Below are positions 1 to 37,145 of a stretch of 37,145 bases of DNA, piece by piece. Location: positions 1-37,145 of the forward strand of contig JAEUKZ010000174.1 of NCBI GenBank assembly GCA_016793045.1, written 5' to 3'. Source of the stretch: Alphaproteobacteria bacterium (lineage in GTDB: Bacteria > Pseudomonadota > Alphaproteobacteria > CACIAM-22H2). A model generated the notes under the pieces. It was not told the origin of the DNA. It saw only the letters and a program-made list of their open reading frames with translations, and did no database searches. Numbering within the stretch: position 1 is the stretch's first letter; each line of letters opens with the position of its first letter. A program made the position numbers and the translations under genes.

Positions 1-1
1 G

Positions 2-163
2 CGCGTCGACGTCGAGCATCCGACCGGGTTCTTCAGCGTCGACATGGCGATCGAGCGGGCCGGCGACGAGGTCAGGGTCCTGCGCTCCGCGCTGCTGAGG
101 ACATGCCGCAAGCTGATGTCCGGCGAGGTCTTCGTACCCGACGTCTCCTGGAGGGAAGTGTGA
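2..163 (+). CDS. PrpF-family protein (4-oxalomesaconate tautomerase-like), C-terminal end only
   Basis: This frame is open from the window edge to a TGA at 161-163 and gives 53 residues. They include a GFFSVDM stretch and end with a segment reading LLRTCRKLMSGEVFVP, which resembles the C-terminal end of PrpF-like isomerases such as 4-oxalomesaconate tautomerase (GalD), where R-T-A-R-K-L-M-D-G-x-V is typical. Such enzymes interconvert keto and enol dicarboxylic or tricarboxylic acids in methylcitrate or gallate/protocatechuate pathways. The stop overlaps the next ATG (TGATG), which suggests translational coupling in one operon. Only the tail is visible, so the substrate cannot be assigned. The family call is an inference from a short match. 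Confidence 0.6.
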   Translation, partial: RVDVEHPTGFFSVDMAIERAGDEVRVLRSALLRTCRKLMSGEVFVPDVSWREV

Positions 164-1092
164 TGGCGACGATATCCGCGGTCGCGTTGATCGGTTTCGG
201 CGAGGTCGGCGGCATCCTTGCGCGCGAACTCGCGGCGGCCGGCGTATCCGATGTCCGCGCCTTCGACATTGCCTTCGCCGATTCGCAGAGCCGCCAGTCG
301 AAGGCGGCGCTCGATGCTGCCGTCCGCGTCGAGCGGACGGCACGTGCGGCGCTGGCGGGCGCCGAACTGGCGATCAGCGCCGTCACCGCCGGGGCGGCGC
401 TGGATGCGGCAGTAAGCTGCGCCGCATCGCTCGGGCGCGGAACGTTCTTCCTCGATCTCAATTCGGTGGCGCCGGCGACCAAGGTCGAGGCTGCGGCGAT
501 CGTCGATCGTGCCGGCGGCCGCTATGTCGAGGCGGCGGTCATGGCGCCGGTGCCGCCGAAGGGACTGAAGACGCCCATCCTGCTCGGCGGCCGGCACGCG
601 CCGGCGCTGCTCGACGCGATCGCGACATGGCCGCATGCGGCGCGGGTCTACTCGGACCGCGTCGGCGCCGCCTCCTCGGTGAAGATGTGCCGCAGCGTGA
701 TGATCAAGGGGCTGGAGGCGCTGACGATCGAGTGCGCGCTGGCAGCAAGCCGCTACGGCGTACTCGACGACGTGCTCGCGTCGCTGTCGGACACGTTCCC
801 CGGCCAGGACTGGAATGCCAAGGCGCGCTATCTCATCAGCCGCGCGCTGATCCACGGCCGCCGCCGTGCGGAGGAGATGCGCGAGGTCGCGAAGACCGTC
901 GAGGGTTCCGGCTACGATCCGGTCATGACGCGCGCGATCGTCGCCAAGCAGGACTGGGCGGCCGATCTCGGCGACGTCATCGGCAAGGCGCGAGCCGACG
1001 AAGGCGACCTCCGCGCCCTGCTCGCGCTTCTCGAGTCGCTGCGCGCCGACGACGCTACGCCGGCGCCGAAGCAGGCGGGGGCACGGCCATGA
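163..1092 (+). CDS. NAD(P)-dependent oxidoreductase with DUF1932 C-terminal domain
   Basis: The protein is 309 residues when started at the ATG that overlaps the upstream stop; an upstream in-frame ATG at 103 would lie inside the PrpF-like gene and is less likely. Residues 5-20 carry a Rossmann glycine pattern (ALIGFGEVGG) typical of the 6-phosphogluconate/3-hydroxyisobutyrate dehydrogenase superfamily. The C-terminal half has the DUF1932 region (SVKMCRSVMIKGLEAL, then DPVMTRAIVAKQDWAADLG). It probably reduces or oxidises a hydroxy or oxo acid with NAD(P), in the cytoplasm. Its end overlaps the next gene by ATGA. The coupling to a tautomerase-like gene upstream and a solute-binding protein downstream suggests a catabolic role; the substrate is unknown. 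Confidence 0.85.
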   Translation: MATISAVALIGFGEVGGILARELAAAGVSDVRAFDIAFADSQSRQSKAALDAAVRVERTARAALAGAELAISAVTAGAALDAAVSCAASLGRGTFFLDLNSVAPATKVEAAAIVDRAGGRYVEAAVMAPVPPKGLKTPILLGGRHAPALLDAIATWPHAARVYSDRVGAASSVKMCRSVMIKGLEALTIECALAASRYGVLDDVLASLSDTFPGQDWNAKARYLISRALIHGRRRAEEMREVAKTVEGSGYDPVMTRAIVAKQDWAADLGDVIGKARADEGDLRALLALLESLRADDATPAPKQAGARP

Positions 1093-2678
1093 CGATGCGG
1101 CGATGGTTCGGCGCTTGGTTTCTCGGTCTTGCGCTGGCTGCCGCCGGCGTGGCTGCGCCCGCGGCGGCTGAGACGCCGCGACGGGGCGGAACTCTGGTCT
1201 TCGGCGTCGCCAACGAGCCGAACACGTTCGACTGCCACGCCTCCAACACCTTCGCCGTCCTGCATTTCGTGGCGCCGCACTACTCGACCCTGCTGCGCTT
1301 TGCGCCGGACGACTATCCGCGCATCGTCGGCGGCGTCGCCGAGTCGTGGTCGCCGTCGCCCGATCGCCTGACATGGACCTTCCGCCTGCGCGAGGGCGTG
1401 CGCTTTCACGACGGCTCGGTCCTGACGTCCGAGGACGTCAAGGCGACCTTCGAGCGCCTGCGCGCGCCGCCCTCCGGGGTCGTTTCGATCAGGCGGGCGC
1501 AGTTCGACAACATCGTGGCGATCGAGGCGCCGGACCCGCGCACGGTGGTGATGCGGCTCGATGCGGTCGATACCGCCTACGAATCGACGATGGCGAGCCC
1601 GTGGAACTGCATCTATTCGGCAGCGCTGCTGCGCAGCGACCCGCAATATCCGGAACGCCGGGTGATGGGAACGGGGCCGTTCGTCTTCGGCGAATATCGC
1701 CCGGGCGCACCGTGGACCGGCAGCCGCTTCGACGGCTATTTCGAGCAGGGCCTGCCGTATCTCGACGGGTTCCGCGCGATCCCGATTCAGGGCCAGGCAT
1801 CGATCAATGCGCTGGCCGGCGGCCAGATCATGGCCGAGTTCCGCGGCGTGTCGCCGCCCCAACGCGACCGTATTCGCGCCGCACGCGGCGAGCGCATCCG
1901 TTTCCACGAAGGCGACCGCATCAGCGTCTACATGGTCGCTTTCAACACCGAGCGCACGCCGTTCAGCGATCCGCGCGTGCGCCGGGCGCTCAATCTCGCC
2001 GTCGACCGGCGGGTCGGCGAGGCGGCGATGACCCGCATCTCCAGCGTGCGTACCGCGGGAACGTTTCTGCGTCCTGGCACGCCGATGGGCCCGACGGCAG
2101 AAGAACTCGTGCGCATTCCCGGCTTCGGGCCGGACATGCTCGCCGCGCGGGCCGAAGCGCGCCGCCTGCTGGCGGAGGCCGGTCAGCCCGCATTGCGCAT
2201 CAGGCTCGCGATCCGCAATCTGCCCGAGCCGCACCAGCAGCTCGCGGTCTTTCTGACCGACCAGTGGCGGCAGATCGGCGTGACGACCGAGAACACGCCG
2301 CTTGAGAACGGGCCTTGGCAGGCGACGCTGGCCAGCGGGAACTACGACGCGATCATCGACTTCTCGGCCGATCCGGTCGACGATCCGACCATCCAGCTCG
2401 AGCGCTTCACCTCCTTCGACCGGGCGCCCAACAATGCGACGCGCGCGATCGATCGCACGCTCGACGGCCTGTTCGAGCGCCAGCGGCGTGCGGTCGATCC
2501 GGCGGCGCGCCGTGCGCTGGTCCGCGAATTCGAGGCGCGCGTGATCGGCGAGGCCTACGCGATCCCCCTGTTCTGGGCCTATCGCATCATTCCCATTGCC
2601 GCCAACGTCAAAGGCTGGACGTTCAGCCCGAGTCACTTCCTGTACCAGGACCTCTCGACGGTCTGGATCGACGAGTAG
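1089..2678 (+). CDS. ABC transporter substrate-binding protein, family 5 (peptide/opine/nickel type)
   Basis: A 529-residue exported protein. The chosen ATG overlaps the upstream stop (ATGA) and starts a clear signal peptide: a basic MTMRRW, a hydrophobic stretch, then APAAAET as a cleavage region. The mature part begins RRGGTLVFGVANEPNTFD and later reads ESWSPSPDRLTWTFRLREGVRFHDG, which is diagnostic of the SBP_bac_5 family (DppA/OppA-like). It should bind a solute in the periplasm for an ABC importer, but no permease or ATPase gene lies beside it here, so the partner is elsewhere or lost. Given the neighbours, an aromatic-derived acid is possible, but specificity cannot be read from sequence. 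Confidence 0.92.
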   Translation: MTMRRWFGAWFLGLALAAAGVAAPAAAETPRRGGTLVFGVANEPNTFDCHASNTFAVLHFVAPHYSTLLRFAPDDYPRIVGGVAESWSPSPDRLTWTFRLREGVRFHDGSVLTSEDVKATFERLRAPPSGVVSIRRAQFDNIVAIEAPDPRTVVMRLDAVDTAYESTMASPWNCIYSAALLRSDPQYPERRVMGTGPFVFGEYRPGAPWTGSRFDGYFEQGLPYLDGFRAIPIQGQASINALAGGQIMAEFRGVSPPQRDRIRAARGERIRFHEGDRISVYMVAFNTERTPFSDPRVRRALNLAVDRRVGEAAMTRISSVRTAGTFLRPGTPMGPTAEELVRIPGFGPDMLAARAEARRLLAEAGQPALRIRLAIRNLPEPHQQLAVFLTDQWRQIGVTTENTPLENGPWQATLASGNYDAIIDFSADPVDDPTIQLERFTSFDRAPNNATRAIDRTLDGLFERQRRAVDPAARRALVREFEARVIGEAYAIPLFWAYRIIPIAANVKGWTFSPSHFLYQDLSTVWIDE

Positions 2679-2714
2679 GCCGGCTGAAACCCGATCTGCC
2701 AACGGAGAGCGAAC

Positions 2715-3296
2715 ATGGCACGTGGAGTCGTCGATTTCGAGGGGATGCGCGGCGAAGCGGCGCGGGCGATCCATGCCCTGCGGCCCGGCGTCGGCAGCGC
2801 CTTCACGATCACCAAGATCGGACATGTCGTGCTCAAGGTGCGTGACGTGGCGCTGTCGGCCACCTTCTACACCAAGGTTCTCGGTTTCAGGATCTCCGAC
2901 TACTACCCCGACACGATGATGACCGGGACGATGGTGTTCATGCGCTGCAATGCCGACCATCATGGCGTGGCACTGGTCGGCGGCGCGACCGACGATGCGC
3001 GCGGAAGAGAGATGCATCACATGGCCTTTGCCGTCGACACCCTCGACGAGGTGTTCAAGGCGCGCGAACACTTGAAGTCGTGCGGCGTGAACATCGAGTT
3101 CGAGGGCCGCCGCCGCGCCGGCTGCCAGATCGCCATCGAGTTCCGCGATCCCGACGGCCATTGGCTCGAAATCTACTGGGGGCTCGACCAGGTCGGACCG
3201 GACGGCGCGATCCGCCCGCCGGAGGAATGGCGCGAGGCGTTCTCGCTCGAGGATGCGGTGCGCGACTTCCCGCCGGGGCAGGGTCCCCGCCGCTGA
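2715..3296 (+). CDS. VOC-superfamily protein (glyoxalase / extradiol dioxygenase fold)
   Basis: A 193-residue protein preceded by a GGAGAGCGAAC ribosome-binding region 36 bp after the solute-binding protein gene. It has a beta-alpha-beta-beta-beta layout, with the likely metal ligands of the vicinal oxygen chelate fold visible: His37 in KIGHVVLKV, His101 or His102 in MHHMAF, and Glu152 in GHWLEIYWG. These positions fit a type I extradiol dioxygenase-like or related enzyme using Fe(II), Mn(II) or another divalent metal. About 30 residues precede the first ligand strand. It lies in a run of genes with lower-pathway aromatic catabolism flavour, so a ring-cleavage or lyase function is plausible. 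The actual reaction is not determined. Confidence 0.82.
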   Translation: MARGVVDFEGMRGEAARAIHALRPGVGSAFTITKIGHVVLKVRDVALSATFYTKVLGFRISDYYPDTMMTGTMVFMRCNADHHGVALVGGATDDARGREMHHMAFAVDTLDEVFKAREHLKSCGVNIEFEGRRRAGCQIAIEFRDPDGHWLEIYWGLDQVGPDGAIRPPEEWREAFSLEDAVRDFPPGQGPRR

Positions 3297-3425
3297 TCAT
3301 CCGCTCGGTCGACGATCGCTTCGCCGCGGCGCCCGATCACCGGTGACCGCCTGGCCCGTGTGCCGTAGCATGATGCGCGCGCGGCGAATGGGCGCGCGAG
3401 TCGGCGAACGGATGGAGGGGGCGGC

Positions 3426-4901
3426 GTGAGCGAGGCGGGGGAGTCGGCGGCGCTCGAAGAGCGTGCCACGCAGGTGCGGCGGACCGCGGCGGTCGACGGC
3501 CGCGAGATCACATACACGGCGCGCGCCGAGACACTCGTGCTGCGCCACGATCCGGACAATCCCATTGGGGATGTCGCCGGACTGGCGCCGGGCCAGCCCC
3601 TCGCCGAGATCTTCGTGACGTCCTACACCCTCGACGGCGGCGACGGTGCAGCGGGGCGTCCGGTCACCTTCGCCTTCAACGGCGGCCCTGGCTCGTCGTC
3701 GGCATGGCTGCATCTCGGGCTGCTCGGTCCACGGCGCATGCCGGTCACGGCCGGGCGCACGATTCCGCCCTTCGCGCTGATCGACAACGAGTTCTCGCTG
3801 CTGTCCGAAAGCGACATCGTGCTGATCGACCCGGTCTCGACCGGCTTCAGCCGCATCGCGCCTGGTGTCGACGTCGCCCGGTTTCTCGATGTCGAGCCGG
3901 ACGTGCAGTTGGTTGCCGCGGCCATCCTGCGCTGGATCGCCGCGAACGGCCGCTGGCTCTCGCCGAAATACATCCTCGGCGAGAGCTACGGCGGCATCCG
4001 CGGGCCGTTGCTGGTGCGCCATCTTCAGGCTCGGCACAATGTCTTCCCGTCCGGGTTGATCCTGATCTCGCCGGCGCTCGACTATGGGGCGCTGCGCTTC
4101 CACCCCGGCAACGACCTTCCCTGCATGACGTTCCTGCCGACCTATGCGGCCGCGGGCTGGTTTCACCGCGGCGGCGCGGAAGGCGGTGCGGCCGCGCTTC
4201 ATGCACGGGTTGCCGAGGCGGAGGCCTTCGCGTCGAGCGACTATGCGCTCGCCCTGCTGCACGGCGACCGGCTCTCGGCGGCTGCGCGCGGCGAGGTTGC
4301 GCGGCGGATCGCCGGGCTGACGGGCCTCGCGCCGGAGTTTGTGGCGCACGCCAATTTGCGGATCAGCGAGCCGCGCTTCAGACGCGAACTCCTGAAGGAC
4401 CGCAGGCAGCTCATCGGGCGCGCCGATGCGCGCTTCACCGCGATCGACTCCGATCCCACCGGTGCTCCGATCACGCCCGACGATGACGCGTCGGTCTACA
4501 TCGTGGTCGGCGCGCCCTATGCGGCGGCACTCAACGCCTATGTGCGCGACGATCTCGGCCATGCGCCGCAGCGCCGCTACGAGATTTTCCATCCGACCGT
4601 GAAGAACGAATGGAAATACGCGGCATGGCGCAATCGCTACGTCAATGTCGGCGAGGCGCTACGCACCGAGATCTGCCGCAACCCGCGCCTCAGGGTCTAT
4701 GTCGCGACCGGTCTGTTCGACCTCGCGACGCCCCACTTCCAGGCCGACTATGCGCTCGACCATCTCGGCCTCGACGCGTCGCAACGCGCCGCCATCACGA
4801 CGGCGCGCTTCGATGCCGGGCACATGATGTACATCCACGACGAATCGCTGGCACGTCTCGCGCGCGACCTGCGCGCATTCGTGCGGTCCGGCGGCGAGTG
4901 A
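3426..4901 (+). CDS. Peptidase S10 family serine carboxypeptidase-like protein
   Basis: A 491-residue protein with a GTG start; GGAGGGGGCGGC immediately upstream is a strong ribosome-binding site and fixes this start. The family markers are FAFNGGPGSSSAWLHLG (oxyanion region), ILGESYGG with the nucleophile Ser at about residue 187, a candidate Asp in GLFDLATP and a candidate His in DAGHMMYIH near the C-terminus, in the correct Ser-Asp-His order. S10 enzymes remove C-terminal residues from peptides at acidic pH or act as acyltransferases. No signal peptide is apparent in the acidic N-terminus, which would leave it in the cytoplasm, unlike secreted relatives. It could act on peptides or on acyl conjugates of aromatic acids; the second idea is only inference from context. 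Confidence 0.9.
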   Translation: MSEAGESAALEERATQVRRTAAVDGREITYTARAETLVLRHDPDNPIGDVAGLAPGQPLAEIFVTSYTLDGGDGAAGRPVTFAFNGGPGSSSAWLHLGLLGPRRMPVTAGRTIPPFALIDNEFSLLSESDIVLIDPVSTGFSRIAPGVDVARFLDVEPDVQLVAAAILRWIAANGRWLSPKYILGESYGGIRGPLLVRHLQARHNVFPSGLILISPALDYGALRFHPGNDLPCMTFLPTYAAAGWFHRGGAEGGAAALHARVAEAEAFASSDYALALLHGDRLSAAARGEVARRIAGLTGLAPEFVAHANLRISEPRFRRELLKDRRQLIGRADARFTAIDSDPTGAPITPDDDASVYIVVGAPYAAALNAYVRDDLGHAPQRRYEIFHPTVKNEWKYAAWRNRYVNVGEALRTEICRNPRLRVYVATGLFDLATPHFQADYALDHLGLDASQRAAITTARFDAGHMMYIHDESLARLARDLRAFVRSGGE

Positions 4902-4919
4902 CGCGGAGCGGTCGGCGCC

Positions 4920-5621
4920 CTACTTGCGCTTGCTCGCCTCGTAGCGCGCCTTGGTCTCGGCGTTCGGCGGGTAGAGGCCGGGCAGAGGCACGCCGCGCTC
5001 GACTTCGTGCATGATCCACGCCTCGAGCATCTCCTGGTCGACCGCGGCCGCGACGACATCGTTGAGCAGAGCCCCAGGGATCAGGGTCGCACCGTCGTCG
5101 TCGGCGACGACCACGTCGTCCGGGAACACGGCGACGCCGCCGCAGCCGATCGGCTCCTGCCAGTTGACGAAGGTAAGGCCCGCGACCGAGGGCGGCGCCG
5201 CGGCGCCCCGGCACCAGACCGGCAGCCCGGTGCCGAGCACGCCGGCGAGATCGCGCACCACGCCGTCGGTCACCAGTGCGGTCACGCCGCGCTTGGCCAT
5301 GCGCGCGCACAGGATGTCGCCGAAGATGCCGGCATCGGTGATTCCCATCGCGTCGACCACCGTGATGCAGCCTTCCGGCATCGCCTCGATGGCGGCGCGG
5401 GTCGAGCGCGGCGAGGCCCAGGATTCGGGCGTGGCGAGATCCTCGCGGGCGGGCACGAATCGCAGAGTGAAGGCGCGGCCGACCAGCCGCTTGCCGCCCG
5501 GCCGCAGCGGCTTGGCGCCGCGCATCCACACATTGCGCAGCCCCTTCTTGAGCAGGATGGTCGTCAGGGTGGCGGTCGAAACCGCGGCAAGCGCTTCGGC
5601 GATCTTCGGATCAAGCGACAT
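4920..5621 (-). CDS. RraA-like / HMG aldolase-family protein
   Basis: A 233-residue protein on the minus strand, convergent with the S10 gene 18 bp away, with GAGCCAGAG ahead of its ATG. It carries the RraA/dimethylmenaquinone-methyltransferase-like fold signature: FGDILCARMAKRGVTALVTDGVVRD, where the G-D and R-D pairs form the metal and substrate site in class II pyruvate aldolases such as 4-carboxy-4-hydroxy-2-oxoadipate (CHA) or HMG aldolase. The C-terminus includes VFPDDVVVADDDGATLIP. Together with the PrpF-like tail at the window start, this would fit the last steps of protocatechuate 4,5-cleavage or gallate degradation. The alternative is a general RraA-family protein of unknown role, since the family is broad. 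Confidence 0.82.
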   Translation of the reverse strand: MSLDPKIAEALAAVSTATLTTILLKKGLRNVWMRGAKPLRPGGKRLVGRAFTLRFVPAREDLATPESWASPRSTRAAIEAMPEGCITVVDAMGITDAGIFGDILCARMAKRGVTALVTDGVVRDLAGVLGTGLPVWCRGAAAPPSVAGLTFVNWQEPIGCGGVAVFPDDVVVADDDGATLIPGALLNDVVAAAVDQEMLEAWIMHEVERGVPLPGLYPPNAETKARYEASKRK

Positions 5622-5725
5622 CTCTGGCTCCTCGGCTGGACCTCAGGCCGGGGCAGACGGCACCCGGACGGCGGAACGAGCGGGTGATGTAGCAGGCCCG
5701 CCGGGCCAGGTGAAGGGCAGCGCAG

Positions 5726-6445
5726 CTATTTGCGGTTCTCGACGCTCAGGATCAGCGTCACGTTGGCCCGCTCGATCCGCGAGAGCGAGACTTCGCGCGC
5801 GACCGGCCGATACCACGCCTGGCGGGCGAAATAGTCCTGCAGATCGGCGGAATCGAAGATCCGGCCGCGCCGTGCATAGATCTCGTTGCGCGCCAATCGA
5901 AGCTGCGCGCGCGTCAGCGGCTCGAGCTCGGCCACCGCCAGCAGGCGCTCGCTCGAGTCCGGAAAGATCATGCCCTCGACCGCAGGCTTGGGTCCGGTCG
6001 AAGGCGGTACGCCACTCGGAGCCGCTTCGAGCGGGCCGCCCGGCCCGAACGCCGCGATCAGATGCTCGATGTCGACGATCCGTGCCTCGGTGCGCTCGAC
6101 GAGGCAGGTGTTCTCGGCGAGCGCCTCGGTCATGTCGCAGCACAGCATGGCGCGGCGCTCCCAGGCGCAGGTGGCGCCGCGAAAGCGTTCCCAGGCCGAC
6201 TGCGCCTGGGCGAAGCCGTCACGCTCCGCGTCCGAACGGAGCAGCGGGCGCAGGCTTCGGAGCAGATCGCCGAGGCGTGCATCGACCCGTGCGCGCTCGC
6301 CCTCCCAGCACCGGGTCGCCGCGGCCTCGTTCTGCGCCGCCTGCAGACAGGCTTCGATCTGCGGCGACAGCGCCAGCGCGGGGGCGGGGCCAGCCAGTAT
6401 CGCGATCGCGCCAAACGCCGATGCGGCCTTGCGGATGGAGATCAT
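5726..6445 (-). CDS. Exported LprI-like (DUF1311) and YARHG domain protein
   Basis: The protein is 239 residues if started at the ATG giving MISIRKAAS. That start opens a signal peptide ending near APALALS and is preceded by a G-rich stretch; the longer open frame upstream has no protein-like content. Residues 28-120 have six cysteines, and the pattern EACLQ…CWEGE…WERFRGATCAWER matches the lysozyme-inhibitor LprI/DUF1311 family. Residues about 175-235 hold a YARHG domain (ARNEIYARRGRIF, then YFARQAWYRP). Both modules are extracytoplasmic, so a periplasmic or surface protein is expected, perhaps involved in envelope protection. An FNR-like box at 6533-6546 lies 88 bp upstream. The true ligand is unknown. 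Confidence 0.85.
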   Translation of the reverse strand: MISIRKAASAFGAIAILAGPAPALALSPQIEACLQAAQNEAAATRCWEGERARVDARLGDLLRSLRPLLRSDAERDGFAQAQSAWERFRGATCAWERRAMLCCDMTEALAENTCLVERTEARIVDIEHLIAAFGPGGPLEAAPSGVPPSTGPKPAVEGMIFPDSSERLLAVAELEPLTRAQLRLARNEIYARRGRIFDSADLQDYFARQAWYRPVAREVSLSRIERANVTLILSVENRK

Positions 6446-6532
6446 CGCGCCCCCGTTGAGTTGGGCCGCGCCACCGGGGCGCGGCCGCGTGTCGTTGCGT
6501 GAAGAACCTGCCGCGGCGCCGCCGCGGTCTCG

Positions 6533-6546
6533 TTGACCTGGATCAA
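6533..6546. promoter_or_regulatory. FNR/FixK-type box
   Basis: TTGACCTGGATCAA matches the FNR/Anr/FixK consensus TTGAT-N4-ATCAA at 9 of 10 half-site positions. It lies between the divergent LprI-YARHG gene (start 6445) and FAH-family gene (start 6666), so it could serve either. For a class II promoter centred at -41.5, transcripts would begin near 6498 (minus) or 6581 (plus). Match is by eye; binding is inferred. Confidence 0.55.
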
Positions 6547-6665
6547 CCGCAGCTGAATCGCGCTGTTGCCCGCCCCGGCGGCATCGGGTTTCATCTCCGT
6601 CGCGGTCATTCCGACCGACGGCGCACGACCGCCGTCCCGTTTCACGCAGCGCGACTGGAGCACGC

Positions 6666-7538
6666 ATGAAGATCTGCCGGTTCAACGACGACCGCCTCGG
6701 CCTGGTGCGCGACGACACGATCCACGACGTGACGTCGGTGCTCGAAATGCTGCCGCCGCTGCGCTGGCCGGTCCCCCCGGGCGACCAGTTCATCGCCAAT
6801 CTCGACCGGCTGCGGCCGGAGATCGAGAAGCGCGCCGTCGGCGGCCGCGTCCACGCGGTCGGTGCGGTGACCCTGCGCAGCCCGGTCGCCAATCCGTCGA
6901 AGCTGATCGCGGCGCCGCTCAACTACACGCTCCACGTCGACGAGTCGGCGAAGGATGCCGGCATCCATCACGGTGTCCACCTGCCGGGCTTCGAGGGATT
7001 CGCCTCGCCGGTGGACAAGTTCGGTTTGTTCCTCAAGGCCGGGTCGTCGCTGGTCGGCGCCGGGGACGGCGTGACGATCAATTTCCCGAACCGGCGCAAT
7101 GACCACGAGGTCGAGCTTGCGGTCGTGATCGGCCGCGGCGGGCGCAACATCGCGGAGGCTGCGGCGCGGTCGCACATCGCGGGCTATGCCATCGGCCTCG
7201 ACATGACCGTCCGCGGTACCGAAGACCGCAGCTTCCGCAAGTCGGCGGACAGCTATTCGGTGCTCGGACCCTGGCTGGTCACCGCCGACGAAATCGCCGA
7301 TCCCGGCAACCTCGACTTCTGGATCCGCGTCGGCAACGAGCGCCGGCAGGCGTCGAATACGCGCGACCTCCTTGTCGGCATCGACCGGCTGATCGCGCTG
7401 GCTTCATCCTGCTACACGCTCTACCCGGGCGACGTGATCTTCACCGGCACGCCGGACGGCGTGAACACGGTCAAGCCGGGCGACACCATGGTCGCGTGGA
7501 TCGACAGGATCGGCGAGATGACCGTCGCGGTTCGCTGA
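6666..7538 (+). CDS. Fumarylacetoacetate hydrolase (FAH) family protein
   Basis: A 290-residue cytoplasmic protein with a GACTGGAGCACGC leader before its ATG. The catalytic FAH core is clear: NDHEVELAVVIGRGGRNI carries the metal-binding Glu pair, AIGLDMTVRG the metal Asp, and TLYPGDVIFTGTPDGVNTVKPGD the C-terminal signature. Members hydrolyse or decarboxylate/hydrate diketo acids with Mg2+ (5-oxopent-3-ene-1,2,5-tricarboxylate decarboxylase, acylpyruvase, 2-hydroxyhepta-diene-dioate isomerase, 2,4-diketo-3-deoxy-L-rhamnonate hydrolase). It fits with the other meta-cleavage-like genes in this segment, but the family has too many activities to choose one. It ends 4 bp from the convergent glycosyltransferase. 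Confidence 0.9.
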   Translation: MKICRFNDDRLGLVRDDTIHDVTSVLEMLPPLRWPVPPGDQFIANLDRLRPEIEKRAVGGRVHAVGAVTLRSPVANPSKLIAAPLNYTLHVDESAKDAGIHHGVHLPGFEGFASPVDKFGLFLKAGSSLVGAGDGVTINFPNRRNDHEVELAVVIGRGGRNIAEAAARSHIAGYAIGLDMTVRGTEDRSFRKSADSYSVLGPWLVTADEIADPGNLDFWIRVGNERRQASNTRDLLVGIDRLIALASSCYTLYPGDVIFTGTPDGVNTVKPGDTMVAWIDRIGEMTVAVR

Positions 7539-7542
7539 TCGC

Positions 7543-8820
7543 CTAGCGCAGTCCGGCGAACAGCGTACGGTAGGCATCGGCGCAGCGGGCGAGCCCGTAG
7601 CGCTGCTCCGCGGCCAGCCGACCGGCACGGCCCATGGCGGCGCGCAGGGCGTCGTTGCCGAGCAGGCGCGACAGGGCGGCGGCGAACGCGCCAGCATCTT
7701 CGGCCGACACGAGCAGCCCGGTCGTGCCGTCGTCGATGATCTCGCGCAGGCCGCCGACAGCGCTGGCGACCACCGGCGTGCCGCAAGCCAGGGCCTCGAT
7801 GGCGGTGTTCGGCAGGTTGTCCTGCACCGAGGGAATGGCGACCACGTCGGCGGCGCGACAGGCGCTGGCGACGAGGGCATCGTCATGCTCGAAGGGAACG
7901 TGGACGGCACGAAGGTCGGCGAGCCCTGCTGGCGGTTCGTGACCGAGCGCGAGCAGAACCGTCTCGCGGTTCGCCGTCAGGCGGCCCATGGCCGCGAGCA
8001 GCCGGTCGAGTCCCTTGCGCCGGTTCGACAGATACTGGGACATGAACAGCACGACATGCGCATCCGCGGCGATGCCGAAGCGCGCCCGGTCCGCTGCGCT
8101 GCGGCGGTCGTGAAAGCAATCGAGATCGATGCCGTTGGGGATGACCCGAACCGGCCGCCCCGCGATCGTCGGCGACTCCTCCGCCGCCGCCGCCATCCAT
8201 CGGCTGGGCGCGATGAACGTGAGCCGGCCCGGCGGAATCGCCGCGAACGTGCCGCGCTTGGTCATCCAAATGTCCGACGAGAGGTCGCTTGTCGATTCGG
8301 AGCCCAGCTGGGGACAAGCGCCGCAGCCGATGCGGTAGCGTCCGCAGCGGTCGTCGTAGTGGCAGCCTCCCGTGAACGGATTCATGTCGTGCAGCGTCCA
8401 CACGACGGGGACGCTCGCGGCTACCGCGCGTATGGCGTCGAAATCGGCGAAACCGGCGACCCAGTGGAGGTTCACGACGTCGTAGCCGTTCAGCGCGCGC
8501 AGCAGGTTCCTTCCGCTCGCCGCCTGCGGAAAGGAGAACGGCTCGTACCCGCGCGGTCGATGCGTGATCGCCCCGTCCAGCTCCGCAATGCGGACGGAGC
8601 GCCGCCGCTCGCGCCATCCGCCCAGGCCTGCCGGCGTGCGATAGACCCGGACGCTCGGGTCGGTCGAATGCCGGTCGCGCACGTGCAGCTCTGCGTCCGC
8701 GCCATCGTCTCGCAGCGCCCTGTAGAGGCGGTACGTCATTCGGGCCGCGCCGCCGCCGATGTCCGATGTCGACAGGATTGCGACACGGGGCCCGGTCCTG
8801 GAACGGGTCAATCCGGCCAT
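7543..8820 (-). CDS. Glycosyltransferase family 4 protein
   Basis: The protein is 425 residues if begun at the ATG giving MAGLTRSR; the frame is open 53 codons further upstream, but that part is not protein-like. An N-terminal Rossmann start (RVAILSTSDIGGGAARMTYRLYRAL) and a C-terminal GT-B half (FMSQYLSNRRKGLDRLLAAM, then EALACGTPVVASAVGGLREIIDD with the E-x7-E donor-sugar motif) define GT4. A cysteine-rich insertion, GGCHYDDRCGRYRIGCGACPQL, typical of a subgroup in polysaccharide loci, follows TLHDMNPF. It should transfer a sugar from an NDP-sugar at the inner membrane face. It stands alone, with no other polysaccharide genes in the window, so acceptor and pathway are unknown. Confidence 0.88.
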   Translation of the reverse strand: MAGLTRSRTGPRVAILSTSDIGGGAARMTYRLYRALRDDGADAELHVRDRHSTDPSVRVYRTPAGLGGWRERRRSVRIAELDGAITHRPRGYEPFSFPQAASGRNLLRALNGYDVVNLHWVAGFADFDAIRAVAASVPVVWTLHDMNPFTGGCHYDDRCGRYRIGCGACPQLGSESTSDLSSDIWMTKRGTFAAIPPGRLTFIAPSRWMAAAAEESPTIAGRPVRVIPNGIDLDCFHDRRSAADRARFGIAADAHVVLFMSQYLSNRRKGLDRLLAAMGRLTANRETVLLALGHEPPAGLADLRAVHVPFEHDDALVASACRAADVVAIPSVQDNLPNTAIEALACGTPVVASAVGGLREIIDDGTTGLLVSAEDAGAFAAALSRLLGNDALRAAMGRAGRLAAEQRYGLARCADAYRTLFAGLR

Positions 8821-9116
8821 CGATCTCGCTGGCGACTCGCCCGGAAACGTCGGCACTTGGCAAGCATCGGAGGTCAGTCGCTCGTCCGGTCGTCGATGAT
8901 GGCTGCAATGGTGACCTGGGATCGAGTCTACCGCATTTCGGCGGCGAGCGCCGCTCGCGCCGGCACGGCCCTGCGCCATACGGTCCAGGTCCGGGGATCG
9001 CAGCGCCGGTCCCGGGACGTCGCGCGGAAGGGCGACGACGGCTCCGCGGCTGGGCTATGATATCGACCGGGCGCAGGCCCGCATATTCGTCACTTTGCGA
9101 AGGACCTCGTTTGCCG

Positions 9117-10646
9117 ATGCCCGATTCCGCCGCTCCGCTGGACCGCAATTCGATCGCCGCTTTGCTTGACCGTCTGGGCGTGCCACCTGCCGCGTACCGC
9201 GACGGCGGATTGCCGGTACGGTCCCCGATCACCGGCGCGGAGATTGCCCGGGTCCGCACCGATGACCCCGCGGGCCTCGAGCGGACGATCGCAGCGTCGG
9301 TCGAGGCGTTCCGTGCCTGGCGGCTGGTGCCGCCGCCGCGACGGGGCGAACTGGTGAGGATTTTCGGCGAGGAGCTGCGTGCCGCCAAGGCCGAGCTCGG
9401 CCGGCTGGTCTCGGTCGAGGTCGGCAAGATCGCGCAGGAGGGCCTCGGCGAGGTCCAGGAGATGATCGACATCTGCGACTTCGCCGTCGGCCTCTCGCGC
9501 CAACTCTACGGGCTCACGATCGCGACCGAGCGCCCGGGCCATCGCATGATGGAGACCTGGCATCCGGTCGGCCCGTGCGGCGTGATCAGTGCGTTCAACT
9601 TCCCGGTCGCGGTGTGGTCCTGGAACGCGGCGATCGCTCTCGTCTGCGGGAACCCGGTGATCTGGAAGCCCTCGGAGAAGACCCCGCTGACGGCCCTTGC
9701 GGTCGACGCGCTGTTCGCCCGCGCGCTGAAGCGCTTCGGCGACGCTCCCGCGGACCTTGCGAGGGTCGTCGTCGGCGGCGCGGAGCTTGGCGCGGCGCTC
9801 GTCGACGACGGGCGCGTCCCCGTCATCAGCGCGACGGGGTCGACCCGGATGGGCCGCCTCGTCGGACCCCGCGTGGCGCAGCGCTTCGGCCGCGCGATCC
9901 TCGAACTCGGCGGGAACAATGCGATGATCGTCGCGCCGAGCGCCGATCTCGATCTCGCCGTGCGCGCGATCCTGTTCGCGGCCGTCGGCACGGCGGGGCA
10001 GCGCTGCACCAGTCTGCGCCGGTTGATCGTGCACGAGAGCCTTCATGAGGATCTGTTCGCGAAGCTCGCACGCGCCTATGGCCAGATCCGCATCGGCGAT
10101 CCGCTCGATCCGGCCACGCTCGTGGGCCCGCTGATCGACGCGCGCGCATTCGAGGCGATGCAGGCGGCGCTCGCCGCCGCGCGCCAGGCCGGCGGAGCCG
10201 TGACCGGGGGCGAGCGCGTGCTGGCGGACCGCTGGCCGCAGGCGCACTACGTCCGGCCGGCGCTGGTCAGGATGCCGTCGCAATCGGAGATCGTCCTGCA
10301 CGAAACCTTCGCGCCGATTCTCTACGTTCTGCGCTATCGCGACCTCGATGATGCGATCGCCCTGCAGAACGCCGCGCCGCAAGGGTTGGCGTCGAGCATC
10401 TTCACGACCGACCTGCGCGAGGCCGAGCAGTTCATGTCGGCCGCGGGCAGCGATTGCGGCATCGTCAACGTCAACATCGGACCAAGCGGCGCGGAGATCG
10501 GCGGCGCCTTCGGGGGCGAGAAGGAGACCGGCGGCGGCCGCGAGGCCGGCAGCGATTCGTGGAAGGCCTATATGCGGCGCGCGACCAACACGATCAACTA
10601 TTCGCGCGCGCTGCCCCTGGCGCAGGGGATTCACTTCGATCTTTAG
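9117..10646 (+). CDS. ALDH7-type aldehyde dehydrogenase (piperideine-6-carboxylate/2-aminoadipate semialdehyde dehydrogenase-like)
   Basis: A 509-residue protein starting at ATG 9117 (a TTG at 9111 is a possible alternative). Markers are ISAFNFPVAVWSWNAAIALVCGNPVIWKPSEKT, the NAD site around ATGSTRMGR, the general base in LELGGNNAMIV, and catalytic Cys297 in AGQRCTSLRR. The C-terminal EIGGAFGGEKETGGGREAGSDSWKAYMRR is characteristic of ALDH7/antiquitin, which oxidises 2-aminoadipate semialdehyde in lysine degradation (AmaB in Pseudomonas). No other lysine-catabolic genes are adjacent. The 296-bp gap to the divergent glycosyltransferase gene holds no other gene I can support. Cytoplasmic NAD+-dependent activity is expected. 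Substrate assignment rests on subfamily resemblance only. Confidence 0.88.
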   Translation: MPDSAAPLDRNSIAALLDRLGVPPAAYRDGGLPVRSPITGAEIARVRTDDPAGLERTIAASVEAFRAWRLVPPPRRGELVRIFGEELRAAKAELGRLVSVEVGKIAQEGLGEVQEMIDICDFAVGLSRQLYGLTIATERPGHRMMETWHPVGPCGVISAFNFPVAVWSWNAAIALVCGNPVIWKPSEKTPLTALAVDALFARALKRFGDAPADLARVVVGGAELGAALVDDGRVPVISATGSTRMGRLVGPRVAQRFGRAILELGGNNAMIVAPSADLDLAVRAILFAAVGTAGQRCTSLRRLIVHESLHEDLFAKLARAYGQIRIGDPLDPATLVGPLIDARAFEAMQAALAAARQAGGAVTGGERVLADRWPQAHYVRPALVRMPSQSEIVLHETFAPILYVLRYRDLDDAIALQNAAPQGLASSIFTTDLREAEQFMSAAGSDCGIVNVNIGPSGAEIGGAFGGEKETGGGREAGSDSWKAYMRRATNTINYSRALPLAQGIHFDL

Positions 10647-10839
10647 CCGGAACCGGGCGAAGCAGACGTTCGGCCAGCGCAAGCAGCGCCGCAGCGGGTT
10701 CGGAGGTGCCGTCGAAGTCTGCGCTTAGGCGCGCGAGGCGTCGGCGGAATGCGTCGGCGGTGCCGGGGTGGCCGACGACGACGCCCCGACGGCCGTCATG
10801 GGTCATGATGCCGCGATCGAGGGTGCGAACGGCGCCCAT
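10594..10839 (-). CDS. Small hypothetical protein, unrecognised
   Basis: An 81-residue frame downstream of the CBS-BON gene on the same strand. It overlaps the 3' end of the convergent dehydrogenase gene by 53 bp, which weakens the call. Residues 14-55 (THDGRRGVVVGHPGTADAFRRRL onwards) look protein-like, with an amphipathic helical C-terminus rich in Ala and Leu. It lies in the same frame as the 25-codon ORF upstream, separated by one TGA and one sense codon, so the pair may be a single gene interrupted by a nonsense codon. I do not recognise a family. Confidence 0.35.
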   Translation of the reverse strand: MGAVRTLDRGIMTHDGRRGVVVGHPGTADAFRRRLARLSADFDGTSEPAAALLALAERLLRPVPAKDRSESPAPGAARANS

Positions 10840-10842
10840 GAT

Positions 10843-10920
10843 TCAGCCCCGGCGTCGTCGGATCGGGGTCGGGAACGCCGCGAGCTCGGCATCGAACGGA
10901 AGGACGATACGGCGGGTCAT
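10843..10920 (-). CDS. Small ORF of 25 codons with strong ribosome-binding site
   Basis: The ORF starts at an ATG preceded by GGAGGGTCGC on the minus strand, an excellent ribosome-binding site, and reads MTRRIVLPFDAELAAF before an Arg-rich end and TGA at 10843-10845. The next ATG in the same frame is 3 bp downstream of the stop (81-codon ORF). It may be a real small protein, a translated leader coupled to the next ORF, or the 5' end of a gene broken by a nonsense mutation. The sequence alone does not decide. Confidence 0.35.
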   Translation of the reverse strand: MTRRIVLPFDAELAAFPTPIRRRRG

Positions 10921-11037
10921 GCGACCCTCCATCGGGTCGGGTTGGCCGGATACGCCTTCAGTGTCTGCCGAACGGGTTAAGTTTGGCTGAATCCGCGCCC
11001 GGCACCGTTCATCATCGGCCGAGCGGTGCGGCTGCGC

Positions 11038-11733
11038 CTAGTAGAGAATGGGCGGCGGCACGATCGTGTGGTCGACGACCCGCACGACGCCCGGAATGCT
11101 CTCGGCGGCGACGCGCACGGCGTTTCGCTCGGTACTCGATGCAACCGAACCCCAGAGATGCACGACGCCGTCGTGCACGACGATGTTCGGCGCGACGCCC
11201 GCGCCGAAACCGCGCGCCTCGAGTTCGCCCGCGAGCTGAAGGCGGATCGCGCGATCGTCGGCGTCGATCTCCGGACGCAGGCCGGGCGCCGAAGCGAGGC
11301 CCTGCAGCAGGTTGGCGCGACTGACGATGCCGACGAGCCGGCCGTCGCGTGTCACCGGCACGCGCTTGATGCGGTGGCGCTCGAGCAGATCGGCGATCGC
11401 GTCGACCGCGGTGTCCTCGCTAACCTGGATGACGTCGCGGGTCATCACTTCGCGCGCGGTGCGCCCGTGTGCCTTGGCGTATTCGCCTGCCGTCGTCTCG
11501 GGATCGGCGAACACACGCAGCCACCACGGGCGCCGCCGCTCGGTCTGCGTCTCGTGGCGGCGCATCAGGTCGCCTTCGCTGACCATGCCGATGACCTTGC
11601 CGTCGGTATCGACCACGGGCACAGCGCTGATCCCGTGCTCCAGGAGCATCGTCGCGATCGATCGGACCGAGACGTCGCCCGTCACCGACACCACGTGTCG
11701 CGTCATCACATCGGCAGCCTTCATCGTCCACAC
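11038..11733 (-). CDS. CBS-pair and BON domain protein
   Basis: A 231-residue protein if started at GTG 11733; ATG 11724 (MKAADVM) is an equally good start. Two CBS motifs are visible (residues about 5-64, with GISAVPVVDTDGKVIGMVSEGDL, and 93-148, with RIKRVPVTRDGRLVGIVSRANLL), separated by a charged linker with RRPWWLRVFADPE. A C-terminal BON domain follows (about 155-228), ending VVRVVDHTIVPPP. CBS pairs bind adenosyl nucleotides, while BON domains bind lipid or act in envelope stress. Such proteins occur in FNR/FixK regulons with universal stress genes, and a box at 11778-11791 lies just upstream. No signal peptide, so cytoplasmic. Partner unknown. Confidence 0.9.
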   Translation of the reverse strand: MWTMKAADVMTRHVVSVTGDVSVRSIATMLLEHGISAVPVVDTDGKVIGMVSEGDLMRRHETQTERRRPWWLRVFADPETTAGEYAKAHGRTAREVMTRDVIQVSEDTAVDAIADLLERHRIKRVPVTRDGRLVGIVSRANLLQGLASAPGLRPEIDADDRAIRLQLAGELEARGFGAGVAPNIVVHDGVVHLWGSVASSTERNAVRVAAESIPGVVRVVDHTIVPPPILY

Positions 11734-11777
11734 CCCCGGTCGTTGGCCGCACGCTATCCACGCGCCGCAACCCGGCG

Positions 11778-11791
11778 TTGATCCACGTCAA
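11778..11791. promoter_or_regulatory. FNR/FixK-type box in divergent promoter region
   Basis: TTGATCCACGTCAA matches TTGAT-N4-ATCAA at 9 of 10 half-site positions. It is placed between the divergent CBS-BON gene (start 11733 or 11724) and the host-attachment-family gene (start 11876). A class II position would start the minus transcript near 11743 and the plus transcript near 11826, both compatible with the gene starts. Inferred from sequence only. Confidence 0.6.
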
Positions 11792-11875
11792 GCAACCGGC
11801 CGCGCCAATCATCTCATTGTATCGCAGGCCCGCATATGCGATCACGCGTCCAATTGGTGGAGAGAGGAGGCCTCG

Positions 11876-12349
11876 ATGCCGCTCAAGCGCAATCCAACGA
11901 CCTGGATCGTCGTCGCCGATGGCCAGCAGGCCCAGATCTATCGTCTTGCTGCGGCAGGCCAGGCGCTCGAGCCGATCAGCGACGGCGCGCTCGCCTCGGT
12001 GAGCGCGCAACTGCGGCCCCGCGATCTCGGGACCGACCGGCCCGGGCGCGGTATTTCGTCGGGCGGCGGGACCGCGCATACGATGGAGCCGCGCGTCGAC
12101 GTTCATCGCCTGGAGCAGGAACGCTTCGCGCAGAGCGTGGCGGCCCGCCTCAATGCCGCGGCCGCACAGAACAGCTTTGACCGCCTCATCATCGCCGCGG
12201 CGCCGAAGACGCTTGGTGCACTCCGCGCAGCGCTCGACGGCAGCGCGAGCAAGCGCGTCACCGGTGAATTGTCGAAGGACCTGATGAAGATCCCTGCCCA
12301 CGACCTCCTTGGCCACCTGGCGGACGTGTTGCCGACCAAAGCCGGCTGA
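11876..12349 (+). CDS. Host attachment protein family (PF10116-like)
   Basis: A 157-residue protein; AGAGAGGAGG at 11861-11870 sets the start at ATG 11876. It opens with TTWIVVADGQQAQIYRL and ends with ERFAQSVAARLNAAAAQNSFDRLIIAAAPKTLGALRAAL plus KRVTGELSKDLMKIPAHDLLGHL, the typical shape of the family annotated as required for attachment to host cells (the Agrobacterium-derived name) and related to archaeal release-factor-like baeRF domains. Biochemical role is not established. The divergent CBS-BON gene and the FNR-like box in between suggest expression under low oxygen, where such genes often sit. Cytoplasmic; no membrane segments. Confidence 0.85.
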   Translation: MPLKRNPTTWIVVADGQQAQIYRLAAAGQALEPISDGALASVSAQLRPRDLGTDRPGRGISSGGGTAHTMEPRVDVHRLEQERFAQSVAARLNAAAAQNSFDRLIIAAAPKTLGALRAALDGSASKRVTGELSKDLMKIPAHDLLGHLADVLPTKAG

Positions 12350-12361
12350 TCAGGCGATCGT

Positions 12362-12784
12362 TCAGATCCGCTCCCACAGACCCGTCTCTTCGTCGAGTCG
12401 GGCCTGTTCCATGCCGCGGAAGTCGCGGCGCGAAACGATGCCGACGACGCGGTTGCCCTCGACGATCGGGACGTGGCGGAAGCCGCCGTCCTGCATCAGC
12501 CGCAGCGCCTCGATCGCGTTCATCCCGGGCGGCATCGTTGCGGGGTCGCGGGTCATGACGTCGCTCAGAGCGGTCTTGCCGGCGTCGCGCCCCTCGGCGA
12601 GGACCCGCGCGACCGCATCGCGGCCGGTGAATATTCCCAACAGCCTGCCGCCCGGATCGGTGACCAGCACGGCGCCGACGCTGCGCTCGCGCATCTGGCG
12701 GCATGCATCCTGAACGCTGGCAGCGGGCCCGAGCGTGACGGGGTCTTGATCGTGGACGACGTCGGGCATCAGCTTGCGCGTCAT
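12362..12784 (-). CDS. CBS-pair domain protein
   Basis: A 140-residue protein with an AGGAGGATCA ribosome-binding site directly before ATG 12784. It consists almost entirely of two CBS motifs: residues 5-62 with SVGAVLVTDPGGRLLGIFTGRDAVARVL and 73-130 with GGFRHVPIVEGNRVVGIVSRRDFRGME. Stand-alone CBS pairs sense adenosyl nucleotides and modulate partner enzymes or transporters; none can be named here. An FNR-like box lies 79 bp upstream with a TACACG -10-like hexamer (12835-12840) at class II spacing. It is convergent with the host-attachment-family gene 12 bp away and probably belongs to the same stress regulon. Confidence 0.9.
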   Translation of the reverse strand: MTRKLMPDVVHDQDPVTLGPAASVQDACRQMRERSVGAVLVTDPGGRLLGIFTGRDAVARVLAEGRDAGKTALSDVMTRDPATMPPGMNAIEALRLMQDGGFRHVPIVEGNRVVGIVSRRDFRGMEQARLDEETGLWERI

Positions 12785-12862
12785 TGATCCTCCTCGGGCC
12801 GTCAAGCGCGACCGCGCTGCAACCCCTTGGTGATCGTGTAGGCCGGCCGCAACCGTGTGGCG

Positions 12863-12876
12863 TTGACGCAGATCAA
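12863..12876. promoter_or_regulatory. FNR/FixK-type box upstream of CBS-pair gene
   Basis: TTGACGCAGATCAA matches the FNR/FixK consensus at 9 of 10 half-site positions. It is centred at 12869.5, 32 bp from the centre of a TACACG -10-like element at 12835-12840 on the minus strand, the spacing expected for class II activation of the CBS gene. It overlaps the stop codon of the polX-like gene (12873-12875). Confidence 0.6.
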
Positions 12877-13937
12877 CCGGGCGCCGCGGGCTTCCGGCGT
12901 GCGACCGGGGTTCCGCGTTCGCGCGCGAACGCGTCGAGCCGGCCCGCCTCGGCCGCCTCGATCTCGCCGTCGTCGGCGCGCAGTTCGGGCGGGATCCAGG
13001 GCAGGCCGACCGCCGCGTAGACTGATTCCTCGGTGGCGCCGGCGATGCGGCGGTTGCCACGGAAGACGCCATATTCGTTGAGCTTCAAGCCGCGCGCCAG
13101 GGCACGGCGGCGCAGCGCGATGTTGTGCGCCTTGCTGCCGGTGAAATAGACCAGCGCGGCGCCGAAGCTCTCGGGCGGGACCAGCCGCGCATCGATCTGC
13201 AGGCCGGAACGCAGCACGATCGCCGCGCGTGTCGGGCCATGCGCGAGCACATGGTCGGTGTTCGGCAGGGCGACGAAGCGATCGAGCGCGTCGCTGTCCT
13301 TCCGTGCGGCGATCAGGACGTCGAGGTCGCCGACATCGGGCCGGCGGCGGCGGAAGCTGCCCGCGACGACAACGGACTCGACCCCCGCCGCGGGCAGCAG
13401 CTGGCGGGCGACCGCGGCGGCGACAGGCTCGACGCTCTTGCGGACGAAGCGTCCCGTCGGCGGACCGGCCAGTGCGGCGGCGACGCCGGCCGCCGTCTTC
13501 GGGCCGAGCACGGCCGCCAGACGGTCGGCCGCGGCGGCACGGCGCAGATCGTCGAGCGAGCGGATATTGAGCGTCTCCACGAGCATGCGCGCCCGTTTCG
13601 GCCCAAGCCCGGGCAGGCGCAGCAACGCCACGAGCGCCGGCGACGTCCGCTTGCGCAGCCGCGCGAGCAGCTTCGTCGTGCCGCTTGCCAGGATGTCGCG
13701 GACCTTGGCTGCGAGATCGTCGCCGATGCCGGGCAGCGATGCCGGGTCGTCGCCGCGCGCGATCATGTCGGCGACCTCCATGCCGAGCCCGCCGATCACC
13801 CGGGCCGCGTTGCGGTAGGCGCGGATTCGGAATGGATTCTCCGCCGCAAGCTCGAGCAGGTCGGCGATCTCGTCGAAGATCGCCGCGATCTCGGCGTTGC
13901 CGATCTTGGGCGGCGCAGCGCGGGCGCGACGGGCCAT
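12873..13937 (-). CDS. Family X DNA polymerase (PolX-like) without PHP domain
   Basis: A 354-residue protein starting at the ATG giving MARRARAAPPKIGN; longer frames upstream look like noise. Helix-hairpin-helix DNA-binding segments are visible (LPGIGDDLAAKVRDIL and LPGLGPKRARML). The polymerase palm carries SFRRRRPDVGDLDVLI with the paired catalytic Asp residues and LQIDARLV with the third. The N-terminal half thus matches bacterial PolX, a gap-filling repair polymerase. Typical bacterial PolX is about 570 residues, with a C-terminal PHP 3'-5' exonuclease domain; here the frame stops right after the polymerase domain, and the following 88 bp lead into another gene. So this is a natural polymerase-only form or a truncated gene with its open frame intact. 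Confidence 0.85.
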   Translation of the reverse strand: MARRARAAPPKIGNAEIAAIFDEIADLLELAAENPFRIRAYRNAARVIGGLGMEVADMIARGDDPASLPGIGDDLAAKVRDILASGTTKLLARLRKRTSPALVALLRLPGLGPKRARMLVETLNIRSLDDLRRAAAADRLAAVLGPKTAAGVAAALAGPPTGRFVRKSVEPVAAAVARQLLPAAGVESVVVAGSFRRRRPDVGDLDVLIAARKDSDALDRFVALPNTDHVLAHGPTRAAIVLRSGLQIDARLVPPESFGAALVYFTGSKAHNIALRRRALARGLKLNEYGVFRGNRRIAGATEESVYAAVGLPWIPPELRADDGEIEAAEAGRLDAFARERGTPVARRKPAAPG

Positions 13938-14016
13938 CGTCAATTTGCGCACAGAGCGCGCCGGCGGACAATCGGGCGGGATTGTGGCGGTGCCCGAAAT
14001 GCGGTGGGATAGGCGC

Positions 14017-14457
14017 ATGCGAATCGGTGCGGACGATCTCCGCGACCTCCTCCGCAGTGTCGTTCTCGCGCTCGGCGCGCTGGCGGTGAGCAGCGCCGGC
14101 TGGGCGCAAGGCGGCGAGTTCCACCCCGACCTGCCGCGCTATGCGGGGACCTGGCGTGGCGCGGGCGGCGGCTGGGAAGCGACGGTGGAGGTCGCGCGCA
14201 CGCCCATAACGCCGAGCCGCAGCCTGCTGCGGATCGTTCTCGCCTGCCGCGACGAGGCGGGACGCCTTCTGGGCGACCAGCGCAGCTACGGGCATGTCGT
14301 GGACGGGCGGCAGGTCGATCTGCTGATTCGCTTCGGCGATCGGCGCGGGCCGCTGATCCGCCTCCATGGAACCGTTCCCGACCTCGCGCTGTCGACCGTT
14401 GCGGGCCGTCCCGATTGCGCGCGCCGGGCGTCGTTGCCGCTGCATCGCGAGCCGTAG
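14017..14457 (+). CDS. Small exported hypothetical protein
   Basis: A 146-residue protein if started at ATG 14017 (ATG 13999 is possible). Residues 1-32 form a signal peptide with a hydrophobic VVLALGALAVSSAGWAQ and a probable A-Q cleavage. The mature part (FHPDLPRYAGTWRGAGGGWEATVEV) suggests a small beta-rich periplasmic domain of the kind that begins with a G-T-W strand, followed by two cysteines (LACRDEA and RPDCARR) that could form a disulfide. I do not recognise the family. The gene is divergent from the polymerase-like gene, about 80 bp away, and is followed by a PAS_5 gene on the same strand. Confidence 0.6.
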   Translation: MRIGADDLRDLLRSVVLALGALAVSSAGWAQGGEFHPDLPRYAGTWRGAGGGWEATVEVARTPITPSRSLLRIVLACRDEAGRLLGDQRSYGHVVDGRQVDLLIRFGDRRGPLIRLHGTVPDLALSTVAGRPDCARRASLPLHREP

Positions 14458-14533
14458 CCGATCGTGTTGCTATCTCATCCTTCGGCGGTACACTCGCGTC
14501 GCGAAGCGCGCCGGCGTGTGAAAGGCCAGGTCG

Positions 14534-14950
14534 ATGAACGAACGGATCAAGTCGCTGCTTGATCTCTGGGAGGCCAAGCGCGCCGGCCGCGCGCTGCCGG
14601 CGCGTGCCGATTTCGCGATGGATGATCTCCTGCCGTGGCTTGGGCATCTGATGCTGCTCGACGTGCTCGAAGGCGGGGACGACTTCCGCTTCGTTCTCTA
14701 CGGCACCGCGCTGGTCGAGATCTTCGGCTTCGATCTCACGGGCAAGCGGGTCAGCGAGGCGATTCCCCAGATCGGCCCGAGCCCGCTGGAGGAGTACCGT
14801 CGCGTCTGCGCCACGCGCGCGCCCGACTATGTGGCGCGCCGCTCGCCAGCCGATCGCGAGTATGTCTCGATCACCAAGATCGCGCTGCCGTTGTCGTCGG
14901 ACGGGCGGACGATCGACAAGATTCTCGGTGCGATCTACCGGATCGACTGA
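14534..14950 (+). CDS. PAS_5 domain protein
   Basis: A 138-residue protein. It matches the small PAS_5 type: LLPWLGHLMLLDVLEGGDDFRFVLYGTALVEIFGFDLTGKRVSE is the usual W-x-G-H-x-x-L-x-D-V plus F-R-F-x-x-Y-G-T core, followed by the SITKIALPLSSDG strand. No output domain follows, so it is a stand-alone sensor or ligand-binding module, in the cytoplasm. The start follows AAAGGCCAGGTCG. It ends 9 bp before the convergent urtE stop. A second PAS_5 protein lies at 24653-25249. Ligand and partner are unknown. Confidence 0.8.
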   Translation: MNERIKSLLDLWEAKRAGRALPARADFAMDDLLPWLGHLMLLDVLEGGDDFRFVLYGTALVEIFGFDLTGKRVSEAIPQIGPSPLEEYRRVCATRAPDYVARRSPADREYVSITKIALPLSSDGRTIDKILGAIYRID

Positions 14951-14959
14951 GCTCGGGCG

Positions 14960-15652
14960 CTAGACCGTCAGGTGCTTGCGCACCTCCTCCTCGTTCATCG
15001 CCGATGCCGGGCCCTTGAGCACGAACTCGCCGCGCACCATCACCGCGATCTGGTCCGCGAGGTCGCGCGCGAACTCGAAATACTGCTCGACCAGCAGGAT
15101 CGCCATGTCGCCGCGCTGGGCGAGCATCCGGATGACGCGCTCGATGTCCTTGATGATCGACGGCTGGATGCCCTCGGTCGGTTCGTCGAGGATGAGCAGG
15201 CGCGGTCGCATCGTCAGCGCGCGGGCAATGGCGAGCTGCTGCTGCTGGCCGCCCGACAGGTCGCCGCCGCGCCGGCGCAGCATGTCGCGCAGCACGGGGA
15301 AGATGTCGAACACCTCGCCCGGAACGTCCATGCCGCGCGGCGCCGCGGCGAGGCCGGTCTCGAGGTTCTCGGCGACGGTCAGGAGCGGAAAGATCTCGCG
15401 CCCTTGCGGCACGTAGCCGATGCCGCGGCGCGCGCGCTGGTACGAAGGCAGGCGAGTCACGTCGTCGCCTTCCCAGGTGATCGAGCCGCTGCGCGCGCGC
15501 TCGATGCCGACGATGGCGCGCAGCAGGCTCGACTTGCCGACGCCATTGCGGCCGAGCACGCAGGTGACCTTGCCTTTTTCGACGGTCAGGTCGACGTCGC
15601 GCAGGCAGTGGCTGGCGCCGTAGAACAGGTTGAGCTTTTCGATCGACAGCAT
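14960..15652 (-). CDS. urtE: Urea ABC transporter ATP-binding subunit UrtE
   Basis: A 230-residue ABC ATPase, last gene of the urtABCDE operon. Walker A is GRNGVGKSS, the signature LSGGQQQQLAIAR and Walker B LLILDEPTEG; the early LFYGASHCLRDVDLTV and the C-terminal LVEQYFEFARDLAD are typical for UrtE/LivF-type subunits. It energises urea import together with UrtD on the cytoplasmic side of the UrtB-UrtC permease. Its ATG lies 2 bp after the urtD stop. Expression should follow the operon promoter at 20589-20604. Confidence 0.95.
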   Translation of the reverse strand: MLSIEKLNLFYGASHCLRDVDLTVEKGKVTCVLGRNGVGKSSLLRAIVGIERARSGSITWEGDDVTRLPSYQRARRGIGYVPQGREIFPLLTVAENLETGLAAAPRGMDVPGEVFDIFPVLRDMLRRRGGDLSGGQQQQLAIARALTMRPRLLILDEPTEGIQPSIIKDIERVIRMLAQRGDMAILLVEQYFEFARDLADQIAVMVRGEFVLKGPASAMNEEEVRKHLTV

Positions 15653-15654
15653 GG

Positions 15655-16413
15655 TCAGCGTCCGAGATAGACCTCGATCACGCGCGGGTCGTTCTGCACG
15701 TGATCGATCGGTCCTTCGGCGAGCACGCGGCCTTCGTGGAGCACGGTCACGCGCCGCGCGAGCGCGCGCACGAACTCCATGTCGTGCTCGACCACGACGA
15801 CCGAGCGCTCGCCGGCGATGCGCCGCAGCAGCTCCGCGGTCTCGTGGGTCTCGTGGTCGGTCATGCCGGCGACCGGCTCGTCGATCAGCAGCAGCTCGGG
15901 GTCCTGCATCAGCAGCATGCCGATCTCCAGCCACTGGCGCTGGCCGTGCGACAGCAGCCCTGCCGGCGCGCGGGCGCGCGCGGTCAGGCCGACCAGGGTC
16001 AGCACTTCATCGATGCGCGCGCGTTCGTCGGCATCGAGTCGGGCGAACAGCACGATCAGCGGCCGGCGCTCGCCCTTGAGCGCGAGCTCGAGATTCTCGA
16101 CGACCGTCAGATGGTCGAAGACGGTCGGCTTCTGGAATTTGCGTCCGATGCCGAGATTGGCGATCCTCACTTCGTCGAGCCGCGTCAGGTCGTGCTGCTT
16201 GAAGCGCACGGTGCCCCTGTCGGGCTTGGTCTTGCCGGTGATGACGTCCATCATCGTCGTCTTGCCGGCGCCGTTGGGGCCGATGATCGTGCGCAACTCG
16301 CCCGGTTCGACGACGATGCTGAGTTCGTTGAGCGCGCGAAAGCCGTCGAACGTGACCGTCACGCCGTCGAGGTAGAGGACGGGCTCGGCCGCCGGGGCAG
16401 CGGGCGTTGTCAT
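15655..16413 (-). CDS. urtD: Urea ABC transporter ATP-binding subunit UrtD
   Basis: A 252-residue ABC ATPase of the LivG/UrtD type. Walker A is GPNGAGKTT, the signature LSHGQRQWLEIGMLL (the H variant of the LSGGQ motif usual in UrtD) and Walker B LLLIDEPVAGM; the H-loop lies in VVVEHDMEFV. The N-terminal VLYLDGVTVTFDGFRALNEL is characteristic. The gene overlaps urtC by 4 bp and precedes urtE by 2 bp, consistent with tight co-translation. It forms a heterodimer of ATPases with UrtE. Confidence 0.95.
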   Translation of the reverse strand: MTTPAAPAAEPVLYLDGVTVTFDGFRALNELSIVVEPGELRTIIGPNGAGKTTMMDVITGKTKPDRGTVRFKQHDLTRLDEVRIANLGIGRKFQKPTVFDHLTVVENLELALKGERRPLIVLFARLDADERARIDEVLTLVGLTARARAPAGLLSHGQRQWLEIGMLLMQDPELLLIDEPVAGMTDHETHETAELLRRIAGERSVVVVEHDMEFVRALARRVTVLHEGRVLAEGPIDHVQNDPRVIEVYLGR

Positions 16414-17525
16414 TGGCCGTTTCCTTCGTCGCGCTTGCGGCGGCGCAGCAGGCCGATCAGGCCGTTGGGGAGGACCACGGTCACCGCGACGAACAGCCCG
16501 CCGAGCACGAACAGCCAGAGGTCGGGAGCGACCGTCGTCAGCCAGCTCTTGGCGCCGTTGACCGCGAGCGCGCCCAGGATCGCGCCCGACAGCGTGCCGC
16601 GCCCGCCGACCGCGACCCAGATCACCGCTTCGATGGAGTTTGCCGGCGAGAACTCGCCGGGATTGATGATGCCGACCTGCGGCACGTAGAGCGCGCCGGC
16701 GAGGCCGGCGAGCACCGCCGACAGCGTGAAGACGAAGAGCTTGTACGCGGTCACCGAGTAGCCGAGGAAGCGCACGCGCGATTCGGCGTCGCGGATCGCC
16801 ACCAGGACCCGGCCGAGCTTCGAGGAGACGATGAAGCGGCAGAGCAGGAAGGACAGCATCAGTGCCAGCAGCGAGGCGACGTAGAGCGCGCTGCGCATTT
16901 CCGGCGTCTGCAGCGGGATGCCCAGCAGGTCCTTGAAGCCGGTGAAGCCGTTATTGCCGCCGAAGCCCATGTCGTTGCGGAAGAAGGCGAGCATCAGCGC
17001 ATAGGTCATCGCCTGGGTGATGATCGAGAAGTAGACCCCGGTGATGCGCGAGCGGAAGGCGAGCCAGCCGAAGACGAGCGCAAGCGTGCCCGGCACGGCG
17101 AGCGCCATGAAGGCGGCGAAGACGAAGTACTCGAAGCCGTGCCAGTACCACGGCAGCGCCGGCCAGTTGAGGAAGACCATGAAGTCCGGCAGCACCGGAT
17201 GGCCGAAGACGCCGCGACTGCCGATCATGCGCATCAAATGCATGCCGATCGCGTAGCCGCCCAGCGCGAAGAACGCGCCGTGACCGAGGCTGAGGATTCC
17301 GCAATAGCCCCAGATCAGGTCGATCGAAAGCGCCAGGATCGCGTAGCAGATCCACTTGCCGGTCACGCTGACGACGAAGTCGGAGAGATAGAAGGGCGAG
17401 TCCGCCGGCAGCTTGTTGAGCAGCGGCACGGCGGCGAGCGCGATCGCCCAGATCAGCCAGAGCGAGCGGCCGGCGCGCCCGCCCGCCCGGCCGCCGGCGA
17501 GCGCCGCGGTGATCGGGCCGCCCAC
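16410..17525 (-). CDS. urtC: Urea ABC transporter permease UrtC
   Basis: A 371-residue membrane protein of the branched-chain amino acid permease (LivM) family. Multiple hydrophobic segments are visible, with hallmark stretches LIWGYCGILSLGHGAFFALGGYAIGMHLM and the EAA-like region FLGYSVTAYKLFVFTLSAVLAGLAGALYVPQVGIINP. The N-terminal 30 residues contain Arg and Gly repeats before the first membrane helix. It sits 3 bp after urtB, overlaps urtD by 4 bp and forms the translocation channel with UrtB in the inner membrane. Because the opposite strand is open across this operon, a very large antisense frame appears; it is not a gene. Confidence 0.95.
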   Translation of the reverse strand: MGGPITAALAGGRAGGRAGRSLWLIWAIALAAVPLLNKLPADSPFYLSDFVVSVTGKWICYAILALSIDLIWGYCGILSLGHGAFFALGGYAIGMHLMRMIGSRGVFGHPVLPDFMVFLNWPALPWYWHGFEYFVFAAFMALAVPGTLALVFGWLAFRSRITGVYFSIITQAMTYALMLAFFRNDMGFGGNNGFTGFKDLLGIPLQTPEMRSALYVASLLALMLSFLLCRFIVSSKLGRVLVAIRDAESRVRFLGYSVTAYKLFVFTLSAVLAGLAGALYVPQVGIINPGEFSPANSIEAVIWVAVGGRGTLSGAILGALAVNGAKSWLTTVAPDLWLFVLGGLFVAVTVVLPNGLIGLLRRRKRDEGNGQ

Positions 17526-17528
17526 GGA

Positions 17529-19163
17529 TCAGGACTCCACGAAGCGGCCGCGCAGCGCGAACAGCCCGCGCGGGCGGCGTTGGATGAACAGGATGATCGC
17601 CACCAGCACGAAGATCTTGCCGAGCACCGCGCCGGCATAGGGCTCCAGCACCTTGTTGACGATGCCAAGGATGAACGCGCCGACCAGCGTGCCTGCAAGA
17701 TTGCCGACGCCGCCGAACACCACGACCATGAAGGAATCGATGATGTAGCCGGTGCCGAGATTGGGGCTGACATTGTCGATTTGCGACAGCGCCACGCCGG
17801 CCATGCCGGCGATGCCGGAGCCGAAGGCGAAGGTCATGGCATCGACGCGGCCGGTCGGAATGCCCATCGTCGCGGCGATCGGCCGGTTCTGCGTCACCGC
17901 GCGCATGTTGAGGCCGAAGCGGGTGAAGCGGATCACGGCGACGGTCGCGAGCAGCACGGCCAGGCCGAAGACGATGATCCACAGCCGGTTCTGGGTGATC
18001 GCGATGCCGCCGGGCAGCGCGATCGTGCCCTGCATCCAGGTCGGGCTCGACACCTCGCGGTTCTGCGCGCCGAAGGCGAGGCGGACCGCCTGCTGCACGA
18101 TCATGCCGAGGCCGAAGGTCATCAGCAGGGTTTCGAGCGGCCGGCCGTAGAGGTGGCGGATCAGCCCGCGCTCGAGCACGAAGCCGAAGGCGCCGGCGCT
18201 GAGGAAAGCGGCGGGAATTGCGATCAGGATCGAGACGTCGGCGAGGCCGGGCGCCCAGGCGCGGATCGCCTCCTGCACGAGATAGGTCGCATAGGCGCCG
18301 ATCATCACCATCTCGCCGTGCGCCATGTTGATGACGCCCATCACGCCGAAAGTGATGGCAAGACCGATCGCGGCGAGGAGCAGGACCGATCCGAGCGACA
18401 GTCCCTGGAAGAAGGTCTGCGCCGCACTGGCGATCTGCAGCCGGAAGTCGAGCGACGCGAGCGCCCGGTCGACCGCGGCCACAAGCTCGGCGTCGGAGTT
18501 GGCGGCGGCGCGTGTCTCGACCAGCAGCGCGCGCGCCTCGGCGGAGCTCGACGCACCGAGCGTGTCGACGCCGGCGCGCCTGGTTGCGGCGTCGGGGCTC
18601 ATCAGCCGCGTTGCGGCGAGCGCCAGCTCGAGCTGCGCCTTGATGCGCGGATTGCGTTCGGCGGCGTAGGCGCGCTCGATGAGCGGAAGATTTTCGGCGG
18701 CGCGGCTGCGATAGACCCCTTGCGCGGCGGCGAGCCGCTCGGCGTCGTCTGGGCTGAACAGGACGAGGCGGCCGAGCGCGCCGCGCAGCGCCACGCGCAC
18801 GCGGTTGTTGATGCCGATCGGGGCATAGGCGGCGCGGTCGGCGGGTTCGAGCCGCGTGCCGGTCGCCGCGTCGATCGGGCCGTCGTCGCGCAGGATGGCG
18901 AGGCGCTGGTCGCTCTGGCGCTTGGCGAGCGCGTTGTCGCCGAGTGCCCGCAGGATCGGCACCGCGCGCGCATCGCCGAGCGCCGCGAGCGCGTTGATGC
19001 CTTCGACGATCTGGCCGAAATCGCCGCCGGCGAGACGCTCGAGCGCCGCAGCGAAAGGATCGGCGGCGGCGCCCTGCGCGGTGGCCGGGCGCGGCGCGAG
19101 GCTGCAGATCAGCATGGCGAGCGCCAGCAGGGCGATCGTCGGAAGGGTGCGGAGCTTGATCAT
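17529..19163 (-). CDS. urtB: Urea ABC transporter permease UrtB
   Basis: A 544-residue protein starting at the ATG giving MIKLRTLPTIALLALAML, a signal-like hydrophobic start. It has the two-part architecture of UrtB: an Ala-rich helical N-terminal region of about 240 residues, probably periplasmic, then a LivH-type permease with FFQGLSLGSVLLLAAIGLAITFGVMGVINMAHGEMVMIGAY and FGSGIAGMAGVALSQIDNVSPNLGTGYIIDSFMVVVFGGVGNLAGT. The length fits the family (about 520-550 residues). A strong hairpin lies in the 105-bp gap from urtA. No good ribosome-binding site precedes the ATG, so the exact start is less sure than the gene. Confidence 0.94.
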   Translation of the reverse strand: MIKLRTLPTIALLALAMLICSLAPRPATAQGAAADPFAAALERLAGGDFGQIVEGINALAALGDARAVPILRALGDNALAKRQSDQRLAILRDDGPIDAATGTRLEPADRAAYAPIGINNRVRVALRGALGRLVLFSPDDAERLAAAQGVYRSRAAENLPLIERAYAAERNPRIKAQLELALAATRLMSPDAATRRAGVDTLGASSSAEARALLVETRAAANSDAELVAAVDRALASLDFRLQIASAAQTFFQGLSLGSVLLLAAIGLAITFGVMGVINMAHGEMVMIGAYATYLVQEAIRAWAPGLADVSILIAIPAAFLSAGAFGFVLERGLIRHLYGRPLETLLMTFGLGMIVQQAVRLAFGAQNREVSSPTWMQGTIALPGGIAITQNRLWIIVFGLAVLLATVAVIRFTRFGLNMRAVTQNRPIAATMGIPTGRVDAMTFAFGSGIAGMAGVALSQIDNVSPNLGTGYIIDSFMVVVFGGVGNLAGTLVGAFILGIVNKVLEPYAGAVLGKIFVLVAIILFIQRRPRGLFALRGRFVES

Positions 19164-19183
19164 GTCACGCTGGTGCTGGTGAG

Positions 19184-19212
19184 GCGCCGGCCGGGTTCGG
19201 GCCGGCCGGCGC
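19184..19212 (-). terminator. Strong hairpin between urtA and urtB (attenuator or stabiliser)
   Basis: An 11-bp perfect inverted repeat (GCGCCGGCCGG at 19184-19194 and its complement at 19202-19212) with a 7-nt loop lies in the urtA-urtB intergenic DNA. No T-run follows on the minus strand. Hairpins here commonly cause partial termination or protect the 3' end of the binding-protein message, giving excess UrtA over the membrane subunits. The function is inferred. Confidence 0.55.
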
Positions 19213-19268
19213 GCTCTGGGATCGGCCGCCGGGCGGCCGCAGCCGCCCGGCATACGCGATCGTTCCGA

Positions 19269-20531
19269 TCAGCCGCCGCGACGGCGGTTGGCGTTCTCGG
19301 GAATGAACGGGCTCCAGTTCTCGGCCGGGATCGGGCCCGGCGTACGCCACACGATGTTGAACTGGCCGTTGGCCTGGACCTCGCCGATCATCACCGGCTT
19401 GGAGAGATGATGGTTGGCGCCCATCGTCTCCTCGTAGCCGCACGGCGCCATGACCTTCTGGCCGATCATCGCGGTGCGCACCGCGTCGACCGCCGTCGTG
19501 TTGGCCGCGCGAACCGCCTGCGTCCACATCTTGAAGCCGGTATAGGTGGCTTCCATCGGGTCGTTGGTCACGCGGCGCGGGTTGTTGATGTAGGCGCGCC
19601 ACATGTTGAGGAATTCGGTGTTCGCGGGCGCCTGCACCGACATGAAGTAGTTCCACGCCGCGAGATGGCCGACCAGCGGGCGCGTATCGATGCCGGCAAG
19701 CTCCTCTTCGCCGACCGAGAACGCGACCGACGGCAGATCCTCGGCCTTGATCCCCTGGTTGCCGAGTTCGCGATAGAACGGGACGTTGGCGTCGCCGTTG
19801 ATCGTCGAGACGATCGCGGTCTTCTTGCCCTGGTTGGCGAAGGCCTTGACGCGCGCGACGATGCCCTGCCAGTCGCTGTGGCCGAACGGCGTGTATTCCT
19901 CGAGGATGTCGGCCTCGGGAATGCCCTTCGAGATCAGGTAGGCGCGCAGGATGCGGTTGGTCGTGCGCGGATAGACGTAGTCGGTGCCGAGCAGCGCGAT
20001 GCGCCGGGCCGAACCGCCGTCCGCGCTCATCAGATAGTCGACCGCCGGGATCGCCTGCTGGTTCGGAGCGGCGCCGGTGTAGAAGATGTTGCGCGACTCT
20101 TCCTCGCCCTCGTACTGCACGGGGTAGAAGAGCAGGCCGTTGAGCTCCTCGAACACCGGCAGCACGGACTTGCGCGAAACCGACGTCCAGCAGCCGAACA
20201 CGACGTCGCAGCGCTGGACCTGCAGCAGCTCGCGCGCCTTTTCGGCGAAGAGGGGCCAGTTCGACGCCGGGTCGACGACCACCGGCTCGATGCGCCGGCC
20301 GAGCAGGCCGCCTTCGGCATTCTGCTTCTGGACCATCATCAGCACGGTGTCGCGCAAGGCCGTTTCGCTGATCGCCATCGTGCCGGACAAGGAGTGGAGC
20401 ACGCCGACCTTGATCGGTGCGGCCTGTGCCGAGGCCTTCGTGCCGTGCAACGCCGCGGCGCCGATCGCGGCGCCTGCGGCGCCGCGCAGGATCTGGCGCC
20501 GGCCGACCGGCTTGCCGAGAATCGATGTCAT
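19269..20531 (-). CDS. urtA: Urea ABC transporter substrate-binding protein UrtA
   Basis: A 420-residue periplasmic binding protein starting at the ATG giving MTSILGKPVG, with AGGGGGCAGATTG ahead as ribosome-binding site; the longer frame upstream is not supported. The export signal has a twin-arginine look (GRRQILRGAAGAA), with cleavage near KASAQA. The mature domain starts PIKVGVLHSLSGTMAISE, and further segments FGCWTSVSRKSVLPVFEELNGLLFYPVQYEGEEESRNIFYTGAAPNQQ and GEVQANGQFNIVWRTPGPI are highly typical of UrtA rather than LivK. It captures urea and delivers it to UrtBC. It is the first gene of the operon, with a sigma-54 promoter 58 bp upstream. Confidence 0.96.
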   Translation of the reverse strand: MTSILGKPVGRRQILRGAAGAAIGAAALHGTKASAQAAPIKVGVLHSLSGTMAISETALRDTVLMMVQKQNAEGGLLGRRIEPVVVDPASNWPLFAEKARELLQVQRCDVVFGCWTSVSRKSVLPVFEELNGLLFYPVQYEGEEESRNIFYTGAAPNQQAIPAVDYLMSADGGSARRIALLGTDYVYPRTTNRILRAYLISKGIPEADILEEYTPFGHSDWQGIVARVKAFANQGKKTAIVSTINGDANVPFYRELGNQGIKAEDLPSVAFSVGEEELAGIDTRPLVGHLAAWNYFMSVQAPANTEFLNMWRAYINNPRRVTNDPMEATYTGFKMWTQAVRAANTTAVDAVRTAMIGQKVMAPCGYEETMGANHHLSKPVMIGEVQANGQFNIVWRTPGPIPAENWSPFIPENANRRRGG

Positions 20532-20588
20532 CAATCTGCCCCCTGTGAAGTTGAAAACCGCCGCTGATGCGGCGTCGATTCCCGAAGG

Positions 20589-20604
20589 AGCAAGCGCCGT
20601 GCCA
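20589..20604 (-). promoter_or_regulatory. Sigma-54 (-24/-12) promoter of urtABCDE
   Basis: On the minus strand the sequence TGGCACGGCGCTTGCT agrees fully with the sigma-54 consensus TGGCACG-N4-TTGC(A/T). Transcription would start near 20578, giving a leader of about 47 nt to the urtA ATG at 20531. Sigma-54 dependence would place urea uptake under nitrogen control (NtrC-like activator), as is known for other urea and amide uptake genes. The assignment is from the consensus match and position. Confidence 0.8.
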
Positions 20605-20609
20605 TTGCG

Positions 20610-20622
20610 TTGCAGCATGCAA
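20610..20622. promoter_or_regulatory. Short palindrome next to the urt promoter
   Basis: TTGCAGCATGCAA, two 5-bp arms around a 3-bp centre, sits 5 bp upstream of the -24 element, centred near -38. It is too close for a normal sigma-54 enhancer site, so it may be a repressor or auxiliary site, or chance. Confidence 0.3.
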
Positions 20623-20681
20623 AACGCGGCTAAGCGTATGGGCTGATTGACTCTGTCCGATTGCCTATGCCGTCGCGAATT

Positions 20682-20700
20682 CTGATCAATTATTGATCAG
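20682..20700. promoter_or_regulatory. Perfect 19-bp palindrome at enhancer distance upstream of urtA
   Basis: CTGATCAATTATTGATCAG is a perfect inverted repeat with a single central base. It is centred about 113 bp upstream of the predicted sigma-54 start site, within the usual -80 to -150 range of activator sites. It does not match the classical NtrC site (TGCAC-N7-GTGCA). It stands out as AT-rich in a GC-rich surrounding. The regulator is not known to me. Confidence 0.5.
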
Positions 20701-20833
20701 ATCGATCATTTTGCCGGCGATTCGGCTGTCATCGCCCAAGAAATAGACAAGCGCGTGCCCGCCGATGAGTCGCCTCTCCGACGTGGGCAGGAACCGCCGC
20801 AGTCGAAAGTCATGGTCTGCCGGTGGGAATATC
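20701..20833. other. Intergenic DNA between urt and csp control regions
   Basis: This piece completes the 495-bp gap between urtA (ends at 20531) and the cold-shock gene (starts at 21027). It contains a 61-codon minus-strand frame (20686-20871) that overlaps both the palindrome and the csp promoter and lacks recognisable features. I see no supported gene in it. Confidence 0.5.
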
Positions 20834-20862
20834 TTGAAAATTGCGGCATTTCGCGCTACATT
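20834..20862 (+). promoter_or_regulatory. Sigma-70-type promoter for cold-shock gene
   Basis: TTGAAA (20834-20839), a 17-bp spacer and TACATT (20857-20862) match the housekeeping -35 and -10 boxes at five and four of six positions. The transcript would begin near 20869 and have a leader of about 158 nt, typical for cold-shock genes. Confidence 0.6.
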
Positions 20863-20868
20863 GACGAG

Positions 20869-21026
20869 CACAATCCGACGTTTTGGTCGGTCTTGCTACG
20901 CGCCCTCTGGCCGAACGGGTCCCGGCGCTCGATCAAGTCACCCCCCAAAAAGCCGAGTTGTTTGAGGCCGCGCGATGGTCGCGCGGACGATTGGCGTGCG
21001 CTTGCACGCCCGAAGGAGATTGCTAC
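20869..21026 (+). promoter_or_regulatory. Long structured 5' leader of the cold-shock mRNA
   Basis: From the predicted start site to the GTG, the leader has two clear hairpins: CCGAC/GTCGG with a GTTTTG loop (20875-20890) and CCGCGCGA/TCGCGCGG with a 3-nt loop (20968-20986). A run of six C followed by A-rich DNA (20940-20951) lies between. Long folded leaders that rearrange with temperature are known for cspA-type mRNAs; such behaviour here is inferred. Confidence 0.45.
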
Positions 21027-21230
21027 GTGGCTACTGGTACTGTGAAGTGGTTCAACGCCCAGAAGGGTTTCGGATTCATCCAGCCCTCCGACGGTTCTAA
21101 GGACGTTTTCGTCCATATCAGCGCCGTTGAGCGCGCGGGCCTGCAGGGGCTTCGCGAAGGGCAGAAGATCAGCTTCGAGGTGACGACCGAGCGCGGCAAG
21201 CAGGCGGCGACGAATCTCGCCCTCGCCTGA
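21027..21230 (+). CDS. Cold-shock domain protein (CspA family)
   Basis: A 67-residue single cold-shock domain protein. GTG 21027 is chosen because GAAGGAGATT lies at proper spacing and the product then begins at the conserved M-A-T-G-T-V-K-W-F. RNP1 (KGFGFIQP) and RNP2 (DVFVHISAV) are intact, and length matches the family. It binds single-stranded RNA and DNA and acts as an RNA chaperone during cold or general growth. The gene has its own promoter, a long leader and a downstream terminator, so it is monocistronic. The longer in-frame start at 20883 falls inside the leader and is rejected. Confidence 0.96.
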   Translation: MATGTVKWFNAQKGFGFIQPSDGSKDVFVHISAVERAGLQGLREGQKISFEVTTERGKQAATNLALA

Positions 21231-21280
21231 AGGCCCGATATATCGGGGCCGGCCTTTGCGGCCGGCCAGGTGATCGCGAA

Positions 21281-21310
21281 CGGCGGCCGGCAGCGGCCGC
21301 CGTTTTCGTT
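21281..21310 (+). terminator. Rho-independent terminator after cold-shock gene
   Basis: Arms CGGCGGCC (21281-21288) and GGCCGCCG (21295-21302) form a perfect 8-bp stem with a 6-nt loop, followed by TTTTCGTT. Two further palindromes precede it: CCCGATATATCGGG at 21234-21247 and GGCCGGCC repeated around TTTGC at 21247-21267. Confidence 0.75.
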
Positions 21311-21360
21311 CGTGCGGAGCTAGGCGCATCAGCCCGCAGCTTGATCTTTGTTAACTCACA

Positions 21361-21382
21361 TATATTAGAGCCTGATTATATA
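21361..21382. promoter_or_regulatory. AT-rich imperfect dyad upstream of the YeeE pair
   Basis: TATATTA (21361-21367) and TTATATA (21376-21382) form an imperfect inverted repeat in a conspicuously AT-rich patch 27 bp before the first YeeE-type gene. ArsR-family sulfur sensors such as BigR/SqrR bind AT-rich dyads ahead of similar genes, so an operator is plausible; it could also simply be the -10 region. Confidence 0.4.
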
Positions 21383-21408
21383 AGCATGCGTAACCAAGGA
21401 GGGTTGGC

Positions 21409-21924
21409 ATGCTGCGTTACCGTGATCCGGCTTGGTCGCCCTATGTCGCCGGGGCACTCATCGGCCTGCTGCAGGTTCCGGCGTTCCTGCTGATGCAAAC
21501 CGCGCTCGGCGCATCGTCGTCCTACGTCACCGTTTCGGCCTCGCTCGCCGCCCTCGCCGATCCGGCGATTGCCCAGATCGACTACGTCGCCCGGCACCTA
21601 TCCGGAGCCAAGAACTGGTGGCAGGTGGCGCTGGTGATCGGTATCGCCCTCGGCGCGGCGATCTCGGCACGGCTCGGCGGCGTGCGGCGCGGCGCGATAT
21701 CGCCGGTTTGGCCGCGTGCGCTCGGCGCCGGCAGCCCCGCGCGGCGCTTCGCCATGGCCTTCGCCGGCGGCTTCATCATGCTGTTCGGGGCGCGCATCGC
21801 CGACGGCTGCACCAGCGGCCACGGAATATCCGGCCTCGCCCAGCTCTCGGTCGGTTCGACGATCGCCGTCGCCGCGATGTTCGCCGGCGGCATCGGCGTC
21901 GCGGCTCTGCTGCGTCGCGTCTGA
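21409..21924 (+). CDS. YeeE/YedE-family membrane protein, first half-subunit
   Basis: A 171-residue integral membrane protein with a GGAGGGTTGGC ribosome-binding site. Four to five hydrophobic segments are visible, and FAGGFIMLFGARIADGCTSGHGISGLAQLSVGS carries the G-C-T-S-G-H-G motif with the conserved cysteine of thiosulfate (TsuA/YeeE) and PmpA/PmpB-type transporters. Full-length YeeE is about twice this size; here the function is split into two genes 15 bp apart. It probably imports a reduced sulfur species such as thiosulfate, with its partner, across the inner membrane. Confidence 0.88.
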   Translation: MLRYRDPAWSPYVAGALIGLLQVPAFLLMQTALGASSSYVTVSASLAALADPAIAQIDYVARHLSGAKNWWQVALVIGIALGAAISARLGGVRRGAISPVWPRALGAGSPARRFAMAFAGGFIMLFGARIADGCTSGHGISGLAQLSVGSTIAVAAMFAGGIGVAALLRRV

Positions 21925-21939
21925 AGGAGGGACCTCGCC

Positions 21940-22569
21940 ATGTCCATCTTCCTTGCCATCCTGACCGGCCTTGCGATGGGACTCGTGTTCGGCTTCGCGC
22001 TGGAGAAGTCGCGAGTCTTCGAGCCCGGCGTGATCGTCGGGCAGATGCAGATGCGCAACTTCACGATGCTCAAGATCTTCCTTGCCGCGGTCGTGAGCGG
22101 CCTCGTCGTCCTCGCCGCCCTGCAGGGCTTCGGCTACGTCCGGCTGGTGCCCAAGGCGACGATCTACGGTGCCGACATCGTCGGCGGCCTGATCCTCGGC
22201 GCCGGGATCGCGCTGGCCGGCGCCTGCCCGGGTACGGTGCTCGCGCAGATCGGCGCCGGCTATCGCGACGCATGGGCGACGCTCGTCGGCGGGCTGCTCG
22301 GCGCGCTGGTCTACAGCTATCTCGACCCGACGCTGGCGCCGATGGTCGCGGGCGGGCCGGGGCGGCTCACCTTCGACATTCTCTTCGGCCTGCCCTTCGC
22401 GGTGGCGGCGCTCGTCTTTGCGGCGATCCTGGTCGGGCTGCTCGTCGTGCTCGAAGCGTGGCGCCCGTGGCGCAGCGAACTCGGCGCGAACTTCGACGGG
22501 CTGCGCGCAGATCGGGCCGCGCAGCAGGCCTACGTGGCCGGCCGGCCGGCCCCGGCGGCGGGCGACTGA
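21940..22569 (+). CDS. YeeE/YedE-family (DUF6691-type) membrane protein, second half-subunit
   Basis: A 209-residue membrane protein, 15 bp after its partner, with AAGGAGGGACCTCGCC as ribosome-binding site. Hydrophobic segments include FLAILTGLAMGLVFGFALEKS, and the conserved cysteine lies in LGAGIALAGACPGTVLAQIGAG, matching DUF6691/YeeE half-proteins. The C-terminus, WRSELGANFDGLRADRAAQQAY, is soluble. Together the two would form the full sulfur-compound channel. No rhodanese, sulfur dioxygenase (Blh) or ArsR-type regulator gene is adjacent, although these commonly accompany such pairs. Confidence 0.88.
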   Translation: MSIFLAILTGLAMGLVFGFALEKSRVFEPGVIVGQMQMRNFTMLKIFLAAVVSGLVVLAALQGFGYVRLVPKATIYGADIVGGLILGAGIALAGACPGTVLAQIGAGYRDAWATLVGGLLGALVYSYLDPTLAPMVAGGPGRLTFDILFGLPFAVAALVFAAILVGLLVVLEAWRPWRSELGANFDGLRADRAAQQAYVAGRPAPAAGD

Positions 22570-22599
22570 GAGCGGCGGGAGCAGTCGACGCGGGCTCGC

Positions 22600-23178
22600 T
22601 CAGACGAGCCCAAGTTCCTGTTCGAGCGCGCCGCACAGCATCTGGCCGAGCAAGATGTGCATCTCCTGGATGCGTGCGGTGGTCCGCGACGGCACGATCA
22701 GCAGCGGATCGGCGAGGCCCGGCAGGTCCCCGCCGGTACCGCCGCTGAGCGCGGCGGGCACGATACCGATCCGCCTGGCGGCTTCGAGCGCGCGCAGGAT
22801 GTTGCGGCTGCGCCCCGACGTGGTGATGCCGATCGCCACGTCGCCCGGCTTGCCGATCGCTTCGATCTGCCGCGCGAACAGCGCATCGAACCCGATGTCG
22901 TTGCCGATCGCGGTCAGCGCCGAACTGTCGGTGGTCAGCGCGATCGCGGCGATCGGCGCGCGATCCTTGACGTAGCGCACGGCGAGTTCGGTCGCGAGAT
23001 GCTGGGCATCCGCGGCACTGCCGCCATTACCGAAGAACATCAGCTTGCCGCCGTCGCGCACCGCCGTGAAGGCAGCGGCGACCAGCCGCGCGAAGCTCTC
23101 CCCGACCTGGGCCTGCGTGGCCTTCAGAACGGATTCGTGCTCCGCGAACTCGGCGGCGAAGAAGGCGTTGATGTCCAT
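22600..23178 (-). CDS. gmhA: Phosphoheptose isomerase-like SIS protein (GmhA)
   Basis: A 192-residue SIS-domain protein starting at the ATG giving MDINAFFAAEF. Diagnostic segments are KLMFFGNGGSAADAQHLATELAVRY, ALTTDSSALTAIGNDIGFDALFARQIEAIG and GITTSGRSRNILRAL, all of the sedoheptulose-7-phosphate isomerase family at the normal length. It converts sedoheptulose 7-phosphate to D-glycero-D-manno-heptose 7-phosphate, the first step of ADP-heptose synthesis for LPS or S-layer glycans. No other heptose gene is near, so it stands apart from its pathway. DnaA-initiator-associating DiaA is a related SIS protein, but the heptose-isomerase motifs fit better. Confidence 0.88.
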   Translation of the reverse strand: MDINAFFAAEFAEHESVLKATQAQVGESFARLVAAAFTAVRDGGKLMFFGNGGSAADAQHLATELAVRYVKDRAPIAAIALTTDSSALTAIGNDIGFDALFARQIEAIGKPGDVAIGITTSGRSRNILRALEAARRIGIVPAALSGGTGGDLPGLADPLLIVPSRTTARIQEMHILLGQMLCGALEQELGLV

Positions 23179-23314
23179 GGTCGGGCTCGCGGGCTTGGGG
23201 CGGAACGGCAGCGGGATCGCGGCCGGCAGGGTCGCCGAACTCGGCGGGCCGGACAAGGCGCATTTGCAGCGGCGGGCTCGGCCAAGATCAGCCTTTACCG
23301 CCCGCGGCACGGCT

Positions 23315-23320
23315 GATAAT
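23315..23320 (+). promoter_or_regulatory. Candidate -10 box of asd leader transcript
   Basis: GATAAT matches the -10 consensus in five of six positions. A weak CTTTAC (23293-23298) lies 16 bp upstream. The start site would be near 23327, only about 5 nt before the leader ATG at 23332, which would explain why the leader ORF lacks a ribosome-binding site. Confidence 0.45.
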
Positions 23321-23331
23321 TTCCGCCCGCG

Positions 23332-23406
23332 ATGATGCGCTCGACGAAAACGCCGACGACGAAGACCAAGACCCTCACCGGGGCCTTGCGGGCGTCTGCG
23401 TGCTGA
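23332..23406 (+). CDS. Thr/Lys-rich leader peptide upstream of asd (candidate)
   Basis: A 24-codon ORF, too short for normal gene calling, in the 324-bp gap between gmhA and asd. After MMRS it reads TKTPTTKTKTLT, so 7 of its 24 residues are Thr and 3 are Lys, clustered at 23344-23379, then GALRASAC and TGA. Thr and Lys are both end products of the aspartate pathway served by Asd, so a control codon block is a natural reading. The ORF is followed by competing hairpins (23379-23460). No Shine-Dalgarno sequence is seen, but translation could be nearly leaderless. Composition may still be chance in GC-rich DNA; alignment in relatives would settle it. Confidence 0.6.
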   Translation: MMRSTKTPTTKTKTLTGALRASAC

Positions 23407-23466
23407 ATCCAGCGACATAACGACCCCCGAAAAGGCCCCGCCGAGCAGGACGGGGCCTTTCAGTTT
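23379..23466 (+). promoter_or_regulatory. Candidate transcription attenuator of asd
   Basis: Segment A, CGGGGCCTT (23379-23387, inside the leader ORF), is perfectly complementary to segment B, AAGGCCCCG (23432-23440). Segment B, extended to AAAGGCCCCG from 23431, is also perfectly complementary to segment C, CGGGGCCTTT (23451-23460), giving a 10-bp terminator stem with a 10-nt loop, followed by CAGTTTCT. Thus A:B (antiterminator) and B:C (terminator) exclude each other, as in amino-acid attenuators. Segment A ends 16 nt before the leader stop, which is less usual than placing it after the stop. Confidence 0.6.
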
Positions 23467-23502
23467 CTGGCGCCCGTCTCTTCCGGCCAACAGGAGATGA
23501 CG

Positions 23503-24618
23503 ATGCGCCTCGAACCTCTCAACCGTTCCGCCAATCTCGGCCCCGTCGCCAGTCCCGCCGTCGCTGTTCCGCGCGGGTACGCCGGCCATGGTGCCCCGCT
23601 GGTCGCCATCGTCGGCGCGACCGGCGCTGTCGGCGTCGAGCTGCTGCGCTGTCTCGAACGGCGGCGCTTTCCGCTCTCCGGCCTGCGGCTGCTCGCTTCG
23701 GCGCGGTCGGCCGGGAAGACGATGGAGTTCCGCGGCGCGCCGGTGCCGGTCGAGGAACTCACCGAGGACAGCTTCCGCGGCGTCGGCCTCGCGCTGTTCT
23801 CGGCCGGCAGCGGCATCTCGAAGCACTATGCGCCGATCGCCGCACGCGAAGGGGCGATCGTCGTCGACAACTCATCCGCCTTCCGGATGGATGCGGACGT
23901 CCCGCTGGTTGTGCCGGAGATCAATGCCGATGCGCTCGCCGGCCATCGCGGCATCATCGCCAACCCGAATTGCGCGGCAATCGTCGTCGGCGTGCCGCTG
24001 TGGCCGATCCATCAGGTGAACCCGATCGCCCGGATCATCGTCGCGACCTACCAGGCGGCGTCCGGCGCCGGGGCTGCGGCGATGGCCGAACTCGTCGATT
24101 CGACCCGCGCGCATCTCGAAGGACGCGCCTTCGCGCCCAAGGTGCTGCCGCACCCCTATGCCTTCAATCTCTTCAGCCACAACACGCCGATCGACCCGCG
24201 CACCGGCTACAACGGAGAGGAGAGCAAGGTCATCGCCGAGACGCGCAAGATCTTCGGCGTGCCGGATCTGCGCGTCAGCGCGACGTGCGTACGCGTGCCG
24301 GTGCTGCGCGCCCATTCGGCCGCGGTGACGATCGAATGCGGGCGTGCGATCGCGCCGGATGAGGTGCGGGCGATTCTTGCGAAGGCGCCGGGCGTGAAGC
24401 TCGTCGACGATGCGGCGCGCAACCACTTTCCGATGCCGCTCGATGCCTCCGGCCAGGATGATGTTCTGGTCGGCCGCATCCGTCAGGATGTGAGCGACCC
24501 GAGCGGCCGGTCGATCGCGCTGTTCCTCGCGGGCGACCAGCTCCTCAAGGGGGCGGCGTTGAACGCGGTGCAGATCGCCGAGCTTGTCGGCGCGCCTGCG
24601 GGTCGTGCGCGCGCATAG
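23503..24618 (+). CDS. asd: Aspartate-semialdehyde dehydrogenase
   Basis: A 371-residue enzyme when started at ATG 23503, which has AGGAG at the best spacing of 6; an ATG at 23497 directly touches that ribosome-binding site and is less likely. NADP-binding VAIVGATGAVGVELLRCL, phosphate-binding segments, the catalytic Cys157 in NPNCAAI and the His in RAHSAAV are present, as is the QAASGAG motif. It reduces aspartyl phosphate to aspartate semialdehyde for Lys, Thr, Met and diaminopimelate. About 30 extra N-terminal residues precede the Rossmann start. The leader at 23332-23460 suggests control by attenuation. Confidence 0.95.
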   Translation: MRLEPLNRSANLGPVASPAVAVPRGYAGHGAPLVAIVGATGAVGVELLRCLERRRFPLSGLRLLASARSAGKTMEFRGAPVPVEELTEDSFRGVGLALFSAGSGISKHYAPIAAREGAIVVDNSSAFRMDADVPLVVPEINADALAGHRGIIANPNCAAIVVGVPLWPIHQVNPIARIIVATYQAASGAGAAAMAELVDSTRAHLEGRAFAPKVLPHPYAFNLFSHNTPIDPRTGYNGEESKVIAETRKIFGVPDLRVSATCVRVPVLRAHSAAVTIECGRAIAPDEVRAILAKAPGVKLVDDAARNHFPMPLDASGQDDVLVGRIRQDVSDPSGRSIALFLAGDQLLKGAALNAVQIAELVGAPAGRARA

Positions 24619-24652
24619 GCGCGGGCGGTGACGGCGGGGGCGGCCCCCGGGA

Positions 24653-25249
24653 TCAGACCGGATCGCGCCGGGCGACGCGGCGCCCCCGCGGCACCTTGCC
24701 GACAAGCAGGCGCACCGCTTTGCCGTTGTCGTCGGCGAGCGGCAGGATGAGGCGGTCCCAGCGCGGCGTGCTGATGTCCGCAGTCGGAACGTAGCTGGTG
24801 TGGAGGGCGTCTTGGCGCTGCGCCGACGCCCGATAGGCGGCCGCGTGGTAGATGAGCATCCAGCGCGAGCGCGTGTAGTCGGATAGGCGCGTTCCGGTGA
24901 GGTCGAGGCCGACGCAGTGGGCGATGTCGGAGCCGTAGACGCGGTAGTAAAAGTCCAGTCCGCCGTCGAGCACGTCGATCAGGCAGACATAGCCGAGCGC
25001 CGGTCGCATGTCGATCGGCTGGATCGCTTTGGCTGGCGCCATCGCACCGTCGCCGCGCAGGCCGTTCCAGTATTCGAGGAGAAAGGTGAGCTGGCGGGCG
25101 GCCAGGTCCGACGGCGCCGGTGCCCAATTGATCGTCGGCAGCGGGATCTCGCGACCGTCGAACACTGGCGCCAGGGCGCCGGCATCGCCGATCGCAAGTC
25201 GGTCGGCGATCGCGATGGTCGCCCGCTGTTCATCCACCGTCAGCGCCAT
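24653..25249 (-). CDS. PAS_5 domain protein, longer form
   Basis: A 198-residue protein on the minus strand. Residues about 45-170 follow the PAS_5 pattern: a helix with LLEYWNGLRGDGAMAPAKAIQPIDMRPALGYVCLIDVLDGGLDFYYRVYGSDIAHCVGLDLTGTRLSDY, then WDRLILPLADDNG. It has about 40 additional N-terminal residues compared with the protein at 14534 and a basic C-terminal tail (RGRRVARRDP). No output domain. Cytoplasmic sensing or ligand binding is inferred. It is divergent from an unrecognised gene across a notably AT-rich gap. Confidence 0.78.
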   Translation of the reverse strand: MALTVDEQRATIAIADRLAIGDAGALAPVFDGREIPLPTINWAPAPSDLAARQLTFLLEYWNGLRGDGAMAPAKAIQPIDMRPALGYVCLIDVLDGGLDFYYRVYGSDIAHCVGLDLTGTRLSDYTRSRWMLIYHAAAYRASAQRQDALHTSYVPTADISTPRWDRLILPLADDNGKAVRLLVGKVPRGRRVARRDPV

Positions 25250-25321
25250 GGCTGACCTCCCCAGACCAATATACCTTCGTGAAGAAGACCCCAGAGAATA
25301 CTAATAGTAAGTGACGTGATT

Positions 25322-25335
25322 TTAACAACGGTTAA
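25322..25335. promoter_or_regulatory. Palindrome in AT-rich divergent intergenic region
   Basis: TTAACAACGGTTAA has perfect 5-bp arms with a 4-bp centre, the spacing of CRP/FNR-family sites but with other half-sites. The two TTAA words are 6 bp apart, so it misses the CtrA rule (N7). It lies between the divergent PAS_5 gene and the unrecognised gene at 25434. Confidence 0.35.
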
Positions 25336-25433
25336 TTCTGACAACTAGAATGCAATATTTCTTCGCCCGGGTCGGGCTGTTCAACGCCATGTCAAGGGGC
25401 TTACGTTGCAGCGAGTGACCCGGAGGAAGCCTC

Positions 25434-26024
25434 ATGACTGCTCTGTTCGTCGCCGGCTTCGAAGATCGTGTCGCGACCGGCCCAGGGGCGGCCGATTGCT
25501 ATCGCGTATTCGTCATCAGCGCCCATCTACGGCCCGAGCCGGCGGCGCCGCCGGACCGATGGCTGGTCGAGGCACGCCACCAATGGCCATATCCCGATCA
25601 GCGCTGCAGTGTCGCGTGGGAGCGCGCGGCAGCGCTTGGGTTCGATGTCGCGCCCCACTACGCGACGGACGCGGCGGGCGAACGCTTCCTGCCCGGTACG
25701 TCGTTCGAGACGGTGGTCGGGATCGGCGCGCCGGACCCGGAGCGGGCCGGCCTCGAGGCCATGGCGGCCGTGGGGACGCCGCTGCGATCGTGGCTCTCGG
25801 CCCTGCGCGCGGCCTTCGATGACGCGGCGGGCGACCTCGATCGCACGGTCTGGCCGCCTGCACCGGCCGAGCTCGCCGGGATGGACTGCCGCTTCTCGCC
25901 GGAGAACATCGCGCTCCTGCGCGAACGCCAAGCTGCGACGCAGCGCGAAAGTGCGGCTGCCCAGGCTGCAACGCTGCGCGAGCAGAACGCGGATGCCATC
26001 TACATGCCGCACAATATTGGCTGA
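25434..26024 (+). CDS. Hypothetical protein, unrecognised
   Basis: A 196-residue protein with a GGAGGAAGCCTC ribosome-binding site. It is Ala-rich, with no signal peptide and no clear membrane segment. Residues 1-75 read like a compact mixed fold (CYRVFVISAHLRPEP, then RWLVEARHQWPYPDQRC). A helical C-terminus, ENIALLRERQAATQRESAAAQAATLREQNADAIY, could form a coiled coil. No family is recognised. Promoter DNA upstream is unusually AT-rich for this genome, so recent transfer or special regulation is possible. Neighbours give no functional lead. Confidence 0.65.
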   Translation: MTALFVAGFEDRVATGPGAADCYRVFVISAHLRPEPAAPPDRWLVEARHQWPYPDQRCSVAWERAAALGFDVAPHYATDAAGERFLPGTSFETVVGIGAPDPERAGLEAMAAVGTPLRSWLSALRAAFDDAAGDLDRTVWPPAPAELAGMDCRFSPENIALLRERQAATQRESAAAQAATLREQNADAIYMPHNIG

Positions 26025-26051
26025 CCGCTCGCGCCGACCGGCTGCACGCCG

Positions 26052-26066
26052 TTGACTGAGCGTCAA
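26052..26066. repeat. Palindrome at convergent gene ends
   Basis: TTGACTGAGCGTCAA has perfect 5-bp arms and a 5-bp centre. It lies between the convergent genes at 25434 and 26063 and covers the stop of the latter. It resembles the FNR box, but its spacing is 5 rather than 4, and it is at gene ends, so a bidirectional hairpin is the simpler reading. Confidence 0.35.
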
Positions 26067-26488
26067 TGCGTGGCGCCGATCTCCTCGAGCTTCATGCGGC
26101 GGCCGAGGCGGTCGAAGAAATGCCCGGCATTGATCGTTCGCCGATCGCGCAGGATCTCTTCTTCGATTCGGCGCAGCGTCAGCCGGGCCGATTCATCGGG
26201 GACGGCACCGCCAGTCTCCATCGCTGCGGCGAAGATGACAACGGCGTCCCATTCCTTGCCCGAGCCGTCGAGCAGGCCCGCCATTTGCGGCCACGCGATG
26301 TCGCCGCCGATGACGTGGGCATAGGTCGACGCGATCGGCTCCACGGTCGACTCGGTCACCGTCATGATCACGATCAGGGCGGTAAACGCGCCGCCTTCGG
26401 CGAACCGCCCGGCCAGCCAGGTGTCGAAGTCGGTCGGAGCCGCAGCTTGCGTTGCGGTTCTGGGCGTGCGGGGGGATTTTTTCTTCAT
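26063..26488 (-). CDS. Hypothetical protein, unrecognised
   Basis: A 141-residue protein starting at MKKKSPRTPRTA; an ATG 7 codons upstream is possible. After a basic N-terminus of about 25 residues comes FDTWLAGRFAEGGAFTALIVIMTVTESTVEPIASTYAHVIGGDIAWPQMAGLLDGSGKEWDAVVIFAAAMETGG and a charged helical end. A short hydrophobic piece (FTALIVIMTV) is too short for a certain membrane helix. I do not know the family. The gene is divergent from fdnG across 366 bp. Confidence 0.55.
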   Translation of the reverse strand: MKKKSPRTPRTATQAAAPTDFDTWLAGRFAEGGAFTALIVIMTVTESTVEPIASTYAHVIGGDIAWPQMAGLLDGSGKEWDAVVIFAAAMETGGAVPDESARLTLRRIEEEILRDRRTINAGHFFDRLGRRMKLEEIGATH

Positions 26489-26509
26489 GACGCAATGCAG
26501 CAATTGCAA

Positions 26510-26854
26510 CTATCAGGATCATTCCTGCGCTGGAGCCGCCTGTGCGGTGGCTCATTCCGTTCGTCCTTATTGACAGGTCGTTGCATCGTTTTCTAGCATT
26601 GATCCGAGAAACGACGCGCCTCTGCGGTGATGCAGACTGACGCGCGCTGGCCGACGGGTTCAACCGGCGGCTGTTTTGCGGGGCGATCGGCCCCGGAACT
26701 TGTCGGCGGAATTCGCCTCGCTGGGTGGTGTTCACAAATTTGAACTTCGACTCTCGGCGCGCGGGAGAGCCTGCCGCGGCGGTGCAAGCGGCGCAGATCG
26801 GGCGTTTCGCCGTACGGACCACCGGTACGGCCCATTGATGAGGGAGAAAACGCG
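26510..26854 (+). promoter_or_regulatory. Control region upstream of the formate dehydrogenase operon
   Basis: This 345-bp stretch holds a housekeeping-like promoter, TTGACA (26570-26575) with an 18-bp spacer and TAGCAT (26594-26599), giving a start near 26606 and a leader of about 250 nt. A dyad GTTCA-N6-TGAAC (26730-26745) lies in an AT-rich patch. GAGGGAGAAAA before the ATG is the ribosome-binding site. I see no FNR box, no sigma-54 promoter and no supported ORF. The long leader could hold regulation that I cannot identify. Confidence 0.45.
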
Positions 26855-29800
26855 ATGGGCGTGATCGACGTCACCCGAAGAGGGTTCTTCAAGTTCGGCG
26901 GCACGGCGCTTGCGGGCTCGACGCTCGCGGCGTTGGGGTTCGACCCGCAGCCGGCGCTCGCCCAGGTGCGGCCGTTCAAACTTGCGCGCACGACCGAGAC
27001 GCGCAACACCTGCCCGTACTGCTCGGTGAGCTGCGGCGTGATCATGTACTCGATCGGCGACCGGTCGCGCAACGCGCGCTCCGAGATCATCCATATCGAG
27101 GGCGATCCGGACCATCCGGTCAACCGCGGCACGTTGTGCCCGAAGGGCGCCGGCCTGCTCGACTTCGTACGGTCGCCCACGCGCACGCAGTACCCGATGT
27201 ATCGCGGACCGGGCGAGCGGCAGTTCCGCCGAGTCTCCTGGGACTGGGCGATGGAGCGGATCGCGACCCTGATGAAGGAAGACCGCGACCGCAACTTCAT
27301 CGACCGGATCGACAACGGCACGACCGTCAACCGCTGGCTCTCGACCGGCATGCTGGCGGCCTCGGCGACCACCAATGAAACGGCCTTCCTCACCTACAAG
27401 ATCGTCCGATCTATGGGGATGGTCGTCTTCGACAATCAAGCGAGAGTTTGACACGGACCCACGGTGGCCAGTCTGGCCCCAACGTTCGGTCGCGGCGCGA
27501 TGACGAATTCGTGGACGGATATCCGGAACACGGATCTCGTCCTGATCATGGGCGGCAATGCCGCCGAGGCGCATCCCTGCGGCTTCAAATGGGTCACTGA
27601 AGCGAAGCACCACAACCGGGCAAAGCTGGTCGTCGTCGATCCGCGCTTCACGCGCTCGGCGGCGGTGGCGGATTTCTACTGCCCGATCCGCGCCGGCACC
27701 GACATCGCCTTCCTCGGCGGCGTCATCAAGTACCTGCTCGACAACAACAAGATCCAGGCCGAGTACGTCAAGGCCTACACCAACGCCACGTTCATCGTGC
27801 GCGAAGGCTACGGCTTCCAGGACGGCTTGTTCACCGGCTACAAGCGCGAGGACCGCGACTACGACCGCGCGACCTGGGAGTACGAGTTCGACGAGCAGGG
27901 GATGGCCAAGGTCGACGAGACCATGGAGCATCCGCGCTCGGTCTTCCAGCTGATGAAGCAGCACTACGCGCGGTACACGCCGGAGATGGTGGAGCGCATC
28001 TGCGGCAGCCCGCGCGACAAGTTCCTGCGCGTCTGCGAGATGATCGCGTCGACGAGCGCGCCCGACAAGGCGATGACGTCCATGTACGCGCTCGGCTGGA
28101 CCCAGCATTCGAAGGGCTCGCAGAACATCCGCACGATGGCGATGATCCAGTTGCTGCTCGGCAACATGGGCGTTGCCGGCGGCGGCATGAACGCGCTGCG
28201 CGGCCATTCGAACATCCAGGGCCTCACCGATCTCGGCCTGATGTCGAATCTGATCCCCGGCTATCTCACCTTGCCGACGGATCGCGACCGCGACCTCGAC
28301 ACCTACATGGGCACGAAGGGCTTCCGGCCGATCCGGCCGGGGCAGACGAGCTTCTGGCAGAACTACAAGAAGTTCTTCGTCAGCTTCGCCAAGTCGATGT
28401 ACGGCTCGAATGCCACGGCGGAGAACAGCTGGGCCTACGACTGGCTGCCGAAGCTCGACGTGCAATACGACGTGCTGCGCGCGTTCGAGCGCATGCACCA
28501 GGGGCAGATGAACGGCTATATCTGCCAGGGCTTCAACCCGCTGATGTCCTTCCCCAACCGGGCGAAGATCCGCACCGCGCTGTCGAAGCTCAAGTTCCTC
28601 GTCGTCATGGACCCGCTGCAGACCGAGACGGCGCGGTTCTGGGAGAACCACGGCGAGTACAACGAGATCGACCCGGCGAGCGTGCGCACGGAGGTCTTCG
28701 AACTGCCGACGACCTGCTTCGCGGAGGACGAAGGCTCGCTCACCAACTCCTCGCGCACGCTGCAATGGCACTGGCCGGGGCAGGCGCCGCCGGCGGAGGC
28801 CCGCACCGACATCGACATCATGGCGGACCTCTACATCCGCATCCGCGACAAGTACCGTCGCGACGGCGGGAAGTTCCCCGACGCGATCCAGAACCTGCGC
28901 TGGCCCTATCTCGTGCCGCACGCGCCGAAGCCCGAGGAGATCGCGAAGGAGATCAACGGCTACGCGATCGAGGACGTCAAGGACGCGCAAGGCAACGTCG
29001 TGGTCGCGGCGGGGCGGCAGATGCCGTCCTTCGCATTGCTTACCGACGACGGCAAGACCTCGGCCGGCTGCTGGATCTACACCGGCTGCTACACCGAGGC
29101 CGGCAACATGATGGCGCGCCGCGACAACTCCGACCCGAGCGGCCTCGGCATTTACCAGAACTGGGCATTCTCGTGGCCGGCCAACCGGCGCATTCTCTAC
29201 AACCGTGCCTCGGCGGACCGCCAGGGGCGGCCGTGGAACGCGCGCCGACGGCTGATCGAATGGAACGGACGCGCCTGGACCGGCGTCGACGTGCCCGACT
29301 ACGGGCCGGCGGTGAATCCGTCGGCGAATGTCGGCCCGTTCATCATGAACCCGGAAGGCGTCGGACGCCTGTGGGTGCGCGGCCTGATGCGCGACGGTCC
29401 GTTCCCGGAGCACTACGAGCCGTTCGAGGCGCCGGTGGAGAACGCACTCCATCCGGCGGTCGGGCCCAACCCGGTCGCGCGCGTGTTCCGCGGCGACATG
29501 GAGGTCTTCGGCAATGCACGGGACTTCCCGTACGTCGCCACGACCTATCGTCTCACCGAACACTTCCACTACTGGTCGAAGCACGTCCGCATCAACGCGA
29601 TCCTGCAGCCCGAGATGTTCATCGAAATGGGCGAGGAGCTGGCGCGCGAGAAGGGAATCCGCGCCGGCGACTGGGTGCGGGTCTACAGCAACCGCGGCTA
29701 CGTCAAGGCGAAGGCGGTGGTGACCAAGCGCATGATGCCGCTGCGCATGGGCAATCGGACGGTCCATCAGATCGGCATCCCCATCCACTGGGGCTTCACG

Positions 29801-29923
29801 GGGGCGACCCGCAAGGGCTTCGGAGCCAACATGCTCACGCCCTATGTCGGCGACGCGAACATCGAGACGCCGGAGTTCAAGGCGTTCTTGGTGAACGTCG
29901 AAAAGATCACCGTGCAGGCCTGA
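26855..29923 (+). CDS. fdnG: Formate dehydrogenase-N alpha subunit, selenoprotein
   Basis: One gene read through the in-frame TGA at 27449-27451 gives 1022 residues, with selenocysteine at position 199; E. coli FdnG is of similar size with Sec at 196. The N-terminus has a Tat signal ([10 protein letters not shown]). A 4Fe-4S motif (CPYCSVSC, then LCPKG) follows. The Sec context, [26 protein letters not shown], is nearly identical to known FdnG. Molybdopterin-binding segments run through the remainder. It oxidises formate to CO2 in the periplasm with Mo/W-bis-MGD. Genes for beta and gamma subunits, FdhE, SelA and SelB follow directly. Conventional gene calling would give two fragments, 26855-27451 and 27464-29923. 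Confidence 0.96.
27452..27480 (+). promoter_or_regulatory. bSECIS element for selenocysteine insertion in fdnG
   Basis: Starting 11 nt after the UGA, the RNA folds as GG (27463-27464), bulged U65, GGCC (27466-27469), loop AGUCU (27470-27474), GGCC (27475-27478) and CC (27479-27480). The bulged U and the G-U in the apical loop are the SelB-binding determinants known from E. coli fdhF and fdnG, and the spacing is the same. Confidence 0.9.
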
Positions 29924-29942
29924 GGGAAGGGAGAACCATCCG

Positions 29943-30845
29943 ATGTCCACGCTGCAATCCCTCGACATCCGGCGGCGTTCGGCCACCACCACGCCGTCGC
30001 CGCAGGCCCGCGAGACGCTCGAGGTCGCCAAGCTCATCGACATCTCGCGATGCATCGGCTGCAAGGCCTGCCAGGCGGCCTGCCTCGAATGGAACGACCT
30101 GCGCGAAGAGGTCGGCGTCAATCACGGCGTCTACGACAATCCGCTCGACCTGACGGAGAACTCGTGGACCGTGATGCGCTACAGCGAGGTCGAGCAGGAC
30201 GGCAACCTCGAATGGCTGATCCGCAAGGACGGCTGCATGCACTGCGACGATCCGGGCTGCCTCAAGGCCTGTCCGTCGCCGGGCGCGATCGTCCAGTATT
30301 CGAATGGCATCGTCGACTTCGTATCCGAGCACTGCATCGGCTGCAGCTACTGCGTGCGCGGCTGCCCGTTCAACATCCCGCGCATCTCGCAGCGCGACAG
30401 CAAGGCCTACAAGTGCTCGCTGTGCTCGGACCGCGTGGCGGTCGGCCAGGCGCCGGCCTGCGCCAAGGCGTGCCCGACCCAGGCGATCTACTTCGGGTCG
30501 AAGCGCGACATGATCGAATGGGCAGGCCAGCGCATCGACGATCTCAAGGGGCGCGGCTTCGCCAACGCCGGCCTCTACAATCCGGAAGGCGTGGGCGGCA
30601 CGCACGTGATGTACGTGCTGCAGCATGCCGACCGGCCGTCCCTCTACGCCGGCCTGCCGGCAAATCCGCGCATCAGTCCGCTGGTCGAGATCTGGAAGGG
30701 CATGCTGAAGCCGATCGGCCTTATCGGCATCGGCCTCACCGCGCTCATCGGCTTCTTCCATTACGTGACGCGCGGGCCGAACGAAGTGGCGGCGAGCGAT
30801 GAAGCCGCGGCGGATCGCGAACGCGAAAGGGTCACCCACTCATGA
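29943..30845 (+). CDS. fdnH: Formate dehydrogenase-N beta subunit
   Basis: A 300-residue iron-sulfur protein, 19 bp after fdnG, with GAAGGGAGAACCATCCG as ribosome-binding region. Four 4Fe-4S motifs are visible: [41 protein letters not shown] and CSLCSDR with [12 protein letters not shown]-terminal hydrophobic helix ([19 protein letters not shown]) anchors it to the periplasmic face of the membrane. It relays electrons from FdnG to the cytochrome subunit. Length is near E. coli FdnH (294). Its last codons overlap the next gene by ATGA. Confidence 0.96.
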
Positions 30846-31477
30846 GCGCGCGCGAAGCCAACATCTACGACCGCTACACCGCGGGGGCGCGGGTCAACCA
30901 CTGGGCCAACGCGATCATCATGATCTGCCTGGCGCTCAGCGGGTTGTCGCTCTTCCACCCGGCGACCTTCTTCCTCTCCGACCTGTTCGGCGGCGGCCAG
31001 TGGACGCGGATCATCCATCCCTGGCTCGGCATCGCCGGCACGCTGACGTTCCTCGGGCTGTTCGTCCGTTTCGTGCGCTTCAACCTGTGGAACCGCGACG
31101 ACAACGCCTGGATGGGCAGCATCCGCCACGTCCTCTCGGGCGAGGAGGAGAAGGTTCCGGAGGTCGGCAAGTACAACGCCGGCCAGAAGATCGTCTTCTG
31201 GGTGCTGTCGATCCTGATCGTGCTGCTGATCACCTCGGGCCTCGCCTTGTGGGATTCGATGTTCCGCGAGTACACGACGATCGACCAGAAGCGGCTGGCG
31301 GCAGTCGTCCACGCGGCGGCGGCGCTCGGGCTGATCATGACCGTGATCGTCCACGTCTATGCCGCGATCTGGGTGCGCGGCACGGTCCGCGCGATGACGC
31401 GGGGATCGGTGACCGGCGGCTGGGCTTGGCGCCACCACCGCAAGTGGCTGCGCGAGGAGGCGGCGCGGCAGCGCTGA
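30842..31477 (+). CDS. fdnI: Formate dehydrogenase-N gamma subunit, cytochrome b556
   Basis: A 211-residue membrane protein overlapping fdnH by 4 bp. About four membrane helices are apparent, with candidate haem b-ligating His residues in [34 protein letters not shown] and [22 protein letters not shown]. It takes electrons from the beta subunit to the quinone pool at the inner membrane. Length fits FdnI (217 in E. coli). The C-terminus is basic ([16 protein letters not shown]), as usual on the cytoplasmic side. Confidence 0.95.
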
Positions 31478-31513
31478 GGCGCCGCCGCTTCGCCTTCGCT
31501 TCGGGGAGACGCG

Positions 31514-32494
31514 ATGTCCGGCGGGTCCGTCGTTCCGATCGAAGAGATCGGCAATATCCGCCCGCCGCCGTTCGTGCGCCTGCCGGATCTCGTCACGGTC
31601 TTCGTCCGCCGCGCCGAACGGTTGGAAAAGCTCGCGCCCGGGCACGTGCTCGAAGGTTGGCTGCGTTTCATGGCGGCGCTGTCGCGCGCGCAGCACGAGG
31701 CGCTGCGCCGTCTGCCGCCGGGCAGCATGCCGGGGCCGGACGAGATCGCGGCGGCGCGCGAGGCCCAGCGCCCGGCGCTCGAGAGCGAACACTGGCAGGG
31801 CGATGCGACCTGGCCGGCGGCGCTCGACGAGATCCTGCGCATCATGGCCGCGGTGAACAAGCCGGCCGCGGCGGAGGCAGCGCGCGCGTCGCTCGCCGCG
31901 CTCGACACGGAAGAGCGCGCGGCGCTCGTTTCACGCTATCTGTCGTTCGAACTCGGCGCCGGCGAACGTGGCGCGGCGCCGTACGTCGCCGCTGCGCTGC
32001 AGCTCTATTGGACGCGCATGGCCGCATTGCTCGACCCCGCAGCAGTGGGCTTGCGCGACGACAAGACCGCCTGCCCGATCTGCGGCGGACCGCCGGTCGC
32101 GAGCGTCGTCTCCGGCGCGGAAGGCGATTCGCGGTCGCTGCGCTATCTCTGCTGCGGCCTGTGCCAGACGCAATGGAACGAGGTGCGCATCAAGTGCACC
32201 GCCTGCGGCTCGACCAAGGGCATCGCCTATCACCACGTCGATCAGGGCGGAACGGCGACGGACGAGCCGCCGGCCAGGGACACCGGGGAGCGCGCAAAGA
32301 ACGGCGGGCCGACGGTCCGGGCGGAGACCTGCGACGAGTGCAAGACGTACCTGAAGATCCTCTATCGCGAGAAGGACGTCGGCGCCGATCCGGTCGCCGA
32401 CGATCTGGCTACGCTCGAACTGGATATCCTTGCGAGCGAAGCGGGGTATCATCGGACGGCACCCAATCCGTTCCTGATACTGGGCGAGACCTGA
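31514..32494 (+). CDS. fdhE: Formate dehydrogenase accessory protein FdhE
   Basis: A 326-residue cytoplasmic protein, 36 bp after fdnI, with GGGGAGACGCG before its ATG. The C-terminal half carries rubredoxin-like CxxC pairs, [34 protein letters not shown] and [12 protein letters not shown], exactly the FdhE pattern that binds iron. FdhE interacts with respiratory formate dehydrogenases during maturation. The N-terminal half is helical. FdhD, the sulfur-transfer partner in maturation, is not in the window. Its place in the run is typical: fdn structural genes, fdhE, then sel genes. Confidence 0.95.
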
Positions 32495-32513
32495 GCTTGG
32501 GCGAGGATTGACG

Positions 32514-33953
32514 ATGGCCGATCGTGGCGATGGCCGGCGCGCGCCGGCGGCGGGCGCGGCATTGCAGCTGCTTCCGTCGGTCGACCGCGTGATGAACGAG
32601 CCGGCGAGCGGTGCGCTCGTCGCGCGCTACGGTCGCGCCGCGACGCTCGAAGCGGTGCGCTCGGTGCTTGCCGACCTGCGCGCCGCGTTGCGCGGCGGCC
32701 ATGCGGTCGCGCCGAGCGACGCCGGCGCCGTGCTGCGGCTCGCCGGCACGCGGCTCGCGGCAGAGATGCGGCCGTCGCAGCGGCGCGTGTTCAACCTCAC
32801 CGGCACGGTCCTGCACACCAATCTCGGCCGCGCGCTGCTGCCGCGCGAGGCCATCGAGGCGGCGCTGTCGGTGATGGGCGATGCCGCCAATCTCGAATAC
32901 GACCTCGACACCGGCAGCCGCGGCGAGCGCGACGCGCATGTCCGCGGCTGGCTCACCCGGCTGACCGGTGCGGAGTCCGCCACGGTCGTCAACAACAACG
33001 CCGCCGCGGTCCATCTTGTGCTCAACACGCTGGCGCCGGGGCGCGAGGTGCTGGTGTCGCGCGGCGAACTGGTGGAGATCGGCGGCGCCTTCCGCGTGCC
33101 CGACATCATGGCCCGCGCCGGCGCCAGGCTGGTCGAGGTCGGCACCACCAATCGAACGCATCCACGCGACTATTCCGATCGCATCGGGGCCGAGACGGCG
33201 CTGGTGATGAAGGTCCATACCAGCAACTACGCCATCCAGGGCTTCACGGCGTCGGTCGACGAACACGATCTCGCCGCGATCGCCCATAAGCGCGACATTC
33301 CCTTCGTCGTCGACCTCGGCAGCGGGACGCTGGTCGACCTCGCGCGCTGGGGCCTGCCGCACGAGCCGATGCCGCAGCAGGCGCTGCTCGCCGGCGCCGA
33401 TCTCGTCACTTTCAGCGGCGACAAACTGCTCGGCGGCCCGCAATGCGGCATCGTGGTCGGCCGCGCCGACCTCGTCGCCCGGCTCGACAAGAATCCGATG
33501 AAGCGCGCGCTGCGCCTCGACAAGATCCGGCTCGCCGCGCTCGAAGCCGTGCTGCGGCTCTATGCCGATCCCGATCGCCTCGCCGAGAAGCTGCCGACGC
33601 TGCGCCTGCTCACGCGGCCGGCTGCGGCGATCCAGGCACTCGGCGAGTCGATTCTGCCGCGCTTGTGCGCGGCCCTCGGCGGCCGCGCCGACGTCGAGCT
33701 CGCGCCGTGCCGGAGCCAGATCGGCAGCGGTGCCCTGCCGGTCGATCTGCTGCCCAGCCATGCGCTGGTGCTGAAGCCGCGCGCCGGCGGGGCGCGGGTT
33801 CCGGGCGACGCGGTCGAGCGGCTGGCGGCCGCGTTCCGGCGCCTGCCGGTGCCGGTGATCGGTCGTATCGGCGACGGCGCGCTGCATTTCGACCTGCGCT
33901 GCCTCGAAGACGTCGACGGCTTCCTCGGCCAGCTCGACGCGCTCGCCGACTGA
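32514..33953 (+). CDS. selA: L-seryl-tRNA(Sec) selenium transferase
   Basis: A 479-residue PLP enzyme; ATG 32514 is chosen because GAGG lies 7 bp upstream, rather than the TTG at 32508. Family markers are [37 protein letters not shown] and [18 protein letters not shown] with the PLP-binding Lys at about residue 304. It converts Ser-tRNA(Sec) to Sec-tRNA(Sec) with selenophosphate. The gene lies 19 bp after fdhE. It serves the UGA of fdnG in the same cluster. selD (selenophosphate synthase) and selC (tRNA-Sec) are outside this window. Confidence 0.96.
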
Positions 33954-33955
33954 CG

Positions 33956-34756
33956 ATGGGCCTGTTCGCCCGTTGGTTCGGCCGCGCGCGGCCCGCGGCC
34001 CCCCCGGAGGACGGCGACGTCGCGATCATGGCACGCGCCCTTGCGGCGTTCGAAGCGAAGGACTACGCCACGGCCCTCATGCTGTGGCAGCCGCTCGCCG
34101 AGCGCGGCCATCCGCGCGCCTGCAACAATCTCGGCGGGCTCTACGCCTACGGCCTGGGCGTCGCACGCGACCCCGCAGCGGCGGCGCGCTGGATCGGCCG
34201 CGCGGCGGAGGCGGGCGATCCGGTCGGCCAGACCAACTATGCGTTCCTGTACTACGAAGGCAACGGCGTGGCGCAGGATCACGCCAAGGCGCTCGCGTGG
34301 TACCGCCTCGCGGCGGAAGCAGGCGAAGGCCCCGCGCAGGACATGTTGAGCCACATGCTCCTCCAGGGCGAGGGCACGGCCCGGGACCATGCCGAATCGC
34401 GGCGCTGGGCGGAGCAGGCGGCCAAGGCGGGCGTGGCGACCGCGATGACCCGCATGGGCATGTTCTTCCATGATGCGCTCGGGACGCCACGCGACGTCGA
34501 GGCGGCTGCGGCGTGGTGGCAGCGCGCTGCCGCGGCGGACGAGCCGGAGGCGCAGGCGATGCTCGGTGCGGCCTTCCACATGGGCCGCGGCGTGGCGAAG
34601 GACGACGTCAAGGCCCTCTACTGGCTGCTGCGCGCCGACCGCGCCGGCGAGGAAAAGGCGAAGGCCTTTCTCGGCCGCGTGCGCGCGGTTCTCACCCCGG
34701 CCCAGATCGCGGAGGCCGAGTTCATGGTGCGCGAAGGCGGAGCGGACGGCCGATGA
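33956..34756 (+). CDS. Sel1-like repeat protein between selA and selB
   Basis: A 266-residue protein starting 2 bp after the selA stop and overlapping selB by 4 bp (ATGA). After the N-terminal [10 protein letters not shown] it consists of about six Sel1-like repeats, each with the pattern A-x-x-x-L-x-x-x-Y-x-x-G-x-G-V-x-x-D-x-x-x-A-x-x-W (for example, [26 protein letters not shown] and [26 protein letters not shown]). Such superhelices mediate protein contacts. No signal peptide. The name similarity to SelA and SelB is a coincidence of nomenclature. Position suggests a helper in selenoprotein synthesis or formate dehydrogenase assembly, which is inference only. Confidence 0.92.
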
Positions 34757-36702
34757 TCGTCGGCACCGCGGGCCACATCGACCATGGCAAGACCGCGCTG
34801 GTGAAGGCGATCACCGGCGTCGATGCCGACCGCCTGCCGGAGGAAAGGCGCCGGGGCATCACGATCGATATCGGCTTCGCCTATCATCCGCTGGCTTCTG
34901 GTGAGATCGTCGGCTTCGTCGACGTGCCGGGCCACGAGCGCTTCGTCCACAACATGCTGGCGGGTGCCACCGGAATCGACTGTGTCATCCTCGTGGTCGC
35001 CGCCGACGACGGCGTGATGCCGCAGACCCGCGAGCACGCGCAGATCCTCGACCTGCTCGGTCTCGCGCGCGGCGTCGTCGCCATCACCAAGTGCGATCTC
35101 GTCGACGCCGATCGCGTCGCCGCGGTGACGGCGGACGTACGCGCCCTGTTGGCGCGCACCGCACTCGCCGACTGCGTGGTGATACCGGTCTCGGCGGTGA
35201 GCGGCGCCGGCATCAACGAACTCACCGCCTGGCTCGATGCCGAGGCCGCAAAAGGGCCGCGACGCCCGGCGGGCGGGCGCTTCCGGCTCGCAATCGACCG
35301 GCGCTTCGTCGTCGAGGGCCACGGCACCGTCGTGACCGGCACCGTGGTCGCCGGGCGTGTCGCGGTCGACGACCGGCTGCTGTTGAGCCCGTCGCCGCGC
35401 CCCGGTGGCGTCGAGGTGCGCGTGCGCCGCATCCATGCCCAGAACCGCCTCGCGGAGCAGGGCGTCGCCGGACAGCGTTGCGCGCTCAACATCGCCGGCG
35501 CGGAGATCGACGCGATCGCACGGGGCGACTGGCTGATCGACCCGGCCCTGCATGCGCCGACCGACCGGCTCGACGTCCGGCTGCGGCTGCTGGCGAGCGA
35601 GGCGCGCGCGCTCGCGCATTGGACGCAGGTCCATGTCCATCTCGGCGCCGCCCACGCGATGGGCCGCGTCGCCCTGCTCGACACTGAGGGCCTCGCACCC
35701 GGTTCTGCGGCGCTGGCGCAACTCGTGCTCGATCGCCGGATCGGAGCGCTGCACGGCGACCGTTTCATCCTGCGTGATTCGGCGGCGCGCCGCACGATCG
35801 CCGGCGGCATGGTGCTCGACCCGGCCGGTCCGCCGCGCCATCGCCGCACGCCGGAGCGGCTAAGCATGCTCGCGGCCCTCGACGGCACCGATGCGGTAGC
35901 GGCGCTCAGACAGCTGATCGCGCTGCCGCCGCATTGGATCGACCTCGGCGCCTTCGTCCGGTCTTGGAATCTCGCGCCGGCGGAAGCCGAACAGGCGTGG
36001 GCGCGCGCAGGCCTTGCGATCGCAAAGGACGCGGCGCATGCCTTCGGCGTCGCGCCGGCGAAGTGGACCGAGCTCGGCCGCCGGATCGTCGACGCGCTCG
36101 CCCAGCATCACGCCAAACAGCCGGACTCGCCGGGGCTCGACGCGACGCGGCTGCGCGGCGCCGCCGATCCCAAGCTGCCGGCGCCGCTCTTCGCGCTTGC
36201 GCTCGCCGCGCGCGCGGCGGCGAAGGCGATCGTCGCCGAGGGTCCGTGGTTCCGCCTGCCGACGCATCAGGTGACGCTCGGTCCGGCGGAGGAGCGGTTG
36301 TGGGCGCGCATCCTGCCCGTGCTGCGCAGCTCCAAGTTCGAGCCGCCGCGCGTGCGCGACTTCGCGAAGTCGCTCGGCGCGAAGGAAGACGACGTGCGGA
36401 CCCTGTTCAAGCGCCTCGCGCGCATGGGCAGGGTCGTTCTGGTGGCGCACGACCACTACTACCTGCGCGAGACCGTTGTGGCGATGGTGAAGCTCGTCGT
36501 CGGCCTCTCCGAGCGGAGCGGGACGGCGGCCGGCCCGGGCCTCGTCACCGCGGCGATGTTCCGCGACGCGATCGGCACCGGGCGCAAGCTCGCGATCCTC
36601 GTTCTCGAATTCTTCGACCGCGTGGGCATCACCGTGCGCGTCGGCGATCTTCGCCGCGTGCGGACCGACCGGCTCGGCATCTTTGGCCGGATCGAAGGCT
36701 AG
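34753..36702 (+). CDS. selB: Selenocysteine-specific translation factor SelB
   Basis: A 649-residue protein. The start ATG overlaps the stop of the Sel1-repeat gene. The GTPase motifs are [11 protein letters not shown] (residues 4-14), RRRGITID in switch I, DVPGHERF and TKCD. Domains II and III follow (about 175-340, with [14 protein letters not shown]), then a C-terminal half of winged helices that bind SECIS RNA, with [44 protein letters not shown] typical of the last domain. It brings Sec-tRNA(Sec) to the ribosome at UGA codons followed by SECIS, here that of fdnG. Length matches family members (about 610-650). Confidence 0.96.
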
Positions 36703-36771
36703 AGGAGCGCCCGGCCCCGCGTGTAATGTGGCCGTACGCTCCGGGGACGAGGGACGCACGAGGAGGACAGC

Positions 36772-37145
36772 ATGACCCCACAGCAGTTCGAGGCGGTGAT
36801 GGCGCCGGTGATTGCGGCGGTTGCCGGCAAGCCGGTCGATTCGGCGCTCGAGGCTTCGCTCAATCGCGCGTTTCCTGCCGGCGGCGAAACGGTCGGTGCG
36901 ATCGAGCGCGCCTGCCACGAAGCCATTGCGGACGGATGGATGTGCGCGCAGGGCAAGCCCGGGCGCAAGTTCGGCCGTGTCATCGAGGCCACGCCCGAAA
37001 GCCGCGATCTCAGCGTCGACGTCGTCGACCTGGCGGACATCGTCGGCCCGCATCACGTCCATCCGAACGGCGAGATCTGCCTGGTACTGCCCGTGACGCC
37101 CGGCGCGAAGTTCATGGGTGGCGGACGCGGCTGGTGCGTCTACGG
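36772..37145 (+). CDS. PnbB/DUF4863-family protein (4-hydroxylaminobenzoate lyase-like), 5' part
   Basis: The frame opens at an ATG with AGGAGGACAGC directly upstream, a strong ribosome-binding site, and runs off the window after 124 codons. The product starts MTPQQFEAVMAPVIAAVAGK and contains GWMCAQGKPGRKFGRVIEATPESRDLSVDVVDL, then GPHHVHPNGEICLVLPV, where a cupin-like H-x-H-P-x-G-E-I motif appears. I associate this pattern with the family of 4-hydroxylaminobenzoate lyase (PnbB, earlier DUF4863), which makes protocatechuate from 4-hydroxylaminobenzoate. Family recall is moderate, and many members have no tested activity. Confidence 0.55.
   Translation, partial: MTPQQFEAVMAPVIAAVAGKPVDSALEASLNRAFPAGGETVGAIERACHEAIADGWMCAQGKPGRKFGRVIEATPESRDLSVDVVDLADIVGPHHVHPNGEICLVLPVTPGAKFMGGGRGWCVY

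What the first reader, a model, noticed from the sequence alone, without database searches (positions are those of the whole stretch)
23332..23466. Thr/Lys leader peptide with mutually exclusive hairpins ahead of asd
A 24-codon ORF containing 7 Thr and 3 Lys codons in a block (23344-23379) sits between a GATAAT box and asd. A 9-nt segment at its end (23379-23387) and the 3' arm of the terminator (23451-23459) are identical and both pair perfectly with 23432-23440. This is the logic of amino-acid attenuation, and the amino acids match the branches fed by Asd. I do not recall an attenuator described for asd. Caveats: segment A is inside the ORF, so a ribosome resting at the stop would only partly mask it, and no Shine-Dalgarno is seen, so translation would have to be near-leaderless.
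Basis: partly seen in the sequence, partly recalled or inferred. Interest (0 to 1): 0.85.

Follow-up and report, generated by a model that had tools for sequence, protein, structure and literature searches.

The report
Threonine/lysine attenuator before second asd gene
A tiny gene packed with threonine and lysine codons, followed by competing RNA hairpins, sits in front of a second copy of a gene needed to make threonine and lysine; the arrangement is conserved in many proteobacteria and very probably switches the gene on when those amino acids run short.

Summary
The 24-codon ORF (23332-23406; 7 Thr, 3 Lys) and the three matching segments are where stated. In 61 of 80 related loci (Bradyrhizobium, Reyranella, Parvibaculum, Steroidobacter, many MAGs) the asd ortholog carries the same element: a promoter whose -10 box ends about 7-10 nt before the leader ATG (near-leaderless), a ~24-codon Thr/Lys ORF and a GC-rich terminator. 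All three helices of a classical attenuator (1:2, 2:3, 3:4) co-vary between lineages; control pairings do not. A covariance model finds the same scaffold before a short thrS paralog, also in the window's own genome; those leaders are rich in Thr with little Lys, so codon content follows the downstream gene. This asd is a second copy; the genome's other asd has no such element. No Rfam family matches. Prior art: Sinorhizobium meliloti SEP5, a translated sORF with 6 Thr and 3 Lys codons in the 5'UTR of an 'aspartate dehydrogenase' gene, proposed in 2023 as a possible leader peptide. Nothing experimental is shown here. New member of a known kind.

The parts
23294..23322 (+). Promoter: -35 TTTACC 23294-23299, 17-nt spacer, -10 TAATTT 23317-23322
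   Evidence: TT[GT]AC + 17 nt + TA-rich box in 58 of 64 relatives, box usually ending 7-10 nt before the leader ATG
23332..23406 (+). Leader ORF MMRSTKTPTTKTKTLTGALRASAC*, near-leaderless
   Evidence: Thr/Lys ORF present in 61 of 80 orthologous loci
23344..23379 (+). Control codons: 7 Thr and 3 Lys within 12 codons
   Evidence: composition follows the downstream gene
23367..23388 (+). 1:2 hairpin (CAAGaCCCU-cacc-GGGGcCUUG): control codons paired with segment A
   Evidence: Fold; 1:2 co-varies across 41 leaders; weaker in the window itself
23379..23392 (+).
   Evidence: 2:3 co-variation 0 of 20000 permutations
23427..23440 (+). Segment 3: pairs with segment 2 (antiterminator) or segment 4 (terminator)
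23431..23466 (+). 3:4 terminator hairpin (about -22.6 kcal/mol) and imperfect U-tract TTTCAGTTT
   Evidence: family median 7 U in the 9 nt after the stem; not flagged by the simple scan
23497..24618 (+). asd, second copy (aspartate-semialdehyde dehydrogenase, 373 aa from the first ATG)
   Evidence: NCBIfam PRK14874 and TIGR01296 above cut-off; other asd of the genome at C242, 44% identical

Best explanation
A ribosome-mediated transcription attenuator of the classical four-segment type controls a second, probably inducible asd gene. RNA starts at or a few nt before the leader AUG, and a ribosome translates the Thr/Lys ORF behind RNA polymerase. With Thr- and Lys-tRNA charged, the ribosome runs through the control codons and segment 2 to the stop; 2:3 cannot form, 1:2 can re-form after release, and the 3:4 terminator stops transcription. 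When Thr or Lys is short, the ribosome stalls on the control codons and blocks segment 1; segment 2 pairs with segment 3, the terminator cannot form and asd is transcribed. Shown here by comparative sequence: the ORF, the promoter position, three co-varying helices, and the match between codons and gene. Inferred: start site, leader translation, termination and response to starvation.
For: Leader ORF in 61 of 80 orthologous loci. All three helices co-vary, controls 1:3, 1:4 and reversed 2:3 do not; 1:2 arm made of the last Thr/Lys codons, better than codon-shuffled controls in 40 of 41 leaders. Conserved promoter right before the leader ATG. asd leaders average 5.8 Thr and 2.6 Lys, thrS2 leaders 5.6 Thr and 0.7 Lys in the same scaffold. 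In the window 1:2 plus 3:4 is about as stable as 2:3. Leaderless attenuator ORFs are translated in S. meliloti, and a Thr/Lys sORF before a related gene is translated there (PMC10117765).
Against: No transcript, ribosome or starvation data. In the window the contiguous 1:2 stem is no better than codon-shuffled controls (4 bp, p 0.53) and is convincing only with one mismatch allowed. The U-tract is imperfect and the simple scans found neither promoter nor terminator. Whole-leader folding is not exceptional (z -1.4). 19 of the 80 orthologs lack a recognisable element.
Confidence: 0.88

Rival explanations
1. Only threonine is sensed; the Lys codons serve mainly the 1:2 arm or are incidental.
For: Lys often lies in the 1:2 arm (Lys-Pro, Lys-Lys-Pro). 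thrS2 leaders work with Thr alone in the same scaffold.
Against: Lys is kept in asd leaders (mean 2.6) and nearly absent from thrS2 leaders (0.7), which have the same arms; some asd leaders have more Lys than Thr (e.g. MFPKKRTITLKKPGGGALGDCAR); both are end products of the Asd branch.
Confidence: 0.2
2. A plain intrinsic terminator or constitutive leader, with the Thr/Lys ORF fortuitous in GC-rich DNA.
For: The family shares a strong terminator stem, and three loci keep promoter and terminator without an ORF (L047, L082, L119).
Against: Thr/Lys content far above chance and kept in 61 of 80 loci; 1:2 and 2:3, not only 3:4, co-vary; codon content changes with the gene.
Confidence: 0.04
3. The leader acts mainly after transcription: stalling exposes or hides the asd ribosome-binding site, or the released leader RNA or peptide acts in trans.
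For: Some members including the window can fold a hairpin over the asd Shine-Dalgarno (window z -2.1); S. meliloti trpL RNA and peptide act in trans (PMC7298713).
Against: That hairpin is not a family feature (mean z -0.47), whereas terminator and antiterminator are.
Confidence: 0.08

Closest known systems
S. meliloti SEP5 (PMC10117765, 2023)
   Same: Small ORF with a cluster of 6 Thr and 3 Lys codons in the 5'UTR of an 'aspartate dehydrogenase' gene; translated; suggested as a leader peptide
   Different: Cluster near the 3' end of the ORF, reported as conserved only in Sinorhizobium, no RNA structure described in the passages read; its sequence was not examined here
S. meliloti trpL attenuator (rnTrpL / peTrpL)
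   Same: Alphaproteobacterial ribosome-dependent attenuator with a leaderless ORF and mutually exclusive structures (PMC10117765, PMC7298713)
   Different: Senses Trp, controls trpE(G), 14-aa peptide
Enterobacterial threonine operon leader (Rfam Thr_leader)
   Same: Thr-rich leader peptide with terminator/antiterminator (own knowledge)
   Different: Controls thrABC and senses Thr and Ile (own knowledge); no Rfam match here
Late-cluster Thr/Lys leaders on canonical asd in family f38
   Same: Thr/Lys codons and terminator before an asd
   Different: Distant Asd clade, cluster at the end of the ORF, different terminator sequence

Membership tests
Ribosome-mediated amino-acid attenuator | Leader ORF with a cluster of codons for the end-product amino acids | tested here: met
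   7 Thr and 3 Lys in the window; conserved
Ribosome-mediated amino-acid attenuator | Mutually exclusive antiterminator (2:3) and terminator (3:4) | tested here: met
   Both co-vary, 0 of 20000 permutations; controls negative
Ribosome-mediated amino-acid attenuator | 1:2 hairpin whose 5' arm lies in the control codons | tested here: met
   Family level; weak in the window alone
Ribosome-mediated amino-acid attenuator | Intrinsic terminator with U-tract | tested here: inconclusive
   Strong stem, U-tract TTTCAGTTT; not flagged by the scan; family median 7 U of 9
Ribosome-mediated amino-acid attenuator | Leader is translated and termination responds to starvation | not testable with these tools
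   Needs RNA-seq, Ribo-seq or reporters
Rfam Thr_leader | Match to the covariance model | tested here: not met
   No match at gathering or E<=5
T-box or other riboswitch | Match to any Rfam riboswitch model | tested here: not met
   No match in the region
SEP5-type asd leader | Homologous leader on the same asd clade | not tested
   SEP5 sequence not examined; look-alikes in family f38 lie in a separate Asd clade

The most novel reading that the evidence does not exclude
One attenuator scaffold (near-leaderless ~25-codon ORF, 1:2/2:3/3:4 switch, shared GC-rich terminator) has spread within and between proteobacterial genomes and been recoded for different inputs: Thr+Lys before a second asd, Thr before a second thrS, possibly Lys before dapA, and leaders without amino-acid runs before acetyltransferase (including AAC(3)), ABC-transporter and DUF1127 genes, where ribosome stalling by an antibiotic or a nascent peptide could be the signal.
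Probability: 0.45. Interest if true: 0.75.

Novelty: new member of a known kind. Interest (0 to 1): 0.62.

Why it matters
It indicates that the branch point to Lys, Thr and Met in a wide set of alpha- and some gammaproteobacteria has its own attenuator on a dedicated second asd, and that the window's genome also carries a second thrS under a Thr attenuator. It turns a one-genus suggestion (SEP5) into a testable family with defined RNA segments, and offers a natural pair (Thr+Lys against Thr only) for testing how leader codons set specificity.

Tried and rejected
Rfam at gathering and relaxed thresholds: no attenuator family at this place. Simple promoter and terminator scans: nothing in this region, judged insensitive here. 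Synonymous against other changes in the control block: 124 synonymous to 104 non-synonymous codon differences over all pairs, 30 to 46 in 20 independent pairs, against about 26% synonymous expected; enriched but not decisive. A hairpin hiding the asd Shine-Dalgarno: present in a subset only. The count of 178 of 385 genomes at E<=0.01 was not used as a count of elements, because many weak hits match only the terminator. Papers on asd or thrS attenuation: only SEP5 was found; the library is open-access only, so Vitreschak et al. 2004 could not be read. A lead in a Caulobacter paper was a false match: there 'aSD' means anti-Shine-Dalgarno.

Full report
Observation. The ORF 23332-23406 encodes MMRSTKTPTTKTKTLTGALRASAC. 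It is by far the most Thr/Lys-rich of 354 short ORFs in the window (10 of 13 residues; next best 6), and 30 shuffled windows gave a maximum of 8. Segment A, its copy in the terminator and their shared complement are at the stated positions.

The gene. The downstream protein is an aspartate-semialdehyde dehydrogenase above NCBIfam cut-offs. The genome holds a second asd, 44% identical, on another contig, with no Thr/Lys leader seen before it. In a tree of 114 Asd proteins the window's protein lies in a clade of 63 rows (support 95/96), of which 54 carry the leader and 9 do not; the other asd of this genome lies in a distant clade.

Conservation. A scan of one genome per species returned 80 close relatives. 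By inspection of the ranked ORF lists, 60 have a Thr/Lys ORF with a terminator behind it, and one more (L078, GTG start) was found with a covariance model. Examples: MFTTTKRTTKTTTAFGARGGVRA in Bradyrhizobium, MMRFATKTTTTKTTTFGGPARTCA in Reyranella, MFPKKRTITLKKPGGGALGDCAR in gammaproteobacterial MAGs. Some record titles name unlikely hosts (Marinimicrobia, Frankia) and may be misassigned. Three loci without the ORF (L047, L082, L119) keep promoter and terminator next to each other, which looks like loss of the leader.

Promoter. In 58 of 64 relatives TT[GT]AC is followed, after a 17-nt spacer, by a TA-rich box that in 51 cases ends 7-10 nt before the leader ATG; only 13 of 64 have even an AGG, GGA or GAG upstream. 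RNA would therefore start within a few nucleotides of the ATG. A leaderless attenuator ORF is known from S. meliloti trpL (PMC10117765).

RNA switch. Swapping segments among 41 leaders shows that native partners fit better than expected for 1:2, 2:3 and 3:4 (0 of 20000 permutations each), but not for the control pairs 1:3, 1:4 or reversed 2:3. The result holds with 25 and 18 thinned sequences, most weakly for 1:2 at 18 (p about 0.01). A ribosome stalled on these codons would free segment 2. In the window 1:2 is about -8.9 and 3:4 about -22.6 kcal/mol, and the 2:3 duplex about -31 before loop cost, so the alternatives are closely balanced.

Codons follow the gene. A covariance model built from 36 asd leaders was run over 385 genomes of the class and 398 of the phylum. 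Strong hits lie before asd and before a short (about 400 aa) threonyl-tRNA synthetase paralog, including one at G000:C412 in the window's own genome, where a full-length thrS lies on the same contig. asd leaders average 5.8 Thr and 2.6 Lys (24 leaders); thrS2 leaders average 5.6 Thr and 0.7 Lys (18 leaders, one of them counted in two searches). The model was trained on asd leaders and so favours Thr/Lys-rich hits, but that bias cannot explain the shortage of Lys before thrS. Further hits before dapA, ABC, acetyltransferase, AAC(3) and DUF1127 genes share stop context and terminator but mostly lack amino-acid runs; they are leads, not results.

Mechanism. The best reading is classical attenuation. 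Start site, leader translation, termination and starvation response are inferred, not shown.

Novelty. No Rfam family matches. The nearest prior statement found is SEP5 in S. meliloti: six Thr and three Lys codons in the 5'UTR of an 'aspartate dehydrogenase' gene, shown to be translated and suggested as a leader peptide, reported as conserved only in Sinorhizobium. A similar late-cluster Thr/Lys leader occurs on the canonical asd in 11 of 16 genomes of another alphaproteobacterial family, in a separate Asd clade, so Thr/Lys leaders on asd seem to have arisen at least twice. I file the window element as a new, well-supported member of a known kind.

Noticed in passing
L150 (G000:C412:9257-9397) and thrS2 loci L130, L134, L135, L137-L139, L143-L145, L148, L149, L199, L202, L206, L207, L216, L218: The same scaffold with a Thr-rich, Lys-poor leader (e.g. 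CTTTTTTTRFGG) before a short thrS paralog; the window's genome has a second, full-length thrS on the same contig.
   Followed up: partly
L028, L175-L184: A different Thr/Lys leader with the cluster at the end of the ORF, before the canonical asd in 11 of 16 genomes of one alphaproteobacterial family; resembles S. meliloti SEP5.
   Followed up: partly
L140, L136, L151, L155, L147, L153, L154, L163, L164: Scaffold-like leaders without amino-acid runs before an aminoglycoside 3-N-acetyltransferase, GNAT-type acetyltransferases and ABC-transporter ATPases; three ABC leaders share a peptide like MFASPKHVCVTLMEA.
   Followed up: partly
L157, L159, L212-L215, L217, L219: A conserved leader ending ...NHMTRFGWAVGGVAR* before a DUF1127 gene, mostly in the family that includes Bradyrhizobium.
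   Followed up: no
L204, L205, L210: Thr-only leaders (TTTTT) before a gene that looks like an isochorismatase-type hydrolase, in genomes of another class.
   Followed up: no
L152 (G000:C228:3754-3843), L158, L160, L167: Related terminator and stop context before a dapA-like gene; two of the leaders contain 2-3 Lys codons.
   Followed up: no
window 23476-23500: A hairpin over the asd Shine-Dalgarno (CGTCTC...GGAGATGACG) that is present in some members of the family only.
   Followed up: partly
window 27446-27504: SECIS_3 selenocysteine insertion element (Rfam RF01989, 80 bits), at the end of a reading frame that looks like a formate dehydrogenase subunit.
   Followed up: no
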